This document shows positions 1 through 64,000 of a DNA stretch of 64,000 nt, piece by piece. A model generated the notes under the pieces. That model was not told the DNA's origin. It did no database searches and saw only the letters and a program-made list of their open reading frames with translations. Both the position numbers and the translations under genes were made by a program. The DNA lies in contig JAILGE010000035.1 in NCBI GenBank assembly GCA_024697065.1, positions 1-64,000 of the forward strand, given 5' to 3'. The stretch's first letter is position 1. Each line of letters starts with the position of its first letter. The DNA is from Lachnospiraceae bacterium (GTDB lineage Bacteria; Bacillota; Clostridia; Lachnospirales; Lachnospiraceae).

Positions 1-59
1 ACATACTGAATTGCATCCAGCTTAAACTGTTTGTCGTGTTGTTTGTTTTTACGTGGCAT
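1..59 (-). mobile_element. 5' end of an IS3-family-type transposase OrfA, truncated by the window edge
   Basis: Reverse complement of 1-59 reads MPRKNKQHDKQFKLDAIQYV, typical of the IS3 orfA HTH N-terminus; preceded by RBS GAGGAGGAAC. Confidence 0.7.
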
Positions 60-116
60 AATGAGTTCCTCCTCTTTGGATATAGTACAATTTTTTAGGA
101 GAAATCTCATTTTAAT

Positions 117-1541
117 TTGAACTATTTATATACTAACGGCACAGGAAGCTTTTATGATGATAATATAGATGAATTCCTGGATAGTCCGGTAACATATTTA
201 TATGGTTCGTATGATAGATCAATTCGAGAAAGTATAAACCTTGCAGACAATAATGATATTATTATTAATACAGTTTCTATAGCTGCACCGTATGGCGCAA
301 ATGAATACATGGATGAACTCGTACCTAAGACGGGTGGGAAATCCTATAGTGATGCAGATGGAACCGCAGATGGAATGAAAGACCTGATAAATGAGATAAC
401 AAAAGATCTGGATTCTCAGAAAGAAGCTCAGAGACAGGGTGACTATGATGGGGATGGTTTGTCTGATAGAGCTGAACTTGATGGAATGCTTGGAGATAAC
501 GGCCGTAAATACTTTTCCAATCCATTTACAACAGATGTTGATCATGATACTGATGGGGATGATGTTCCAGATAATGTTGAAATGGGAGAATATGACCCTG
601 AAACAGGGATGTACAATGTGTTGAGTGACCCGGCGAATCCAAATTCTATTCCAACTGGTTACATAAGAGTTCCAGTATATATAATTGCGTGGTCGTATGG
701 AACAACATATGATGTTGAACCGTTTGAAAAAAGATTAAAATGGGATGACACATATTCTGATTTAAGAAAAAGTATATCATTGGTAGTCGATGGATATACG
801 GATGAATGGAATCAAAATGTATGGGAAGCCTTTGAAGAACAGAGTTTATTTAGATGGGCTGCAGAAACCAAAAAGCGTGAACTGATAAATAGTGGGATAA
901 GTGAATCTCAGATTATATTGTTAAGGATTGATGGGGGCGCTGAATTTATCAATTACTGGAAGGAATGGCAAACTTATGAGTATATACAGGAACTTCATAT
1001 TTACAGCCATGGCATCTGCGGTAAACCTGAAATGAACAATGGTGGAACCCTTTGGTGGGATGGCAGTAAAGATGGACATTTGAATTCCGTTCCCCATAAT
1101 CCAGATCGAGATTATCCGAAGTTGAATTTCACGGAGAATGCATCGGTTTATTTTTACGGCTGTCATATAGCGATAAATAAAAATGCTGAAGGAAGTGATT
1201 TTTACCCCAATGGAGATGATTATCTTCAGCTATTTTCAGACTATCAACAAGTAAAGGTATTTGCAAATAGGTACGGGACGTCTTTTTCTTCTGATCCAAA
1301 TGTCAAGGAACTGATATTTGAACCGTCTATTCAAAATGTATACTTGGGATCGTATGCTTTGGATGATTTTGTAATGCCACATGAGGATTATAGTGAGAGA
1401 AGTTTGGGGGGGTTTGGAATTGATAATAATTATGCAATTAAGTACTTTGACATGGGGACTCAGGTCAATGAATTTTTTGTTTCGAATAAGTTGAAAAGGA
1501 TTCCGTTTGTGATTTATACACCTGGTGAGCCAATTCAATAG
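117..1541 (+). CDS. VWA-domain remnant + TSP3-like Ca-binding repeats + C-terminal caspase/DUF4347-like domain; probably 5'-truncated
   Basis: ORF starts with TTG without a clear RBS; IIINTVSIAAPYGANEYMDELVPKTGGKSY resembles the VWA C-terminal half; DYDGDGLSDRAE and DVDHDTDGDDVPDNVE are TSP3-like; ELHIYSHG and VYFYGCHIA motifs. Confidence 0.6.
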   Translation: MNYLYTNGTGSFYDDNIDEFLDSPVTYLYGSYDRSIRESINLADNNDIIINTVSIAAPYGANEYMDELVPKTGGKSYSDADGTADGMKDLINEITKDLDSQKEAQRQGDYDGDGLSDRAELDGMLGDNGRKYFSNPFTTDVDHDTDGDDVPDNVEMGEYDPETGMYNVLSDPANPNSIPTGYIRVPVYIIAWSYGTTYDVEPFEKRLKWDDTYSDLRKSISLVVDGYTDEWNQNVWEAFEEQSLFRWAAETKKRELINSGISESQIILLRIDGGAEFINYWKEWQTYEYIQELHIYSHGICGKPEMNNGGTLWWDGSKDGHLNSVPHNPDRDYPKLNFTENASVYFYGCHIAINKNAEGSDFYPNGDDYLQLFSDYQQVKVFANRYGTSFSSDPNVKELIFEPSIQNVYLGSYALDDFVMPHEDYSERSLGGFGIDNNYAIKYFDMGTQVNEFFVSNKLKRIPFVIYTPGEPIQ

Positions 1542-1617
1542 ACATAATTATATTGGTTTTGACAGTTTAAAACAGCGATAAATGGCTCAGTTATCAAGTG
1601 AAGGAAGGAGAGATTGA

Positions 1618-2115
1618 ATGAAGAATGATGAAACCAAGAAATCTATTTCAGAGAGAATAAGGGATAAATTGTTATTATTTATTGCGGCAGCAGGATGTTT
1701 TATTATTCTATTCTTGGTCGGTTCGTTAATATTTGATTACCTTGTAAATCGAATTGAGTGGACGGTTTCAGTTTCGGGAGACGAATTAAGATTGGAAGAT
1801 ACAGTAGAGATTTTGAAAGATGATGGGACATACAAAAAAACAATTCATTGTATAAGAAAACAGGATTGTATTTGGTTTATAGGGGATTACCGACAGTACG
1901 TATACACTATTTACGGACCTGGGGTAGAGTTTCGTCCGGTAATTAAATTTCATAAGATACATCCGGAGATGATTTTAAATGAAAAATATTATATTAATTT
2001 TAATATATATAGAAATGGTGATAAATGGGATGCGACTGTTACGAGAGGAAACCAAACTGAGTATTTTGAGGATATAGAAAATAATGAGATTTATATGGAA
2101 TTCAATGATGTATAG
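1618..2115 (+). CDS. Small single-TM protein, candidate immunity partner of the preceding ORF
   Basis: RBS aaggaaggagag upstream; N-terminal TM LLLFIAAAGCFIILFLVGSLIF; directly downstream of the toxin-like ORF. Confidence 0.5.
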   Translation: MKNDETKKSISERIRDKLLLFIAAAGCFIILFLVGSLIFDYLVNRIEWTVSVSGDELRLEDTVEILKDDGTYKKTIHCIRKQDCIWFIGDYRQYVYTIYGPGVEFRPVIKFHKIHPEMILNEKYYINFNIYRNGDKWDATVTRGNQTEYFEDIENNEIYMEFNDV

Positions 2116-2213
2116 TTACAGTTTCTTTATTTGGATTGGTATTAAAAATTTGTAAATACTCCGCTAATTTCTAGAGTATTATTGTTGTTAATTTACAAGA
2201 CACTATTATCGAA

Positions 2214-2239
2214 AAAGGCTGCAGTATTCTGTAGCCTTT
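2214..2239 (+). terminator. Hairpin, probable terminator
   Basis: aaaggctgcag-tatt-ctgtagccttt (one G-T pair). Confidence 0.5.
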
Positions 2240-2328
2240 AACACAATCTATAGGCGCTAATCCCATCCAAAGATGCCCTTGCACCTCGTATATGTTATAA
2301 TGTCTGATTGAATGAGGTGATCTGACTT

Positions 2329-3684
2329 ATGAAAATCGTTATTGCCGGATGCGGCAAGCTGGGATTCGATCTTGCGAGACAGCTTTCGGAAGAAAAACAC
2401 GATGTTACGGTTATAGATACAAATCCGGCAAAGCTTGAAAAAGCTCTTGCTGTTCTTGATGTGCAGGGAGTGGAAGGAAACGGTACATCATTCCGTACCC
2501 AGATGGAAGCGGATGTAGGTTCCAGCGATCTGATGATCGCAGTGACGGGAGCTGATGAAGTCAATCTCCTCTGTTGTCTTATCGCTAAGCGTGCAGGTGT
2601 TAAACGTACTGCCGCCAGAGTCAGAAATCCCATTTACAACGAAGAGGTACAGTTCTTTTCCGGACAGCTTGGTCTTTCCATGACCATCAATCCGGAGCTT
2701 GCCTGTGCCCAGAATATAGCGAGGCTCTTGGAAGTTCCCGGTGCTCTTGAGATCACTTCCTTTGCAAAGGGAAGAGTGGATCTCATACAGGTACCTGTTC
2801 CCGAGGGCTCGGTGCTTGATGGAATGAGTATCATAGAGTTTGCCTCCAAGATCATGAAGGGAACTCTTATCTGTGCCATACGAAGAGAAAAGGACGTCAT
2901 TATCCCCGACGGACGCACTATACTCCGCACGGGAGATGATATGTATGTTATCATCCCGCCTGCGCAGATCCATAAGCTTTTGAATAAGATAGGCGTAAAG
3001 GAAAAGCCTGTCCGCAATGTCATCATCGCAGGTGGCGGAACCACTGCTTATTATCTTGCCAAGCGTCTTGAGAAAGATGCCATGGATGTCAAGATAATAG
3101 AGCGTGACAAGGCAAGAGCAGAACACCTCAGCACCATGCTTCCCAATACGATGATAATCAACGGCGATGCATCGGATCGAGCGCTGCTCATGGAGGAAGG
3201 AATAGCGGACAGAGACGGTTTTGTCACTCTTACAAATATGGATGAGGAGAATATGGTACTCAGCATGTTTGCTCATAAGGTGGGACATGCAAAGACCATT
3301 ACCAAGCTCAATTACGTTTCCTTCGAAGAAGTGGTTGATGATCTGCCTATAGGATCCATCGTCAGCCCCAAGGCATCTACTGCGAAGCTTATCCTTCAGT
3401 ATGTACGTGCCATGGAGAATTCCTACGGAAGTAATGTCGAGACTCTGACGCGTATCCTTGACGGACGCGTAGAAGTGCTTGAGTTTGCCATCAAAAATGA
3501 GTCGGATGTTACGGGCAAGCCCATCATGGAGCTTTCCTTAAAGAACGGACTCCTCGTGTGTGCGATACTTCGTGAAGGTAAGATCATAACTCCCGGCGGA
3601 CATGATGATATCCGTGTCGGTGATAATGTAATGATAGTTACTACCAACAAGGGGCTTAAGGATATCAGGGATATATTACAATAA
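2329..3684 (+). CDS. trkA: Trk system potassium uptake protein TrkA
   Basis: Two Rossmann NAD-binding (GCGKLGFDLA; GGGTTAYYLAKRLE) plus TrkA-C domains. Confidence 0.93.
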   Translation: MKIVIAGCGKLGFDLARQLSEEKHDVTVIDTNPAKLEKALAVLDVQGVEGNGTSFRTQMEADVGSSDLMIAVTGADEVNLLCCLIAKRAGVKRTAARVRNPIYNEEVQFFSGQLGLSMTINPELACAQNIARLLEVPGALEITSFAKGRVDLIQVPVPEGSVLDGMSIIEFASKIMKGTLICAIRREKDVIIPDGRTILRTGDDMYVIIPPAQIHKLLNKIGVKEKPVRNVIIAGGGTTAYYLAKRLEKDAMDVKIIERDKARAEHLSTMLPNTMIINGDASDRALLMEEGIADRDGFVTLTNMDEENMVLSMFAHKVGHAKTITKLNYVSFEEVVDDLPIGSIVSPKASTAKLILQYVRAMENSYGSNVETLTRILDGRVEVLEFAIKNESDVTGKPIMELSLKNGLLVCAILREGKIITPGGHDDIRVGDNVMIVTTNKGLKDIRDILQ

Positions 3685-3694
3685 CGGTGTCGGT

Positions 3695-5137
3695 ATGAAC
3701 TTTGCAATGATATTTTATCTCCTCGGAAGAGTTATACAGGTGGTTGGTGCCATGATGGCAGCGCCTTGTGTTGTAGCTCTTATCTACAGAGAACGTTCCG
3801 GGATATATTTTCTCTTCTGCGGCATAGCGATGTTCGCAGTCGGTACTCTTTTTACGATCAAAAAACCCGCAAATAAAAAATTCTATTCACGTGAAGGTTT
3901 CGTGATGACTGCTCTCAGCTGGATCGTTTTATCGGCAACGGGAGCGATCCCCTTTTGGCTCTCCGGAGAGATCCCTTCCTATACGGATGCGCTCTTTGAG
4001 TGTATATCGGGATTTACCACCACAGGTGCTTCCATAGTTCCTGCCGTTGAGGATCTTTCCCATTGTGTTAATTTCTGGAGATGCTTTATCCAGCTCATCG
4101 GAGGAATGGGAGTACTGGTATTTCTGTTAGCGCTTCTTCCTGTCACAGGCGGTCAGGATCTCTATATCATGAAAGCGGAAAGCCCGGGGCCCAATGTGGG
4201 CAAGCTTGTTCCGAAGGTCAGACAGACGGCATATTATCTTTATGTTATATATTTTGTTCTTACCGGTGCTCTTATCATTTCACTTATTATCGCGGGGATG
4301 CCTGTTTTTGACAGTATCTGTACCGCCTTTGCGACTACCAGTACCGGAGGTTTTGGTGTAAGGAATGATTCTATAGGCGGATATTCTCCGCAGGTTCAGT
4401 ATGTCATTGCGGTATTTCTTTTCCTGTCGGGATTCAATTACAATTTCTATTTCTACTTCAAGTCCGGCCATTGGAAAGATGCTTTCAGGATAGAGGAAGT
4501 AAGGCTTTACGCAGGGATATTTATTTTCGTTCTCCTGGCGATCACCGGAGCGCTGATATTTATCAGCGGACAAGATACCGAAAGTGCCTTCAGACATTCC
4601 TTTTTCCAGGTGGGCTCCATCATGACTACGGCGGGATTCTCTTCGGCGGATTTCGATAAGTGGCCTGCCATCTGCAGAGAGCTGATGATATTGCTTATGT
4701 TCATAGGCGGATGTGCGGGAAGCACCTGCGGCGGTATCAAAGTCAGCCGTTTATTGCTTTATCTCAAGATGATCAAGAGAGAGGTTTCGGGTCTCTGCCA
4801 CCCCAATTCCGTCAGCATCATCAGAATGGACGGCAAGAAGGTTGACGGCGGGATCCTCAAATCCGCACTGGTATTCCTTTCTGCCTATGCTGCGATCTTT
4901 GTAGTATCAATCCTGCTCATCAGCCTGGACGGGTTTGATTTCACCACTGACTTTACGGCTGTGGCTTCTGCCCTTGGAAATATAGGCCCCGGCTTTGCTG
5001 AAGTAGGCCCGACCAGGAACTTTACGGGCTTTTCGGATTTTTCCAAATATGTCCTTATGTTTGATATGCTTGCAGGACGTCTTGAGTTGTTCCCTATGCT
5101 GGTTCTCCTTACTCCGGCTACATGGAAAAGGCGCTAG
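3695..5137 (+). CDS. trkH: TrkH/TrkG family potassium transporter subunit
   Basis: TGASI, TTSTGGFG, TTAGFSS and AGSTCGGIKVSR pore-loop motifs; downstream of trkA. Confidence 0.93.
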   Translation: MNFAMIFYLLGRVIQVVGAMMAAPCVVALIYRERSGIYFLFCGIAMFAVGTLFTIKKPANKKFYSREGFVMTALSWIVLSATGAIPFWLSGEIPSYTDALFECISGFTTTGASIVPAVEDLSHCVNFWRCFIQLIGGMGVLVFLLALLPVTGGQDLYIMKAESPGPNVGKLVPKVRQTAYYLYVIYFVLTGALIISLIIAGMPVFDSICTAFATTSTGGFGVRNDSIGGYSPQVQYVIAVFLFLSGFNYNFYFYFKSGHWKDAFRIEEVRLYAGIFIFVLLAITGALIFISGQDTESAFRHSFFQVGSIMTTAGFSSADFDKWPAICRELMILLMFIGGCAGSTCGGIKVSRLLLYLKMIKREVSGLCHPNSVSIIRMDGKKVDGGILKSALVFLSAYAAIFVVSILLISLDGFDFTTDFTAVASALGNIGPGFAEVGPTRNFTGFSDFSKYVLMFDMLAGRLELFPMLVLLTPATWKRR

Positions 5138-5240
5138 TATTTTACAAAAGTCCCAAAAAAATATCGAAAAAAACCGTAATCTATGATAAAATTAACAAGT
5201 AGTTTTACAGTTCCAAAGAAAAAGGAATGGGGGAAAGTTC

Positions 5241-6470
5241 ATGTTAGCTGCACTCATACCGCTGTTTGACCACAATACAAACGTATGCGCGTATTCTATC
5301 TTTGCGCAGAAGGAGAATTTCCTTCTCAATCCGCGTATGCTTGGTGTTGGAAGATATGACGGGGCATCGAACATCGAAGGAATGGAGATAGTTGAAAGCA
5401 TGGGACTCAATACGGTCTCAGGCGACAATATGGTATTCATTGAGATGAATAACATATCTCTGTTTTCGGATATTTCGGGACAGTGTGATGCACCTCATGA
5501 CAAGCTGGTACTCCTTATAGACAAGGATCTTCCGGCTGAGGAGAGATATATAAACCGTATTAAAGAGCTTCGCGCGGATAATTACAAGTTCGCGATCCGC
5601 AAGCTTCCCGTTAATCAGTTTGAGGCATATCGCGAGGTCCTTTCAATGATGGATTTCGTGTTCTTAAATCATAAGAAGATCGATATCACCAAGGCTAAGC
5701 TTTATTTCTCGAGAATGTATCCGAATGTAAAGCTGGTGGCAGTCAATGTTAATTCCAAGGAAGATTTTGATGTGCTGCGTGAAGGCGGCGGATACGATCT
5801 CTATGAAGGTGAATTCTTCCGCACCCCCGTCAAGCACGGCGCAGAAGAGATAGCACCTCTTAAAGTCAATTACCTGGAACTCTTAAATATCGTTAATGAT
5901 ATTGATTTCGATCTGACGGATGCGGCTGATGTTATCGGTCGTGACCCGGCTCTTGTCATCTCGCTCCTCGAGATGGTTAACAGGATGACGGTCAATTCGG
6001 GCATCACCTCCGTAAGACATGCGGCAGCAATGCTGGGACAGAGAGAATTGAAAAAGTGGATCAATACCGCTGTTACAAGGGAACTCTGTACGGATAAGCC
6101 CAGTGAGATACTCAGGATATCTCTTATCAGAGCAAGATTTGCAGAGAACCTTTCTGCTGTATATGAGATGGCCGGACTTTCTTCCGAGCTTTTCCTGATG
6201 GGTCTTTTCTCGGTACTGGATATCATTTTGGAGCAGCCTATGCAGGAAGCACTTGAGATGGTAAAGGTATCCAAGGAGATCAGGGAAGCGCTGGTAGACA
6301 GGTCAGGTCCTTTTGCTGCGGTATATGACTTTATACTTCAGTATGAATCTGCATCCTGGCAGGAAGTATCAAGACAGATGGTTCTTGCGAACATAGAAGA
6401 GGATACGATCTACAAAGCATATGTCGATTCCCTCCGCTGGTTCAAAGAACTTTTCGAAATAGGAAGATAA
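5241..6470 (+). CDS. EAL-like (degenerate) + HDOD domain protein, YuxH type
   Basis: N-terminal EAL-like region without an EAL signature, C-terminal HDOD-like helices. Confidence 0.7.
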   Translation: MLAALIPLFDHNTNVCAYSIFAQKENFLLNPRMLGVGRYDGASNIEGMEIVESMGLNTVSGDNMVFIEMNNISLFSDISGQCDAPHDKLVLLIDKDLPAEERYINRIKELRADNYKFAIRKLPVNQFEAYREVLSMMDFVFLNHKKIDITKAKLYFSRMYPNVKLVAVNVNSKEDFDVLREGGGYDLYEGEFFRTPVKHGAEEIAPLKVNYLELLNIVNDIDFDLTDAADVIGRDPALVISLLEMVNRMTVNSGITSVRHAAAMLGQRELKKWINTAVTRELCTDKPSEILRISLIRARFAENLSAVYEMAGLSSELFLMGLFSVLDIILEQPMQEALEMVKVSKEIREALVDRSGPFAAVYDFILQYESASWQEVSRQMVLANIEEDTIYKAYVDSLRWFKELFEIGR

Positions 6471-6476
6471 CAAAAG

Positions 6477-6500
6477 GCCGGCGATAACGCCGGCTTTTTT
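6477..6500 (+). terminator. Rho-independent terminator
   Basis: gccggcg-ataa-cgccggc followed by TTTTTT. Confidence 0.9.
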
Positions 6501-6516
6501 ACTTTAAAAAGAATAC

Positions 6517-7473
6517 ATGAAAAAAAGACTCGTATGGGGGAGCTATGCTGCCCGCAGGATACTTGATGAGAAATTGCATATAAAGACCGGAAAAGGAAAA
6601 TGCGCAGGAAGGGTTGTTCTTGATGCAGATGAGGCTTCGGACAGGATAAGAGATCATCTGAACAGCAAAGAACCCTTTATGGCAGGCAGGCTGGGGCTTT
6701 TCGAAACCGCAGTGATGCGCATGTATGAATTTGAGATCAGTAAGAAATACGCTCTTACGATGGACAATCTCTATAATTGCGCCGGCTTTTTCCCTAATGA
6801 TATAAACCTCGGCGGAAGATTTAACGAAGTCATGAAGGATGCTCTGAAACAGACGGATGTATTTGCCAGAAACACGCAGTTTTTAGAGGATTACTTCATA
6901 GCAAAGTATCTGCCGGGGGATAGCAGTATCTGCCGGAATTTTGGAGTATTTGACGTATTTGATCTGAAAGATCCGTGGAGCAGCGCATTGGCGGGCAGGA
7001 AGGTTTTGGTAGTAAGTCCCTTCACGGAAAGCATATCCGCGCAGTATGCCAGGAGAGAACTGCTCTTTAAGGGGACGGATATTCTTCCTGAGTTTGAGCT
7101 TAAAACCTACAGGAGTTTACTTACCGTAGGAGACTTAAGGGACGATAGATTTTCCGACTGGTTCGAGGCTCTCGATCATATGAAGAGAGAGATACTGGAG
7201 ATGGATTTCGATGTGGCGCTCCTGGGATGCGGCGCATACGGATTCCCTCTTGCTGCGGAAATAAAGAAGTCCGGGCGTCAGGCCATACATATGGGCGGTG
7301 TCCTTCAGATATTGTTCGGAGTGATGGGAAAACGCTGGGACGGGTCACGCTTCGGCGGCATTGATAAGATGCCTGAAGGCTTAAAGAGATATTACAACGA
7401 TGCCTGGATTTATCCGTTGGAAGGAAAGCCGAAGGAAGCGGGCAAAGTGGAATACGGACCCTACTGGAATTAG
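6517..7473 (+). CDS. GT-D fold (DUF1792-like) glycosyltransferase-type protein
   Basis: GRLGLFE near the N-terminus and LLGCGAYGFPLAAEIKKSGRQAIHMGGVLQILFG near the C-terminus. Confidence 0.5.
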   Translation: MKKRLVWGSYAARRILDEKLHIKTGKGKCAGRVVLDADEASDRIRDHLNSKEPFMAGRLGLFETAVMRMYEFEISKKYALTMDNLYNCAGFFPNDINLGGRFNEVMKDALKQTDVFARNTQFLEDYFIAKYLPGDSSICRNFGVFDVFDLKDPWSSALAGRKVLVVSPFTESISAQYARRELLFKGTDILPEFELKTYRSLLTVGDLRDDRFSDWFEALDHMKREILEMDFDVALLGCGAYGFPLAAEIKKSGRQAIHMGGVLQILFGVMGKRWDGSRFGGIDKMPEGLKRYYNDAWIYPLEGKPKEAGKVEYGPYWN

Positions 7474-7490
7474 AGGAGCGGATAGAAGTC

Positions 7491-8714
7491 TTGAAAAATA
7501 AAAAAAGCAAAAAGCATATACCGGGAGCATGGAAGAACGAAAGCCCGAAGATGTTAAAATTCAGGAAGGCTGTATTTCATGCTGTGGATGTGGGTTATAC
7601 GGAGGATATACAGGGGAGAGCCTATGATATCCTTAATCTGTCTGTGATATTGATCAACCTTGTAGTTACCGTAATGATGACATTCAAAGAGATGATGGAT
7701 GCGTACGGCGGGATATTGCAGACCATAGAAGCTGTAACGGTATTCTTTTTTGCAGTGGACTATCTGCTGAGATTATTCACTTCATCATTTCTCTTTCCCG
7801 CAAAAAAGCCGGTGGCTGCACTGGGGCATTATGTGATCTCATTTAACGGTATCATAGATCTGCTTTCTTTTATCCCGTATTATCTGCCGATCTTCTTCCC
7901 TTCGGGCGCAGTGGCATTCAGAATGTTCCGCGTCATGAGGATATTCAGGCTCTTCAGGATAAATGCGTATTACGATTCGCTGAATGTTATAACAGAAGTT
8001 TTAAAGAGCAAAGCAAAGCAGCTTATTTCCTCTGTTTTTATTCTTCTCTTACTCATGCTGGCTGCAAGCTTATGCATGTACAGTGTTGAAAATCCTGCCC
8101 AGCCGGAAGTCTTCGACAATGCACTGTCAGGCATATGGTGGGCTTCCGCAACGCTTATGACAGTGGGATACGGAGATATATATCCCATAACGGCAACAGG
8201 TAAGATACTTGGAACCATAATCACATTTTTGGGGGTGGGTGTTGCTGCCATCCCTACAGGTATCATTTCCGCGGGATTTGTGGAGCAGTACAGCAGGCTG
8301 CAGCAGGTGGGAAATAATAATTCCGGTATAGCGATGCAGTTTATCCGGGTGGCGTTGGATCCCGGGGACAAGTGGATCGGAAAGAGTATCAGGGAGCTGT
8401 ATCTTCCTGATGAGGTGATAATAACAGCGGTAACGAGAAACGGTGAAGTGATAGTACCGAGGGGAGATTTGGAGCTGGAAGAGGGAGATATACTGGTTTT
8501 CGGTGCGGAGCCCTTCAGAGACGGTATTAATATCGCGCTTAAGGAGATCGAGATCACAGCGGATCATAACTGGAAAGATAAGATGATCAGGGATCTGGAT
8601 ATCGCCAGACAGACATTTATCGTATCGGTAAAGCGTAACGGGAATACGATGATCCCCAACGGTTCTTTGAGGTTTGCAAAGGGAGACAGGATAATCCTTT
8701 ACAGCAAAGAGTGA
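7491..8714 (+). CDS. Voltage-gated-like K+ channel with two TrkA-C/RCK-C domains
   Basis: Six-TM architecture, selectivity filter TVGYGD, two C-terminal TrkA-C-like repeats; TTG start. Confidence 0.88.
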   Translation: MKNKKSKKHIPGAWKNESPKMLKFRKAVFHAVDVGYTEDIQGRAYDILNLSVILINLVVTVMMTFKEMMDAYGGILQTIEAVTVFFFAVDYLLRLFTSSFLFPAKKPVAALGHYVISFNGIIDLLSFIPYYLPIFFPSGAVAFRMFRVMRIFRLFRINAYYDSLNVITEVLKSKAKQLISSVFILLLLMLAASLCMYSVENPAQPEVFDNALSGIWWASATLMTVGYGDIYPITATGKILGTIITFLGVGVAAIPTGIISAGFVEQYSRLQQVGNNNSGIAMQFIRVALDPGDKWIGKSIRELYLPDEVIITAVTRNGEVIVPRGDLELEEGDILVFGAEPFRDGINIALKEIEITADHNWKDKMIRDLDIARQTFIVSVKRNGNTMIPNGSLRFAKGDRIILYSKE

Positions 8715-8748
8715 AGACGGAGACAAAAACAATATTTAGTAATACAAA

Positions 8749-8774
8749 AACCGGCGCTTTTGCGCTGGTTTTTT
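8749..8774 (+). terminator. Rho-independent terminator
   Basis: aaccggcgc-tttt-gcgctggtt followed by T-run. Confidence 0.8.
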
Positions 8775-8983
8775 GGTTAACGTAATTCAAAAAGTACCAC
8801 TTGATGTGGCAAAAAAAATAAGTTGATACAAAATCTATGAAAATTACTACCATTATTCTGAAAACAGTGTATAATTATGAGCGTGGCATGTAAAAAATAA
8901 GACACAATATCTTGTTGTATCTGTGTCAGAGGTTTAGCTTTAAGCGGCGGGTATACCGTCTGTAAAAAAGCGGGGGAAATTCT

Positions 8984-9589
8984 GTGAGAAACAGAGGTTA
9001 TCGATTTATCATCAGAGATCTTGGCTTTGGCCACGGATCCGCTGTGATGTGTATCAATGCAGCTTGCATCAATGCTCTTCTTAAAGAATACGGCGTAGAG
9101 CCTGTGGTCTTCAGAAAGCTCACATGGGAAGATCTTGCTGAGGGACTTTTGTCCGACAGAGGCAGAGTGATACTGGAAGAGATGCGTCCCAGAAATTTCT
9201 GGCAGATGTGTGATGCGGTATCTCTTCTTTATACCAGATATTATTCAGCAGAGCCCGGTATGGCATATAAGGAGAGATGGTTTAGAAAATATCCCATCCT
9301 CGTTGAAGAGGACATTTACGAATTCATGCTGGAGGAAGGCTTCAGACAGGACGAAGCGCTGGAATTCACGGAATTCTGCAGAGATCATATTCAGGATACC
9401 GACAAGAGGGATCTGAGAGATATGATAGAGCTCTATGATCTTCCGGATGAGATGGCGGAAGTGCTGATGGATATTAAGCTTCTTCCCACCAGACAGAGGA
9501 TGATAGAGGAGCTTATGAAGGTGATCGTCAGAACCGTGAGCATCACCCGAAGGGAAGTTAATATCAGAGAATCAAGAGAGGTATATTAA
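8984..9589 (+). CDS. Hypothetical protein
   Basis: 201-aa ORF, GTG start, gggggaa RBS; family not recognised. Confidence 0.6.
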   Translation: MRNRGYRFIIRDLGFGHGSAVMCINAACINALLKEYGVEPVVFRKLTWEDLAEGLLSDRGRVILEEMRPRNFWQMCDAVSLLYTRYYSAEPGMAYKERWFRKYPILVEEDIYEFMLEEGFRQDEALEFTEFCRDHIQDTDKRDLRDMIELYDLPDEMAEVLMDIKLLPTRQRMIEELMKVIVRTVSITRREVNIRESREVY

Positions 9590-9631
9590 AGATACTCTGA
9601 GCTGCCCGGTTTAAAAACGAATATCAGATTA

Positions 9632-9665
9632 AAAAAGGATGTCGCCGGTAAGTGACATCCTTTTT
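9632..9665. terminator. Bidirectional terminator between convergent genes
   Basis: aaaaaggatgtc ... gacatccttttt. Confidence 0.85.
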
Positions 9666-9712
9666 ATATATCCATAATTTTCGGTCGAAAGATCGGGATC
9701 GTGTGGAGCAGG

Positions 9713-10690
9713 TCAACCTGCTGCAGCGGCGGGACTTTCTCCGGAAGATTGTGCGATGTTAGGTATGGAAGCGTGAATATGAGCTTTCGCGGATACTACA
9801 GGCTCCATTCTGTTTTCTCCCATAAAGAATATGGCTATGGTTCCGGGACCCACATGTGAGCCTGTGCAAAGGTCGTAGTAGCGGACTATCACATCCTCAA
9901 CGGGAAGCTCTGCGCTTAATCTGGATGCTATATATTCCGATTCCTGCTTTGCATCGCAGTGACAGATGGCTATGATCTGACGTTCAGGATGAACGATCCT
10001 CTCTTTAGTCATATTAATGAGATATTCCAGCGCCTTCTTGCGCAGTCTTATCTTGTCATGCATTACGATCTTGCCGTTATCATCTGCCTTAAGTATGGGC
10101 TTTATGGAAAGCAGATTTCCTATGGCAGCTTCTGCGGCGGAGATCCTTCCGCCCTTTTTCAGATACTTGAGATCTCCTACGGTGAAGATGTGATTCATCT
10201 TCATCTTGTTTTCTTCATAAAACCTTACAGCCTCATCCAGAGTGGCTCCGGCAGCGCGGAGGCGGGACATCTTCATTACCATAAGGCCTTCACCCAGGGA
10301 AGCAGATCTGGAATCGATACATCTGATCACTCTGTCCGGATATTCTTCCATGAGATCATCGGCTGCAATGCCGGCAGCCTGAATGGTACCTGAGAGTCCC
10401 CCTGATATGGAGATAAAAAGGATATCTTTTCCTTCACGGAGGATAGGTTCAAAGAAATCCCTGAAGGCACCCATGTTTATCAGAGATGTATGTACATCTG
10501 CACCGTCACGCATGGCGTTATAGAATTTTCTGCCGCTTTCTTCGTAATCACGCCCGCGTTCATGGCAGAGGAATTCTTCTCCGTCGATGGTGCTGACGTA
10601 GCTTATCATACGTATATTGTATTCGTTGAGAAGGTCGTCTGTAAGATTGCTCGCCGAATCGGTTATTATCTCATAATCTGCTGTGCTCAT
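9713..10690 (-). CDS. DegV family protein
   Basis: EIITDSASNLTDDLL N-terminus, ISISGGLSGTIQAA, GPGTIAIFF. Confidence 0.93.
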   Translation of the reverse strand: MSTADYEIITDSASNLTDDLLNEYNIRMISYVSTIDGEEFLCHERGRDYEESGRKFYNAMRDGADVHTSLINMGAFRDFFEPILREGKDILFISISGGLSGTIQAAGIAADDLMEEYPDRVIRCIDSRSASLGEGLMVMKMSRLRAAGATLDEAVRFYEENKMKMNHIFTVGDLKYLKKGGRISAAEAAIGNLLSIKPILKADDNGKIVMHDKIRLRKKALEYLINMTKERIVHPERQIIAICHCDAKQESEYIASRLSAELPVEDVIVRYYDLCTGSHVGPGTIAIFFMGENRMEPVVSAKAHIHASIPNIAQSSGESPAAAAG

Positions 10691-10902
10691 GATAGCCCCT
10701 GCCTTTTAGGAATCCCTGAAACAGGGATCCATACCACAAAAATGAATGCTGTTGCGCATATGACACAACTGTTTAATGATAAAACCATGATACATAGTCT
10801 CAAAAACTATGTCAAGCGGTATCAAGAACTTGCGGTTGCATGGCAGGATTAATTAGTTTATAGTGTCACCATAAAAGATTTTTGACTTAATCTGACTTTA
10901 AT

Positions 10903-12402
10903 TTGGTCAGTTTCTATATTTTTGATTGGTTTTTTTATATGGTTTTTTCCGGATTTGACTTTTTATTCGGCTTTTTGCCGCTTTTTTTATTTTTTTATCT
11001 TTTGATACCGGGACAAAAGGCATGGACGGTTCAGATGAAGAACCTGTGTCTTTTAGTCTTCAGTCTCTTTTTCTATGCATACGGTGAGCCTGTATATGTG
11101 TGGCTCATGGCAGCATCCATAATTGTGAATTACTTCCTTTCCCTGGGAATGTCCGGGACGGGTAAGACGGTGAAGAAGGATGAGACTGCAAGAAGAAAGC
11201 TCTGTCTGGTTATTTCGTGCATTTTCAATCTGTTTATCCTGGTATTTTTTAAATATGCCCCCTTTGTGGTCGAGAATATAAATATCCTGACGGACTATCT
11301 GAGGGCTTCGGGTATCATCTCGATACCGCATCTTAATGTTCCCGATCTTGAGAATCCGGTGGGGATCAGTTTCTATACTTTCCAGATACTCTCTTACATG
11401 ATCGATATTTACAAAAGACGATATCCCGCAGAGAGGAATTTTCTTAATGTGGCGACATATATTTCCATGTTCCCGCAGCTTATCGCCGGTCCGATCGTAA
11501 AGTATACCGAAGTTAAGAAGAAGCTTGAGAAAAGGCATGTTACGGCACTTGCTTTTGACAGAGGCGTAAAGTATTTCATTATAGGTCTCGCTGCCAAAGT
11601 GGTATTGGCGAATCGTGTGGGTAATCTTATGAATGATATCGACAGGATAGGGAGCGAAAGTATCTCTACGGGACTTGCGTGGATGGGCGCCATCGCATAC
11701 AGTCTTCAGATATATTTTGACTTCTATGGATATTCGCTGATGGCAGTGGGCCTTGGAAAGATGACGGGGTTCAGGTTTCCGGAAAACTTCAGAGATCCCT
11801 ATGCGGCGGGAAGTATGACGGAATTCTGGCGGAGATGGCATATCACCCTCGGCAGATGGTTTAGAGAATATGTATATATACCACTGGGCGGCAACAGACA
11901 GGGCAGACTTAAGACAGTCAGGAATATTTTTATCGTTTGGCTTTTAACGGGTATATGGCATGGGGCCGGCTGGAACTTTATCCTGTGGGGGATGATGCTT
12001 TTTGTATTATTGATATCGGAAAAAATGGTCACAGGCCGGTTCCTTGAAAAACATAAGATTATATCACATTTATATATGTTTATACTTATTCCGTGCTCAT
12101 GGGTATTCTTCTTCACGGACAATACGACGGAGATGAGGATATGGTTTGCGAGGATGTTCGGACTGATCTCAAAAGAGGAAATGAAGCATATCAGCATGTC
12201 TGACGTGCTTGTATACGGAAGACCCTATATCCCGGTGCTGATAACGGCCCTGATCTTTTGCGTGCCGGTTATCAGAAAGTTTGTATTTATGTTGCTCAGA
12301 AAGAAAGTTGTGGGAACGGTAATGTGTATAGTTCTCTTTTTCCTGTCGGTGTTCTATCTTGCGTCGGGATTGGAGAATCCGTTTTTATATTTCAGGTTTT
12401 GA
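10903..12402 (+). CDS. MBOAT family O-acyltransferase (AlgI/DltB-like)
   Basis: EFWRRWHITLGRWFREYVYIPLGGNRQG and TGIWHGAGWNFILWG; start may be 10939. Confidence 0.92.
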   Translation: MVSFYIFDWFFYMVFSGFDFLFGFLPLFLFFYLLIPGQKAWTVQMKNLCLLVFSLFFYAYGEPVYVWLMAASIIVNYFLSLGMSGTGKTVKKDETARRKLCLVISCIFNLFILVFFKYAPFVVENINILTDYLRASGIISIPHLNVPDLENPVGISFYTFQILSYMIDIYKRRYPAERNFLNVATYISMFPQLIAGPIVKYTEVKKKLEKRHVTALAFDRGVKYFIIGLAAKVVLANRVGNLMNDIDRIGSESISTGLAWMGAIAYSLQIYFDFYGYSLMAVGLGKMTGFRFPENFRDPYAAGSMTEFWRRWHITLGRWFREYVYIPLGGNRQGRLKTVRNIFIVWLLTGIWHGAGWNFILWGMMLFVLLISEKMVTGRFLEKHKIISHLYMFILIPCSWVFFFTDNTTEMRIWFARMFGLISKEEMKHISMSDVLVYGRPYIPVLITALIFCVPVIRKFVFMLLRKKVVGTVMCIVLFFLSVFYLASGLENPFLYFRF

Positions 12403-13508
12403 TGATCATGAAAAAGAATGTTTGTTTTGTTTTGATAATATTGATATCCCTTCTTCTTGAGTCCTATGGTTTATTCCTGTCTCATGCAGGATATCATGCT
12501 TCCGATGACAGTAAAGTCACTGTGGGCAAAGGCATCGCACGTGCTTTCAATTCGCCTAACGACGGTATTTATCCATGGAATCTGAAGGAGATGCTGGCTG
12601 AATACAATGAGATGACGGCAGGTATCGAAGATGATCATATGGCAGATTCCGTTTATGAAGATGAAGGTTCTGTCTTATATGATGATTACGATATGATAGA
12701 CAGCATAGCCGGAGGTGTCGGCGGATGGGAGCATGATTATGCTGCTACGGTTTTTGATATGCTGACAGGTGCCGGAGAAGGTACGGCAGACGCTGCAAAG
12801 GACAGTATCGTGACAGATGTGAATGATGATCTGTCTGCGGAAAAAACAGACACCGGGGAAGAAGCTTCGGAATATGATATTTCCGCGGCGGATCCTTCTG
12901 AATATTACTGGCCCCAGCCCTGGGAATTTACGGAGGTTGATGATTCGTATTTTGATGATGCGGTATTTATAGGTGATTCCAGGATGGTCGGACTCTATAC
13001 TTATGGGAATATGGAAAATGCCACGTTTTATGCGGCCACTTCCTCTACTGTATATAATATAATGAAGAAGCGTGTGAAAACGGGCTACTCCGGTACCGTA
13101 AGAGAGGGGCTTACAGAGAACAGATTCGGCAAGATCTATATAATGTTAGGAGTAAATGAGCTCGGAATTGCGGGAACTGATTATTATATCGATCATTATA
13201 GAGAGCTGATAGATGAGATAAAGGAACTGCAGCCGGATGCGCTTATTTATATACATGCCATCGGTCATGTGAGAGGTGTGCCGGTTCCCAATAACAGGGC
13301 CATTAATAACAGCAATATCAATGAGAAGAATCTCGCTTTGTATAAGCTGGCTATGGAAGAGGGCGCGGTATTTCTTGATATCAATTCTGTATACGATGAT
13401 GAGACAGGTAATCTGAAGGATGAAGCCACGGGAGACGGGGTTCATGTTAATGCAAAACATACGGCTGAGTGGCATGAATTCTACAATTCACATGCTGTAT
13501 CTGAATGA
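12402..13508 (+). CDS. SGNH/GDSL-type hydrolase with N-terminal membrane anchor
   Basis: FIGDSRMVG and DGVHVNAKH blocks; start ATG 12402 overlaps the MBOAT stop (TGATG). Confidence 0.8.
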   Translation: MIMKKNVCFVLIILISLLLESYGLFLSHAGYHASDDSKVTVGKGIARAFNSPNDGIYPWNLKEMLAEYNEMTAGIEDDHMADSVYEDEGSVLYDDYDMIDSIAGGVGGWEHDYAATVFDMLTGAGEGTADAAKDSIVTDVNDDLSAEKTDTGEEASEYDISAADPSEYYWPQPWEFTEVDDSYFDDAVFIGDSRMVGLYTYGNMENATFYAATSSTVYNIMKKRVKTGYSGTVREGLTENRFGKIYIMLGVNELGIAGTDYYIDHYRELIDEIKELQPDALIYIHAIGHVRGVPVPNNRAINNSNINEKNLALYKLAMEEGAVFLDINSVYDDETGNLKDEATGDGVHVNAKHTAEWHEFYNSHAVSE

Positions 13509-13563
13509 AAAAACGGATTGAGTTATAATAGGTATATTTGGAAAAGAATTATGACATGAGGTA

Positions 13564-14145
13564 ATGGGTTTGAAGAACAGGATTAAAAAAACGATCGTCA
13601 TGCTTTCTGCGACGACTTTGCTCTGTGCATGTACAAAGGAAGAAAAGACACCTGTAGTTACATCATCAGAGAATGCGGTATCTCTTAATGCCGTAAGCGT
13701 ATCTATCAATAATGTACGTTATACGGAGCTTGAGTTTGAAGTTCCGGAGAAGTTTGTGGCCTCCGAAGATAATTCGGAGATTTATGAGATGTATGCAAGC
13801 CCGCTTTCAACGGATCATTCATATATCACTTACAGCAGGAAGATCGTTTCTGCGGAGGATGATTACAGTATCTTTACAACAGAAGATATGCAGGATGCAT
13901 TAAAGAGCCTCAGCGGAAACACGGCTGTATCGGATTTTTCCAATGAGTATTCGGAGGAAGACGGATATCGAAGGATAAAGGCGGAAGTTGTTATCAGACC
14001 GGAATCCGACGAGTATCATATGACGGAATATATTTATGTAACTGATAATTTTGTTTTCACGCTGATATACATGCTTGATACGGGGGCTGAAGAGGGGTGG
14101 AGTGCCGAATTTGAAAAAAGTATGTCAGGAATAGAATTAAAGTAA
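13564..14145 (+). CDS. Putative lipoprotein
   Basis: N-terminal signal with lipobox-like LLCAC. Confidence 0.65.
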   Translation: MGLKNRIKKTIVMLSATTLLCACTKEEKTPVVTSSENAVSLNAVSVSINNVRYTELEFEVPEKFVASEDNSEIYEMYASPLSTDHSYITYSRKIVSAEDDYSIFTTEDMQDALKSLSGNTAVSDFSNEYSEEDGYRRIKAEVVIRPESDEYHMTEYIYVTDNFVFTLIYMLDTGAEEGWSAEFEKSMSGIELK

Positions 14146-14205
14146 GGAAAATGGTATGATAAGCATTGAAAAAACGATTTCATTAAGGTCAGGGGAGGAC
14201 TGGAT

Positions 14206-15138
14206 ATGAGTATTAAACCTACATTGGTTATCCTTGCTGCGGGAATGGGCAGCAGATACGGCGGACTTAAGCAGATCGATCCCATAGATGAAGAGGGACA
14301 CAAGATAATAGACTTTTCAATCTATGATGCTATCCGTGCAGGGTTTGGCAAAGTTGTATTCATTATCAAGAAGGAGCATGAGCAGGACTTCAGAAAAGTC
14401 ATCGGAGATCAGGTAAGCTCAAAGGTTCCTGTTGAATATGTATTTCAGACTCTTGATGATGTTCCCGAAGGATTTAAGATCCCTGAAGGCAGAGAGAAAC
14501 CCTGGGGAACAGCACATGCTATCTATGCCTGCCGTGATGTGGTAAAGGAACCCTTTGCTGTCATCAATTCGGATGATTATTACGGAGTGAGTGCATTCAA
14601 GACACTTGCGGACTTTCTTGCAGCGCCTGTTGCGGAGAAGGAGGGATTGCTTCCTTTCTGCATGGTGGGATATTATCTTAAAAACACCATGACAGAGAAT
14701 GGATATGTATCCCGCGGATGCTGCAGAATGAATGAGAATGGGTATCTCACACATATAGAAGAGCTGACACATATTGAGAAGACGGCTACCGGTGCGAGAT
14801 ATACGATGGATGACGGTGCAACATATAAAGATATAGATGTTGAATCGCTTGTGTCAATGAATATGTGGGGATTCGGCCCTGAGATCTTCGGAGAGCTTAA
14901 GAAGTCGCTGGATCATTTCTTTAATGACGGAATAGCGCTTCAGACCCTTAAAAGTGAGTGCTTTATTCCTATCGAAGTAGGTAATATGGTAAATAATAAT
15001 ATAGCATCGGTTAAGGTGCTTTCGTCTGCCGACAAGTGGTTTGGCGTGACATATAAGGAAGACAAGCCAAATGTTATGGCATCCATCAAGGCACTGAAAG
15101 ACGCAAGCGTATATCCCGAGAAACTCTGGACGATTTGA
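14206..15138 (+). CDS. Nucleotidyltransferase (NTP_transferase family)
   Basis: LVILAAGMGSRYGGLKQ signature. Confidence 0.85.
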   Translation: MSIKPTLVILAAGMGSRYGGLKQIDPIDEEGHKIIDFSIYDAIRAGFGKVVFIIKKEHEQDFRKVIGDQVSSKVPVEYVFQTLDDVPEGFKIPEGREKPWGTAHAIYACRDVVKEPFAVINSDDYYGVSAFKTLADFLAAPVAEKEGLLPFCMVGYYLKNTMTENGYVSRGCCRMNENGYLTHIEELTHIEKTATGARYTMDDGATYKDIDVESLVSMNMWGFGPEIFGELKKSLDHFFNDGIALQTLKSECFIPIEVGNMVNNNIASVKVLSSADKWFGVTYKEDKPNVMASIKALKDASVYPEKLWTI

Positions 15139-15158
15139 TCGGCAAAGCCGCTGATATG

Positions 15159-15196
15159 AAAGCCACAGAAAAGTAAATACTTTTCTGTGGCTTTTT
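15159..15196 (+). terminator. Rho-independent terminator
   Basis: aaagccacagaaaagta-aa-tacttttctgtggctttttt. Confidence 0.92.
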
Positions 15197-15465
15197 TGTT
15201 TTTACAAAAACAACTATTCGAGTTGTTTAGGGAACATGAAAAACGTTACGCTGAAGTGGTAACTAATGCTTGACAAATCATAAGATTTGTGTGAGCGGAA
15301 GGAGATGAAAAAGGAAAAATCGGTAATGAATGAAACTTGAATACGTAAAAGAATATCTCTAGTATTTTAGACAGTTTGGTGCGTGGGAAATTGTTTTCAA
15401 AGCAACAAACTAACATGTTAATATTGGCTATGCAATGCTAGATATTATTACAGGAGGTGGACGTA

Positions 15466-17646
15466 ATGAAAAAAGTAACTGTCAACTTGTTGTCAGCGGC
15501 GCTTTGTACAGCCGTGGCAGCAACATGCATCGTGGGAAATGCCGGCAACACATTAGCAAGGAGTAACGGTCATTCTAATCAGGAGACTCAGGAGACTCAT
15601 TCTGCAACCGGAAAGATCACTGTCGGTAACAAGCAGTATGATACCATTGAAGCTGCTATAAAAGCTGCAAAGCCCGGAGATACTGTATTCCTTGAATCCG
15701 GTGCAGAATACTGCGGAACGGTTAACCTTGAATCGGTTCGCGGAGCACAGGGAAATCCCATAACCATTACAACTACAGGTGAGGGAATGGCAGTTATCAC
15801 AGGACATCCTAATGTTGCTGCTGATGATGGTCTTGTATCGATCAACAATTCTTCTTATCTGATCTTTAAGAATCTGAATTTCAAGGATTATAGAACAGGT
15901 AAAAATAAGGTGGGTTTGGAAGCGATCGATATCAGGGGAACTTCATCTGATATCATGATCATCGGATGCAAGTTTGAGAATATCGGTCATGATTATGTTA
16001 AAGACGGGACTCAGAAAAAGGCTAATGCTCATGCCATTATTGCCAAGAGTAACAGTTCCAGTAAGCAGATCTCTAATATCCGTGTTCTGTATAACGAGGT
16101 AACCGGATGCGAACTCGGACAGAGTGAGGCTGTTGTATTTAACGGAAACGTAGTTGATTCATGCATTAACTTCAACTATATCCACGATAACGACAATATC
16201 GGTATCGATTTCATTGGATATGAAGAGGATATATTTAAGGATTATAACCGAGCTAAAAACTGTGAGTGTATAGGTAACTATGTAAGCAATATCACAAGTT
16301 ATGAAAACCCTGCTTACGGTACTCACCAGAGAGGCGCTGACGGTATCTATGTCGATGGTGGAACAAAGATCGTCATTGCCGATAACTTTGTTGAGTCCTG
16401 TGATATAGGAATTGAAGTAGCAAGTGAGTGGGATGGATACGCTGCAGATTATGTGGATGTATTCAACAATTACGTATCCGGCAGCTATTATGCAGGTATT
16501 TCCATCGGGGGAAGCGATGAGGGTGATGATGGAAGCACAAATGCATGTCACTTCCACCACAATACACTCGTTGGACAGGGTCTTGAGATTCAGAGCATCG
16601 AGGATGGTCACAGCAATGACTTTGCAGACAGCAACATAACCGCTTCCAGTGCTTCCAAGATCAAGGCTAAGGAAGGAAAAGGATTTAATGAGTCTGTAAG
16701 ATATACAGGTGATGAGTACAGCGGTGCAAGTTCAAATATGCCCATGGTTTACTATGGAATGTGGGGACGTGAGAATTTAACTGACAGTGTCTATGCTGCT
16801 GAGCTTGCTTCATTCAACAGCAGAAGTATGCTTTCAAGGGGTGCTGATACTTATACAACATCTCATGAACTTCCTGCAGAAGAAGTAGTAGAGCCTACAG
16901 AAGAGCCTACAGAGGAAGTAGTAGAGCCTACAGAAGCACCTACAGAAGAAGTAGTAGAGCCCACAGAGGCACCTACAGAAGAAGTAAAGCCCACAGAAGC
17001 GCCTACAGAAGAGGTTAAGCCTACAGAAGCAGCTACAGAGGAAGTAAAACCCACAGAAGCAGCTACAGAAGAGGTTAAGCCTACGGAAGCAGCTGCAGAG
17101 GAAGTAAAACCTACAGAGGCACCTACAGAAGAGGTAAAGCCTACGGAAGCAGCTACTGAAGAAGTAAAGCCCACAGAGGCACCTGTGGAAATAGTTGTTG
17201 ATAATGGCGATACGGGTATCGTGATCGACGGAAACGCTGCTGACTGGGAAGAATATGATTATTATACAAACGGTTCCATGAGCATCTGGACAGACAGTGA
17301 TGATCATTATTTCTACTTCTGCATAAAGGCCGGCGACATCAATAAGTATCAGCTTATGATCAATTCCGACAATAAGTCTTCAACCGGTTATAAGGCTTCA
17401 GGTTGCGGCGTTGAAGGTGTTGATTACCTGATCGAGAATGGTAAGCTTTACAAGAGCCGCAGCAGAAAATGGGAATTTGATAAGTTATCATCCGATATAT
17501 CAACGATCGTAAAGAGCGGAGACGTGATCGAGATAAGGACCAGTATCGATGAGCTCTCACGTATCGGAAACGATTACAGCTTCTCATTTATCAAGCTCGA
17601 TAATAACTACAATACTCTTGATTATGTATATGGATCTACCGACTGA
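15466..17646 (+). CDS. Secreted right-handed beta-helix protein with PTE-rich linker and C-terminal CBM-like domain
   Basis: aggaggtgg RBS before ATG 15466; signal peptide; parallel beta-helix-like repeats; PTEAPTEEVK linker; C-terminal IDGNAADWEEYDYY beta domain. Confidence 0.8.
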   Translation: MKKVTVNLLSAALCTAVAATCIVGNAGNTLARSNGHSNQETQETHSATGKITVGNKQYDTIEAAIKAAKPGDTVFLESGAEYCGTVNLESVRGAQGNPITITTTGEGMAVITGHPNVAADDGLVSINNSSYLIFKNLNFKDYRTGKNKVGLEAIDIRGTSSDIMIIGCKFENIGHDYVKDGTQKKANAHAIIAKSNSSSKQISNIRVLYNEVTGCELGQSEAVVFNGNVVDSCINFNYIHDNDNIGIDFIGYEEDIFKDYNRAKNCECIGNYVSNITSYENPAYGTHQRGADGIYVDGGTKIVIADNFVESCDIGIEVASEWDGYAADYVDVFNNYVSGSYYAGISIGGSDEGDDGSTNACHFHHNTLVGQGLEIQSIEDGHSNDFADSNITASSASKIKAKEGKGFNESVRYTGDEYSGASSNMPMVYYGMWGRENLTDSVYAAELASFNSRSMLSRGADTYTTSHELPAEEVVEPTEEPTEEVVEPTEAPTEEVVEPTEAPTEEVKPTEAPTEEVKPTEAATEEVKPTEAATEEVKPTEAAAEEVKPTEAPTEEVKPTEAATEEVKPTEAPVEIVVDNGDTGIVIDGNAADWEEYDYYTNGSMSIWTDSDDHYFYFCIKAGDINKYQLMINSDNKSSTGYKASGCGVEGVDYLIENGKLYKSRSRKWEFDKLSSDISTIVKSGDVIEIRTSIDELSRIGNDYSFSFIKLDNNYNTLDYVYGSTD
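16879..17187 (+). repeat. In-frame tandem repeat encoding (EEV[VE/K]PTEAPT)n
   Basis: About ten degenerate ~27-36-nt units of gaagaagtaaagcccacagaagcacctaca. Confidence 0.9.
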
Positions 17647-17653
17647 GGTCTGA

Positions 17654-19111
17654 TCACTTACTGAGACGATCAAGTGCTTTGGCAGCAGAGGAATTCCCTT
17701 CCTCTGCTGCTTTTTTGTACCAGTTGATCGCTTCGATGGTATTCTCATCTGTTCCGATACCGCTTTCATAAAGATAGGCCAGATTGTACATACCGTAAGG
17801 ATCTCCGGCTTCGGCGGATAGTTTGAACCATTCAAAAGCTTTCTCCGGATCATCCGTATCGCCATCGCCGTTAAGATATATTAATCCCAGCTCATTCATG
17901 GCATAAGCATTTCCTGCTTCGCCGGCTATCTTATACCAATAGAGAGAGGATTCGGGATCATCTATATTCCGGAATGCTGTTCCGAAACGGCACGCTGAGT
18001 CGGCATATAAATGCTCGCATCCGTGATAAAGCTTTGAGGCTTTATCTGCACAGTCTTTTATCTTTGAAGGGCTCGGATCATCCCCCATACTGCTCAACAG
18101 ACTGAGACCGGATAAAGCAGCGGTCTGCCAGTCGTCATCTTCGCTCTGTGCAGCTTTTTCAAAATATTCTTTCGCAAGTTTGGGATCGAATTCTTTCCTG
18201 TTTTCATCTGCATAATAAGCCCCTATAAGGTAGTTGCCTTCCGGACAGCCGTCAAGGACCGCCTCTTCTCCCAGCGTCTTAGCGTCTTCAGGATCATCGG
18301 ACATGACGCCGAGAGCGACTTTTGCGAGAGGATTGCCGGCTGTCATGGATTTGCTAAAGCAATCGTTTGCTTTTTCATCATTGCCTTTATCCCATTCCAG
18401 ACATCCGAGATAATAATTCGCCGCGGGATCGCCTTTCTCTGCAGGTTTTTCAAAAAGTTCAAGAGCTGCTTCGTGGTCTTTGTCCGCATCATCGTATCCG
18501 TAGTAAAGTGCGATGGCTTGGGAAAGCTTCTGCCCGGAATATTTTTTTGCCAGTGATCCTGCGATAAAACTTCCAAGTAAAATGAAGATAACAGCAATTG
18601 TGATAACAGTTATCAAAGCTGTGGACCTGCCAAAGGAAAAAATAGAATTATTATGAACATGCGCCACAGGGTGAGAAGCGGGATCACCGTCAGTTATTAA
18701 TTTATTTATATATATACCCAGATCATCCAGGACATCTCTTTCGGGAAAACCCACTGCGTCGAACCAGTGAACCCTGGTGAGGTAGTATTCCAATTCCGGA
18801 TTCATGGGAATGTCATTGCATTTGAAAGGGATAATGATCTTGCCGGCATTAAAAGCCAGTGCCACTTCGTTGGCGACCTGCCTGGAATCATTGGATCTGT
18901 CGGTAAAGACGAGCAGAAAGATCTTTGCTGAATTAACAGCTGTATTAATAGCTGACACCCAACGGGTCCCCGGAAGGATATCCCGTGGCGCATACCAGCA
19001 GCGGAGTCCGCGTCCTTCAAGGAAAGACACGATCTTATCTGCAATATTTTTATTGGCACTTGAATAACTGATGAAGATATCCGGATCTTTATCCTTCTCA
19101 TTGATATGCAT
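17654..19111 (-). CDS. TIR domain + TM + Sel1-like repeat protein
   Basis: DIFISYSSANKNIADKIVSFLEGRGLRCWYAPRDI and SRQVANEVALAF (TIR); TM; repeats such as AMNELGLIYLNGDGDTDDPEKAFEWFKLSAEAG. Confidence 0.9.
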   Translation of the reverse strand: MHINEKDKDPDIFISYSSANKNIADKIVSFLEGRGLRCWYAPRDILPGTRWVSAINTAVNSAKIFLLVFTDRSNDSRQVANEVALAFNAGKIIIPFKCNDIPMNPELEYYLTRVHWFDAVGFPERDVLDDLGIYINKLITDGDPASHPVAHVHNNSIFSFGRSTALITVITIAVIFILLGSFIAGSLAKKYSGQKLSQAIALYYGYDDADKDHEAALELFEKPAEKGDPAANYYLGCLEWDKGNDEKANDCFSKSMTAGNPLAKVALGVMSDDPEDAKTLGEEAVLDGCPEGNYLIGAYYADENRKEFDPKLAKEYFEKAAQSEDDDWQTAALSGLSLLSSMGDDPSPSKIKDCADKASKLYHGCEHLYADSACRFGTAFRNIDDPESSLYWYKIAGEAGNAYAMNELGLIYLNGDGDTDDPEKAFEWFKLSAEAGDPYGMYNLAYLYESGIGTDENTIEAINWYKKAAEEGNSSAAKALDRLSK

Positions 19112-19331
19112 AGCAGCCCCCCTATGGAAACATCATAGCATAATCCGGATAAAGATTTTATCCGGATGAAGTCAGAGTCCGAAAGTGATCTCCTGCCGGA
19201 ACGGGGATTGTCTTCGTGAAAGAACAGTTTTTGCGGCAATATTGAAAAATTAGCTGATAAAGCTATAATGTACAAGGCGAAAAAATAAGATCAAAACACA
19301 GATAACGCCGTATAGAAGGAAGACGGGGAGT

Positions 19332-20708
19332 ATGTACGAAGTAGATTTTAAGAAACCCATATGGGTTCATTTTATGGGTATCGGCGGCATAAGCATGAGC
19401 GGGCTTGCCGAGATACTCTTATCTGAAGGATTTGAAGTATCCGGATCGGATGTTAAGGCTTCGGCCCTTACTGAGAAATTAACAGAGCTTGGCGCCAAGA
19501 TCGCCATCGGACAGAGAGCGGAGAATATAAAGGATGGAATGCAGCTTTTGGTTTATACCGCTGCCATTTCTCCTGATAATGAGGAGTTCCTGGAAGCGCA
19601 GAAGAAGGGTATCCCAATGCTTAAGCGTGCTGAGCTTCTGGGCCAGATAATGAAAAATTACCGCATGCCCATAGCTGTCAGCGGAACCCACGGTAAGACC
19701 ACCACAACATCCATGATATCCGAGATCCTCCTGGGTGCGGATAAGGATCCGACCATAACAGTTGGAGGCATGCTCAAGGATATCAACGGAAACTTAAAGA
19801 TCGGCGGACCTGACTATTTTGTAGCTGAGGCATGTGAATATACCAACAGCTTTCATTCGTTTTTTCCGAAGGTTGCGGTGATACTCAATATAGAAGAAGA
19901 TCATCTGGACTTTTTCAAGGATATCAATGATATAAGAGCGTCGTTTAAACATTTTGCAAGCCTTCTTCCTGAGGACGGGACTCTCATAATCAACGCGGAT
20001 ATAGACAATTACCGTGAGATCACAGAGGGGCTTAAGTGCAACGTGATCGCCTATGGCAGTGATGGAAATGCGGACTATTATCCGACTGATATCACTTATG
20101 ACAGCTACGGTCACGGCAGCTATACGCTTCACAGCAAGGCCGGGGATGAAAAAGTATCCCTTTCCGTGGTAGGTCTTCATAATGTATATAATTCCCTTGC
20201 GGCCATGGCGGTCTCGGACCTTGCAGGGGTTGAAAGAAGCTGTGCCATAGAGGCACTTAAAACTTTCACGGGTACCGACAGACGTTTTGAGAAAAAAGGT
20301 GAGATAGGAGGCATGACCATCATTGACGATTATGCACATCACCCCACCGAGATAAAGGCGACACTTGCAGCTGCGAAGAATTACCCTCATAAGAGACTTA
20401 TAGTTGTTTTCCAGCCGCATACCTATACAAGGACCAAGGCATTCCTTGATGAATTTGCGGATGCCCTTTCGGCAGCTGATATTGTGGTGCTTACGGATAT
20501 CTACGCGGCCAGAGAGAAGAATACCATCGGTATTTCTTCGAAAGACCTCCTGGCAAAGATCGAGGAGAAGGGTAAGACGGCATATTACTTCAGTTATTTT
20601 GATGATGTTGAGAACTTTATCCTCCTTCATTCCGCTCCCGGAGATCTTCTCCTGACAGTGGGAGCCGGTGATGTCTGTCAGATAGGTGAACATCTGCTTG
20701 GAAAATAA
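19332..20708 (+). CDS. murC: UDP-N-acetylmuramate--L-alanine ligase
   Basis: HFMGIGGISMSGLAEIL, VSGTHGKTTTTSM, DDYAHHPTEI. Confidence 0.96.
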   Translation: MYEVDFKKPIWVHFMGIGGISMSGLAEILLSEGFEVSGSDVKASALTEKLTELGAKIAIGQRAENIKDGMQLLVYTAAISPDNEEFLEAQKKGIPMLKRAELLGQIMKNYRMPIAVSGTHGKTTTTSMISEILLGADKDPTITVGGMLKDINGNLKIGGPDYFVAEACEYTNSFHSFFPKVAVILNIEEDHLDFFKDINDIRASFKHFASLLPEDGTLIINADIDNYREITEGLKCNVIAYGSDGNADYYPTDITYDSYGHGSYTLHSKAGDEKVSLSVVGLHNVYNSLAAMAVSDLAGVERSCAIEALKTFTGTDRRFEKKGEIGGMTIIDDYAHHPTEIKATLAAAKNYPHKRLIVVFQPHTYTRTKAFLDEFADALSAADIVVLTDIYAAREKNTIGISSKDLLAKIEEKGKTAYYFSYFDDVENFILLHSAPGDLLLTVGAGDVCQIGEHLLGK

Positions 20709-20724
20709 AAATAACGGTAACTCT

Positions 20725-20751
20725 AAAAAGCCTGTATTTACGGGCTTTTTT
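20725..20751 (+). terminator. Rho-independent terminator
   Basis: aaaaagcctg-tattta-cgggcttttt. Confidence 0.8.
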
Positions 20752-20867
20752 CAGTCAAGACGGAAATAGGAACAAATTTTACAGATAATCCCGGATGAAT
20801 ATTAGAGAATTTTTTTTAACAAAAATATTGTGAAGAAATAATCGCTAAACTAAGGGATTTTTGGTAT

Positions 20868-20885
20868 TTATCCACTTTATCCACA
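20868..20885 (+). promoter_or_regulatory. Two directly adjacent DnaA-box-like 9-mers
   Basis: TTATCCACT (8/9) followed without a gap by TTATCCACA (consensus). Confidence 0.6.
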
Positions 20886-21010
20886 AATTACACAATTCCG
20901 CAAAGCCTTATTTTATAAAGGGTTGTGGACATTGGCAAAGTTGATTTTGATGCTCTCCGTGTTATACTTGCTTTTGCAAACAAACATTTTTGAAGGGGCA
21001 TCTTTAGGTT

Positions 21011-22141
21011 ATGGCATCGATCAGTCTTACAGCGGAAGAAAGATCAGGATTTACACAGTTACCGGATATTTTTATTGACGAATACATGAATGACGCCAAT
21101 GAAGTTCAGCTGAAGCTCTATCTCTATCTTCTCAGACGTCTTGAGGGTAACGAAGGGGTGGATCTTTCCGAAGCGGCGGATTTTCTCAACTTCCCGGAAA
21201 GGGAAATCCTGCGTGCATTGAGATTCTGGGAGAAGAAGCAGGTTCTGAGCATCAGTCTGGAGGAAGGGCTGGACGTTTCGGACGGCTATGATGCGGACAG
21301 CATCTGCGGGTTGCGTATGGAGAACATAATGACACCGTGTGCAAACCGTAATAAGAAGACAGGAGAAGTTTCCGCGGTTATGGATGACAGGAAGACGGAA
21401 GAGAGCGGTGCAGAGAACAGGAAGTCGGCAGCGGATATCAAGAATTCCTACACACCTGAAGATATAGAAAAGTTCGCTGAGGACGGCAGATCAAAGATAT
21501 TGATCACCGCCGCACAGCTTTATTATGGCAGGACTCTGGGCGCCACGGAGATACAGTCTCTGATGTATCTCGCATATTCACTTGAGATGCCGGTGGAGCT
21601 TATCGATTATCTGATGCAGTACTGTGTCGAGATGAATAAGAAGAGCTTCTACGAGGTGGAGAAGATCGCCGGTGTCTGGAAGGATGCCGGAGTTGATACT
21701 ATAGATAAGGCAAAGCAGTTTGTTAAGGGAGAAAATGACGATCCCGATGCGAGGGAGAAGAATATACTTGCCATGATAGGTAGGACAGGGAATATATCTC
21801 CGGCTGAGCTTGATGCCGTAAGACAGTGGACCGGGACCTACGGTTTTTCCGATGACATCATAAGAGAAGCCTGCGGAAGAGCTGCCATGAGGGTCCAGGA
21901 TATAGCACATGCTTATTCCTATGCGGATAAGATATTAAAAGACTGGTTCTACAGAGGCGTCAGAGAGCTTAAAGATATAGAGTCTCTCGATGCGGAACAT
22001 AATGACAGAAAGGACAGACCCGGAAGGACCACCGGCAGTCGTCAGACTAAAAAAGGCAAAGGCGCATTCGATAATCTTATGGAAAGCGATACGGATTATG
22101 CCGAGCTTGACAGGATGATAGAAAAGAAACTTTTTTCGTAG
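21011..22141 (+). CDS. DnaD-domain replication protein
   Basis: Winged-helix N-terminus, DnaD-like C-terminal blocks (AYSYADKILKDWFYRGV); upstream of a DnaC/DnaI-like ATPase. Confidence 0.85.
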   Translation: MASISLTAEERSGFTQLPDIFIDEYMNDANEVQLKLYLYLLRRLEGNEGVDLSEAADFLNFPEREILRALRFWEKKQVLSISLEEGLDVSDGYDADSICGLRMENIMTPCANRNKKTGEVSAVMDDRKTEESGAENRKSAADIKNSYTPEDIEKFAEDGRSKILITAAQLYYGRTLGATEIQSLMYLAYSLEMPVELIDYLMQYCVEMNKKSFYEVEKIAGVWKDAGVDTIDKAKQFVKGENDDPDAREKNILAMIGRTGNISPAELDAVRQWTGTYGFSDDIIREACGRAAMRVQDIAHAYSYADKILKDWFYRGVRELKDIESLDAEHNDRKDRPGRTTGSRQTKKGKGAFDNLMESDTDYAELDRMIEKKLFS

Positions 22142-22157
22142 GACAGGGTAGACAGGA

Positions 22158-23159
22158 ATGGCATTGAACGGCAGTCAGTATGCGGATATTCAGTCGGCTT
22201 ACAGTGAGCGCAGGAGAAAACGCTCTTATCTTGTGATGCAGCGCAAGGCTGAGATATACGATAAGATACCTGAATTCAGAGAGCTTGATGCCAGAGTGGC
22301 CAATCTTTCTGTGGAATGCACCAGGAAGATGATACTTGCCGCATCGGATACAGATGCCGAAGCGGAGGCTGTGAAGCAGCAGTATCTGGACGGGCTTCAT
22401 GAAGAGATAGAAAAGATAAGCGCCCGAAAGGCGGAACTTCTTGCTCAGGCGGGGATCCCCGGGGATTATCTCGATCCGCCCTATGTATGCGGGAAGTGCA
22501 AGGATACGGGGTATGTAGGTGACGAGAAGTGTGCATGTCTGAAGCAGATGGAAGTCAGCTTTCTCTATGAATATTCCAATATGAAGTCCTGGCTTGAGGA
22601 CAACAATTTTTCAAAACTTTCCGATGAGTATTATGTGGATGAAGAGCTTATAGGTTTTAAAAATGCCGTTGGGAATTGCCGTGAGTTCATTGAGAACTTC
22701 GGAAAGGATCCCAGAGGCCTGTTTTTCTATGGAACTCCGGGGACGGGCAAGAGCTTTCTCAGCGGATGTGTGGCACAGGTGCTTCTGGACAGAGGATATG
22801 CGGTGATATATTTCAGCGCAAAGCGTCTCTTTGATCTGATCTCGGATGCTGTATATGACAATGACAGGACGGGCAGAAGGGATCTTATGGAGACTCTCTA
22901 TGACTGCGATCTTCTCATAATAGATGATCTTGGTACCGAAGGCGTCAACGATTTTTCCAAGAATATCCTTTTTGATCTCCTGAATGAGCGTATGATCCGG
23001 AAGAAGCCGGTCATCATCTCCACGAACATGAGTCTCGATATCCTCAATACCACTTACAAAGAGAGAATATCATCCAGGATATTGTCATCCAACAGAATAT
23101 GTAAACTGAAATGCAAAGATATCCGGATACAAAAGGCGAATTGTATAGAAAAAAGATAA
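22158..23159 (+). CDS. DnaC/DnaI-like ATPase, helicase loader
   Basis: FFYGTPGTGKSFLSGCVAQ Walker A, LLIIDDLGTE Walker B, Cys-rich CGKCKDTGYVGDEKCAC. Confidence 0.9.
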   Translation: MALNGSQYADIQSAYSERRRKRSYLVMQRKAEIYDKIPEFRELDARVANLSVECTRKMILAASDTDAEAEAVKQQYLDGLHEEIEKISARKAELLAQAGIPGDYLDPPYVCGKCKDTGYVGDEKCACLKQMEVSFLYEYSNMKSWLEDNNFSKLSDEYYVDEELIGFKNAVGNCREFIENFGKDPRGLFFYGTPGTGKSFLSGCVAQVLLDRGYAVIYFSAKRLFDLISDAVYDNDRTGRRDLMETLYDCDLLIIDDLGTEGVNDFSKNILFDLLNERMIRKKPVIISTNMSLDILNTTYKERISSRILSSNRICKLKCKDIRIQKANCIEKR

Positions 23160-23270
23160 AAATTGTCAAAATATAATAAATTTGGATGATTGAATTCAAT
23201 AATAAATTGCTGTATAAAATACTATGCAACTTTTAAGTAACGATCTCATTCAATGAGAGGAAGGATCATC

Positions 23271-24458
23271 ATGTCACCCATTAAAGACGAAATCAGAAAC
23301 CTGAACACAATCCCCGTTGGATCTCTCGGGATCATCCCTTTGGAAGGATGCAGACATCTCGGAGAGAAAGTTGACCAGTATCTGGTCAAATGGCGTGAGG
23401 AGCGTGAGAACGAGCATGCTGATACACTTGCTTTTTCAGGATATGAACGTGATACATATATCCTCAAAGCCTCAACACCCCGTTTCGGTTCCGGCGAAGG
23501 CAAGGGTGTTATAAAGGAATCGGTCAGAGGAACAGATCTTTTTATTCTCATCGATGTTTGTAATTACAGTCTTACATATAAGCTTTTCGGACAGGTTAAT
23601 CACTACTCACCCGACGATCATTATTCGGATCTTAAGAGGATCATAGCGGCAGTAGGGGGAAAGGCAAGACGTATCACCGTTATAATGCCTTTCTTATATG
23701 AGAGCAGACAGCATAAGCGTACTTCCCGTGAATCACTTGACTGCGCATACGCACTGCAGGAAATGACTGCAATGGGTGTCGATAATATCATCACATTCGA
23801 TGCTCATGATCCCAGAGTTCAGAATGCTATCCCTCTTAACGGATTTGAGACCGTTCAGCCTGCTTACCAGTTCATCAAGGCTATGTGCGGCAAGTTCAAG
23901 GATCTGAAGTTCGATGACGACCACATGATGGTTATCAGCCCGGATGAAGGCGCTATGAGCAGAGCTATCTATATGGCTAACGTTCTTGGTCTTGATGTCG
24001 GAATGTTCTATAAGAGACGTGATTATACAAAGGTTGTTGACGGACGTAACCCCATTGTTGCTCACGAATTCCTTGGTAAGGATGTTGAAGGCAGAGATCT
24101 CATTGTAGTAGATGATATGATCTCATCCGGCGAGAGTATGCTGGAAGTTGCTTATGAGCTTAAGAAGCGTAAGGCAGGCAGGATCTTCTGCTGCTCTACA
24201 TTCGGTCTTTTCACAAGCGGACTTGATAAGTTCGATCAGGCTTATAAGAATGGCGATATCAGCGGTGTGTTTACTACCAACCTTGTTTATCAGACACCCG
24301 AACTGCTTGAGCGTGAATGGTATATCAACTGCGACATGAGCAAGTATATCGCTTATATCATCGATACTCTTAACCATGATGCTTCCATCAGCGATCTTCT
24401 CGATCCCAGTGAGCGTATTCAGAAGCTTATGAACAAGTATCGCGCAGGTACATACTGA
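23271..24458 (+). CDS. prs: Ribose-phosphate pyrophosphokinase, long form
   Basis: DLIVVDDMISSGESM PRPP motif, FDAHDPRVQNAI; gaggaagg RBS before ATG 23271. Confidence 0.88.
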   Translation: MSPIKDEIRNLNTIPVGSLGIIPLEGCRHLGEKVDQYLVKWREERENEHADTLAFSGYERDTYILKASTPRFGSGEGKGVIKESVRGTDLFILIDVCNYSLTYKLFGQVNHYSPDDHYSDLKRIIAAVGGKARRITVIMPFLYESRQHKRTSRESLDCAYALQEMTAMGVDNIITFDAHDPRVQNAIPLNGFETVQPAYQFIKAMCGKFKDLKFDDDHMMVISPDEGAMSRAIYMANVLGLDVGMFYKRRDYTKVVDGRNPIVAHEFLGKDVEGRDLIVVDDMISSGESMLEVAYELKKRKAGRIFCCSTFGLFTSGLDKFDQAYKNGDISGVFTTNLVYQTPELLEREWYINCDMSKYIAYIIDTLNHDASISDLLDPSERIQKLMNKYRAGTY

Positions 24459-24484
24459 TCCATCGCTTATGATTTTGATGTCAG

Positions 24485-24516
24485 AAGCTCCCGGAATCCT
24501 TCCGGGAGCTTTTTTA
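24485..24516 (+). terminator. Rho-independent terminator
   Basis: aagctcccgga-atcct-tccgggagctttttt. Confidence 0.92.
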
Positions 24517-24769
24517 TGTCTTTGGCAGAATGTGACGCTTTTTGACAGCTGACGCAACAATCTGACCATAATTATTCCGTTATAATCCACCTCAATTTGT
24601 TGATATTTTTGCCCGATTTTTGCTATATCTTGCTTTATTTGTGAAAACATACCACAAAAGAGGGCGAAAAATAAAACATTTTTGTGTAAATCATTCACAT
24701 TTTCGAACCTGTATGCTATAATTCACTCATAAAGTTGCTTGCATATTTTTTACAGCTAGAGGTGATGAC

Positions 24770-26044
24770 ATGGTAAAGAAAGAGATGATTGCTATGCTTC
24801 TGGCGGGGGGCCAGGGCAGCAGATTGGGCGTGCTTACCAGAAAGGTGGCAAAGCCTGCAGTTTCTTTTGGCGGAAAATACAGGATAATCGATTTTCCCTT
24901 GAGTAACTGCATCGATTCGGGAATCGATACCGTGGGCGTTCTTACACAGTATCAGCCACTCAGGCTGAACACACATATCGGCATAGGTATCCCCTGGGAT
25001 CTTGACCGTAATGTCGGTGGTGTGACGGTTCTTCCACCCTATGAAAAAAGTATAAACAGTGAATGGTATACGGGTACGGCTAATGCCATATATCAGAATC
25101 TTGATTATATGGAAAGCTTTAATCCGGAGTATGTCCTGATACTTTCGGGAGATCATATATATAAGATGGATTATGAAGTCATGCTGGACTTCCATAAAAA
25201 GAACAAGGCTGAGGTGACCATAGCCGTAATGCCTGTTCCCATTGAGGAGGCCAAGCGCTTCGGGATCGTGATCACGGATGAAAACCGTAAGATCACGGAG
25301 TTTGAAGAGAAGCCGGAGAATCCTCATTCCAATCTTGCATCCATGGGTATATACATTTTTAACTGGAAGACTCTGAAGGAAGCTCTTATCGCTCAGGCGG
25401 AACAGCCTGCGTTGGATTTCGGTAAACATGTTATCCCTTACTGTCATGGCAATAGTGCACCCATATATGCTTATGAGTTCAACGGATACTGGAAGGATGT
25501 AGGAACTCTGCATTCATACTGGGAAGCAAATATGGAGCTCATTGATATCATTCCGGAATTTAACCTCTATGAGGAATACTGGAAGATATACACGAAGTCC
25601 GATGCACTCACTCCTCAGTACATTTCAGCAGAGAGTAAAGTAGAGAGGACGATCATCGGTGAAGGTGCCGAGATCTACGGAGAAGTTTACAGCTCCATCA
25701 TCGGATGCAATGTAACCATAGGAAAGGGCACCGTGGTACGTGATTCCATAATCATGAACGACACGGTGATCGGAGACGGAGCTAAGATCAATAAGACTAT
25801 CATCGCCGAGAATGCATGTATCGGTAACGGCGTTGAGACAGGCACCGGTGAAGAAGTCGATAACGAGACGGACCCCAATATCTACAACCACGGTCTGGTC
25901 TGCATAGGAGAGAAGACAACGGTTCCCGATAATGTTTCGGTAGGCAAGAATTCCGTGATCTACGGCAAGACTGAGCCTTCGGATTATCCGGGAGGGATGC
26001 TGGCAAGCGGCAGAACACTGATCAAGGAGGGCGAGAAGGCATGA
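24770..26044 (+). CDS. glgC: Glucose-1-phosphate adenylyltransferase
   Basis: [40 protein letters not shown]. Confidence 0.96.
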
Positions 26045-27165
26045 GAGCAATGGGGATCATCCTCGCCGGCGGCGGGATGAAAAACAGCAGGATGGGGGAG
26101 CTCGCTGCAAAACGTGCTGTGGCAGCAATGCCGGTTGCGGGAAGCTATCGCAGTATCGATTTCGCACTCAGTAATATGAGTAATTCCCATATCCAGAAAG
26201 TCGCCGTACTTACACAGGATAATGCAAGAAGTCTGAATGAACATTTAAGCTCTTCAAAATGGTGGGACTTCGGCCGTAAACAGGGCGGAATGTATGTTTT
26301 TACACCTACCAGAACAATTGATAATACCGACTGGTATCGCGGAACGGCCGATTCCATAGCACAGAACATAGAGTTCATCAGAGACAGTCACGAGCCGTAT
26401 GTGGTAATAGCATCCGGCGACTGTGTTTACAAGATGGATTACGGCGATGTGCTGGAAGCACATATCGACAAGAAAGCTGATATCACTGTCGTATGCAAAG
26501 AGATGCCGGAAGACGTAAATGTGGAACGTTACGGATGCGTAAAGACTGACAGTGACGGCCGCATCACCGAATTCGAAGAGAAGCCGGTGAAAGCAACTTC
26601 CAATCTCATCTCCTGCGGTATTTATATCATCCGCAGAAGACAGCTGGTAGAAATGATAGAGAAGGCTTCGCTTGAGAACAGATATGATTTCGTAAAGGAT
26701 ATCCTTATCAGGTACAAAGATATTAAGAGGATATTTGCGTACCGGATGAATGATTACTGGAGGAACATCTCCACCATAAGGGATTATTACGAGACCAATA
26801 TGGATTTTCTTAATCCGGATATCCGCAGATATTTCTTCAGGAACTATCCTGATATCTACTCCAAAGTGGATGATCTCCCGCCGGCTAAGTACAATGTTGG
26901 TGTTAATGTAAAGAACTGTCTTATTGCCAGCGGCAGCATCATAAATGGGACGATCGAGAATTCTGTGATATTCAAGAAAGCCTTTATCGGTAACAACTGT
27001 ACGATAAAGAATTCGATCATCCTCAACGACGTCTATATAGGTGACAACTCTTATATCGAGAACTGCATAGTGGAAAGCCGTTCTACGATACGCGCGAATT
27101 CTGTACAGAAGGGAGATGAAGGTATAAAGATAGTTGTTGAAAAAAATGAACGTTATGTAATTTAA
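26041..27165 (+). CDS. glgD: Glucose-1-phosphate adenylyltransferase regulatory subunit GlgD
   Basis: GlgC-like fold with [22 protein letters not shown] overlap with glgC. Confidence 0.93.
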
Positions 27166-27231
27166 ATGCAATAAATATAACACAGTAGATTTTCAGAGAA
27201 GCTAAATTGGGATTACAGGGGGTTAGGAGAG

Positions 27232-27501
27232 ATGAACGTTACTGACGTACGTATTCGCAAAATGGATAAGGATGGCAAGCTTAAGGCTGTTGCATCTATC
27301 ACTATCGATGATTGTTTCGTGATCCATGATATCAAGATCATTGAAGGCGATCAGGGGCTGTTTATAGCGATGCCCAGCCGTAAGGCTCAGGATGGGACCT
27401 ACAAGGATATCGCGCATCCTATCAATTCCCAGACCAGAACAGATTTACAGAACCTTATCCTGGAGAGATTAAAGAATCTTCCGGAAGCAACGGAAGCTTG
27501 A
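27232..27501 (+). CDS. spoVG: SpoVG septation/RNA-binding protein
   Basis: [10 protein letters not shown]...[22 protein letters not shown]...[11 protein letters not shown]. Confidence 0.96.
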
Positions 27502-27532
27502 TCTTTCAGTGATCTGTGAAAAAACTAAATAT

Positions 27533-27564
27533 AAAGGAACCGGGTTACCGGTTCCTTTTTTTTT
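27533..27564 (+). terminator. Rho-independent terminator
   Basis: aaaggaaccgg-gtta-ccggttccttttttttt. Confidence 0.92.
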
Positions 27565-27661
27565 ACGCTCCGTTCGTTCTCCTCATTGCCTGTTAGTCTG
27601 TAATCCGGCTCAAACTTCCTCACACAGTATATTTCACACGCATTTCCGGAAAGAACATCAG

Positions 27662-27732
27662 GCGGACACTTAACTGTAAGTCCGCACGGTGGGGAAGAAA
27701 ACATAAGCGAACACTTTATTGTATGTTCACAC
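27662..27732. repeat. Two copies of a 26-nt imperfect palindrome upstream of pth
   Basis: gcggacacttaactgtaagtccgcac (27662-27687) and gcgaacactttattgtatgttcacac (27707-27732), 20/26 identical. Confidence 0.6.
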
Positions 27733-27751
27733 AGAGCGGAAGGCCGAAAGA

Positions 27752-27780
27752 TTGCAAGCATTCGGCTTAGCGGTTATAAT
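27752..27780 (+). promoter_or_regulatory. SigA-type promoter for pth-mfd
   Basis: TTGCAA - 17 nt - TATAAT. Confidence 0.7.
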
Positions 27781-27818
27781 GTCATTTGTCTAAATGGGAA
27801 AAAAGGCGGATAAAACAG

Positions 27819-28403
27819 ATGTACATGATAGCCGGACTCGGAAATCCGGGCAGACAATATGAAAATACGAGGCATAATTGCGGATTTGAGACATTGGATA
27901 TCCTTATGAAGGAATACGGTGTGACTCTCACCGAAGACAGATGCAAGGCATTTTACGGTAAGTGCAGCATTGAAGGTATCAAATGTATTCTGGTAAAGCC
28001 TCAGACGTATATGAATCTGAGCGGAGATGCGATCAGGGGCCTGTCGGATTATTACAAGATAGAGCCGCAGAATATAATAGTTATATGTGATGACGTCAAT
28101 CTGGCGCCGGGACTTATCAGGGTACGTCCGAAGGGGTCCGCAGGCGGACATAACGGATTGAAGGATATAATAGCCAAGCTTGGAACGGATGATTTTATCC
28201 GTATCAGAGTAGGCGTTGGTGAAAAACCGCAGGGATGGGATCTTGCGGACCATGTTCTCGGACATTTCTCCGCTGAAGATGCGAAGCTTATGGAAGAGAG
28301 CAAAAAAAATGCAGTTAATGCTATTAAAATGATTGTCGGGGGTGAAAGCGTCGATAAGGTAATGAGCAGGTTTAATACCAAACAGCATACACAGCCTGCA
28401 TGA
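27819..28403 (+). CDS. pth: Peptidyl-tRNA hydrolase
   Basis: MYMIAGLGNPGRQYENTRHNCGFE; ORF opens at 27786 but ATG 27819 fits the family. Confidence 0.95.
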   Translation: MYMIAGLGNPGRQYENTRHNCGFETLDILMKEYGVTLTEDRCKAFYGKCSIEGIKCILVKPQTYMNLSGDAIRGLSDYYKIEPQNIIVICDDVNLAPGLIRVRPKGSAGGHNGLKDIIAKLGTDDFIRIRVGVGEKPQGWDLADHVLGHFSAEDAKLMEESKKNAVNAIKMIVGGESVDKVMSRFNTKQHTQPA

Positions 28404-28408
28404 AATAG

Positions 28409-31400
28409 ATGAACATTCTTGATTCACCGCTGCACGAGCTGCCATGGTTTGACGGTGCTGCAGCAGACATTGCAAACGGAAAGTCGAAGCTCTCTTTAAC
28501 TGGGGCGGCGGACTCCGGAAAATTACATATCATAAGTGCATTGAGCGGGCAGACCGATGTCACGCTCATTTTGACGTACTCGGATCTTGCTGCGGCGCAG
28601 ATTGCCGACGAATACAGATTTTTTGACAGGAATACCTGTTACTATCCGGCGAAAGATCTGATCTTTTATCAGGCGGATATCAACGGAAGAGAGACACTGA
28701 AAGAGAGACTGAAAGTCTTAAGGACTCTCCTTACATGCAGGAAGATGACCATCGTCACCACTTTCAATGCATTGATGGAGACCTGCCTTCCGCTTGAAGT
28801 TATCAGGGATCATATTTTCGAGATAGAAAAGGGAACTACTCTTGAAGAAGAAGCGGCAGCAGTATTGCTATCCTCCATGGGATACGAGAGAACAGGATAT
28901 CAGGTTCAGAATCCCGGAGAATTTTCGATACGCGGAGGCATTATCGATATATTCGATATGACGGGAGAGAATCCTGTACGTGTGGAATTGTGGGGCGATA
29001 CTGTAGAGTCGTTGAGATCCTTTGATGCAGACAGCCAACGCTCAATAGAAGAGCTTGAGAAAGTTACCATATTCCCTGCCGATGAGATGCTTCTTTCCAA
29101 AGAAGAAAAGCTTGAAGGATTCAGAAAGATCAGGGAAGAATCCGAAAAGCAGGAGAAGATCTTCAGAGAGAGATTTTCGACCGAAGAGGCTCACCGCCTG
29201 AGCGTACGCCTGGAAGAGCTTGAAAATGCTCTTGTCTATGGTACGGGCGATATAAGTTTGGACAGCTACGTTCATTATTTCTATCCCTCTACCATAAGTC
29301 TTCTGGATCTTATAGAAGGAAAGAAATATTGCGTATTCCTGGATGAACCCTCAAAGATCATGGAGTTTGCTCACGGAATAGAGACCGAGTTCGCGGAAAG
29401 TATGAAGAACCGTCTGGAAGGCGGATATGTGCTTCCCGGGCAGACAGACATACTTACACGTGCGGATGTAATAAGATCAAGGCTTTCAAGAGAGAATACG
29501 GTTCAGATACAGACCTTTGAACCGGCTGAAAACTTCTTTGAAAACGAAAAACGCGTATCCGTAAATATCCGTACATTGTCATCCTATAACGGAAAGTTTG
29601 AAGTTCTGACAGACAATCTGGGAAAGCTTGCCGCAGAGGGATACAGGATAGTCATACTCTCGGGATCAAGATCGAGAGCAAAGCGTCTTGCGGATGATAT
29701 AAGCGAAGAGGGTCTGGCAAGTTATTATACGGATAACGAAGATAATATACTTGCGCCAAAGCAGATAGCGACTTTTTACGGCCGTGTCAAGAAGGGTTTT
29801 ACATACCCTGATCTAAAATATACTGTTATATCCGAGACGGATATTTTCGGAGCCGACAGGTTAAAGAAGAAAAAGAAAAAGCCCAAATATGCACCGGGTA
29901 AAAAGATACGTAATCTTACCGATCTTCATGCAGGTGACTATGTCATTAACGAGGACTGCGGTGTAGGTATATACCGTGGTATTGAAGAAGTAGAAGTAGA
30001 ACATATCCGCAAGGATTATATGAAGATAGAGTACAGGGGCGGATCGTTCCTGTATGTTGCGGCAACGGCTTTTGACAAGGTCTCTCTCTATGCGGATAAA
30101 GAGGCGAGGCCGCCTAAGCTAAATAAGCTCGGTACGGATGAATGGAATCATGCCAAGGCAAAAGCCAAGCAGGCAGTAGATGGTATAGCTCAGGATCTGG
30201 TAGATCTCTATGCCGCCAGGATGCAGAAGACGGGATACCGTTACGGCGAGGATACTTTATGGCAGAAGGAATTCGAGGAGATGTTTCCTTATCAGGAGAC
30301 TGACGATCAGATAAATGCCATCGATGCCGTAAAGGAAGATATGGAAAGCACGAAGATCATGGACCGCCTTGTATGCGGAGACGTGGGATTCGGAAAGACC
30401 GAGGTGGCTATAAGAGCTGCGTTTAAAGCAGTTCAGGAGAATAAGCAGGTTGCTTATCTGGTACCTACTACCATACTTGCGGAGCAGCATTATAACACCT
30501 TTAAGGAAAGAATGCGGGATTATCCTGTGAGAGTGGAGATGATCTCCCGTTTCAGGACGCCGACTCAGATAAAAAATGTTATAAAGCAGCTTAAGGAAGG
30601 CACTGTAGATATCGTGATCGGTACCCACAGGCTGCTTTCCAAGGATGTGCAGTTTAAGGATCTGGGACTGCTTGTCATCGATGAGGAGCAGCGTTTCGGC
30701 GTAGCTCATAAGGAGAAGATAAAGCAGCTTAAGCAGAATGTTGACGTGCTCACTCTCACCGCTACACCGATCCCGCGTACACTGCACATGAGTCTGGCGG
30801 GAATAAGGGATATGAGTCTCCTGGAAGAACCACCCCGCAACAGACAGCCCATACAGACTTTTATATGTGAATATAATGATGAGATGGTCAGAGAAGCCAT
30901 TAACAGAGAGCTTTCAAGAGGCGGCCAGGTTTATTATGTTCACAATCGAATTAATAATATAGATGAGATCACCGGAGAGCTTTCCGAACTTGTACCTTCT
31001 GCAAGAGTTGCTTTTGCGCACGGAAGAATGGGCGAGAAAGAACTCGAAGATATCATGATGAGCTTTATACGTAAGGAAATAGATGTTCTTGTATCCACTA
31101 CGATCATTGAGACGGGACTGGATATCCCGAATGTTAATACCATGATCATCAGGGATTCGGACAGGATGGGACTTGCCCAGCTCTATCAGCTGAGAGGACG
31201 TGTGGGAAGAGAGGAACGTACCGCATATGCATTCCTTATGTATGACAGGAATAAGATCCTGAGGGAGACTGCGGAAAAGAGGCTCTCCGCCATAAGACAG
31301 TATACCGAACTGGGAAGCGGATTTAAGATCGCCATGAGCGATCTTGAGATAAGAGGCGCCGGCAATGTGCTCGGAAAGCAGCAGCACGGACAGGTTGAAG

Positions 31401-31966
31401 CCATAGGTTATGATCTGTATTGCAGGATGCTTGAAAGTGCCATAAAGGAAAAGCGCGGTATCAAAGCGGTGGAAGACACTTCCTGCGAGATAGATATGAG
31501 CATAGATGCCTTTATCCCTGCGGAATTCATAATGAATGAGACGCAAAAGCTTGATATATATAAGAGGATCGCAGAGATAAAGAATGACGAAGATGCGGAT
31601 GAGATGCGCGATGAGCTTAAGGACAGATTCGGAAGCATCCCCGAAGAAGCGGAGAATCTGTTGAAGATAGCACTGCTCAAGGCAAAAGCGGGCAGGTATC
31701 ATATAACATCCATACACGGAAAAGACGGAGTGATCAATTTTAAGATGGACAGAAAGGCTCCGGCAGAAGTAACGGAGATCCCGGTATTGCTCAACAGCTA
31801 TGGCGGAGATATGAGATTAAAGACCGTGGGAGATCCGGTATTTTCCCTGAGACTCAGGGAAAGCGGCGGACTGTACGGAAGTGCGCTGATGTTAAAAAGA
31901 GCAGATGAAACATTAGACAGTTTTGGAATTTTGTTTCCGGAGAAAACTCAGAGCGTTAGCATTTGA
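28409..31966 (+). CDS. mfd: Transcription-repair coupling factor
   Basis: 1185 aa; [52 protein letters not shown]. Confidence 0.97.
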
Positions 31967-31992
31967 AAATTCTCTTCATGGGAGGAAGAAAG

Positions 31993-34062
31993 ATGAGTGA
32001 GATTGAAGACAGACAGGGAAGTACCGGAGAAAACGGTACTCAAAACCCCGGCTTTTCATGGGATACACAGGCTTCAGAAGTTCAGACACAGCCAGGTATA
32101 CAGCCTGTTATACAACCTCAGTTCCAATCCGGTATGGAGCCTCAGGACCGATCGGGATTTCAGCAGGGAATGCAATCGCAGATCCCTCCTCAGGGGCAGT
32201 TCATTCCCGGGGGACAGGGACCTCAGCCTGTGCCGGCTGATCCTTCGGGAAATAAGAAAAGATCGCTGGCCCCCCTTTTGATCGCATTATCAGTGGGTGC
32301 GGTTTTTGTTGTCGGAGTTATAGTTGCGGTTTTTGTTGCCGTGTTTGGAGATAAGCTGAAAGGCGGTTTTGGCGGAGTGAAGGAACAGAGTCTTGAGCTC
32401 TCGGATACTTCTGTTGTAACGCTTACCGAAGGCGAAGATTATACTCTGACCATAGAGAACTTTGATGAGCTTGATAAGGGACAGAATATAAAATGGGAAT
32501 CGGCCGATGATCATGTCATCACCGTTAAGGATAAAGGGAACGGAAAGGCAAAGATCACAGCTGTTGCCGAGGGTAAGAGCTCTGTATTTATAACCGGTGA
32601 AAACCTGGATAAGAAGAAGGGATATGTAGTAAAGTTCGATGTTCAGAAGGAAAACTTTGAATATGCAGGGAAAGCATGGAAAACTTCTTCAGCTGTTTAT
32701 TATTTCCCTGAAGCGGATTCAATGTGTGAATTCAGTGATGATCTGGATCTGTATATATCCGGCGCTGTTAATGTTACAGAAGTAGAAAAGGAATATGCCA
32801 CATGGGAGATAACTGACTATGTGGATTCCGGAAGATATTTCCGATTTGATTTCAATCCCAAAAGAGAGGTGCAATACGGAAAAGATAACGGTATAAGCAC
32901 GGGTCGTGAGATATGGTTCGGTTACAATAAAAAAGGCGATACGTATATATATGATGACTTTCTGGGTTATCCTGAAGAAGCGGAAGAAATCGATATAAAG
33001 GATTATGACAGTTCTCTTTCCGATGCCGATTCAATTGAAGCGTTTCTTGACGGTAAGTCGGGCGGGGGTATCAATTATACAAACGGACGTATGAATCTGT
33101 ACGGGTCGGAGTTCGATACCAATGACGCGTTTCATGATAATACCAGGCTGATCCAGTGCGGGGATATGGTATATGTGAGGTGTGATGACGGCGTATATTC
33201 GCTCCCTGAATCATCCCTGGGTACCGGAAGCGGAAACCTCACCAAAATTAATCTCTCGGACGATAATGTCAATTTCTTTGCTACAGACGGTAAAAAGATG
33301 GCATATGCCGCAGGCGATGACAAGGGAGATGTAGACTTGTATGTATATGATCCGTCCAGCGGAAAAGATACGCTTTTACTGTCAGATATATCATGTATGC
33401 ACATGGCTTTCTGTGATGACAAGGTATATTACACGGAATCATGGGACAGTCTGAAATATGTGGACATGTCCGGAAATGTGCAAACGATATGGCAGAATAC
33501 CGTGGGGGCATTCTATGCTGACTGGAACTTTGTATATATATATGACGGAACCGGCTGGACTATGCTTGATATCGGAGCAGGATATATAAGCAACGGATAT
33601 CTGTGCAAGGGGAGAAGTTATGAATGTGACAGGATCTATGCTCTGGAGGATAATATCATTACCGTCACATATGACTATAATAATTCATCGATCTCACTTC
33701 ACGGTTTGGATTTTGCCGGAGCCGAAGGCAATCTGAGCGGTGAGTATTACGGTGATACATCGGATACATATGCTCTGGCATGTTGCGGTATATACGGATA
33801 CTTTTTTGCCTATGAAGGTGAGAGTGTGGTATGTGTGGATATAACCACGGGAAGTTCTGCCGATATAGATCTTTCAAGCTACGGATTATGGTATGGAAAT
33901 GAGATGTCCGTAGCAGGAGACAGGGTAATACTTCATGTTTATGATGCCTACGGTGACGACGGTTATGTCGAAGTAGATCGTTCTTTGAATATTACCGGGC
34001 TTCCCGAGCTCCCTCACACCATCGATCCAAACGGTGGAAGTGCTGCGGCATACCTGTTCTGA
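31993..34062 (+). CDS. Membrane-anchored protein, P/Q-rich N-terminus, C-terminal beta-propeller-like (DUF5050-type) region
   Basis: gggaggaag RBS before ATG 31993; TM LLIALSVGAVFVVGVIVAVFVAVF; repeated short beta units such as DKVYYTESWDSLKYVDMSG. Confidence 0.65.
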   Translation: MSEIEDRQGSTGENGTQNPGFSWDTQASEVQTQPGIQPVIQPQFQSGMEPQDRSGFQQGMQSQIPPQGQFIPGGQGPQPVPADPSGNKKRSLAPLLIALSVGAVFVVGVIVAVFVAVFGDKLKGGFGGVKEQSLELSDTSVVTLTEGEDYTLTIENFDELDKGQNIKWESADDHVITVKDKGNGKAKITAVAEGKSSVFITGENLDKKKGYVVKFDVQKENFEYAGKAWKTSSAVYYFPEADSMCEFSDDLDLYISGAVNVTEVEKEYATWEITDYVDSGRYFRFDFNPKREVQYGKDNGISTGREIWFGYNKKGDTYIYDDFLGYPEEAEEIDIKDYDSSLSDADSIEAFLDGKSGGGINYTNGRMNLYGSEFDTNDAFHDNTRLIQCGDMVYVRCDDGVYSLPESSLGTGSGNLTKINLSDDNVNFFATDGKKMAYAAGDDKGDVDLYVYDPSSGKDTLLLSDISCMHMAFCDDKVYYTESWDSLKYVDMSGNVQTIWQNTVGAFYADWNFVYIYDGTGWTMLDIGAGYISNGYLCKGRSYECDRIYALEDNIITVTYDYNNSSISLHGLDFAGAEGNLSGEYYGDTSDTYALACCGIYGYFFAYEGESVVCVDITTGSSADIDLSSYGLWYGNEMSVAGDRVILHVYDAYGDDGYVEVDRSLNITGLPELPHTIDPNGGSAAAYLF

Positions 34063-34092
34063 ATCTGACACATCACAGAAAGGAGACTCTGC

Positions 34093-35073
34093 ATGAGCAA
34101 GCAGATAATGCGGATCGGATCCTGTAACGGAACGGACAGTCTGTATACTGTTTTCTGGAAACCGGCCGGAAGTCCGAAAGCTGTGCTTCAGATAGTTCAT
34201 GGAATGATAGAGCATATCGAGAGATATGCGGAACTTGCCAATGTGCTCAATGAGAGAGGCATACTTGTTGTCGGAAACGATCATATCGGGCACGGAAGAA
34301 GTGTAAAGGATGCAAAAGAATTCGGATATTTCAAAGCGGCTTCCGGGAAGGATCCTGCGGCCACGGTTCTTCAAGACATTCATCTGGTGACTGACACGGT
34401 AAAGAAGATGTATCCGGATATACCTTATTTTCTGCTGGGACACAGTATGGGTTCATTCTTTGCAAGATCTTACATTGATGCCTATGGGGATGAACTTGAC
34501 GGTGCGATGATAATGGGTACCGGAGATTATATGAGTCTGCCCCTTATGGCCGGAAGATGTCTTATAAAGACAATGTCTGTTTTTAAAGGAGATCATTCAC
34601 ACTGGGCATTTTTGGATGATGCTTTCGCAAAGTCTAATAATCGCAGGATAAAGGATCCGAAGACTCCCTCAGACTGGCTTTCTCATGATGAAGTGAGAGT
34701 AGAGATGTACAGGAACGATCCCCTTACGGATTATACTTTTACATTAAACGGTTATGATACATTGATCGGTATCCTTCTTAACATGAATAAGCGGGAGGGG
34801 GAACAGATCCGGGTTGTCAGTGAGAGGAAAAAGAAAGGGATGTCTACGGTTGTGGATATGCCGGTGGCTTTTCTCTCCGGTTCGGAAGATCCGATAGGGG
34901 ATTTTGGAAAGGGGCCTAAAGCTGTGGCCCGTCGTTATAGGAAGATGGGATATCGCCATGTCTCCATAAAGTTGTATAAAGAAGACAGGCATGAGATACT
35001 TCATGAGATCGACAGGGGGCAGGTTGCGAAAGATGTAGCCCGGGTCCTGGAAAAATGGATCGCACGTGTGTGA
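34093..35073 (+). CDS. Alpha/beta hydrolase, monoacylglycerol-lipase-like
   Basis: GNDHIGHGRS and LGHSMGSFFAR nucleophile elbow. Confidence 0.9.
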   Translation: MSKQIMRIGSCNGTDSLYTVFWKPAGSPKAVLQIVHGMIEHIERYAELANVLNERGILVVGNDHIGHGRSVKDAKEFGYFKAASGKDPAATVLQDIHLVTDTVKKMYPDIPYFLLGHSMGSFFARSYIDAYGDELDGAMIMGTGDYMSLPLMAGRCLIKTMSVFKGDHSHWAFLDDAFAKSNNRRIKDPKTPSDWLSHDEVRVEMYRNDPLTDYTFTLNGYDTLIGILLNMNKREGEQIRVVSERKKKGMSTVVDMPVAFLSGSEDPIGDFGKGPKAVARRYRKMGYRHVSIKLYKEDRHEILHEIDRGQVAKDVARVLEKWIARV

Positions 35074-35147
35074 TAAATTAAACATGGCAAAATCAATGCC
35101 TGTATGTATAATAACAATGAAATGAAGCAATGAAGGAGAAATAGGAT

Positions 35148-35882
35148 ATGGCTTTGCTTGAAATCAAAAATTTAACGGCCGGGATAGAAGAGGGAGAGAT
35201 CCTTCACGGCGTAAACCTTAATGTGAATGCAGGAGAGACCCATGTTCTCATGGGACCCAACGGTGCCGGTAAGTCAACCCTCGGTAACGTTATAATGGGA
35301 AGCCCTGCTTACAATATCACATCCGGATCCATCATTCTGGATGGTGAGGATATCACAAAACTTTCTGCAAACGAGCGTGCAAAGAGGGGGCTTTTCATGT
35401 CTTTCCAGAATCCTCTTGAAGTACCGGGGCTTTCACTTGAAGCCTTCCTGCGCAGTGCCATTCGTGAGCAGACCGGCAAGCCGGTAAGATTCTTTCAGTA
35501 CAAGAAGGATATAGAAGAGATCTGCAAGCTTCTTGATATGGACGAATCATATGTTGAGCGTGATCTGAATGTGGGCTTCTCAGGCGGTGAGAAGAAGAAA
35601 GCCGAGATATTCCAGCTGCTTATGCTCAAGCCCAAGCTTGCGATACTTGATGAGACGGATTCAGGTCTTGATGTAGATGCTGTACGTACGGTGTCGAAGG
35701 GGGTTGAGCATTTCGCAAAGCAGGGTGGCGCACTTATCGTTATCACGCACAGCACAAGGATACTTGAGGCATTAAAGGTCGATCATACGCATGTTCTCGT
35801 GAAAGGAAAGATCGCGGCAGAAGGCGGTGCCGATATGGTTGATGAGATCAATGCAAACGGTTTTGAAAAGTGGGTTAAATAA
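35148..35882 (+). CDS. sufC: Fe-S assembly ATPase SufC
   Basis: GPNGAGKSTLGNVIMG, FSGGEKKKAEIFQLL, LDETDSGLD. Confidence 0.96.
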   Translation: MALLEIKNLTAGIEEGEILHGVNLNVNAGETHVLMGPNGAGKSTLGNVIMGSPAYNITSGSIILDGEDITKLSANERAKRGLFMSFQNPLEVPGLSLEAFLRSAIREQTGKPVRFFQYKKDIEEICKLLDMDESYVERDLNVGFSGGEKKKAEIFQLLMLKPKLAILDETDSGLDVDAVRTVSKGVEHFAKQGGALIVITHSTRILEALKVDHTHVLVKGKIAAEGGADMVDEINANGFEKWVK

Positions 35883-35884
35883 TA

Positions 35885-37339
35885 ATGAGTGAAATGGAAA
35901 TCAGAAAAGATACTCCCATTGATATTGATGAAGGAGATTCCGGTATAGTTCTTGATGATGTGGAACGCGGACTCTATGATTTCAAAGATGAGGAGAGAGA
36001 AGAAGACTTCTTTAAGGTTGATGAAGGTCTGACAGAGGAGATCGTTAAGGAGATATCCGCTGCAAAGCACGATCCCGAGTGGATGCTTGATTTCAGACTG
36101 AAGTCATTGGAGATATATAACAGACTTAAGGTGCCGGTATGGGGACCTCCCATTGACGGGTTGGATATGGCAAAGATCATTACCTATGTCAGACCTAAGA
36201 CCGATATGAAGGCTGACTGGAGTGAAGTTCCCGAAGATATCAAGAATGCTTTTGAAAAGCTGGGTATCCCCAAGGCAGAGAGAGAATCTCTTGCCGGAGT
36301 GGGAGCACAGTACGATTCAGAGCTTGTATATCACAACGTTCGTGAAGATGTTGCAAAACTCGGTGTTGTATATACGGATATGGAATCTGCCATCACCGGT
36401 GAATATGAGGATCTTGTAAAGAAGCACTTCATGAAGCTGGTGCCTCCGACAGATCATAAATTTGCTGCGCTTCATGGAGCGGTATGGTCCGGCGGATCCT
36501 TTGTATATGTACCGAAGGGAGTAAAGGTAGATATACCTCTTCAGTCTTATTTCAGACTGAATGCTCCCGGTGCGGGTCAGTTTGAGCACACCCTCATCAT
36601 TGTTGAGGAAGGTGCGGATGTTCATTTCATAGAGGGATGTTCGGCACCTAAGTATAATATCGCAAATCTTCATGCAGGCTGTGTGGAACTCTATGTCGGA
36701 AAGAATGCACATTTAAGATATTCCACCATTGAGAACTGGTCGAAGAATATGTATAACCTCAATACAAAGAGAGCAATCTGTGAAGAGGGCGGAACCATTG
36801 AGTGGATATCGGGTTCCTTTGGTTCTCATGAATCATACCTCTATCCTACTTCCATACTTAAGGGAGACGGATCCCATGCGGAATTCACAGGTGTGACATT
36901 TGCGGGTAAGGGTCAGAATCTTGATACCGGTGCACGTATGGTACATATCGGTAAGAACACATCTTCATTTATAGATACAAAGTCCATCTGCAAGAGCGGC
37001 GGTATCAGTACCTACAGAAGCAGCGTTGAGATCAGTTCTTCTGCTGAGGGCTCCAAGGCTTCGGTCAATTGCGGATCCCTGATGTTGGACAGCATCTCAA
37101 GATCCGACACTGTTCCGGCAATGGAAGTAAGTACGGATAAGGCTGATGTGGGACATGAGGCTAAGATCGGAAAGATAGATGACGATGCTGTTTTCTATCT
37201 TATGAGCAGAGGTATAAGAGAAGCAGAAGCACGTGCGATGATAGTAAGCGGATTTGCCAATCCGGTAAGCAAAGAGCTTCCGCTTGAATATGCGGCAGAG
37301 ATGAACAATCTCATAAAACTTGAGATGGAACAGGGTTAA
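35885..37339 (+). CDS. sufB: Fe-S assembly protein SufB
   Basis: HFIEGCSAPKYNIANLHAGCVELYV and C-terminal ISRGIREAEARAMIVSGF-like block. Confidence 0.96.
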   Translation: MSEMEIRKDTPIDIDEGDSGIVLDDVERGLYDFKDEEREEDFFKVDEGLTEEIVKEISAAKHDPEWMLDFRLKSLEIYNRLKVPVWGPPIDGLDMAKIITYVRPKTDMKADWSEVPEDIKNAFEKLGIPKAERESLAGVGAQYDSELVYHNVREDVAKLGVVYTDMESAITGEYEDLVKKHFMKLVPPTDHKFAALHGAVWSGGSFVYVPKGVKVDIPLQSYFRLNAPGAGQFEHTLIIVEEGADVHFIEGCSAPKYNIANLHAGCVELYVGKNAHLRYSTIENWSKNMYNLNTKRAICEEGGTIEWISGSFGSHESYLYPTSILKGDGSHAEFTGVTFAGKGQNLDTGARMVHIGKNTSSFIDTKSICKSGGISTYRSSVEISSSAEGSKASVNCGSLMLDSISRSDTVPAMEVSTDKADVGHEAKIGKIDDDAVFYLMSRGIREAEARAMIVSGFANPVSKELPLEYAAEMNNLIKLEMEQG

Positions 37340-37343
37340 GAAT

Positions 37344-38558
37344 ATGGCAGATAATATTTTGAAAGTAAATCATCTTCCGGTGCTCACATGGTTTCATAAT
37401 CAGTTAAACGATGCGGAGCTTAAGGTAAGCGGATCCACGGAAGAGGCGATCCGTACAGCGGACCATCCGGCATATCTTGTAAAGCCGGAATTCCCAAAGG
37501 AGATTAATGTTAAGGAAGGCGTATCTCCCTCCGATCTTCTGAAGATGTATGAGGAAGAAGGTGCTTCCATAAACAGGGAGACTTATGTTGCGGGTAAATA
37601 TCCCGTTTATCATGAGCAGCCTTTTGCAACGGGAATGGGAAAAGAGATCGATGATCTTATCGTTAAGATGGGGGCTCCTGCCCGTGTTATCGAGGTCCCT
37701 GAGAATGTAAAGATCAAGGATCCCGTATATCTTCACTATCTCTATCCGGACGGAGCGGAGGATGTTGATACCTCTCTCATCAGAATGGGCGCAGGAAGTG
37801 AACTTACGGTTATCCAGTATATGGATTCCGAGAGCCCTTCGGGAGCCGGTTTTGCGGGAACCCAGACCAGGGTCATCATGGGTAAGGGCGCAAAACTTCA
37901 TCTTGTTAAGGTTCAGTGCCTTGCAGAGGGCTTTACTTATTTCAATGATATGGGAAGCCGGCTTGAAGAGGACTCCGATTTCCGTTATACGGAGCTTTCT
38001 CTTGGTGCGAAGGAGAGCTATCTCGGTACCTATACCGATCAGATAGGTGATGAATCAAAGTTCAGAGCCGATCTTGGATTTATCATCACCAAAGGTACAT
38101 CTATAGATATCAATTACGATGATGTCTTCAGAGGAAAGAAGACAGAAGGCGTGATGCGTTTTAACGGCGTACTTATGGAAGGCGCACGTAAATCCTCAAG
38201 AGAATCCCTGGATTTCAGAAAGGGTTCCATAGATGCCAACGGAGATGAGGAAGAAAACATCCTTATGCTCGGCAAGAATATCGAGAACAAGACCATACCT
38301 CTCATCCTCGGTGAGGAAGAAAAGGTAAACGGAAGACATGCGGCTTCATCCGGTAAGCTTTCTGAGGATATGCTCTTCTATATGGAGACCAGAGGTATTG
38401 ATGAGCGTGCTGCAAGAGAGATGATGATCAGATCCAATATCTCGAGAGTAAGCCGTCTTATCCCCAATGATGAGATAAGAGCGGCAGCAGATGCCTTTAT
38501 CGACAGACTCTTCGCTAACTGCGACGGTGACTGCAAGAATTGTCCGTCCCACAACTGA
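37344..38558 (+). CDS. sufD: Fe-S assembly protein SufD
   Basis: GARKSSRESLDFRKGSIDANGDEEENILML; Cys-rich C-terminus CDGDCKNCPSHN; follows sufB. Confidence 0.93.
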   Translation: MADNILKVNHLPVLTWFHNQLNDAELKVSGSTEEAIRTADHPAYLVKPEFPKEINVKEGVSPSDLLKMYEEEGASINRETYVAGKYPVYHEQPFATGMGKEIDDLIVKMGAPARVIEVPENVKIKDPVYLHYLYPDGAEDVDTSLIRMGAGSELTVIQYMDSESPSGAGFAGTQTRVIMGKGAKLHLVKVQCLAEGFTYFNDMGSRLEEDSDFRYTELSLGAKESYLGTYTDQIGDESKFRADLGFIITKGTSIDINYDDVFRGKKTEGVMRFNGVLMEGARKSSRESLDFRKGSIDANGDEEENILMLGKNIENKTIPLILGEEEKVNGRHAASSGKLSEDMLFYMETRGIDERAAREMMIRSNISRVSRLIPNDEIRAAADAFIDRLFANCDGDCKNCPSHN

Positions 38559-38575
38559 TAACAGCGAAATATCTT

Positions 38576-38612
38576 AAAAGACGCTCTTCGTATTCGCGGA
38601 GGGCGTCTTTTT
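38576..38612 (+). terminator. Rho-independent terminator after sufD
   Basis: aaaagacgctcttcg-tatt-cgcggagggcgtctttttt. Confidence 0.85.
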
Positions 38613-38652
38613 TATTCTGTCGCAGCAAGCGTGAAAAATGCAAGCCCCTACG

Positions 38653-39732
38653 TTAGTAAATATACACTGCGGTTCCGGCGGGAACTACGTCCTGGATGTA
38701 TTTAGCGTCATCTATGTCAAGTCTTACGCAGCCGTGGGAGAGGCTTCTTCCGAGACGGCCGCTCTTTATCTTCTTTGTGCCCGGATAGTAGAGAACTGAA
38801 TGGAAGAGATATTCGCTTCCCCTGAATGAAGAGTAGTAATAACAGGTGTAATCGGGAGTTCCGAAAGAGTATCCCTTTCCGCCTATCCTGAATGTTCCTC
38901 TGGGTGTGGAGTTGCTTGCACCTGTGGAGCAAAGGTCAGTCATGATGCAGTCCCAGCTGCATCCGGTCCACTGATATACACCTATACGGTGTTCCTTGAT
39001 GCTTACTGCAACGAGATAATTGGTGGCACTTGTAAGCCCCTGGACATGCGCATTGATCTCGGGAGATTCAAGACCGGTGCTGATACCGCCGAGATATTCC
39101 GAAACACCGTTTACGGTAGCATAAGCATGAACATTGAGTACTCTGCAGCTGCCCAGGTATCCGAGATTGCCTATCTGAACGGATGCGGCATACTGACCGG
39201 GAGATACTTTTTTTGCGGATAACTGAGTAAGGTCATCCTGACCGTCCTTCTCTGACCAGAGGAATAAAGTGATATCTCCGTCGGGTGTAACGGAAGGATT
39301 GATGATGCCGATGGATGCGGTACCGTTTCCGGCATTCGAAGCATAGATATAATTAAGAGGAGCGATATTGGTATCTATCGTATTAATGGGGACAGAGGTT
39401 CCGTCGGGATAGTTGAGAAATCCCTGTATGGTATAAGTACCGAATTCATAATTGTGGTCGTTTACATCGATCACTGCCTTATAGGTTCCGTCAGCCATGG
39501 GAGCGGCTGCCTGTGTAAATATGTCATCCTGACCGTTTGCCTGTGTCCAGGAGTAAACCATTACATTTACACCAAAGGGTACATTTTTGAATTCCACAAG
39601 GATCTGTCCGGATGTACCGTTGGCGTATACAACACTCATTTCAGTGGCATCTGCCGCCGATGAAGAAACAGGAGTGATGATGGTGATCGATGTGATGAGT
39701 AATGCGAGGATTCCGGTTAGTATTTTTTTCAT
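38653..39732 (-). CDS. Secreted L,D-transpeptidase (YkuD) with GBS-Bsp-like repeats
   Basis: SLSHGCVRLDIDDAKYI catalytic motif; signal peptide from ATG at 39732; three related beta repeats. Confidence 0.88.
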   Translation of the reverse strand: MKKILTGILALLITSITIITPVSSSAADATEMSVVYANGTSGQILVEFKNVPFGVNVMVYSWTQANGQDDIFTQAAAPMADGTYKAVIDVNDHNYEFGTYTIQGFLNYPDGTSVPINTIDTNIAPLNYIYASNAGNGTASIGIINPSVTPDGDITLFLWSEKDGQDDLTQLSAKKVSPGQYAASVQIGNLGYLGSCRVLNVHAYATVNGVSEYLGGISTGLESPEINAHVQGLTSATNYLVAVSIKEHRIGVYQWTGCSWDCIMTDLCSTGASNSTPRGTFRIGGKGYSFGTPDYTCYYYSSFRGSEYLFHSVLYYPGTKKIKSGRLGRSLSHGCVRLDIDDAKYIQDVVPAGTAVYIY

Positions 39733-39927
39733 AAGGATTTTCCTTCCCTGGATTATTCTGGCCGGTGAAAACAAAGAAGAAAATCAGATGAGGCGCATGC
39801 CCGGCAAGTAAGAAAATTTTATCATATCGGAAAGTCGATAGCTATCCCCGCCGGGAGTGATAACACATTTTCAACTGTTTTTTATGATATGCATAAGAGT
39901 GACAGGAACAGGCTCAGGTCATCACCC

Positions 39928-39956
39928 TTGCATGCATATGTAGGAAATTTTATAAT
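39928..39956 (+). promoter_or_regulatory. SigA-type promoter for the GH94 gene
   Basis: TTGCAT - 17 nt - TATAAT. Confidence 0.7.
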
Positions 39957-40026
39957 TACCGCGAAGGTATATTTGCCCCGTTGCGGGTGATGAAAAAGAT
40001 GAGAGATCTGATTTTCAGGAGGTTAT

Positions 40027-42429
40027 ATGAAATACGGACATTTCGATCTTGAAGCTAAAGAATATGTTATAGACAGGCCCGATACGCCGGCTCCCTGGTG
40101 TAATTATCTGGGTTCTCCGGAATACGGTGCTATCATTTCCGGTAATGCAGAGGGGTACAGCTTTGTAAAAAGCGGAGCCAATGGCAGGATCACACGTTTC
40201 CGTTTCAATTCATCAATGTCACTTCCCGGAAGATTTATCTATATAAGAGATAACGAGTCAAAGGACTACTGGTCGGCTACGTGGAAGCCGGTTCAGAAGA
40301 GTCTTGACACATATAAATATTCAATGCGTCACGGTACGGCTTATTCGGTTGCAACTGCAGAATATGCGGATATTAAGAGCGAAGTGACCTATTACGTCCC
40401 CCTGGGAAAGACTTATGAAGTATGGAATGCCCTGATCACAAATACCGGCAGCAGCGAAAGAGACATTTCGGTATTCAGCTGTGTGGAATTTACCAATGAG
40501 GATAATTACGAGCAGGATCAGGTTAATCTTCAATATACGGAATTTATCTCACGAACTGAGTTTAAGGAAAACAAGCTGATCCAGCATATCAATGAATTTG
40601 TAAAAGTGGATCCGAACGGCGGTAAGGGGCATCAGCAGAGATTTATCGGCCTTGCGGGTGAAAAGGTGACGGATGCCTGCGGAAGCCTGGATGATTTTAT
40701 CGGACGGAGCCGTACATTTGCCAATCCCGAAGCTGTTGAGAAGGGCGAATGTGGAATGAAGATGAATTATAATCTGAATTCCTGCGGCACACTTCAAAGC
40801 AGAGTTACCCTTGCTCCCGGAGAGACAGGGAGATTTACATTTATCCTGGGCAGCAAGACAGAAGAGGAAGCTGATGAGATACTGAAGGGATATGAGGATG
40901 CATCAGTTCCGGAGAAAGAAGTTGAAGCTCTGAAGAAATACTGGCATGGCGAGCTTTCTCATTTTTCCGTAAAGACTCCCTCTGAGGAATTCAACAATAT
41001 GATAAATGTATGGAACGCTTATCAGTGTTTCATTACATTCACCTGGTCTCGTGCAGCCTCTCTTTTGTATTGCGGACAGCGTAACGGATACGGATACCGT
41101 GATACGGTGCAGGATATACAGGGAGTGATACATCAGGATCCGGAAATGGCTCTTGAGAAGATAAGATTTATGCTCTCGGCTCAGGTGGATAACGGTGCGG
41201 GGCTTCCGCTTGTTAAGTTCCACCACAATGCGGGACATGAAAATACTCCTGACGATCCCGCATACGTTAAGGAGACGGGACATCCTTCCTATCGTGCAGA
41301 TGATGCGTTATGGCTCTTTCCAACTGTATATAAATATATTTCCGAAACCGGAAACAAAGAGTTTCTTGATGAGAAGATAGTATATGCAAACGGTGGCGAG
41401 GATACGGTTTATGATCACTTAAAGAGAGCGGTGAAGTTTTCTCTCTATCACTCCGGAAGTCACGGCATGCCTGCCGGCCTCCATGCAGACTGGAATGACT
41501 GTCTGCGTCTCGGAGCCGCAGGTGAATCCACCTTCGTTGCTTTTCAGCTTTATTATGCCTTCAATATGATGAAAGAGATAGCTTTATCCAGAGGCGATGA
41601 TGAATATGCATCTTTTATGGAAGAAAACAAAAAGTCTCTGGGGGATGCACTTTCAGGGTGCTGGGACAAAGATCGTTTTATCAGAGGCATACGAGAAGAT
41701 GGTGTGGTTGTCGGCGCTGCTGCGGATCCCGAAGCAAATATGTGGTTAAATCCTCAAAGCTGGTCCGTGATATCAGGCTTTGCAAATGAGGCACAGAGCG
41801 ATACAGCAATGGAAAGTGTACACAGATTACTCAACACTCCTTATGGAGCAAAGATCGTGACACCGCCCTACAGATATCATGCATTCCCCGGAGCTCTCAT
41901 GCAGGTATTTAATCCCGGAACCAAGGAGAACGGCGGTATCTTCTCCCAGTCCCAGGGATGGCTTATACTTGCTGAAGCCCTGAGAGGCAGGGGAGATCGT
42001 GCTTTTGAATATTTTATGGAATCATCACCTGCAGCCATGAATGATGATGCTGACAGGCGTCTCATAGAGCCCTATGTACACGGACAGTTTACCGAGTCTG
42101 ATGATTCGCCCGTTCCGGGACGTGCGCATGTTCACTGGCTTACAGGAACAGCTTCGACTGTTATGGTGGGATGTGTGGAAGGTATCTGCGGTATACGTCC
42201 GACCTTTGACGGTATCAGGATATCCCCTGCCATATCTTCCAAGTGGAATGGCATGGAGATCGAGAAGGATTTCAGAGGAAAGCACCTTTCCATAAAGATC
42301 AAGAATCCGGATCACCTTGAAAGCGGTGTAAAGAGTATCATGCTGAACGGTGAGACCATCGATGGCGACTATATCCCCGCAGATAAACTTACACGGAACA
42401 ATGATATAGAGATAACGCTTACAAAATAG
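40027..42429 (+). CDS. GH94 family phosphorylase, cellobiose-phosphorylase-like
   Basis: MKYGHFDLEAKEYVIDRPDTPAPWCNYLGSPEYGAIIS; RNGYGYRDTVQDIQGV; HADWNDCLRLG. Confidence 0.92.
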   Translation: MKYGHFDLEAKEYVIDRPDTPAPWCNYLGSPEYGAIISGNAEGYSFVKSGANGRITRFRFNSSMSLPGRFIYIRDNESKDYWSATWKPVQKSLDTYKYSMRHGTAYSVATAEYADIKSEVTYYVPLGKTYEVWNALITNTGSSERDISVFSCVEFTNEDNYEQDQVNLQYTEFISRTEFKENKLIQHINEFVKVDPNGGKGHQQRFIGLAGEKVTDACGSLDDFIGRSRTFANPEAVEKGECGMKMNYNLNSCGTLQSRVTLAPGETGRFTFILGSKTEEEADEILKGYEDASVPEKEVEALKKYWHGELSHFSVKTPSEEFNNMINVWNAYQCFITFTWSRAASLLYCGQRNGYGYRDTVQDIQGVIHQDPEMALEKIRFMLSAQVDNGAGLPLVKFHHNAGHENTPDDPAYVKETGHPSYRADDALWLFPTVYKYISETGNKEFLDEKIVYANGGEDTVYDHLKRAVKFSLYHSGSHGMPAGLHADWNDCLRLGAAGESTFVAFQLYYAFNMMKEIALSRGDDEYASFMEENKKSLGDALSGCWDKDRFIRGIREDGVVVGAAADPEANMWLNPQSWSVISGFANEAQSDTAMESVHRLLNTPYGAKIVTPPYRYHAFPGALMQVFNPGTKENGGIFSQSQGWLILAEALRGRGDRAFEYFMESSPAAMNDDADRRLIEPYVHGQFTESDDSPVPGRAHVHWLTGTASTVMVGCVEGICGIRPTFDGIRISPAISSKWNGMEIEKDFRGKHLSIKIKNPDHLESGVKSIMLNGETIDGDYIPADKLTRNNDIEITLTK

Positions 42430-42499
42430 GAATAAGCGGATTTTGACGATTGAACAGTATTTTTTTGCTTACCAATAACCTCTGAAATTTCAATAATTG

Positions 42500-42799
42500 A
42501 CAAAGGACCAAATAAAGGAAGACATTATTATTTTTCACGATAGCACCGCTGCGCCGGTGCTATTGTGCCTTAGAGGACATCTGTATGAATACTGTATACC
42601 GGAAGTGCTTATGTTGTGTATAGCAGTAGATTTTTAAATTCGGCCGTCAATAAGCTACGATTATCATATATGGGATTACTACGACTGGGATCCGGGAGAG
42701 GATGGACTGTATTCGCTTAATACGTTTAATTACGCTTGCTATTTTTTTACTATAGGAAAAATGCAAGGAATGGCTTTTACTCATTCTGATTATTTTTGA
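42500..42799 (+). pseudogene. Decayed ORF fragment, continuous frame interrupted by one TAA
   Basis: KEDIIIFHDSTAAPVLLCLRGHLYEYCIPEVLMLCIAVDF*IRPSISYDYHIWDYYDWDPGEDGLYSLNTFNYACYFFTIGKMQGMAFTHSDYF*; no start codon. Confidence 0.55.
42511..42688 (+). repeat. Direct repeat copy 1 bounding the accessory island
   Basis: 178 bp matching 45592-45775 with about 4 substitutions and one 6-nt indel; contains hairpin 42536-42567. Confidence 0.95.
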
Positions 42800-42813
42800 A
42801 AGGGAATGGATAT

Positions 42814-43185
42814 ATGAAAAAGAATAAAAGGCCTCTGATAGTTTTATTAATAATTTTTTTACTGATTTCTATTCCCATTATCATTAAGGGGATAAATAGA
42901 TATGGAAATAATTGGATAGATATCAGCAAGAATCCGGCTATTTGCCATTATGAAGAGAGGGAATATTATGAGATTAGTTGGTCGGAGTATATGGGAATAA
43001 AAGGGGAGGAATTCGAATATATGGACAAGTATATAGTTAATGGGAAACCAAACATAATTATATATTATTTACCAACGATAATGTCGTTTAGGGTAGGGGA
43101 GTTAAGGAATAGTGAAGGTAAACCTATCGCTTTGGTTATTACCGGACATGATGTAGAACAAAGATACTTTAAACTGTCGGAATAA
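42814..43185 (+). CDS. Small single-TM protein, paralog A of the YG-NWID family
   Basis: MKKNKRPLIVLLIIFLLISIPIIIKGINRYGNNWIDISKNPAICHYEEREYYEI; aaagggaa RBS. Confidence 0.7.
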   Translation: MKKNKRPLIVLLIIFLLISIPIIIKGINRYGNNWIDISKNPAICHYEEREYYEISWSEYMGIKGEEFEYMDKYIVNGKPNIIIYYLPTIMSFRVGELRNSEGKPIALVITGHDVEQRYFKLSE

Positions 43186-43208
43186 GATGAGTGACCTATG
43201 AAGAATAA

Positions 43209-43961
43209 AAAGAAAGAAGTATCCGGGATGAAGTAAAGAAATATGAGGAGGGATATCTTGCCTCTCATAATTGGGAGACTGAGACAAGTTGTTGTGATAC
43301 ATCTTTTCTTACAGCTGACGGCGATAATAGTGATTGGATTGATGAAATGTGGGAAGAATTTGACAACACCTGTTCATTTTCAAGAGCAGCACAAACAAAG
43401 AAAAAAGAGCTGATAGAAAAAGGCGTTGCTGAAGAAAATATTAAGTATTTTAGGATTGATGGAGGACAGGAATTACTCGATCTGTGGAATGACACGTGGA
43501 CGGGATATAAAAGAGTGCAGGAACTGCATTTATTTTCACATGGAAAACCGGGGACTCCTGAGGTGTATTGCGGAACTACAGGATATATTTGCGAGGAAAT
43601 TTATAAAAAACTGAATTTCTCATCAAATGCTGGTTGCTATTTTTACGGATGCAATATTGCTAATATTTCTAAATACATGAACAAATTTGCAACAAATCAA
43701 AATGTCATAACTTATGCATTTGATGAGGGAACTAGTTTTTCAGGGGATTACAGTAAGAAAACAAGTATACTTTTTCCTGGTGGAGATGTTTATCTTGCTC
43801 CGTATGTTATCCCCGGAGAGAAATCCTGGCGTGAAGTTGACACCAACGAATGGTATGCAGTTTTGGTAGTGGCACCACGTCAATTAGTATTGAATGGAAC
43901 GCTACATATCAGAGGGCGTAAACCATTTCGTAGGTTTTATCCGGAACAGGGAGATGATTAA
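43209..43961 (+). pseudogene. Orphan C-terminal toxin-like cassette homologous to the C-terminus of 117-1541; no start codon before ATG 43347
   Basis: Open frame from 43209; SRAAQTKKKELIEKGVAEENIKYFRIDGGQELLDLW...VQELHLFSHG...CYFYGCNIA...GTSFSGD aligns with the 117-1541 ORF. Confidence 0.65.
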
Positions 43962-43963
43962 AG

Positions 43964-44476
43964 ATGAAGAAACAATGGATTTGGGGCTGTATTGCGTTTG
44001 TGATTTTTATTTCTTTGAGTGGTTTGGCAATAAAAATGGCAAATGACAGAGCAGGTAAAAAAACTGAATTCAGATATGTGTGTTATATTGATTCCGGAAA
44101 TTATTCTTGTGAGTTATCTAAAGGTTTTTTTGACCTTAATAGGATTGGTTCGGATAAACATCCGATATATGATGCTGAACAAAAAGAAGATAGTATTATT
44201 TTTCACGACATCGCGTATGATGGGGAGTTGCCGACCGAAGTAAATTGTTGGATGGATTTTATAATTGATGGGGAGAATGTTTCTTGTGGAGTGCATTTTT
44301 ATAGATTAGAAGAATGTAAATATAAGGAATGGAAGGGTGATATTATTCTAAAAATAACAAGGAATGGAAATAATTGGGAAATAATTCCTGAATGCACAAA
44401 TTGCGAACGTGTTGAGCTAAGGAACCAATTTAGCGATTCTGAAGGTCAGGCGTATGATTTTAATGTTTATCAATAA
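43964..44476 (+). CDS. Small single-TM protein, candidate immunity partner of the orphan cassette
   Basis: 170 aa, N-terminal TM WIWGCIAFVIFISLSGLAI, begins 3 nt after the cassette stop. Confidence 0.6.
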   Translation: MKKQWIWGCIAFVIFISLSGLAIKMANDRAGKKTEFRYVCYIDSGNYSCELSKGFFDLNRIGSDKHPIYDAEQKEDSIIFHDIAYDGELPTEVNCWMDFIIDGENVSCGVHFYRLEECKYKEWKGDIILKITRNGNNWEIIPECTNCERVELRNQFSDSEGQAYDFNVYQ

Positions 44477-44494
44477 TCCAGTGAGATATTGATG

Positions 44495-44521
44495 AGTCAA
44501 TGGGGACGGTTCCCATTGACT
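44495..44521. repeat. REP-like palindrome
   Basis: agtcaatggg-gacggtt-cccattgact, 10-bp stem. Confidence 0.65.
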
Positions 44522-44549
44522 TCCCCTATTGACTTCCAGGAGTTTGAAA

Positions 44550-44945
44550 ATGAAAAAATATAGTGTTGTTATTGTTTGTGTGACTCTGTTTTTGATAGTA
44601 TCTGTTCCAATTGTAATTAATGGCAGAGAAAGATATGGCAGCAACTGGATCGATGATAGTAAGACGCCTGCTATCTTACATTACAATGATGAGCTTTATT
44701 ATGAAATAGGTGTAAACACATTTAAAGAGGCTTTAGAAAAAGGCGAATATAATTTCGAATACACGGATAGATATCTAACACTTAATGGGAGAAAAGCTTT
44801 TTTATTTGATTACTATATCCCTAAGTCTTTAAATAGAAAAATAGGTGAAACAAAAGATCAAAACGGTATTATTAAGTATGTATATGTTCTTGGAGTTGAG
44901 GATAATGCAAGTTGCTTCAAGCTTTGTGAAGCAGAAGACCAATAA
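44550..44945 (+). CDS. Small single-TM protein, paralog B of the YG-NWID family
   Basis: MKKYSVVIVCVTLFLIVSVPIVINGRERYGSNWIDDSKTPAILHYNDELYYEI. Confidence 0.7.
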   Translation: MKKYSVVIVCVTLFLIVSVPIVINGRERYGSNWIDDSKTPAILHYNDELYYEIGVNTFKEALEKGEYNFEYTDRYLTLNGRKAFLFDYYIPKSLNRKIGETKDQNGIIKYVYVLGVEDNASCFKLCEAEDQ

Positions 44946-45054
44946 TCGCTTGAAAACACGTTATTATTAATTCGCACTATTTTACGAGGCTTCATCAGTT
45001 TGTGTGGGTGAGTAGTAGCATCAGCTACACACCAATTGCTTGTTCTGCTTTACG

Positions 45055-45133
45055 GCTTATCAGCTGGTTAGGTGCCCTGTATCAAGGGTTTCCGCAAAGC
45101 GGCACTTGCGCCCTTGATACAGGAGAGATAAGC
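45055..45133. repeat. Structured inverted-repeat element between paralogs B and C
   Basis: Outer gcttatc/gataagc, inner perfect 13-bp cctgtatcaaggg/cccttgatacagg, nested ccgc-aaa-gcgg. Confidence 0.8.
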
Positions 45134-45189
45134 AGCTATGCAGTGGCAGGCAGAAAATGACTGTAATGAAGAGTTGAAAAGGAAAAAAT

Positions 45190-45588
45190 ATGAAAAAGAA
45201 GAAACTGCAAGCGTTTCTTGTGATATTGATATTATTTATTTTGATTAACATACCAATCTTTATAAGGGGAAACAAATTATATGGTGATAATTGGATAGAT
45301 TTCAGTAAGGAACCTTCTGTTTGCTATTATAATGGCAACGTATACTATGAAATAAGCGAATTTGAGTTTGCTAGAATAGATGGCGAATGGGAATTGATGG
45401 ATAAATGGATATCATGTGACGGGACTAAAGCAAATATACTAAATTATTATTTTTCATTCTTAAGGCTCGATAGAAGAGTAGGTGAAGTGAGAAATGATAA
45501 AGGAACGCCAATAGCTTTACTTATTTCTTCAGACTATGAGAACGATAAGTATAGATACTACAAGTTGTCTGAAGAAGAAAGTCAATAA
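45190..45588 (+). CDS. Small single-TM protein, paralog C of the YG-NWID family
   Basis: MKKKKLQAFLVILILFILINIPIFIRGNKLYGDNWIDFSKEPSVCYYNGNVYYEI. Confidence 0.72.
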   Translation: MKKKKLQAFLVILILFILINIPIFIRGNKLYGDNWIDFSKEPSVCYYNGNVYYEISEFEFARIDGEWELMDKWISCDGTKANILNYYFSFLRLDRRVGEVRNDKGTPIALLISSDYENDKYRYYKLSEEESQ

Positions 45589-45591
45589 TCG

Positions 45592-45775
45592 AATAAAGGA
45601 AGACATTATTATTTTTCACAATAGCACCGCTGCGCCGGTGCTATTGTGCCTTAGAGGACATCTGTATAAATACTGTATACCGGAAGTGCTTATGTTGTGT
45701 ATAGCAGTAGATTTTTAAATTCGGCCGTCAATAACAATAACCTACGATTATCATATATGGGATTATTACGACTGG
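45592..45775 (+). repeat. Direct repeat copy 2 bounding the accessory island
   Basis: 184 bp matching 42511-42688; contains perfect 13-bp hairpin 45617-45648. Confidence 0.95.
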
Positions 45776-45912
45776 ACGTCTCAGATAGGTGATTTGATAT
45801 AATTGTCAAAAGGTATGATATAATGAATCGGCTTAACGCAATAATATATTTTAGAAAGAGTCCTTAGAGGTATGGCTGCGGCTTTTCTTTTAAGGATGGA
45901 AGGAAGAAGAAA

Positions 45913-47547
45913 TTGGAAAAGAACATACTCAAGAATAAGTATTATCTTTACCTCACGGAATTCTTTGCGGGAATGGCCGTGATGGCAGTGGAATTGGGGG
46001 CAAGCAGGCTGCTGGCTCCCTATTTTTCGTCATCCCAGATCGTATGGACCATAATCATCGGAACCATAATGATAGCGATGGCATTGGGAAATGTTTTCGG
46101 AGGAAAATGGGCCGATAAGGATCCGGATCCGTCGAAACTTTTTATGCGAATACTGATCGCGGCGGTGTGGATCGGTCTCATTCCCGTAGTCGGGAAATAT
46201 GTGATACTCCTTGTTACGGGCATCATGATAGTTACCATATCCACCGGATTGCTTATATGGGCGGCTTTTGCGGCATGTATGATCATATTTGTATTTCCTC
46301 TGTTCCTGTTGGGAACCGTAACACCTTCACTTATAAAGTATACGGTGTCCGATCTTGAGGAGAGTGGAAGCGTTGCCGGCAGACTTGGGGCATGCAATAC
46401 CATCGGAAGCATAATCGGTACTTTTATGCCGACGTTTGTTACTATACCTGCTGTCGGAACCTCTGTGACATTCCTCATCTTTTCCGGAGTGTTACTGGTC
46501 ATCGGCGCCGCGTATTTTATCGTGAACAAAAAGGGAAAAGCAGCAGTAGGCGTATCCGCCGTGCTTTTCATCATATGCTGTATCTTCGGACATGATTCAA
46601 GATTTGCATTCTGGGAAAATGATCTCACCTACGAAGGTGAATCAGTATATAACTATCTGCAGGTAAAGGATACGGAGAGAGCGACATATCTTTCCACGAA
46701 TGTAATGTTTGGAGTGCAGTCCCTTAAGATGAAGCAGAAGGATCTGACGGGACTCTACTATGATTACGCTCTTGCCGCACCGGCGATGGCAGGTGTCGAT
46801 CCCGAGGGGAAGAGCGGGGAGTCTGCAGATATACTTATACTCGGTATGGGAACGGGGACTTTTGCCACCCAGTGTATGAAATATTTTCCCGGAGCAGGGA
46901 TCACGGGGGTAGAGATCGATCAGAGTATCACGGATCTTGCTCATGAGTATTTTGCACTTCCCGAAGATGTTAATGTTGTGACTTATGACGGACGTGCATA
47001 TCTCAATGCGGATCAGAAAAAATATGACGTGATCATGGTTGATGCATATCAGGATATCACTATCCCTTTTCAGATGAGCTCGGTTGAATTCTTTACTCTG
47101 GTAAAGGATCATCTGAAGGAGAACGGCGTGATGGTAATGAACATGAATATGCATTCCATTCAGGCGGAAGGGACTCAGGAGGCGCCTTCCGAGGATATCA
47201 CATTTTATCTTACCGATACCGTCGCTTCCGTATTTCCGAATGTTAAGACTGTAAATGTATCGGGATCTACCAACAGAGAGCTGTTCGCTTCGGTAAATGT
47301 TGACCTGCAGGAAGGGCTTTCGGCGGGTATGGAAAAGATATCGGATGAGGATCTGAATGCACAGCTTGCAAAGGTGGAAAAGGGCCTCATGGACATAGAA
47401 AAAGGAGACAGGATCTTTACGGATGACAAGGCGCCTGTTGAGTTGCTCGGTATGAAGACCATCGACACCATCATCAGAGATGAGGTGGGATACTATAAGG
47501 ATGTATTCAGAGAGGAAGGCTTAAGCGGTCTAATTGAGGTTCTGTAA
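45913..47547 (+). CDS. Polytopic membrane protein fused to spermidine-synthase-like SAM methyltransferase domain
   Basis: N-terminal TM helices; ILILGMGTGTFATQCMKYFPGAGITGVEID and YDVIMVDAYQD; TTG start. Confidence 0.88.
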   Translation: MEKNILKNKYYLYLTEFFAGMAVMAVELGASRLLAPYFSSSQIVWTIIIGTIMIAMALGNVFGGKWADKDPDPSKLFMRILIAAVWIGLIPVVGKYVILLVTGIMIVTISTGLLIWAAFAACMIIFVFPLFLLGTVTPSLIKYTVSDLEESGSVAGRLGACNTIGSIIGTFMPTFVTIPAVGTSVTFLIFSGVLLVIGAAYFIVNKKGKAAVGVSAVLFIICCIFGHDSRFAFWENDLTYEGESVYNYLQVKDTERATYLSTNVMFGVQSLKMKQKDLTGLYYDYALAAPAMAGVDPEGKSGESADILILGMGTGTFATQCMKYFPGAGITGVEIDQSITDLAHEYFALPEDVNVVTYDGRAYLNADQKKYDVIMVDAYQDITIPFQMSSVEFFTLVKDHLKENGVMVMNMNMHSIQAEGTQEAPSEDITFYLTDTVASVFPNVKTVNVSGSTNRELFASVNVDLQEGLSAGMEKISDEDLNAQLAKVEKGLMDIEKGDRIFTDDKAPVELLGMKTIDTIIRDEVGYYKDVFREEGLSGLIEVL

Positions 47548-47554
47548 AAGTATT

Positions 47555-48139
47555 ATGAAGATAGCATGTTTTTTCCCGGGCATCGGGTATACGGCCGACA
47601 GGCCGCTTCTTTATTACAGCAGGAAGATCGCAAAGGAAGCCGGGTATGAGATAAAGATCGTTCCCTACGGTGGATTTGAGAGAGGGATCTTTGGAGACAG
47701 TGATAAGATGAGGAAGGCTTTTGACACTGCTCTCGGTCAGACGGAGGAAATACTTAAAGATATAGTATTTGATAAATACGATGATATTCTTTTTGTTTCC
47801 AAAAGTGTCGGGACTGCCGTTTCTTCCTATTATGCTGACGTAAAGAAACTGAAGATCCGTAATGTATTATACACACCGGTTCCCCAGACTATGCCTCTTA
47901 TAAAGAATGAAGGTATTATTTTTCACGGTACGGCTGATCCATGGTATGAGCAGAATGCTTTTATGGCAGATGTAAAAGATAAGGATTTCAGATATTATCT
48001 TACGGAAGGCGGAGACCATTCACTGGAGACCGGAGATATGGACCGGGATTTTGATAATCTTAAGGAGATAATGAGGATCACCGAAAAATTTATCAACAGA
48101 AAGCAGATCGAAAACATTGATGCATCCCGCCCTAATTGA
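47555..48139 (+). CDS. Alpha/beta hydrolase-like protein
   Basis: ILFVSKSVGTAVSS elbow-like, IIFHGTADPWYE, GGDHSLE. Confidence 0.7.
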   Translation: MKIACFFPGIGYTADRPLLYYSRKIAKEAGYEIKIVPYGGFERGIFGDSDKMRKAFDTALGQTEEILKDIVFDKYDDILFVSKSVGTAVSSYYADVKKLKIRNVLYTPVPQTMPLIKNEGIIFHGTADPWYEQNAFMADVKDKDFRYYLTEGGDHSLETGDMDRDFDNLKEIMRITEKFINRKQIENIDASRPN

Positions 48140-48217
48140 GATTATCGTGAAGATATGTTATGCCATGGCGGCAGTTTACGGGATGTGTATATATCTATAG
48201 AAAGATGAGGAATGGCA

Positions 48218-49147
48218 ATGAGTATTAAGAAGAACCCTATCGTAACAAACATTTATACTGCGGATCCCGCACCTATGGTTGACGGAGACACGCTTTATCT
48301 TTATACTACCCATGACGAAGATGAGCTTATCGATCACTTCTACACCATGCGTGACTGGAGATGCTTTTCCACAAAGGATATGGTGAACTGGACCGATCAC
48401 GGTTCCATCTTTTCTCTTGATGATATCAGCTGGGCCGAGGATAGAGCATGGGCACCTCAGACGATCAAGAGAAACGGCAAGTATTACATGTACTGCCCTG
48501 TTCAGAAAAACGGTCACAGCGGTATGGCCATAGCTGTAGGCGTATCGGATTCGCCCACGGGACCGTTTAAGGATCTGGGTTACCCCCTCATAGATGAAGG
48601 GGAGGATGACTGGAATGATATCGATCCCACTGTTTTTATCGATGACGACGGCCAGGCATATCTGTATTTCGGCAATCCGGAACTCAGATATGTTCTCTTA
48701 AATGAGGACATGATCTCCTATAATAAGGAAGTGGGGGTAGTAAAGGTTCCCATGACAACGGAGGCTTTCGCAAAGGGCAGCCACTTTACGGGAACATCAT
48801 ATGGAGAAGGTCCCTGGTTCTATAAGAGGAACGGTATCTATTACATGGTATTTGCAGGCTTCAGGGAGAGTGACGAAAAGGTGAACGAGCATCTTGCTTA
48901 TTCAACTTCCGATTCACCTACAGGACCCTGGAAGTACGGCGGAGTGCTCATGACGGAAGAGGGAGGTACTTTTACCAACCATCCCGGAATTGCGGATTTC
49001 AAGGGACATTCGTATCTTTTTTATCATACAGCAGAGCTTTCGGGAGGAGAGGAATTCCAGCGAAGCGTATGTGTGGCTGAATTCAAATATAACGAAGACG
49101 GTTCGATAGACACTGTAGCAAAGTGCGATCATATCGAAGGGGTATGA
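48218..49147 (+). CDS. GH43 family glycoside hydrolase
   Basis: TADPAPMVDGDTLYLYTTHDED; DIDPTVFIDDDGQAYLYFGN; SYGEGPWFYKRNGIYYM. Confidence 0.93.
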   Translation: MSIKKNPIVTNIYTADPAPMVDGDTLYLYTTHDEDELIDHFYTMRDWRCFSTKDMVNWTDHGSIFSLDDISWAEDRAWAPQTIKRNGKYYMYCPVQKNGHSGMAIAVGVSDSPTGPFKDLGYPLIDEGEDDWNDIDPTVFIDDDGQAYLYFGNPELRYVLLNEDMISYNKEVGVVKVPMTTEAFAKGSHFTGTSYGEGPWFYKRNGIYYMVFAGFRESDEKVNEHLAYSTSDSPTGPWKYGGVLMTEEGGTFTNHPGIADFKGHSYLFYHTAELSGGEEFQRSVCVAEFKYNEDGSIDTVAKCDHIEGV

Positions 49148-49213
49148 ATATAATTAATGACGGCCCGTGGCCGGTGAGAAGTGTAGTCTTGTAATGTTAT
49201 CGGAGGAGGGAAA

Positions 49214-49780
49214 ATGAAAAAAAGAAGCAGGATCTGTGTGGCGCTGTTACTGGTATTTATGGTGGTATTCATGTCAGGATGCGGCAAGAGCCCGGAAGGG
49301 AACTGGCAGGGTGAGATGGACATGACAGGCATCATGGATGATGTGACCAAAGCGACGGGAATGAAAATAGATGTGGAGCCGCTTGTTGTCAAAGTAAATC
49401 TTAAGCTTGAAAAGGGAACTTACACCACAAGCATCGCACCTGAAAGCACAGAAACTTTCAAGTCATGGACAAAGGATTACATGAAAAAATTATTTGATTC
49501 CATGGCGGCATCAAGCGGAACGACCACGGCTAAGCTTGCAAAGCAGCTGGGTTACGCTTCGGCAGATGCTTTTATCAATGAGGAAGTGGAATCCATGGGT
49601 ATCGATCAGATGGTGAAGGAATCCACGGGAAAATATAAACGCTCCGGAAGGGAGATCATATTCGACGGTAAGGAGGATTTTCCTTATGTATTCGACGGCG
49701 AGACCATAGTAGGAACATTCGAAGGATCACAATTCGGACTTAGCTCCGACATAAGCGTGACATTCTATCGCGTGGACTAA
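49214..49780 (+). CDS. Putative lipoprotein
   Basis: ggaggaggg RBS; signal peptide with VFMSGCGKS lipobox. Confidence 0.75.
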   Translation: MKKRSRICVALLLVFMVVFMSGCGKSPEGNWQGEMDMTGIMDDVTKATGMKIDVEPLVVKVNLKLEKGTYTTSIAPESTETFKSWTKDYMKKLFDSMAASSGTTTAKLAKQLGYASADAFINEEVESMGIDQMVKESTGKYKRSGREIIFDGKEDFPYVFDGETIVGTFEGSQFGLSSDISVTFYRVD

Positions 49781-49863
49781 AATTTTTCGAAAAGGATTCC
49801 GCAGACTGAATAGCTGATGCGGGATAGGGCATCAAACTGAAATACCGTATGAGTGAATAAATG

Positions 49864-49891
49864 AAAAACGGCAGGATGTCCTGCCGTTTTT
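49864..49891. terminator. Bidirectional terminator
   Basis: aaaaacggcagga-tg-tcctgccgttttt. Confidence 0.9.
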
Positions 49892-49946
49892 CTAAAGAGG
49901 GGAAATTATCGTCTGTCAGACTATCAAGGTCTTACAGACTAGGTTG

Positions 49947-50375
49947 TCAGCGAATGGCAATAAGCTTCTTTTCTTCTACCATGGGTTTCTTTTCCTCGGT
50001 AGGGAATTCAAGCTTAAGAACTCCGTCTTCAAAGCTTGCGACGATATCCTCTTCATTCAGATGTTCGCCTACATAGTAGCTTCTCCTGCACTCTCCGAAA
50101 TGACGTTCGGTGAATATCACATTGCCTTTATCATCCTTCTCATCAGTGGTCTCATCCTGAGTTCCCGATACTGTAAGATATCCGTCCTTGAGTTCTGCGC
50201 GGATGTTTTCTTTCTTATAACCGGGCATCTCTATCTCCATATGATAGTTGCCATCCTTCTCACTTATATCGGTTCTCATTGTGCCTGATTTTGCAGGAGT
50301 CCACGCGGGTCTTCCAAAGAATCCGTCGAAGAAATTGTCCATAAGCCTGTCTTCAAAGATACTGGGTGTATACAT
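49947..50375 (-). CDS. Hsp20/alpha-crystallin family chaperone
   Basis: MRTDISEKDGNYHMEIEMPGYKKENI...LKDGYLTVSGTQ...FEDGVLKLEFP. Confidence 0.95.
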   Translation of the reverse strand: MYTPSIFEDRLMDNFFDGFFGRPAWTPAKSGTMRTDISEKDGNYHMEIEMPGYKKENIRAELKDGYLTVSGTQDETTDEKDDKGNVIFTERHFGECRRSYYVGEHLNEEDIVASFEDGVLKLEFPTEEKKPMVEEKKLIAIR

Positions 50376-50485
50376 AAGTCATTCCTCCTTTTATATGATA
50401 ATGTTGAGTTGTTATATCCGGGTCTTGAGAGAAGAAATACGCGCTGTTCCTGTGCCCGTTTCTGTTTCCTCTTGATCTTGACTGT

Positions 50486-50514
50486 ATGGTATCACTGCTG
50501 TTAGCACTCGTCAA
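50486..50514 (-). promoter_or_regulatory. Putative hsp20 promoter
   Basis: On minus strand TTGACG (50514-50509) - 17 nt - TACCAT (50491-50486). Confidence 0.5.
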
Positions 50515-50527
50515 GAGCGAGTGCTAA
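50501..50527. promoter_or_regulatory. CIRCE element, HrcA operator
   Basis: TTAGCACTC-N9-GAGTGCTAA, exact consensus. Confidence 0.95.
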
Positions 50528-50642
50528 CAATTTTGTGAAGATTTTGTGTATCCCCGTATCTTCTCATACAGCCAACACTATCATCAGCTTGAAAAATGCC
50601 GGTAGAAACCTTAATATCAAGCTTGCGGAGTAAAGGAACGAA

Positions 50643-51314
50643 ATGGATAAGCGGATAGAGATAATATACGAAGATAAAGACATCATAGTATGTCACAAGT
50701 ATCCCGGGATAGCAGTGCAGTCTGCGCGTGCCGGCGAAAAGGACATGGAAAGCGAACTTAAGTGCTATCTGCATGCAAAGGAGCCTGACAGACCCTTATA
50801 CCTTGCGGTCATTCACAGACTGGATCAGCCGGTGGAGGGCGTGGTGGTCTTTGCCGGGAATAAAAAGGCTGCAGCATCGCTTTCGGCGCAGGTCTCCGCC
50901 AAAGGTGATGCGGGAATGCAAAAAGAATATACGGCAGAAGTTTTCGGTCGTATGCCATCGGACGAGGGTACCCTTACAGATTATCTTGTAAAAGATGCGA
51001 AGACCAATTCTTCATCGGTAACGGATGATTCATCTGTAGGTAAGAAGGCTGTCCTGCATTACAAGGTCAAAGAGACGGAGGATAAGACACAGATCCTTAC
51101 GATATTGCTTGAGACCGGACGGCATCATCAGATAAGAGTACAGCTGTCTCATGCGGGGGCACCGATTATCGGTGATATGAAATACGGCAGCGAAGAGTCG
51201 ATGGAATATTCAAAAGAAAATGACATAAAAACGGTAAGATTAAAAGCATCGAGACTGGAATTCACCCATCCTTCCACGAAGAAGAGAGTGAGTTTCGCTT
51301 TACAGGATAACTAA
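50643..51314 (+). CDS. RluA-family pseudouridine synthase
   Basis: IHRLDQPVEGVVVFA and LLETGRHHQIRVQLSHAGAPIIGDMKYG. Confidence 0.93.
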   Translation: MDKRIEIIYEDKDIIVCHKYPGIAVQSARAGEKDMESELKCYLHAKEPDRPLYLAVIHRLDQPVEGVVVFAGNKKAAASLSAQVSAKGDAGMQKEYTAEVFGRMPSDEGTLTDYLVKDAKTNSSSVTDDSSVGKKAVLHYKVKETEDKTQILTILLETGRHHQIRVQLSHAGAPIIGDMKYGSEESMEYSKENDIKTVRLKASRLEFTHPSTKKRVSFALQDN

Positions 51315-51347
51315 ATAGTGAATTTTACATAAAGAGAGTGAGGCATC

Positions 51348-51752
51348 ATGGAAAACGAAGATCTGACGGAAATATTTCAAAAGACAATAGAAGAAAATGA
51401 ATTTATGAAAATGATGGGGTTGGAGGCTGTAGAGGTTCGCAGAGGATATGCAAAGTGCAGGATCAGGCTTGATAAGAAATTCTGTAATCCTTACGGTACG
51501 CTTCATGGCGGAATGCTTTATTCACTTGCGGATATTACCGCAGGATTTGCCGCATGTTCCTACGGCCCAAAGGCTGTAACGGTTGACGGAGATCTTCATT
51601 TCTTAAATCCTGCCATACGTACACAATATGTTTATTGTGAAGCAAAGGAACAAAGACGCGGAAACGATCTGAGTGTTTTCAGCGTGGAGATCACAAGCGA
51701 CAGGGAAAAACTCCTGGATACGGGTACTTTTACTTATTTCAATATACATTGA
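51348..51752 (+). CDS. PaaI-family hotdog thioesterase
   Basis: NPYGTLHGGMLYSLADITAGFAA. Confidence 0.92.
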   Translation: MENEDLTEIFQKTIEENEFMKMMGLEAVEVRRGYAKCRIRLDKKFCNPYGTLHGGMLYSLADITAGFAACSYGPKAVTVDGDLHFLNPAIRTQYVYCEAKEQRRGNDLSVFSVEITSDREKLLDTGTFTYFNIH

Positions 51753-51820
51753 GAGAATGGCCGACAGCAATCCCGGATCTCGTGCCTCAGGCGTAACACA
51801 GGTCCGGACTAAATAGTTTT

Positions 51821-51849
51821 TTGACGTATCAATACAGTTGGATTATAAT
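51821..51849 (+). promoter_or_regulatory. SigA-type promoter for proS
   Basis: TTGACG - 17 nt - TATAAT. Confidence 0.75.
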
Positions 51850-51919
51850 TGCGGATATGCTGAGAATTCGAGGCAAAAGATAAAAGATCATAAGTTTTAA
51901 GGAGAAAGTAGGTTTAGCA

Positions 51920-53350
51920 ATGGCAGACAAGAAAATGGTCGAGGCGATCACCTCGATGGAAGAAGACTTCGCCCAGTGGTACACGGACGTTGTCAAGAAG
52001 GCGGAACTGACTGATTATACCAGCGTTAAGGGATGCATGGTCATCAGACCTGCGGGCTTCGCTATATGGGAACGCCTTAGAAACGAACTCGATAAAAGAT
52101 TTAAGGAAACCGGAGTTCAGAATGTTTATCTGCCAATGTTTATCCCGGAGAGTCTTCTTCAGAAGGAGAAGGATCATGTCGAAGGATTTGCTCCCGAAGT
52201 TGCATGGGTTACGGAAGGAGGGCAGCAGCCTTTAACTGACAGACTCTGTGTAAGACCTACATCAGAGACTCTTTTCTGTGATTATTATAAGAATACCGTT
52301 CATTCCTACAGGGATCTTCCTCAGGTATGCAACCAGTGGTGTTCGGTAGTCAGATGGGAGAAGGAGACAAGACCTTTCCTCAGAAGCCGTGAGTTCCTGT
52401 GGCAGGAAGGTCACACCGCTCATGCTACAGCCGAGGAGGCTGAGGCACGTACGGTTCAGATGCTCGATGTTTATGCGGATTTCCTTGAGGAATTCTGTGC
52501 TATTCCCGTTATCAAGGGTAAGAAGACAGAGAAGGAGAAGTTCGCAGGAGCAGAAGCTACCTACACTGTAGAAGCTCTTATGCATGACGGTAAGGCACTG
52601 CAGTCCGGAACATCTCACAATTTCGGAGACGGATTTGCCAGGGCTTTCGGAATACAGTTTACGGATCAGAATAATACTCTTCAGTATGTTCATCAGACAT
52701 CATGGGGTGTTACAACAAGACTTATCGGAGCCATCATCATGGTTCATGGTGATAATTCGGGACTTGTGCTTCCTCCTCTTGTTGCGCCTGCACAGATAAT
52801 GATCATACCCATACAGCAGAAGAAGGACGGAGTGCTGGAAAAGGCTGCGGAACTTAAGGAAATGCTTTCCGATTTCCGTGTAAAGCTTGATGATACGGAT
52901 AAGACTCCCGGATGGAAGTTCTCCGAACAGGAGATGAGAGGAATCCCTCTCCGTATAGAAGTAGGCCCCAAGGATATCGAAGCCGGAAAGTGCGTTGCAG
53001 TAAGACGTGATAACGGTGAAAAGATCGATATTCCTTTCACGGAGCTTAAGGAAAAAGTCGGAGAGATCCTGGATAAAATGCAGAAAGATATGCTGGAGCG
53101 CGCAAGGGAAAGACGCGATTCTCAGACTTATACCGCTAAGAATTATGATGAGTTCAGGCAGATCTTCGCAGAAAAGACCGGCTTTGTTAAAGCTATGTGG
53201 TGCGGAGACAGAGCGTGTGAAGACAAGATCAAGGAAGATCTCGCCGTAACCAGCCGTTGTATGCCCAATGAGCAGGAACAGATCTCTGATGTCTGTGTAT
53301 GCTGTGGTAAGCCTGCCAAGAAGATGGTTTACTGGGGTAAAGCTTATTGA
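51920..53350 (+). CDS. proS: Prolyl-tRNA synthetase
   Basis: [40 protein letters not shown]. Confidence 0.97.
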
Positions 53351-53356
53351 TTTTTC

Positions 53357-53385
53357 AGAGAGATCACATTTGTGATCTCTCTTTA
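53357..53385 (+). terminator. Hairpin between proS and ackA
   Basis: agagagatcac-attt-gtgatctctct followed by tt. Confidence 0.6.
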
Positions 53386-53400
53386 ATGGAGGAGAATAAA

Positions 53401-54594
53401 ATGAAAGTACTTGTAATCAATTGCGGAAGTTCATCACTTAAGTATCAGCTTATCGATTCCGAGACAGAAGGGGTTCTTGCAAAGGGACTTGTTGAGCGTA
53501 TCGGGATCCCGGGAAGTGTGCTCACACACAGACCCGAGGGCAAGGACAAGGTTGTCATCGAGACACCTATGGAAGATCACAATATTGCGGTCAAGCTTGT
53601 GATCGATGCTCTTGTTGATAAGGAGCATGGTGTTATATCAGATCTTTCGGAGATCGGAGCTGTAGGACACAGAGTTGTTCACGGCGGTGAGAAATTCAAT
53701 AAGGCTGTACTCATCACTGAGGCCGTAAAGAAAGATATCGAAGAGCTCAGCGCACTTGCACCTCTTCACAATCCCGCTAATCTGATCGGTATCAATGCAT
53801 GTGAGAAGAATATGCCCGGAGTTCCCCAGGCAGCGATCTTCGATACCGCATTCCATCAGACAATGCCCAAGAGAGCATATATGTACGGTATTCCTTATGA
53901 GTATTATGAGAAGTATAAGGTTCGCCGTTACGGATTCCACGGAACAAGCCATGATTATGTATCTGCCCGTGCTGCTGAGATCCTCGGTAAGGACAGGAAG
54001 GATCTCAGGATAGTAGTATGCCACCTTGGCAACGGCGCTTCCATCTCTGCTGTAAAGAACGGAGAGTGCGTTGATACATCAATGGGTCTTACTCCTCTTG
54101 AGGGACTTATCATGGGAACACGTTCCGGCGATCTTGATCCCGCTATCCTTGATTACATCGGCGAGAAAGAGAATCTTTCCGCTAAGGAAGTAAATACGAT
54201 CCTTAATAAGAAGTCCGGTATCCTCGGCCTTTCCGGCGGTGTTTCATCCGATTTCCGTGATATCGAGGCTGCTATCGCTGCAGGAAATGAGAAGGCAAAG
54301 ACAGCTCTTGAGACATACTGCTACAGAGTGGCAAAATATATTGCTTCATATGCGGTTGCTCTTGGCGGTATCGATGTTATCGCATTTACTGCAGGCGTTG
54401 GTGAGAATACTTATGATGTAAGAAAGCAGGTAACGGATTATCTTGCATTCATGGGTGTTAAGGCTGATGCCGAGAAGCTTAAGATCCGCGGTGAAGAAGC
54501 TGTTATTTCTACTCCTGATTCAAGCATCACCGTGATGATCGTTCCCACAAATGAGGAGCTTGCCATTGCAAGACAGACACTTGCTCTTCTTTGA
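53401..54594 (+). CDS. ackA: Acetate kinase
   Basis: [45 protein letters not shown]. Confidence 0.97.
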
Positions 54595-54640
54595 TAAAAG
54601 AACGGCTTGCCATTTCCAAATGAACGTTTTAAAAGAATAA

Positions 54641-54671
54641 AAAGGATGCTGCGATAAGCGGCATCCTTTTA
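54641..54671. terminator. Terminator between convergent genes
   Basis: aaaggatgctgc ... gcggcatccttttaaa. Confidence 0.75.
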
Positions 54672-54712
54672 AATTGCTTTTGATCATCTGATAAAAGAGA
54701 GACTCACGTGAT

Positions 54713-55501
54713 CTAAACCTTAGCCAGTGCCTGCAGAGCCATGCTCTCCTTTACGGCCTTAAAATGTTCTCTCACATATGCTTCATAAGCACCTGTCTTA
54801 AAGCTTCTTGTGCAGAAGTCACTGAGTATCATGCACAGATTCTTGTATTCTCCGGCATCAAGGCCTTTTGAATGAACAAGAAGATAATAATCGCCTGTGG
54901 AATTGTCTTTGTAAAGAGCACTGTCTCCGCATGCAAAGTCCTTAAGTGCTTCGGAAGCCGCAAAAAGATTGTCGAGGCTGTTAAATACAAAACACCTGTT
55001 TTCCTTATTTTCGCTGACCGCAGCCTGTTTGGGAGAGGTGTTCTTGTTTGCGGGGAACATCTCGTGCAGGAGGTCCTGTATGGAACGGGCGATGGGCGTG
55101 ACGGGAGGAACAGGAACATTCTTCAGTGACTGCTCTGCCGTATTGTCTGAAACTGCAGGCTCTTCGACCTTCTCGGCGGATTCGTCCGCTTCGGCGAAGG
55201 GGATATCATCCATCTCGTCTTCGGGATCGCTTCCTGTGGGAGCATTGCCGACTACCTTAGTGATAACAAAAACAACCATGCCTGACTGCATGGGAACTAT
55301 CTCTATCATAAGAGGCTTGTCGTCGGCTTCAAAACCAAACTGAAAGCTGGCCTGCTGCATCATATCTCTGAGAAGAGAATTGGCCTGGGCGCTTCCGAAT
55401 GTGAGCTCTCGAAAACTTATCTTCCTTGCGGCAAGATCCTCTTTGGTGAGTATGCATTTTATCTGATTGTCATTGATACGTTCGATCTTCGTGGGAATCA
55501 C
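54713..55501 (-). CDS. MecA-like adaptor protein
   Basis: N-terminus MIPTKIERINDNQIKCILTKEDLAARKISFREL; acidic linker; C-terminal MecA-like fold. Confidence 0.8.
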   Translation of the reverse strand: MIPTKIERINDNQIKCILTKEDLAARKISFRELTFGSAQANSLLRDMMQQASFQFGFEADDKPLMIEIVPMQSGMVVFVITKVVGNAPTGSDPEDEMDDIPFAEADESAEKVEEPAVSDNTAEQSLKNVPVPPVTPIARSIQDLLHEMFPANKNTSPKQAAVSENKENRCFVFNSLDNLFAASEALKDFACGDSALYKDNSTGDYYLLVHSKGLDAGEYKNLCMILSDFCTRSFKTGAYEAYVREHFKAVKESMALQALAKV

Positions 55502-55582
55502 ATCCTTTCGTTTTTCCCGTTTATGTTTGCAATTAGTATAAGAATTTGACGCTGATTAGTCAACCGTGGCGAAATTTCCTCT

Positions 55583-55611
55583 TGCATTTGCATTGATACA
55601 TGCGTATAATG
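55583..55611 (+). promoter_or_regulatory. SigA-type promoter firing into a non-coding gap
   Basis: TTGCAT - TTGCATTGATACATGCG (17 nt) - TATAAT. Confidence 0.6.
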
Positions 55612-56181
55612 TCCCTCGTGAGACGTCGCGGAAATCTCTGTACCGGAAGGGAGAGTGGTTTCCGAACTGCTTCAAGGACGCGGAGAGCGTCACAATTTAA
55701 AAAGATTTCTTATTTTACATCTATTGGGCTATATGCCCGTCTTACAGGTTCGACCTGATCGGTGATCTTTATTCAAGATATTTTTACCGAGACCTGGATT
55801 TAACTGTGTAAAATGCAGAAACGAAATAATACAAAAAAATCGTCTCTTTACTGAAATATGTGGATTTAAATGTTTTATTTTGGTACTCTGCGGCGTTTCT
55901 GAAAAACATACAGACCGGTGTGCGGATCGATGCATACTTTGCCCTTCGGCCGGGATATTTCACGGATTAACTTCTTTTGGAGTGAGGCTTTGGGGTAAAG
56001 CTTTCTTACGGATGAAACCTGTTCATACAGATTTATCAAACGGCAAAAACCTTCTCAGACAAAAATGCCATTTCATCTGTCGGATATTATTGCTGACGTA
56101 AGCGCTCCGGTCTGTTATACTATACGGGTATGGGCTTTTGTGGCCTTATTGAATTTTGTATGAAAGGATCATGCTGCTGCA

Positions 56182-58056
56182 ATGAGCAGAGAAAACGATA
56201 TCAGAAAGAAGAAAAGAAGAAAACAGACCGGAAGTGAAAGACAGAAAGGTCCTGACAGAGAAACACTCAGAGACTTTAGGAATAAAGTGATCGCATTTCT
56301 TGTGACGATCCTTCTTATAGTAGTGATAATAGCGATAGCATTCGGATCCAGGATAAAGGCTGCAATGCAGGCTGAGGGCGGATTCGGATTGCATACTGTC
56401 ATGGCGGTGCTCTATCCGGAGAAATACTCCTATTCGACCCAGATGGCAAATCTGAACGAGTATTTCCAGCTTTTCTCGGATGGAGATGTGGCCATCATCC
56501 TTCAGGACGAGAGGATCAACTCCAGAGCGAAGCTTTTGAATGAACATATCTATTTTTCTTCGGATACGGTTTCCGATCTTTTTACGGACCGGTTCTATAT
56601 AAATGATGAGGAAAATGTTCTGTTATATACCACTGCAGATGATATTTACCGTGTTGCGATCGGCAAGGACAGCAACAGTTATTCAACGAATCTTGACGGG
56701 GTCGTGAACTTCGGATATCCCATTGCCGTAAGAGCAAATGACGGAACACTTTATATAGCTGCGGATTATGTGAAGCTGTTTGCCAACTTCTCATATGATT
56801 TTTACAGTGAACCCAATCGTATGCAGGTTTACACGCAGTGGGGAAGTGATCGTGTGGCGCAGGTAAATGCCGATACTCAGGTGCGCTACCAGGGCGGCAT
56901 AAAGAGCAATGTCCTTCGTGCCATAAGTGCGGGTGAAAGTGTTGAAGTACTTGAGACCATGGAGAACTGGACCAAGGTTAAGACCGATGACTGCTTTATC
57001 GGATATATCGAGAACAACAAGCTTTCGGAATATACGGATGTGGTAAGGACACCTGTTACGGATGCCTATGATCCCGTAGCGGACTATTCGGGCAAGAGTA
57101 TCAGAGCGGATGAGCCTATTTTCCTGGGCTTTCATCAGATAGGCGTTACCGATGACGGTACGGCGCTGGAAAAAGTAACCGAGGGAAAGAACGGCATAAA
57201 TGTTGTATCTCCCACATGGTATTATCTTCGTGATTCCGACGGATCGTATCTGGATAACGGAACCGCTTCTTACGTCAACGCGGCCCATGCGAAGGGGTAC
57301 AAGGTTTGGGCGCTGTTAGAGGATATGACAAATGAGTTTGATGAATATGAACTTTTTTCTTCATCCGAAAACAGAAAGAATCTTATAGATAACCTGATCA
57401 ACAGTCTGACCACTGTAGGTGCGGACGGTATCAATGTTGACCTTGAGAAGATAGATACCAAAACGGGACCTCACTACGTACAGTTCCTGCGTGAGCTTTC
57501 CATAGAGACCAGAAAGAACGGCCTGGTGCTTTCGGTTGATGATTATGCTCCGAATGAAGGAAACAGATATTACAACTATAAGGAGCAGGGACTGGTTGCG
57601 GATTATGTGATGCTGATGCAGTACAATGAGCATTGGAACGGATCCGATGCGGGTTCGGTGGCATCTGCCGTCTTTGTTGAAAAAGGTATAGACAATACTG
57701 TGGCGCTTGGAGTTCCGGCGGAGAAGATCGTGAGCATACTTCCTTTCTACACCAGGATATGGAAAGTTGAAGGAAGCGAGACCAGCTCGGATGCTGTGGG
57801 AATGGATCTGGCATCAGCATTTGCGGTCAACCATTCAATAGAGCTTGTCTGGGATGATGAGTTGTGCCAGAACTACGGCGAAGTAACGGAAGGATCGGCA
57901 AAATATATGGTTTGGATAGAGGACGAAGCTTCCATGAAGGCTAAGCTTGGCATAGTGGAAGGGAAAGGTGTTGCCGGTGTTGGCGGATGGAGACTGGGGC
58001 TTGAATCCGAAGGAACATGGGATTGGTTTACCGCAGCCCTTTCATCCGGACAGTGA
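56182..58056 (+). CDS. GH18-type (YaaH-like) glycosidase with SH3-like domain and N-terminal TM
   Basis: GADGINVDLEKID (GH18 DxxDxE-type) and YVMLMQYNEHW; SH3-like SNVLRAISAGESVEVLETMENWTKVKTDDCFIGYI. Confidence 0.88.
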   Translation: MSRENDIRKKKRRKQTGSERQKGPDRETLRDFRNKVIAFLVTILLIVVIIAIAFGSRIKAAMQAEGGFGLHTVMAVLYPEKYSYSTQMANLNEYFQLFSDGDVAIILQDERINSRAKLLNEHIYFSSDTVSDLFTDRFYINDEENVLLYTTADDIYRVAIGKDSNSYSTNLDGVVNFGYPIAVRANDGTLYIAADYVKLFANFSYDFYSEPNRMQVYTQWGSDRVAQVNADTQVRYQGGIKSNVLRAISAGESVEVLETMENWTKVKTDDCFIGYIENNKLSEYTDVVRTPVTDAYDPVADYSGKSIRADEPIFLGFHQIGVTDDGTALEKVTEGKNGINVVSPTWYYLRDSDGSYLDNGTASYVNAAHAKGYKVWALLEDMTNEFDEYELFSSSENRKNLIDNLINSLTTVGADGINVDLEKIDTKTGPHYVQFLRELSIETRKNGLVLSVDDYAPNEGNRYYNYKEQGLVADYVMLMQYNEHWNGSDAGSVASAVFVEKGIDNTVALGVPAEKIVSILPFYTRIWKVEGSETSSDAVGMDLASAFAVNHSIELVWDDELCQNYGEVTEGSAKYMVWIEDEASMKAKLGIVEGKGVAGVGGWRLGLESEGTWDWFTAALSSGQ

Positions 58057-58075
58057 TGGATACGAGAGGCGTAAA

Positions 58076-59125
58076 ATGATAACTAAACTTGTAAAGAGTG
58101 AACCGGGAAGCCCTGACAGAGCTGTTATGGAAGAAGCCGGTGATATCATTGCAAAGGGCGGACTTGTGGCATTTCCCACTGAGACCGTGTACGGATTGGG
58201 AGGGGATGCTCTTAATCCCGAATCTTCAAAGAAAATTTATGCGGCAAAGGGGAGACCTTCGGATAATCCGCTGATAGTGCATATTGCGGATATGGATCAT
58301 CTTCCGGCCATATGTGAGAGCGTACCGGAAAACATGATAAAGCTTGCTGAGGTTTTCTGGCCGGGACCGCTTACGATGATAGTGAAGAAAAGCGGACTGG
58401 TACCCCGGGAGACCACAGGAGGACTGGATACGGTAGCCATAAGGATGCCGGATCATGCCACCGCACTTGAATTCATCAAGGCTTCCGGCGGATACATAGC
58501 CGCCCCCAGCGCCAATACTTCCGGACGCCCCAGCCCTACCCTTGCGTCCCATGTTAAGGATGACCTTGACGGCAGGATCGAAATGATAATCGATGGCGGG
58601 GAAGTTGGCATAGGTGTAGAATCCACCATAGTGGATCTTTCGGAAGGAAAACCCACCATACTCAGGCCGGGATATGTGACAAGAGAGATGTTAGAGAGAG
58701 TGTTGGGAGAAGTGGATGTGGATCGCACCATTCTCTCCGGAACAAGTACTCAGGCGCCCAAGGCACCGGGAATGAAGTACAGACATTACGCTCCCCATGG
58801 AGAAATGACGATAGTTGAGGGGGACAGTAAGGAAGTCATCCGTGTGATCAACGAAAATGTTGCCGCAGCGAAAGCTATGGGTAAGAAGACTGCCGTGCTC
58901 TGTACGGATGAGACGGAGCCCTATATCAAGGCTGATGTGATTAAGAGTGCCGGCAGCAGAGCTGATGAACATGAGATAGCAAGGCATCTGTATCGCATAC
59001 TCAGAGAGTTTGATGACGAGAAGGCTGATGTTATATTCTCGGAAGGCTTTTCTGCAGACGGCTTCGGACAGGCGGTTATGAACAGGCTGCTTAAGGCGGC
59101 AGGTTTTAATGTAAAAAAAATATAA
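58076..59125 (+). CDS. L-threonylcarbamoyladenylate synthase (Sua5/YwlC)
   Basis: GGLVAFPTETVYGLGGDAL; KGRPSDNPLIVHI; PSANTSGRPSPT; C-terminal Sua5 domain. Confidence 0.95.
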   Translation: MITKLVKSEPGSPDRAVMEEAGDIIAKGGLVAFPTETVYGLGGDALNPESSKKIYAAKGRPSDNPLIVHIADMDHLPAICESVPENMIKLAEVFWPGPLTMIVKKSGLVPRETTGGLDTVAIRMPDHATALEFIKASGGYIAAPSANTSGRPSPTLASHVKDDLDGRIEMIIDGGEVGIGVESTIVDLSEGKPTILRPGYVTREMLERVLGEVDVDRTILSGTSTQAPKAPGMKYRHYAPHGEMTIVEGDSKEVIRVINENVAAAKAMGKKTAVLCTDETEPYIKADVIKSAGSRADEHEIARHLYRILREFDDEKADVIFSEGFSADGFGQAVMNRLLKAAGFNVKKI

Positions 59126-59140
59126 GGGGGTTATTCAGGC

Positions 59141-59602
59141 ATGAATGCGAAAAAGGTTTCTATCGGAAGCGATCACGGCGGTTTCGAGCTCAAGGAGAGA
59201 TTAAAGAAGTTCCTCGAGGACAAGGGCTTTGAAGTTACTGATCACGGATGCTATAGCAAGGAATCCGTTGATTATCCCAGGTTTGTTACCCCTGTTGCAG
59301 CCGACGTGTTAAGCGGTAAGGCCGATAAGGGCATCGTGATTTGTACTACAGGTATAGGTGTCAGCATTACGGCCAATAAGATCAGGGGCATACGTTGTGC
59401 GCTCTGCCATAACGAGCATACCGCCAGGATGACCAGGCTTCATAATGATACCAATATGCTGGCGTTGGGAGCTGCTGAGGTATCCGAGGTTATGGCTGAT
59501 ACGATCGCCGAGATCTTCCTTACCACTGATTTTTCCGGAGAGGAAAAACATCAGAGACGAATAGATCTTATTACAGCGGTTGAAGCGGGAGAGGAAATCT
59601 GA
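59141..59602 (+). CDS. rpiB: Ribose-5-phosphate isomerase B
   Basis: VSIGSDHGGFELKE; GIVICTTGIGVSITANKIRGIRCALC. Confidence 0.95.
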   Translation: MNAKKVSIGSDHGGFELKERLKKFLEDKGFEVTDHGCYSKESVDYPRFVTPVAADVLSGKADKGIVICTTGIGVSITANKIRGIRCALCHNEHTARMTRLHNDTNMLALGAAEVSEVMADTIAEIFLTTDFSGEEKHQRRIDLITAVEAGEEI

Positions 59603-59603
59603 G

Positions 59604-60095
59604 ATGGAGAAGATACGCAAGAGAAGCGGATATATAAGTTGGGATGAGTATTTTATGGGTATTTCAAAGCTTGCCGCAATGCGCTCTAAAGATCCAAACA
59701 CTCAGGTGGGAGCCTGCATAGTAAGCCTTGAGAACAAGATCCTTTCCATGGGTTACAACGGTTTTCCCAATGGTGTAAGCGATGATGAGTTTCCATGGGC
59801 GAGAGAGGGGGATGAGGTTGATACCAAGTACCCTTACGTGACTCACGGAGAGATGAATGCGATACTTAATTACAGAGGCGGATCTCTTGAGGGTACCAAG
59901 TTATACGTTACTCTGTTTCCCTGCAATGAATGTGCCAAGGCGATAATCCAGGCGGGCATAAAGACTGTGGTTTACGCCGATGATAAATATGACGGAACAC
60001 CTTCGAATGTGGCAGCAAAGCGGCTGTTCAATGCGGCCGGTATACGCTACTACCGTTATCAGGAGACCGGAAGAAAAGTAGAGATAGATCTTTGA
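59604..60095 (+). CDS. dCMP deaminase family protein
   Basis: THGEMNAI and YVTLFPCNECAKAIIQAG zinc motifs. Confidence 0.93.
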   Translation: MEKIRKRSGYISWDEYFMGISKLAAMRSKDPNTQVGACIVSLENKILSMGYNGFPNGVSDDEFPWAREGDEVDTKYPYVTHGEMNAILNYRGGSLEGTKLYVTLFPCNECAKAIIQAGIKTVVYADDKYDGTPSNVAAKRLFNAAGIRYYRYQETGRKVEIDL

Positions 60096-61339
60096 AAAAG
60101 AGAAGACACGACAGTTTGATGAGAAAAGCCATCGGTCTGTTCCTGCCTGCGGTGGGAACACTCTTTTTTGCGTGCATTTATCCCTCCTGTATGTTACCTG
60201 TAAGGGCGGATAATACAACAACAACCACCACAAAGGAACAGCTTGACGAGGCGGCGGAGAAGAAGAAAGAAAAGGAACAGGAACTTGAGGGTGCCAGAAA
60301 GGATCTGGAGATCACAAGAGCCAACCTGAGAGGTCTTGAGGGTCAGAAGAATACATACCAGGGACAGATGGAACTGTTGAACTGTAATCTTCAGCTGGTG
60401 GCGGATAACCTCGCTGTTCTTGAGAATTCCATGGAGATCAAGCAGATCGAGATCGATGAGACCATGGCGATACTTGAGGAAACGAGACAGAGCAGACTGG
60501 ACCAGTATGAGAGCATGAAGGCCAGGATCAAATATTTTTATGAGACCGGTCAGGATGATTATCTGGAACTCCTTTTTTCGGCAGACAGCTTTGGAGAGAT
60601 GCTCAATTACGCCGAATATCTTGAAGAGCTTTCGGCGTATGACCGTGCCATGATTGAAAAATATGCGGAGACGGAGAGTCTGATAGCCGCTAAGGAAGCG
60701 GAGCTGGAAGATGAAATGCAGGAGCTTGAAGATATGAAAGCAGAGACGGAGGCGGAGCAGGACAGAGTCACCGGTATGATAAATGATACTGCCGCAAATA
60801 TTGCCATCACTGCCGATAATATCAATATGACGCAGGCAGCTGCCGATGCGTATGAAAACCAGGTGGATATGAAGGCTGCGGAAGCGGCCAAGGCAGCAGC
60901 GGATTATGCTGCCATAAAGGCAAAGTATGAAGAGGAATTAAGACTGTCAAAGCTGGCAGCGGCCTCTGCATGGAGAGATATCTCTGAAGTGACATTTGAG
61001 GAGGGAGACAGATATCTGCTTGCCAATCTCATATACTGTGAAGCCGGCGGAGAACCCTACGAAGGCCAGGTGGCGGTAGGCGCGGTAGTCATCAACCGTG
61101 TGCTCAGTTCACGCTATCCGCAGACGGTCACAGGGGTTATATATCAGAGGTCCCAGTTTGCGCCTGTGGGTGACGGACACCTTGCCAGCGCACTTGCCAA
61201 TAACAAGGCGACTGCCAGTTGCTATCAGGCAGCAGATGTTGCCATGGGCGGTACTACCAATGTTGGTAACTGCCTGTATTTCAGAACTCCGATCCCCGGA
61301 CTTACCGGACTCCAGATCGGAGGACATATCTTTTACTGA
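60092..61339 (+). CDS. Coiled-coil (PcsB/CwlO-like) + SleB-type cell-wall hydrolase
   Basis: Signal peptide, long coiled coil, C-terminal LLANLIYCEAGGEPYEGQVAVGAVVINRV...FAPVGDG. Confidence 0.9.
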   Translation: MKKRRHDSLMRKAIGLFLPAVGTLFFACIYPSCMLPVRADNTTTTTTKEQLDEAAEKKKEKEQELEGARKDLEITRANLRGLEGQKNTYQGQMELLNCNLQLVADNLAVLENSMEIKQIEIDETMAILEETRQSRLDQYESMKARIKYFYETGQDDYLELLFSADSFGEMLNYAEYLEELSAYDRAMIEKYAETESLIAAKEAELEDEMQELEDMKAETEAEQDRVTGMINDTAANIAITADNINMTQAAADAYENQVDMKAAEAAKAAADYAAIKAKYEEELRLSKLAAASAWRDISEVTFEEGDRYLLANLIYCEAGGEPYEGQVAVGAVVINRVLSSRYPQTVTGVIYQRSQFAPVGDGHLASALANNKATASCYQAADVAMGGTTNVGNCLYFRTPIPGLTGLQIGGHIFY

Positions 61340-61359
61340 CCGTCTGTTACAGATCCAAG

Positions 61360-62022
61360 TTAACGATCTTTATCATCGATATCTTTCTGTATGAGTTCTT
61401 CCGATGTATATTTCTGAAATATCCTTATAAGAAAAACAGAAAAGAAATAGAACAAAGCGGCAAAACCCATGAAAAGGAATATGCTGCCTGTTGCTATCAT
61501 GGCCTTGTTGCTGGATACAGCGACTTTCATTATGAGAAGGATGATGAAAGTAAAGAATATGGTGGTGGGCAGATTGCCGAAGCTGATCAGCACACAGTTT
61601 TTTAGCAGTGCTTTTACGCCAGTTTCATAAGTTGCCAAAAGCGGATAGATATAGAGTGCTATCGAAAGAAATATGTATAAAACGATGAGCACGGGGAACT
61701 GAAGCCATCTGTATTCCTCTCCCAATATAAAATAGATGATATAGAGATCTGCGGATAAAAATACCGTGATGATCATCAAAACCAGCCAGATCAGGGTGCT
61801 GCGTTTGAATTCACTCTTAAAAGTCTTAAAGAAAGTCTTTACCACAGGGGGATCTTCCCTGCGGATCCTTTTTAACAATACCGAATATGCTGAGCAGACC
61901 GCAGCTCCGGCGGTTATGACGGGGATGGATGTGATGACAAAGAGGATATTCACAACGATCAGGTCTGCAAGAAAATTAAGAAATCTGATGAAGGGACTGT
62001 TTGATTCAAATATGGACTTCAC
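61360..62022 (-). CDS. DUF624/YesL family membrane protein
   Basis: FLNFLADLIVVNILFVITSIPVITAGAAVCSAYSVLLKRIRREDPPV. Confidence 0.88.
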   Translation of the reverse strand: MKSIFESNSPFIRFLNFLADLIVVNILFVITSIPVITAGAAVCSAYSVLLKRIRREDPPVVKTFFKTFKSEFKRSTLIWLVLMIITVFLSADLYIIYFILGEEYRWLQFPVLIVLYIFLSIALYIYPLLATYETGVKALLKNCVLISFGNLPTTIFFTFIILLIMKVAVSSNKAMIATGSIFLFMGFAALFYFFSVFLIRIFQKYTSEELIQKDIDDKDR

Positions 62023-62414
62023 AATTATTGCCTCCGTTAAGAGATTTTTTGATGATAAACGCAGTTAAAAGCAAAAAGTGCGTGACTTCAGTATATCGTA
62101 TTTACATTGATTTGGGACCAATAATGTAACATGTTAGACAAAAGATTTTAAAGTTTGTTAACACTTGATTAAAAATTGTCGTGAATATACACAAATTCAA
62201 AACTCAAACTTAGGAATAATATATAAAAAAAATAGACAAAAAATGAACGGATTGTTTTAATGGCAATAAAAGTTCACAATAGAGCAATTTTTGGAGAGAA
62301 TAAAATTGGTGAAAATTCTATAATCTTACTTGGTTGGAGCGGATATAAGGGCCTATATCTGTGAAGACTGCACAAATACTCGTAACGTAAACAAAATAGC
62401 AAAGGAGACTAATT

Positions 62415-63863
62415 ATGAAAAGAAGAAAATGGTTATCCGGCTTAGTATGCATGACAATGGCTACATCATTCCTTGCCGGATGTACACCCAGTAATGGTGA
62501 TGACGCAAATGGTGGCGCAGCTCCCGCTGAACCCGCAGCAACAGATGCAACTACCGGAACAGCTGCTACAGAGCAGGTTGCAGGTAATGCAGAAGGTTCT
62601 GAAGGAACAATCAATCTGTGGGCCTTCACAGACGAAGTTCCCAAGATGGTAGACAAGTTTGTAGAGACACACCCCGATTTCCACTATCAGGTTAAGTCTA
62701 CAATCATTGCTACAACAGATGGTGCTTATCAGCCCGCTCTTGACCAGGCCCTCCAGGCAGGCGGCGCAGATGCTCCTGATATGTACTGCGCAGAGGCAGC
62801 ATTCGTCCTTAAGTATACACAGGGTGATGCTTGGCAGTATGCTTGCCCTTACGCTGATCTTGGTATCGACGTTGATGCTGAGGTTAAGGCAGCTGACATC
62901 GCTCAGTACACAGTAGATATAGGAACCAACCCGGACGGACAGCTTGTTGGTCTTGGCTACCAGGCTACCGGTGGTGCTTTCATCTACAGACGTTCAATCG
63001 CTAAAGACGTATTCGGAACAGATGATCCCGAGAAGATCGCTGAGATCATTGGATCCGGTTCACAGAGCTGGGACAAGTTCTTTGAAGCAGCTGAGACTCT
63101 TAAGGGCAAGGGATACGGCATCATCTCCGGTGACGGTGATCTCTGGCACGCAGTTGAGAACAGCTCTGATAAGGGTTGGATCGTTGATGACAAGCTTGTT
63201 ATCGATCCTAAGCGTGAAGCTTTCCTTGATCTTTCAAAGCAGCTTAAGGACAACGGATATCACAATGATACTCAGGACTGGCAGGATGCTTGGTTCGCAG
63301 ATATGAAGGGCGAAGGCGAGAAGCAGATCTTCGGTTTCTTCGGACCCGCTTGGCTTATCAACTACACACTTGCTCCTAACTGCGGTGGTGAGAAGGTAGG
63401 CGAAGGTACATATGGTGACTGGGCAGTATGTGCACCTCCCGTTGGTTTCTTCTGGGGCGGCACATGGGTACTTGCTAACAAGAACTCTGAGAAGAAGGAA
63501 GCTGTTGGTCAGATCATTGACTGGATCACTCTTAACACAGAGGAAGATGGTCTTCAGTACATGTGGGCTAACGGAACCCTTAACGGAGAAGGCGGTACAA
63601 AGGACTGCGTAGCTTCCGGTACAGTAATGAGCAAGTCTGACGGATCTCTTGAGTTCCTCGGCGGACAGAACATGTTCGATGCATTCGTTCCTGCAAACAG
63701 CTATGCAAACGGTAAGAACCTTACTCAGTACGATGAGTCTATCAACCAGATCTGGAGAGATCAGGTTCGTCAGTACACAGCAGGTGAGAAGGACAGAGAT
63801 ACAGCAATCGCTGATTTCAAGTCTACTGTAGCTGACAAGCTTGCTATCGATGCAGCAGAATAA
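62415..63863 (+). CDS. Sugar ABC transporter substrate-binding lipoprotein
   Basis: Lipobox FLAGC; EGTINLWAFTDEVPKMVDKFVETHPDF; family-1 SBP organisation. Confidence 0.9.
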   Translation: MKRRKWLSGLVCMTMATSFLAGCTPSNGDDANGGAAPAEPAATDATTGTAATEQVAGNAEGSEGTINLWAFTDEVPKMVDKFVETHPDFHYQVKSTIIATTDGAYQPALDQALQAGGADAPDMYCAEAAFVLKYTQGDAWQYACPYADLGIDVDAEVKAADIAQYTVDIGTNPDGQLVGLGYQATGGAFIYRRSIAKDVFGTDDPEKIAEIIGSGSQSWDKFFEAAETLKGKGYGIISGDGDLWHAVENSSDKGWIVDDKLVIDPKREAFLDLSKQLKDNGYHNDTQDWQDAWFADMKGEGEKQIFGFFGPAWLINYTLAPNCGGEKVGEGTYGDWAVCAPPVGFFWGGTWVLANKNSEKKEAVGQIIDWITLNTEEDGLQYMWANGTLNGEGGTKDCVASGTVMSKSDGSLEFLGGQNMFDAFVPANSYANGKNLTQYDESINQIWRDQVRQYTAGEKDRDTAIADFKSTVADKLAIDAAE

Positions 63864-63899
63864 TCAGTAATTTGAACGATTCAGATTAACATGATTAGT

Positions 63900-63926
63900 G
63901 CAGGACGGTGTGGTTTACCGTCCTGC
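63900..63926 (+). terminator. Intercistronic hairpin after the SBP gene
   Basis: gcaggacggt ... accgtcctgc followed by attt. Confidence 0.6.
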
Positions 63927-63957
63927 ATTTAAAAATAAGATAAACCGGGGTTGACAG

Positions 63958-64000
63958 ATGAAAAAGAAAAAACTTGTTAAATATGGAAAATACGGATATT
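63958..64000 (+). CDS. Start of the next gene (MKKKKLVKYGKYGY...), probably an ABC permease by position; truncated
   Basis: ATG at 63958, open to window end; product inferred from context only. Confidence 0.35.
   Translation, partial: MKKKKLVKYGKYGY

What the first reader, a model, noticed from the sequence alone, without database searches (positions are those of the whole stretch)
117..2115. VWA-TSP3 surface protein tail ending in a caspase/CHAT/DUF4347-like domain, with a one-TM partner
Seen: remnant VWA half, two TSP3-like acidic repeats, then a domain with ELHIYSHG (His codon 1008-1010) and VYFYGCHIA (Cys codon 1161-1163). A hydrophobic strand + HG followed later by a strand + GC is the layout of clan CD His/Cys dyads, and YGCN/HxA resembles DUF4347. 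A 165-aa single-TM protein follows directly. Inference: a surface-delivered protease-type effector with a membrane immunity partner.
Basis: partly seen in the sequence, partly recalled or inferred. Interest (0 to 1): 0.75.

Follow-up and report, generated by a model that had tools for sequence, protein, structure and literature searches.

The report
IS-truncated polymorphic toxin tip with immunity
At the start of this contig from a rumen-type Lachnospiraceae bacterium lies the swappable killing end of a secreted bacterial weapon, probably a caspase-like cysteine protease, next to a small membrane protein that probably protects its owner; the same killing end also sits on a quite different kind of weapon (Rhs proteins) in other bacteria.

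Summary
ORF 117-1541 holds a VWA remnant, two TSP3-like repeats, and a tip with SHG (His 1008-1010) and YGC (Cys 1161-1163), followed by a 165-aa single-TM protein. Correction: bases 1-141 are an insertion-sequence end (same 141 bases begin contig C14), so this copy is cut and its TTG start is spurious.

The tip is a C-terminal module of a polymorphic toxin system. I compared eight copies: six from Lachnospiraceae CBM2/TSP3/VWA carriers or as an orphan cassette, and two at the C-terminus of Rhs proteins in other families. All keep His and Cys, and all are followed by one small single-TM protein. In one Rhs array three cassettes share a 91-93% identical core and then have different tips. The carrier bears other tips in related genomes.

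The tip is remotely homologous to DUF4347, whose one solved member, Tce1 (9QPE), has a TcdB-like His/Cys dyad in the same motifs. Fold search was inconclusive; activity, toxicity and immunity are untested. Best reading: an extracytoplasmic clan-CD-like protease toxin with membrane-anchored immunity. C-terminal caspase-like toxins are already known; the DUF4347 type on these carriers is a new variant.

The parts
1..141 (-). end of an insertion sequence; start of a transposase-like frame MPRKNKQHDKQFKLDAIQY at 3-62
   Evidence: identical 141 bases at the start of contig C14 followed by unrelated sequence; 99% copy in L041; translation
142..436 (+). remnant: C-terminal half of the VWA-like domain of the carrier
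   Evidence: 88% aa identity to the C27 paralogue over 83 residues; 85% DNA identity starts exactly at 142
438..650 (+). two TSP3-like acidic Ca-binding-type repeats of the carrier; DNA similarity to C27 ends at 647, just before the tip
   Evidence: sequence, 31-nt repeat, breakpoint
663..1541 (+). C-terminal toxin tip, DUF4347-like / clan-CD-like domain; His 1008-1010, Cys 1161-1163
   Evidence: 8-member family alignment, Pfam DUF4347 weak hit, profile comparison
1618..2115 (+). 165-aa single-TM protein (TM at residues 20-38, N-in/C-out by charge), candidate immunity protein
   Evidence: TM analysis; three relatives in immunity-gene islands
42511..42653 (.). 143-nt direct repeat, left copy, flanking the orphan cassette island
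42808..43185 (+). small single-TM protein of the YGxNWID family (orphan immunity candidate)
   Evidence: alignment
43209..43961 (+). second, orphan copy of the same tip without carrier; His and Cys kept; reaches the DUF4347 gathering score in the genome search
43964..44476 (+). 170-aa single-TM partner of the orphan tip, 2 nt after it
44550..44945 (+). small single-TM protein, YGxNWID family
45190..45588 (+). small single-TM protein, YGxNWID family
45592..45734 (.). 143-nt direct repeat, right copy, 99% identical

Best explanation
The feature is the C-terminal toxin-plus-immunity cassette of a polymorphic toxin system of Lachnospiraceae, cut off from its carrier by an insertion sequence. In intact relatives the carrier is a secreted protein (N-terminal signal-like segment, two CBM2-type domains, TSP3 repeats, VWA-like domain) that presents the tip outside the cell. 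The tip is a DUF4347-like cysteine peptidase of the caspase-like (clan CD) layout, with a His after one core strand and a Cys after the next. I infer that it cleaves an exposed envelope protein of a competing cell, and that the adjacent protein (one TM helix, soluble domain outside) blocks the tip at the outer face of the producer's membrane. Shown: tip family, conservation of His/Cys, carrier swapping, partner position. Inferred: fold in detail, proteolysis, target, killing, immunity.
For: Same tip on two unrelated carriers: CBM2/TSP3/VWA (L018, L020, L037, C27) and Rhs (L019: 18 RHS repeats; L038: Rhs_assc_core). Three tandem Rhs cassettes in L038 share a 148-aa core (91-93% identical between neighbours) that ends at the Rhs_assc_core boundary, then different tips. 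Window and C27 are 85% identical in DNA up to the tip boundary, then about 40% in protein. The carrier bears other tips in related genomes. Orphan tips and arrays of partner genes in C26, C41 and G661. A small single-TM protein follows 8 of 8 tips; background 1 of 28. DUF4347: weak best hit for most members, gathering score reached by the orphan copy, hhalign probability 88% with SHG on SHG and YGC on YGC. The DUF4347 profile finds 9QPE (Tce1) with the same two motifs, and its His186/Cys240 dyad aligns with that of TcdB (PMC13323088). AF2 core: strands 82-86, 108-112 (SHG just after), 151-155 (YGC just after), pLDDT mostly above 70 there.
Against: Foldseek against the PDB gave nothing significant for either model. 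The window tip itself scores below the DUF4347 cut-off (15.4 against 24.6), and hmmsearch of the tips against the PDB found nothing. Tce1 showed no marked toxicity in E. coli or yeast in the 2026 paper, although the group's earlier paper reported a drop in E. coli survival. No activity data exist for the tips. The copy in the window is probably not made as a secreted protein.
Confidence: 0.68

Rival explanations
1. Polymorphic toxin tip, but not a protease: the His/Cys fold has lost or changed its chemistry (for example binding or another transferase/hydrolase reaction).
For: Remote homology only; other strongly conserved residues (R, D of the RID motif, W, AAxT) are not a standard clan CD signature; one member has SHA in place of SHG; Foldseek inconclusive.
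Against: His and Cys are invariant in all eight members over two carriers and several families, as in DUF4347 and Tce1.
Confidence: 0.17
2. The tip is an autoprocessing (releasing) peptidase of the large surface protein, like internal caspase domains in other toxins, and the small membrane protein is an unrelated or accessory factor.
For: Caspase-like domains most often serve as releasing peptidases (PMC3482391); DUF4347 stands near the N-terminus of a large protein in L039.
Against: Here it is always the last domain, with nothing left to release; orphan tips and partner islands exist without a carrier.
Confidence: 0.06
3. Adhesin or surface-binding domain of a fibre-attached protein with a membrane-bound partner as its anchor; no antagonism.
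For: Carrier has two CBM2-type domains and TSP3/VWA modules as in adhesins.
Against: Same tip on Rhs proteins, tip swapping and orphan partner arrays are hallmarks of toxin-immunity systems.
Confidence: 0.05
4. A dead fragment: in this strain the cassette is a pseudogene with no present role.
For: Cut by an insertion sequence at 142; no matching upstream VWA half found elsewhere in the assembly.
Against: Tip and partner reading frames and the His/Cys motifs are intact; carriers with related tips exist in the same genome and in relatives. This bears on the copy, not on the family.
Confidence: 0.04

Closest known systems
DUF4347 (PF14252), including Pseudomonas aeruginosa Tce1/PA0256 (PDB 9QPE)
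   Same: His after a core strand in [ST]HG and Cys after a later strand in YGC; profile homology; Tce1 is a putative T6SS cysteine protease effector (PMC13323088)
   Different: Window tip is below the Pfam cut-off; the DUF4347 domains seen here stand near the N-terminus of large surface proteins, or (Tce1) alone as T6SS cargo with no evident immunity gene; the tip is C-terminal on Rhs and CBM2/TSP3/VWA carriers with an adjacent TM partner
Tox-Caspase of polymorphic toxins (Zhang et al. 2012, PMC3482391)
   Same: Caspase-like H,C peptidase as the C-terminal-most domain of a polymorphic toxin with an immunity gene
   Different: The held text does not mention DUF4347, cellulose or carbohydrate-binding or thrombospondin modules, or Lachnospiraceae; immunity families it lists for Tox-Caspase (Imm36, Imm57) are not described there as single-TM proteins
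Rhs/WapA polymorphic toxins
   Same: The same tip family follows the Rhs core in L019 and L038, with cassette arrays
   Different: Most Lachnospiraceae copies sit on a non-Rhs carrier
Clan CD peptidases (TcdB-type CPD, caspases, gingipains, CHAT)
   Same: Order of strand-His then strand-Cys; 37-51 residues between them (Tce1 54, Tce2 50, TcdB 45 from the residue numbers in PMC13323088)
   Different: No significant structural match obtained

Membership tests
Polymorphic toxin system | variable C-terminal tips on a conserved carrier | tested here: met
   L038 Rhs cassettes with shared core and different tips; CBM2/TSP3 carriers with several tip types; 85% identity ends at the tip boundary
Polymorphic toxin system | immunity gene directly downstream of the tip | tested here: met
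   8 of 8 tips followed by one small single-TM protein; immunity function itself not tested
Polymorphic toxin system | orphan tip and immunity cassettes | tested here: met
   window 42.5-45.7 kb, C41 and G661 islands
Polymorphic toxin system | tip is toxic and neutralised by its partner | not testable with these tools
   needs expression assays
DUF4347 (PF14252) | score over the Pfam gathering cut-off | tested here: not met
   window tip 15.4 bits against 24.6; the orphan copy in the same window 23.7, and 24.8 in the genome search
DUF4347 (PF14252) | [ST]HG and YGC motifs in register | tested here: met
   hhalign of DUF4347 alignment and tips
Clan CD (caspase-like) peptidases | conserved His then Cys, each after a core strand | tested here: met
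   8-member alignment and AF2 strands 108-112 and 151-155 followed by His114 and Cys157
Clan CD (caspase-like) peptidases | caspase-like fold | tested here: inconclusive
   AF2 pLDDT 70, pTM 0.74; Foldseek no match at E<=0.001
Clan CD (caspase-like) peptidases | proteolytic activity dependent on Cys | not testable with these tools
   needs biochemistry

The most novel reading that the evidence does not exclude
A previously undescribed class of polymorphic toxins of fibre-degrading Lachnospiraceae. Cellulose-binding (CBM2) domains moor the toxin on plant fibre rather than on the cell, and the tips are mainly cysteine peptidases (DUF4347-like, C39-like and others) that attack the envelope of competitors, countered by membrane-anchored or lipoprotein immunity on the outer face.
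Probability: 0.3. Interest if true: 0.75.

Novelty: new variant of a known kind. Interest (0 to 1): 0.52.

Why it matters
It ties the functionally obscure DUF4347 superfamily to bacterial antagonism in Gram-positive bacteria, with a candidate immunity partner that Tce1 lacks, so the role of DUF4347-like peptidases becomes testable in a simple toxin/immunity assay. It also points to a non-Rhs, CBM-bearing toxin carrier in rumen-type bacteria.

Tried and rejected
Foldseek of two AF2 models against the PDB: no significant match; caspase-1/-3 and a MARTX cysteine protease domain appear only among insignificant ones. hmmsearch of the tips against PDB sequences: none. Viral-contig scans and plasmids tblastn: no relatives; PADLOC: none. 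A common origin of the partner families was tested and not supported (hhalign probability 2% and 0.2%). A tree of the eight tips was unresolved except C27+L018. The DUF4347 profile's top PDB hits are designed TIM barrels through repeated short matches, judged artefacts.

Full report
Observation. The reading frames, motifs and coordinates are as stated. The window begins at base 1 of contig C26 of a 44-contig assembly. Bases 1-141 recur exactly at the start of contig C14, followed there by unrelated genes, and at 99% in a relative next to a partner-type gene. Their minus strand starts a transposase-like frame. DNA similarity to the longer paralogue on C27 starts exactly at 142. So the gene is cut inside the VWA-like domain by an insertion sequence and the TTG at 117 is not its start. 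No upstream half for this copy was found in the assembly.

Paralogues. C27 carries a 44%-identical tip at the end of a protein whose start lies at the end of contig C41: N-terminal signal-like segment, two CBM2-type domains, acidic linker, TSP3 repeats, VWA-like domain, tip (the join of C41 and C27 rests on an identical overlap of 31 residues). A third copy lies in the window itself at 43209-43961 without carrier, in an island of partner-like genes flanked by 143-nt direct repeats. C38 has a related carrier with a different tip, weakly like Peptidase_C39_2 (18 bits against a cut-off of 24), followed by a lipoprotein-like gene.

Relatives. One scan of GTDB representatives found three further loci, and genome searches added two more tip proteins. 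Members on the same type of carrier: L018 (Lachnospiraceae XPB1003), L020, L037. Members on Rhs proteins: L019 (Eubacterium sp. RGIG7096, 18 RHS repeats) and L038 (another family; Rhs_assc_core 86 bits). In L038 three tandem cassettes share a 148-aa core (91-93% identical between neighbours), ending at the Rhs_assc_core boundary, and then have different C-termini. The tip is rare: 1 of 299 family genomes, 3 of 395 order genomes (one of these through a true DUF4347 protein), 4 of 35 genus genomes, each count including this genome.

Tip chemistry. In eight aligned tips the His of SHG and the GC dipeptide are invariant; one member has SHA. Pfam DUF4347 is the recurrent weak hit, and the orphan copy passes its gathering score in the genome search (24.8 against 24.6). 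An alignment of ten DUF4347 domains matches the tip profile with 88% probability, SHG on SHG and YGC on YGC. The same DUF4347 profile picks 9QPE_G in the PDB with THG and YGC aligned. [quoted passage not shown] AF2 of the L019 core (pLDDT 70, pTM 0.74) gives the strand order with His and Cys each just after a strand, but Foldseek found no significant match. The fold is therefore likely, not shown.

Partner. All eight tips are followed within 2-245 nt by a protein of 154-177 aa (as read here) with one N-terminal TM helix and a soluble remainder; the charge rule puts the soluble part outside in most. Only 1 of the other 28 adjacent pairs in the window looks like this (a rough gene call). The partners fall into several families not detectably related. 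The 165-aa family recurs as orphan genes in C41 and G661 islands. Zhang et al. note that TM or secreted immunity proteins go with toxins acting at the cell surface (PMC3482391); hence the inferred site of action.

Carrier diversity. A carrier profile hits 13 of 35 genus genomes, some only through TSP3 repeats. Ten fetched proteins show several further tip types by eye: C39-like (L080, L082, L089), two NlpC-like in appearance (L086, L088), a pair of hydrophobic-helical ones (L083, L084), and an unknown pair (L081, L085), mostly followed by small membrane proteins or lipoproteins. Pfam recognises few of them. That these carriers act on plant fibre is a guess from the CBM2 domains.

Verdict. A real, 5'-truncated toxin-immunity cassette of a polymorphic toxin system, tip DUF4347-like. 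The kind (C-terminal caspase-like toxin) is known; the DUF4347 type with single-TM partner on Rhs and CBM2/TSP3/VWA carriers appears undescribed in the papers I could search.

Noticed in passing
window 42511-45734: Three-kilobase island of small single-TM genes and an orphan tip between two 143-nt direct repeats (99% identical), each followed by a remnant (DYHIWDYYDW...) of another tip type.
   Followed up: partly
L017 5703-8741 (-), contig C38: Related carrier with a C39-like cysteine peptidase tip (weak Pfam C39_2) followed by a lipoprotein-like gene (LTGC).
   Followed up: partly
L042 2900-6060, contig C41: Cluster of orphan partner genes of at least two families with a tip fragment, between a dGTPase-like gene and an ABC substrate-binding protein; a matching cluster occurs in L041.
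   Followed up: partly
L041 5299-5805: Chimaeric remnant: a 154-bp piece 96% identical to the window tip (830-983) joined to the end of another tip type, a trace of tip recombination.
   Followed up: partly
L038 1850-8784: Three tandem Rhs core-tip cassettes with near-identical cores and different tips.
   Followed up: yes
L087 220-4326: Subtilisin-like domain joined to the same VWA-like domain as the toxin carrier, followed by a single-TM protein.
   Followed up: no
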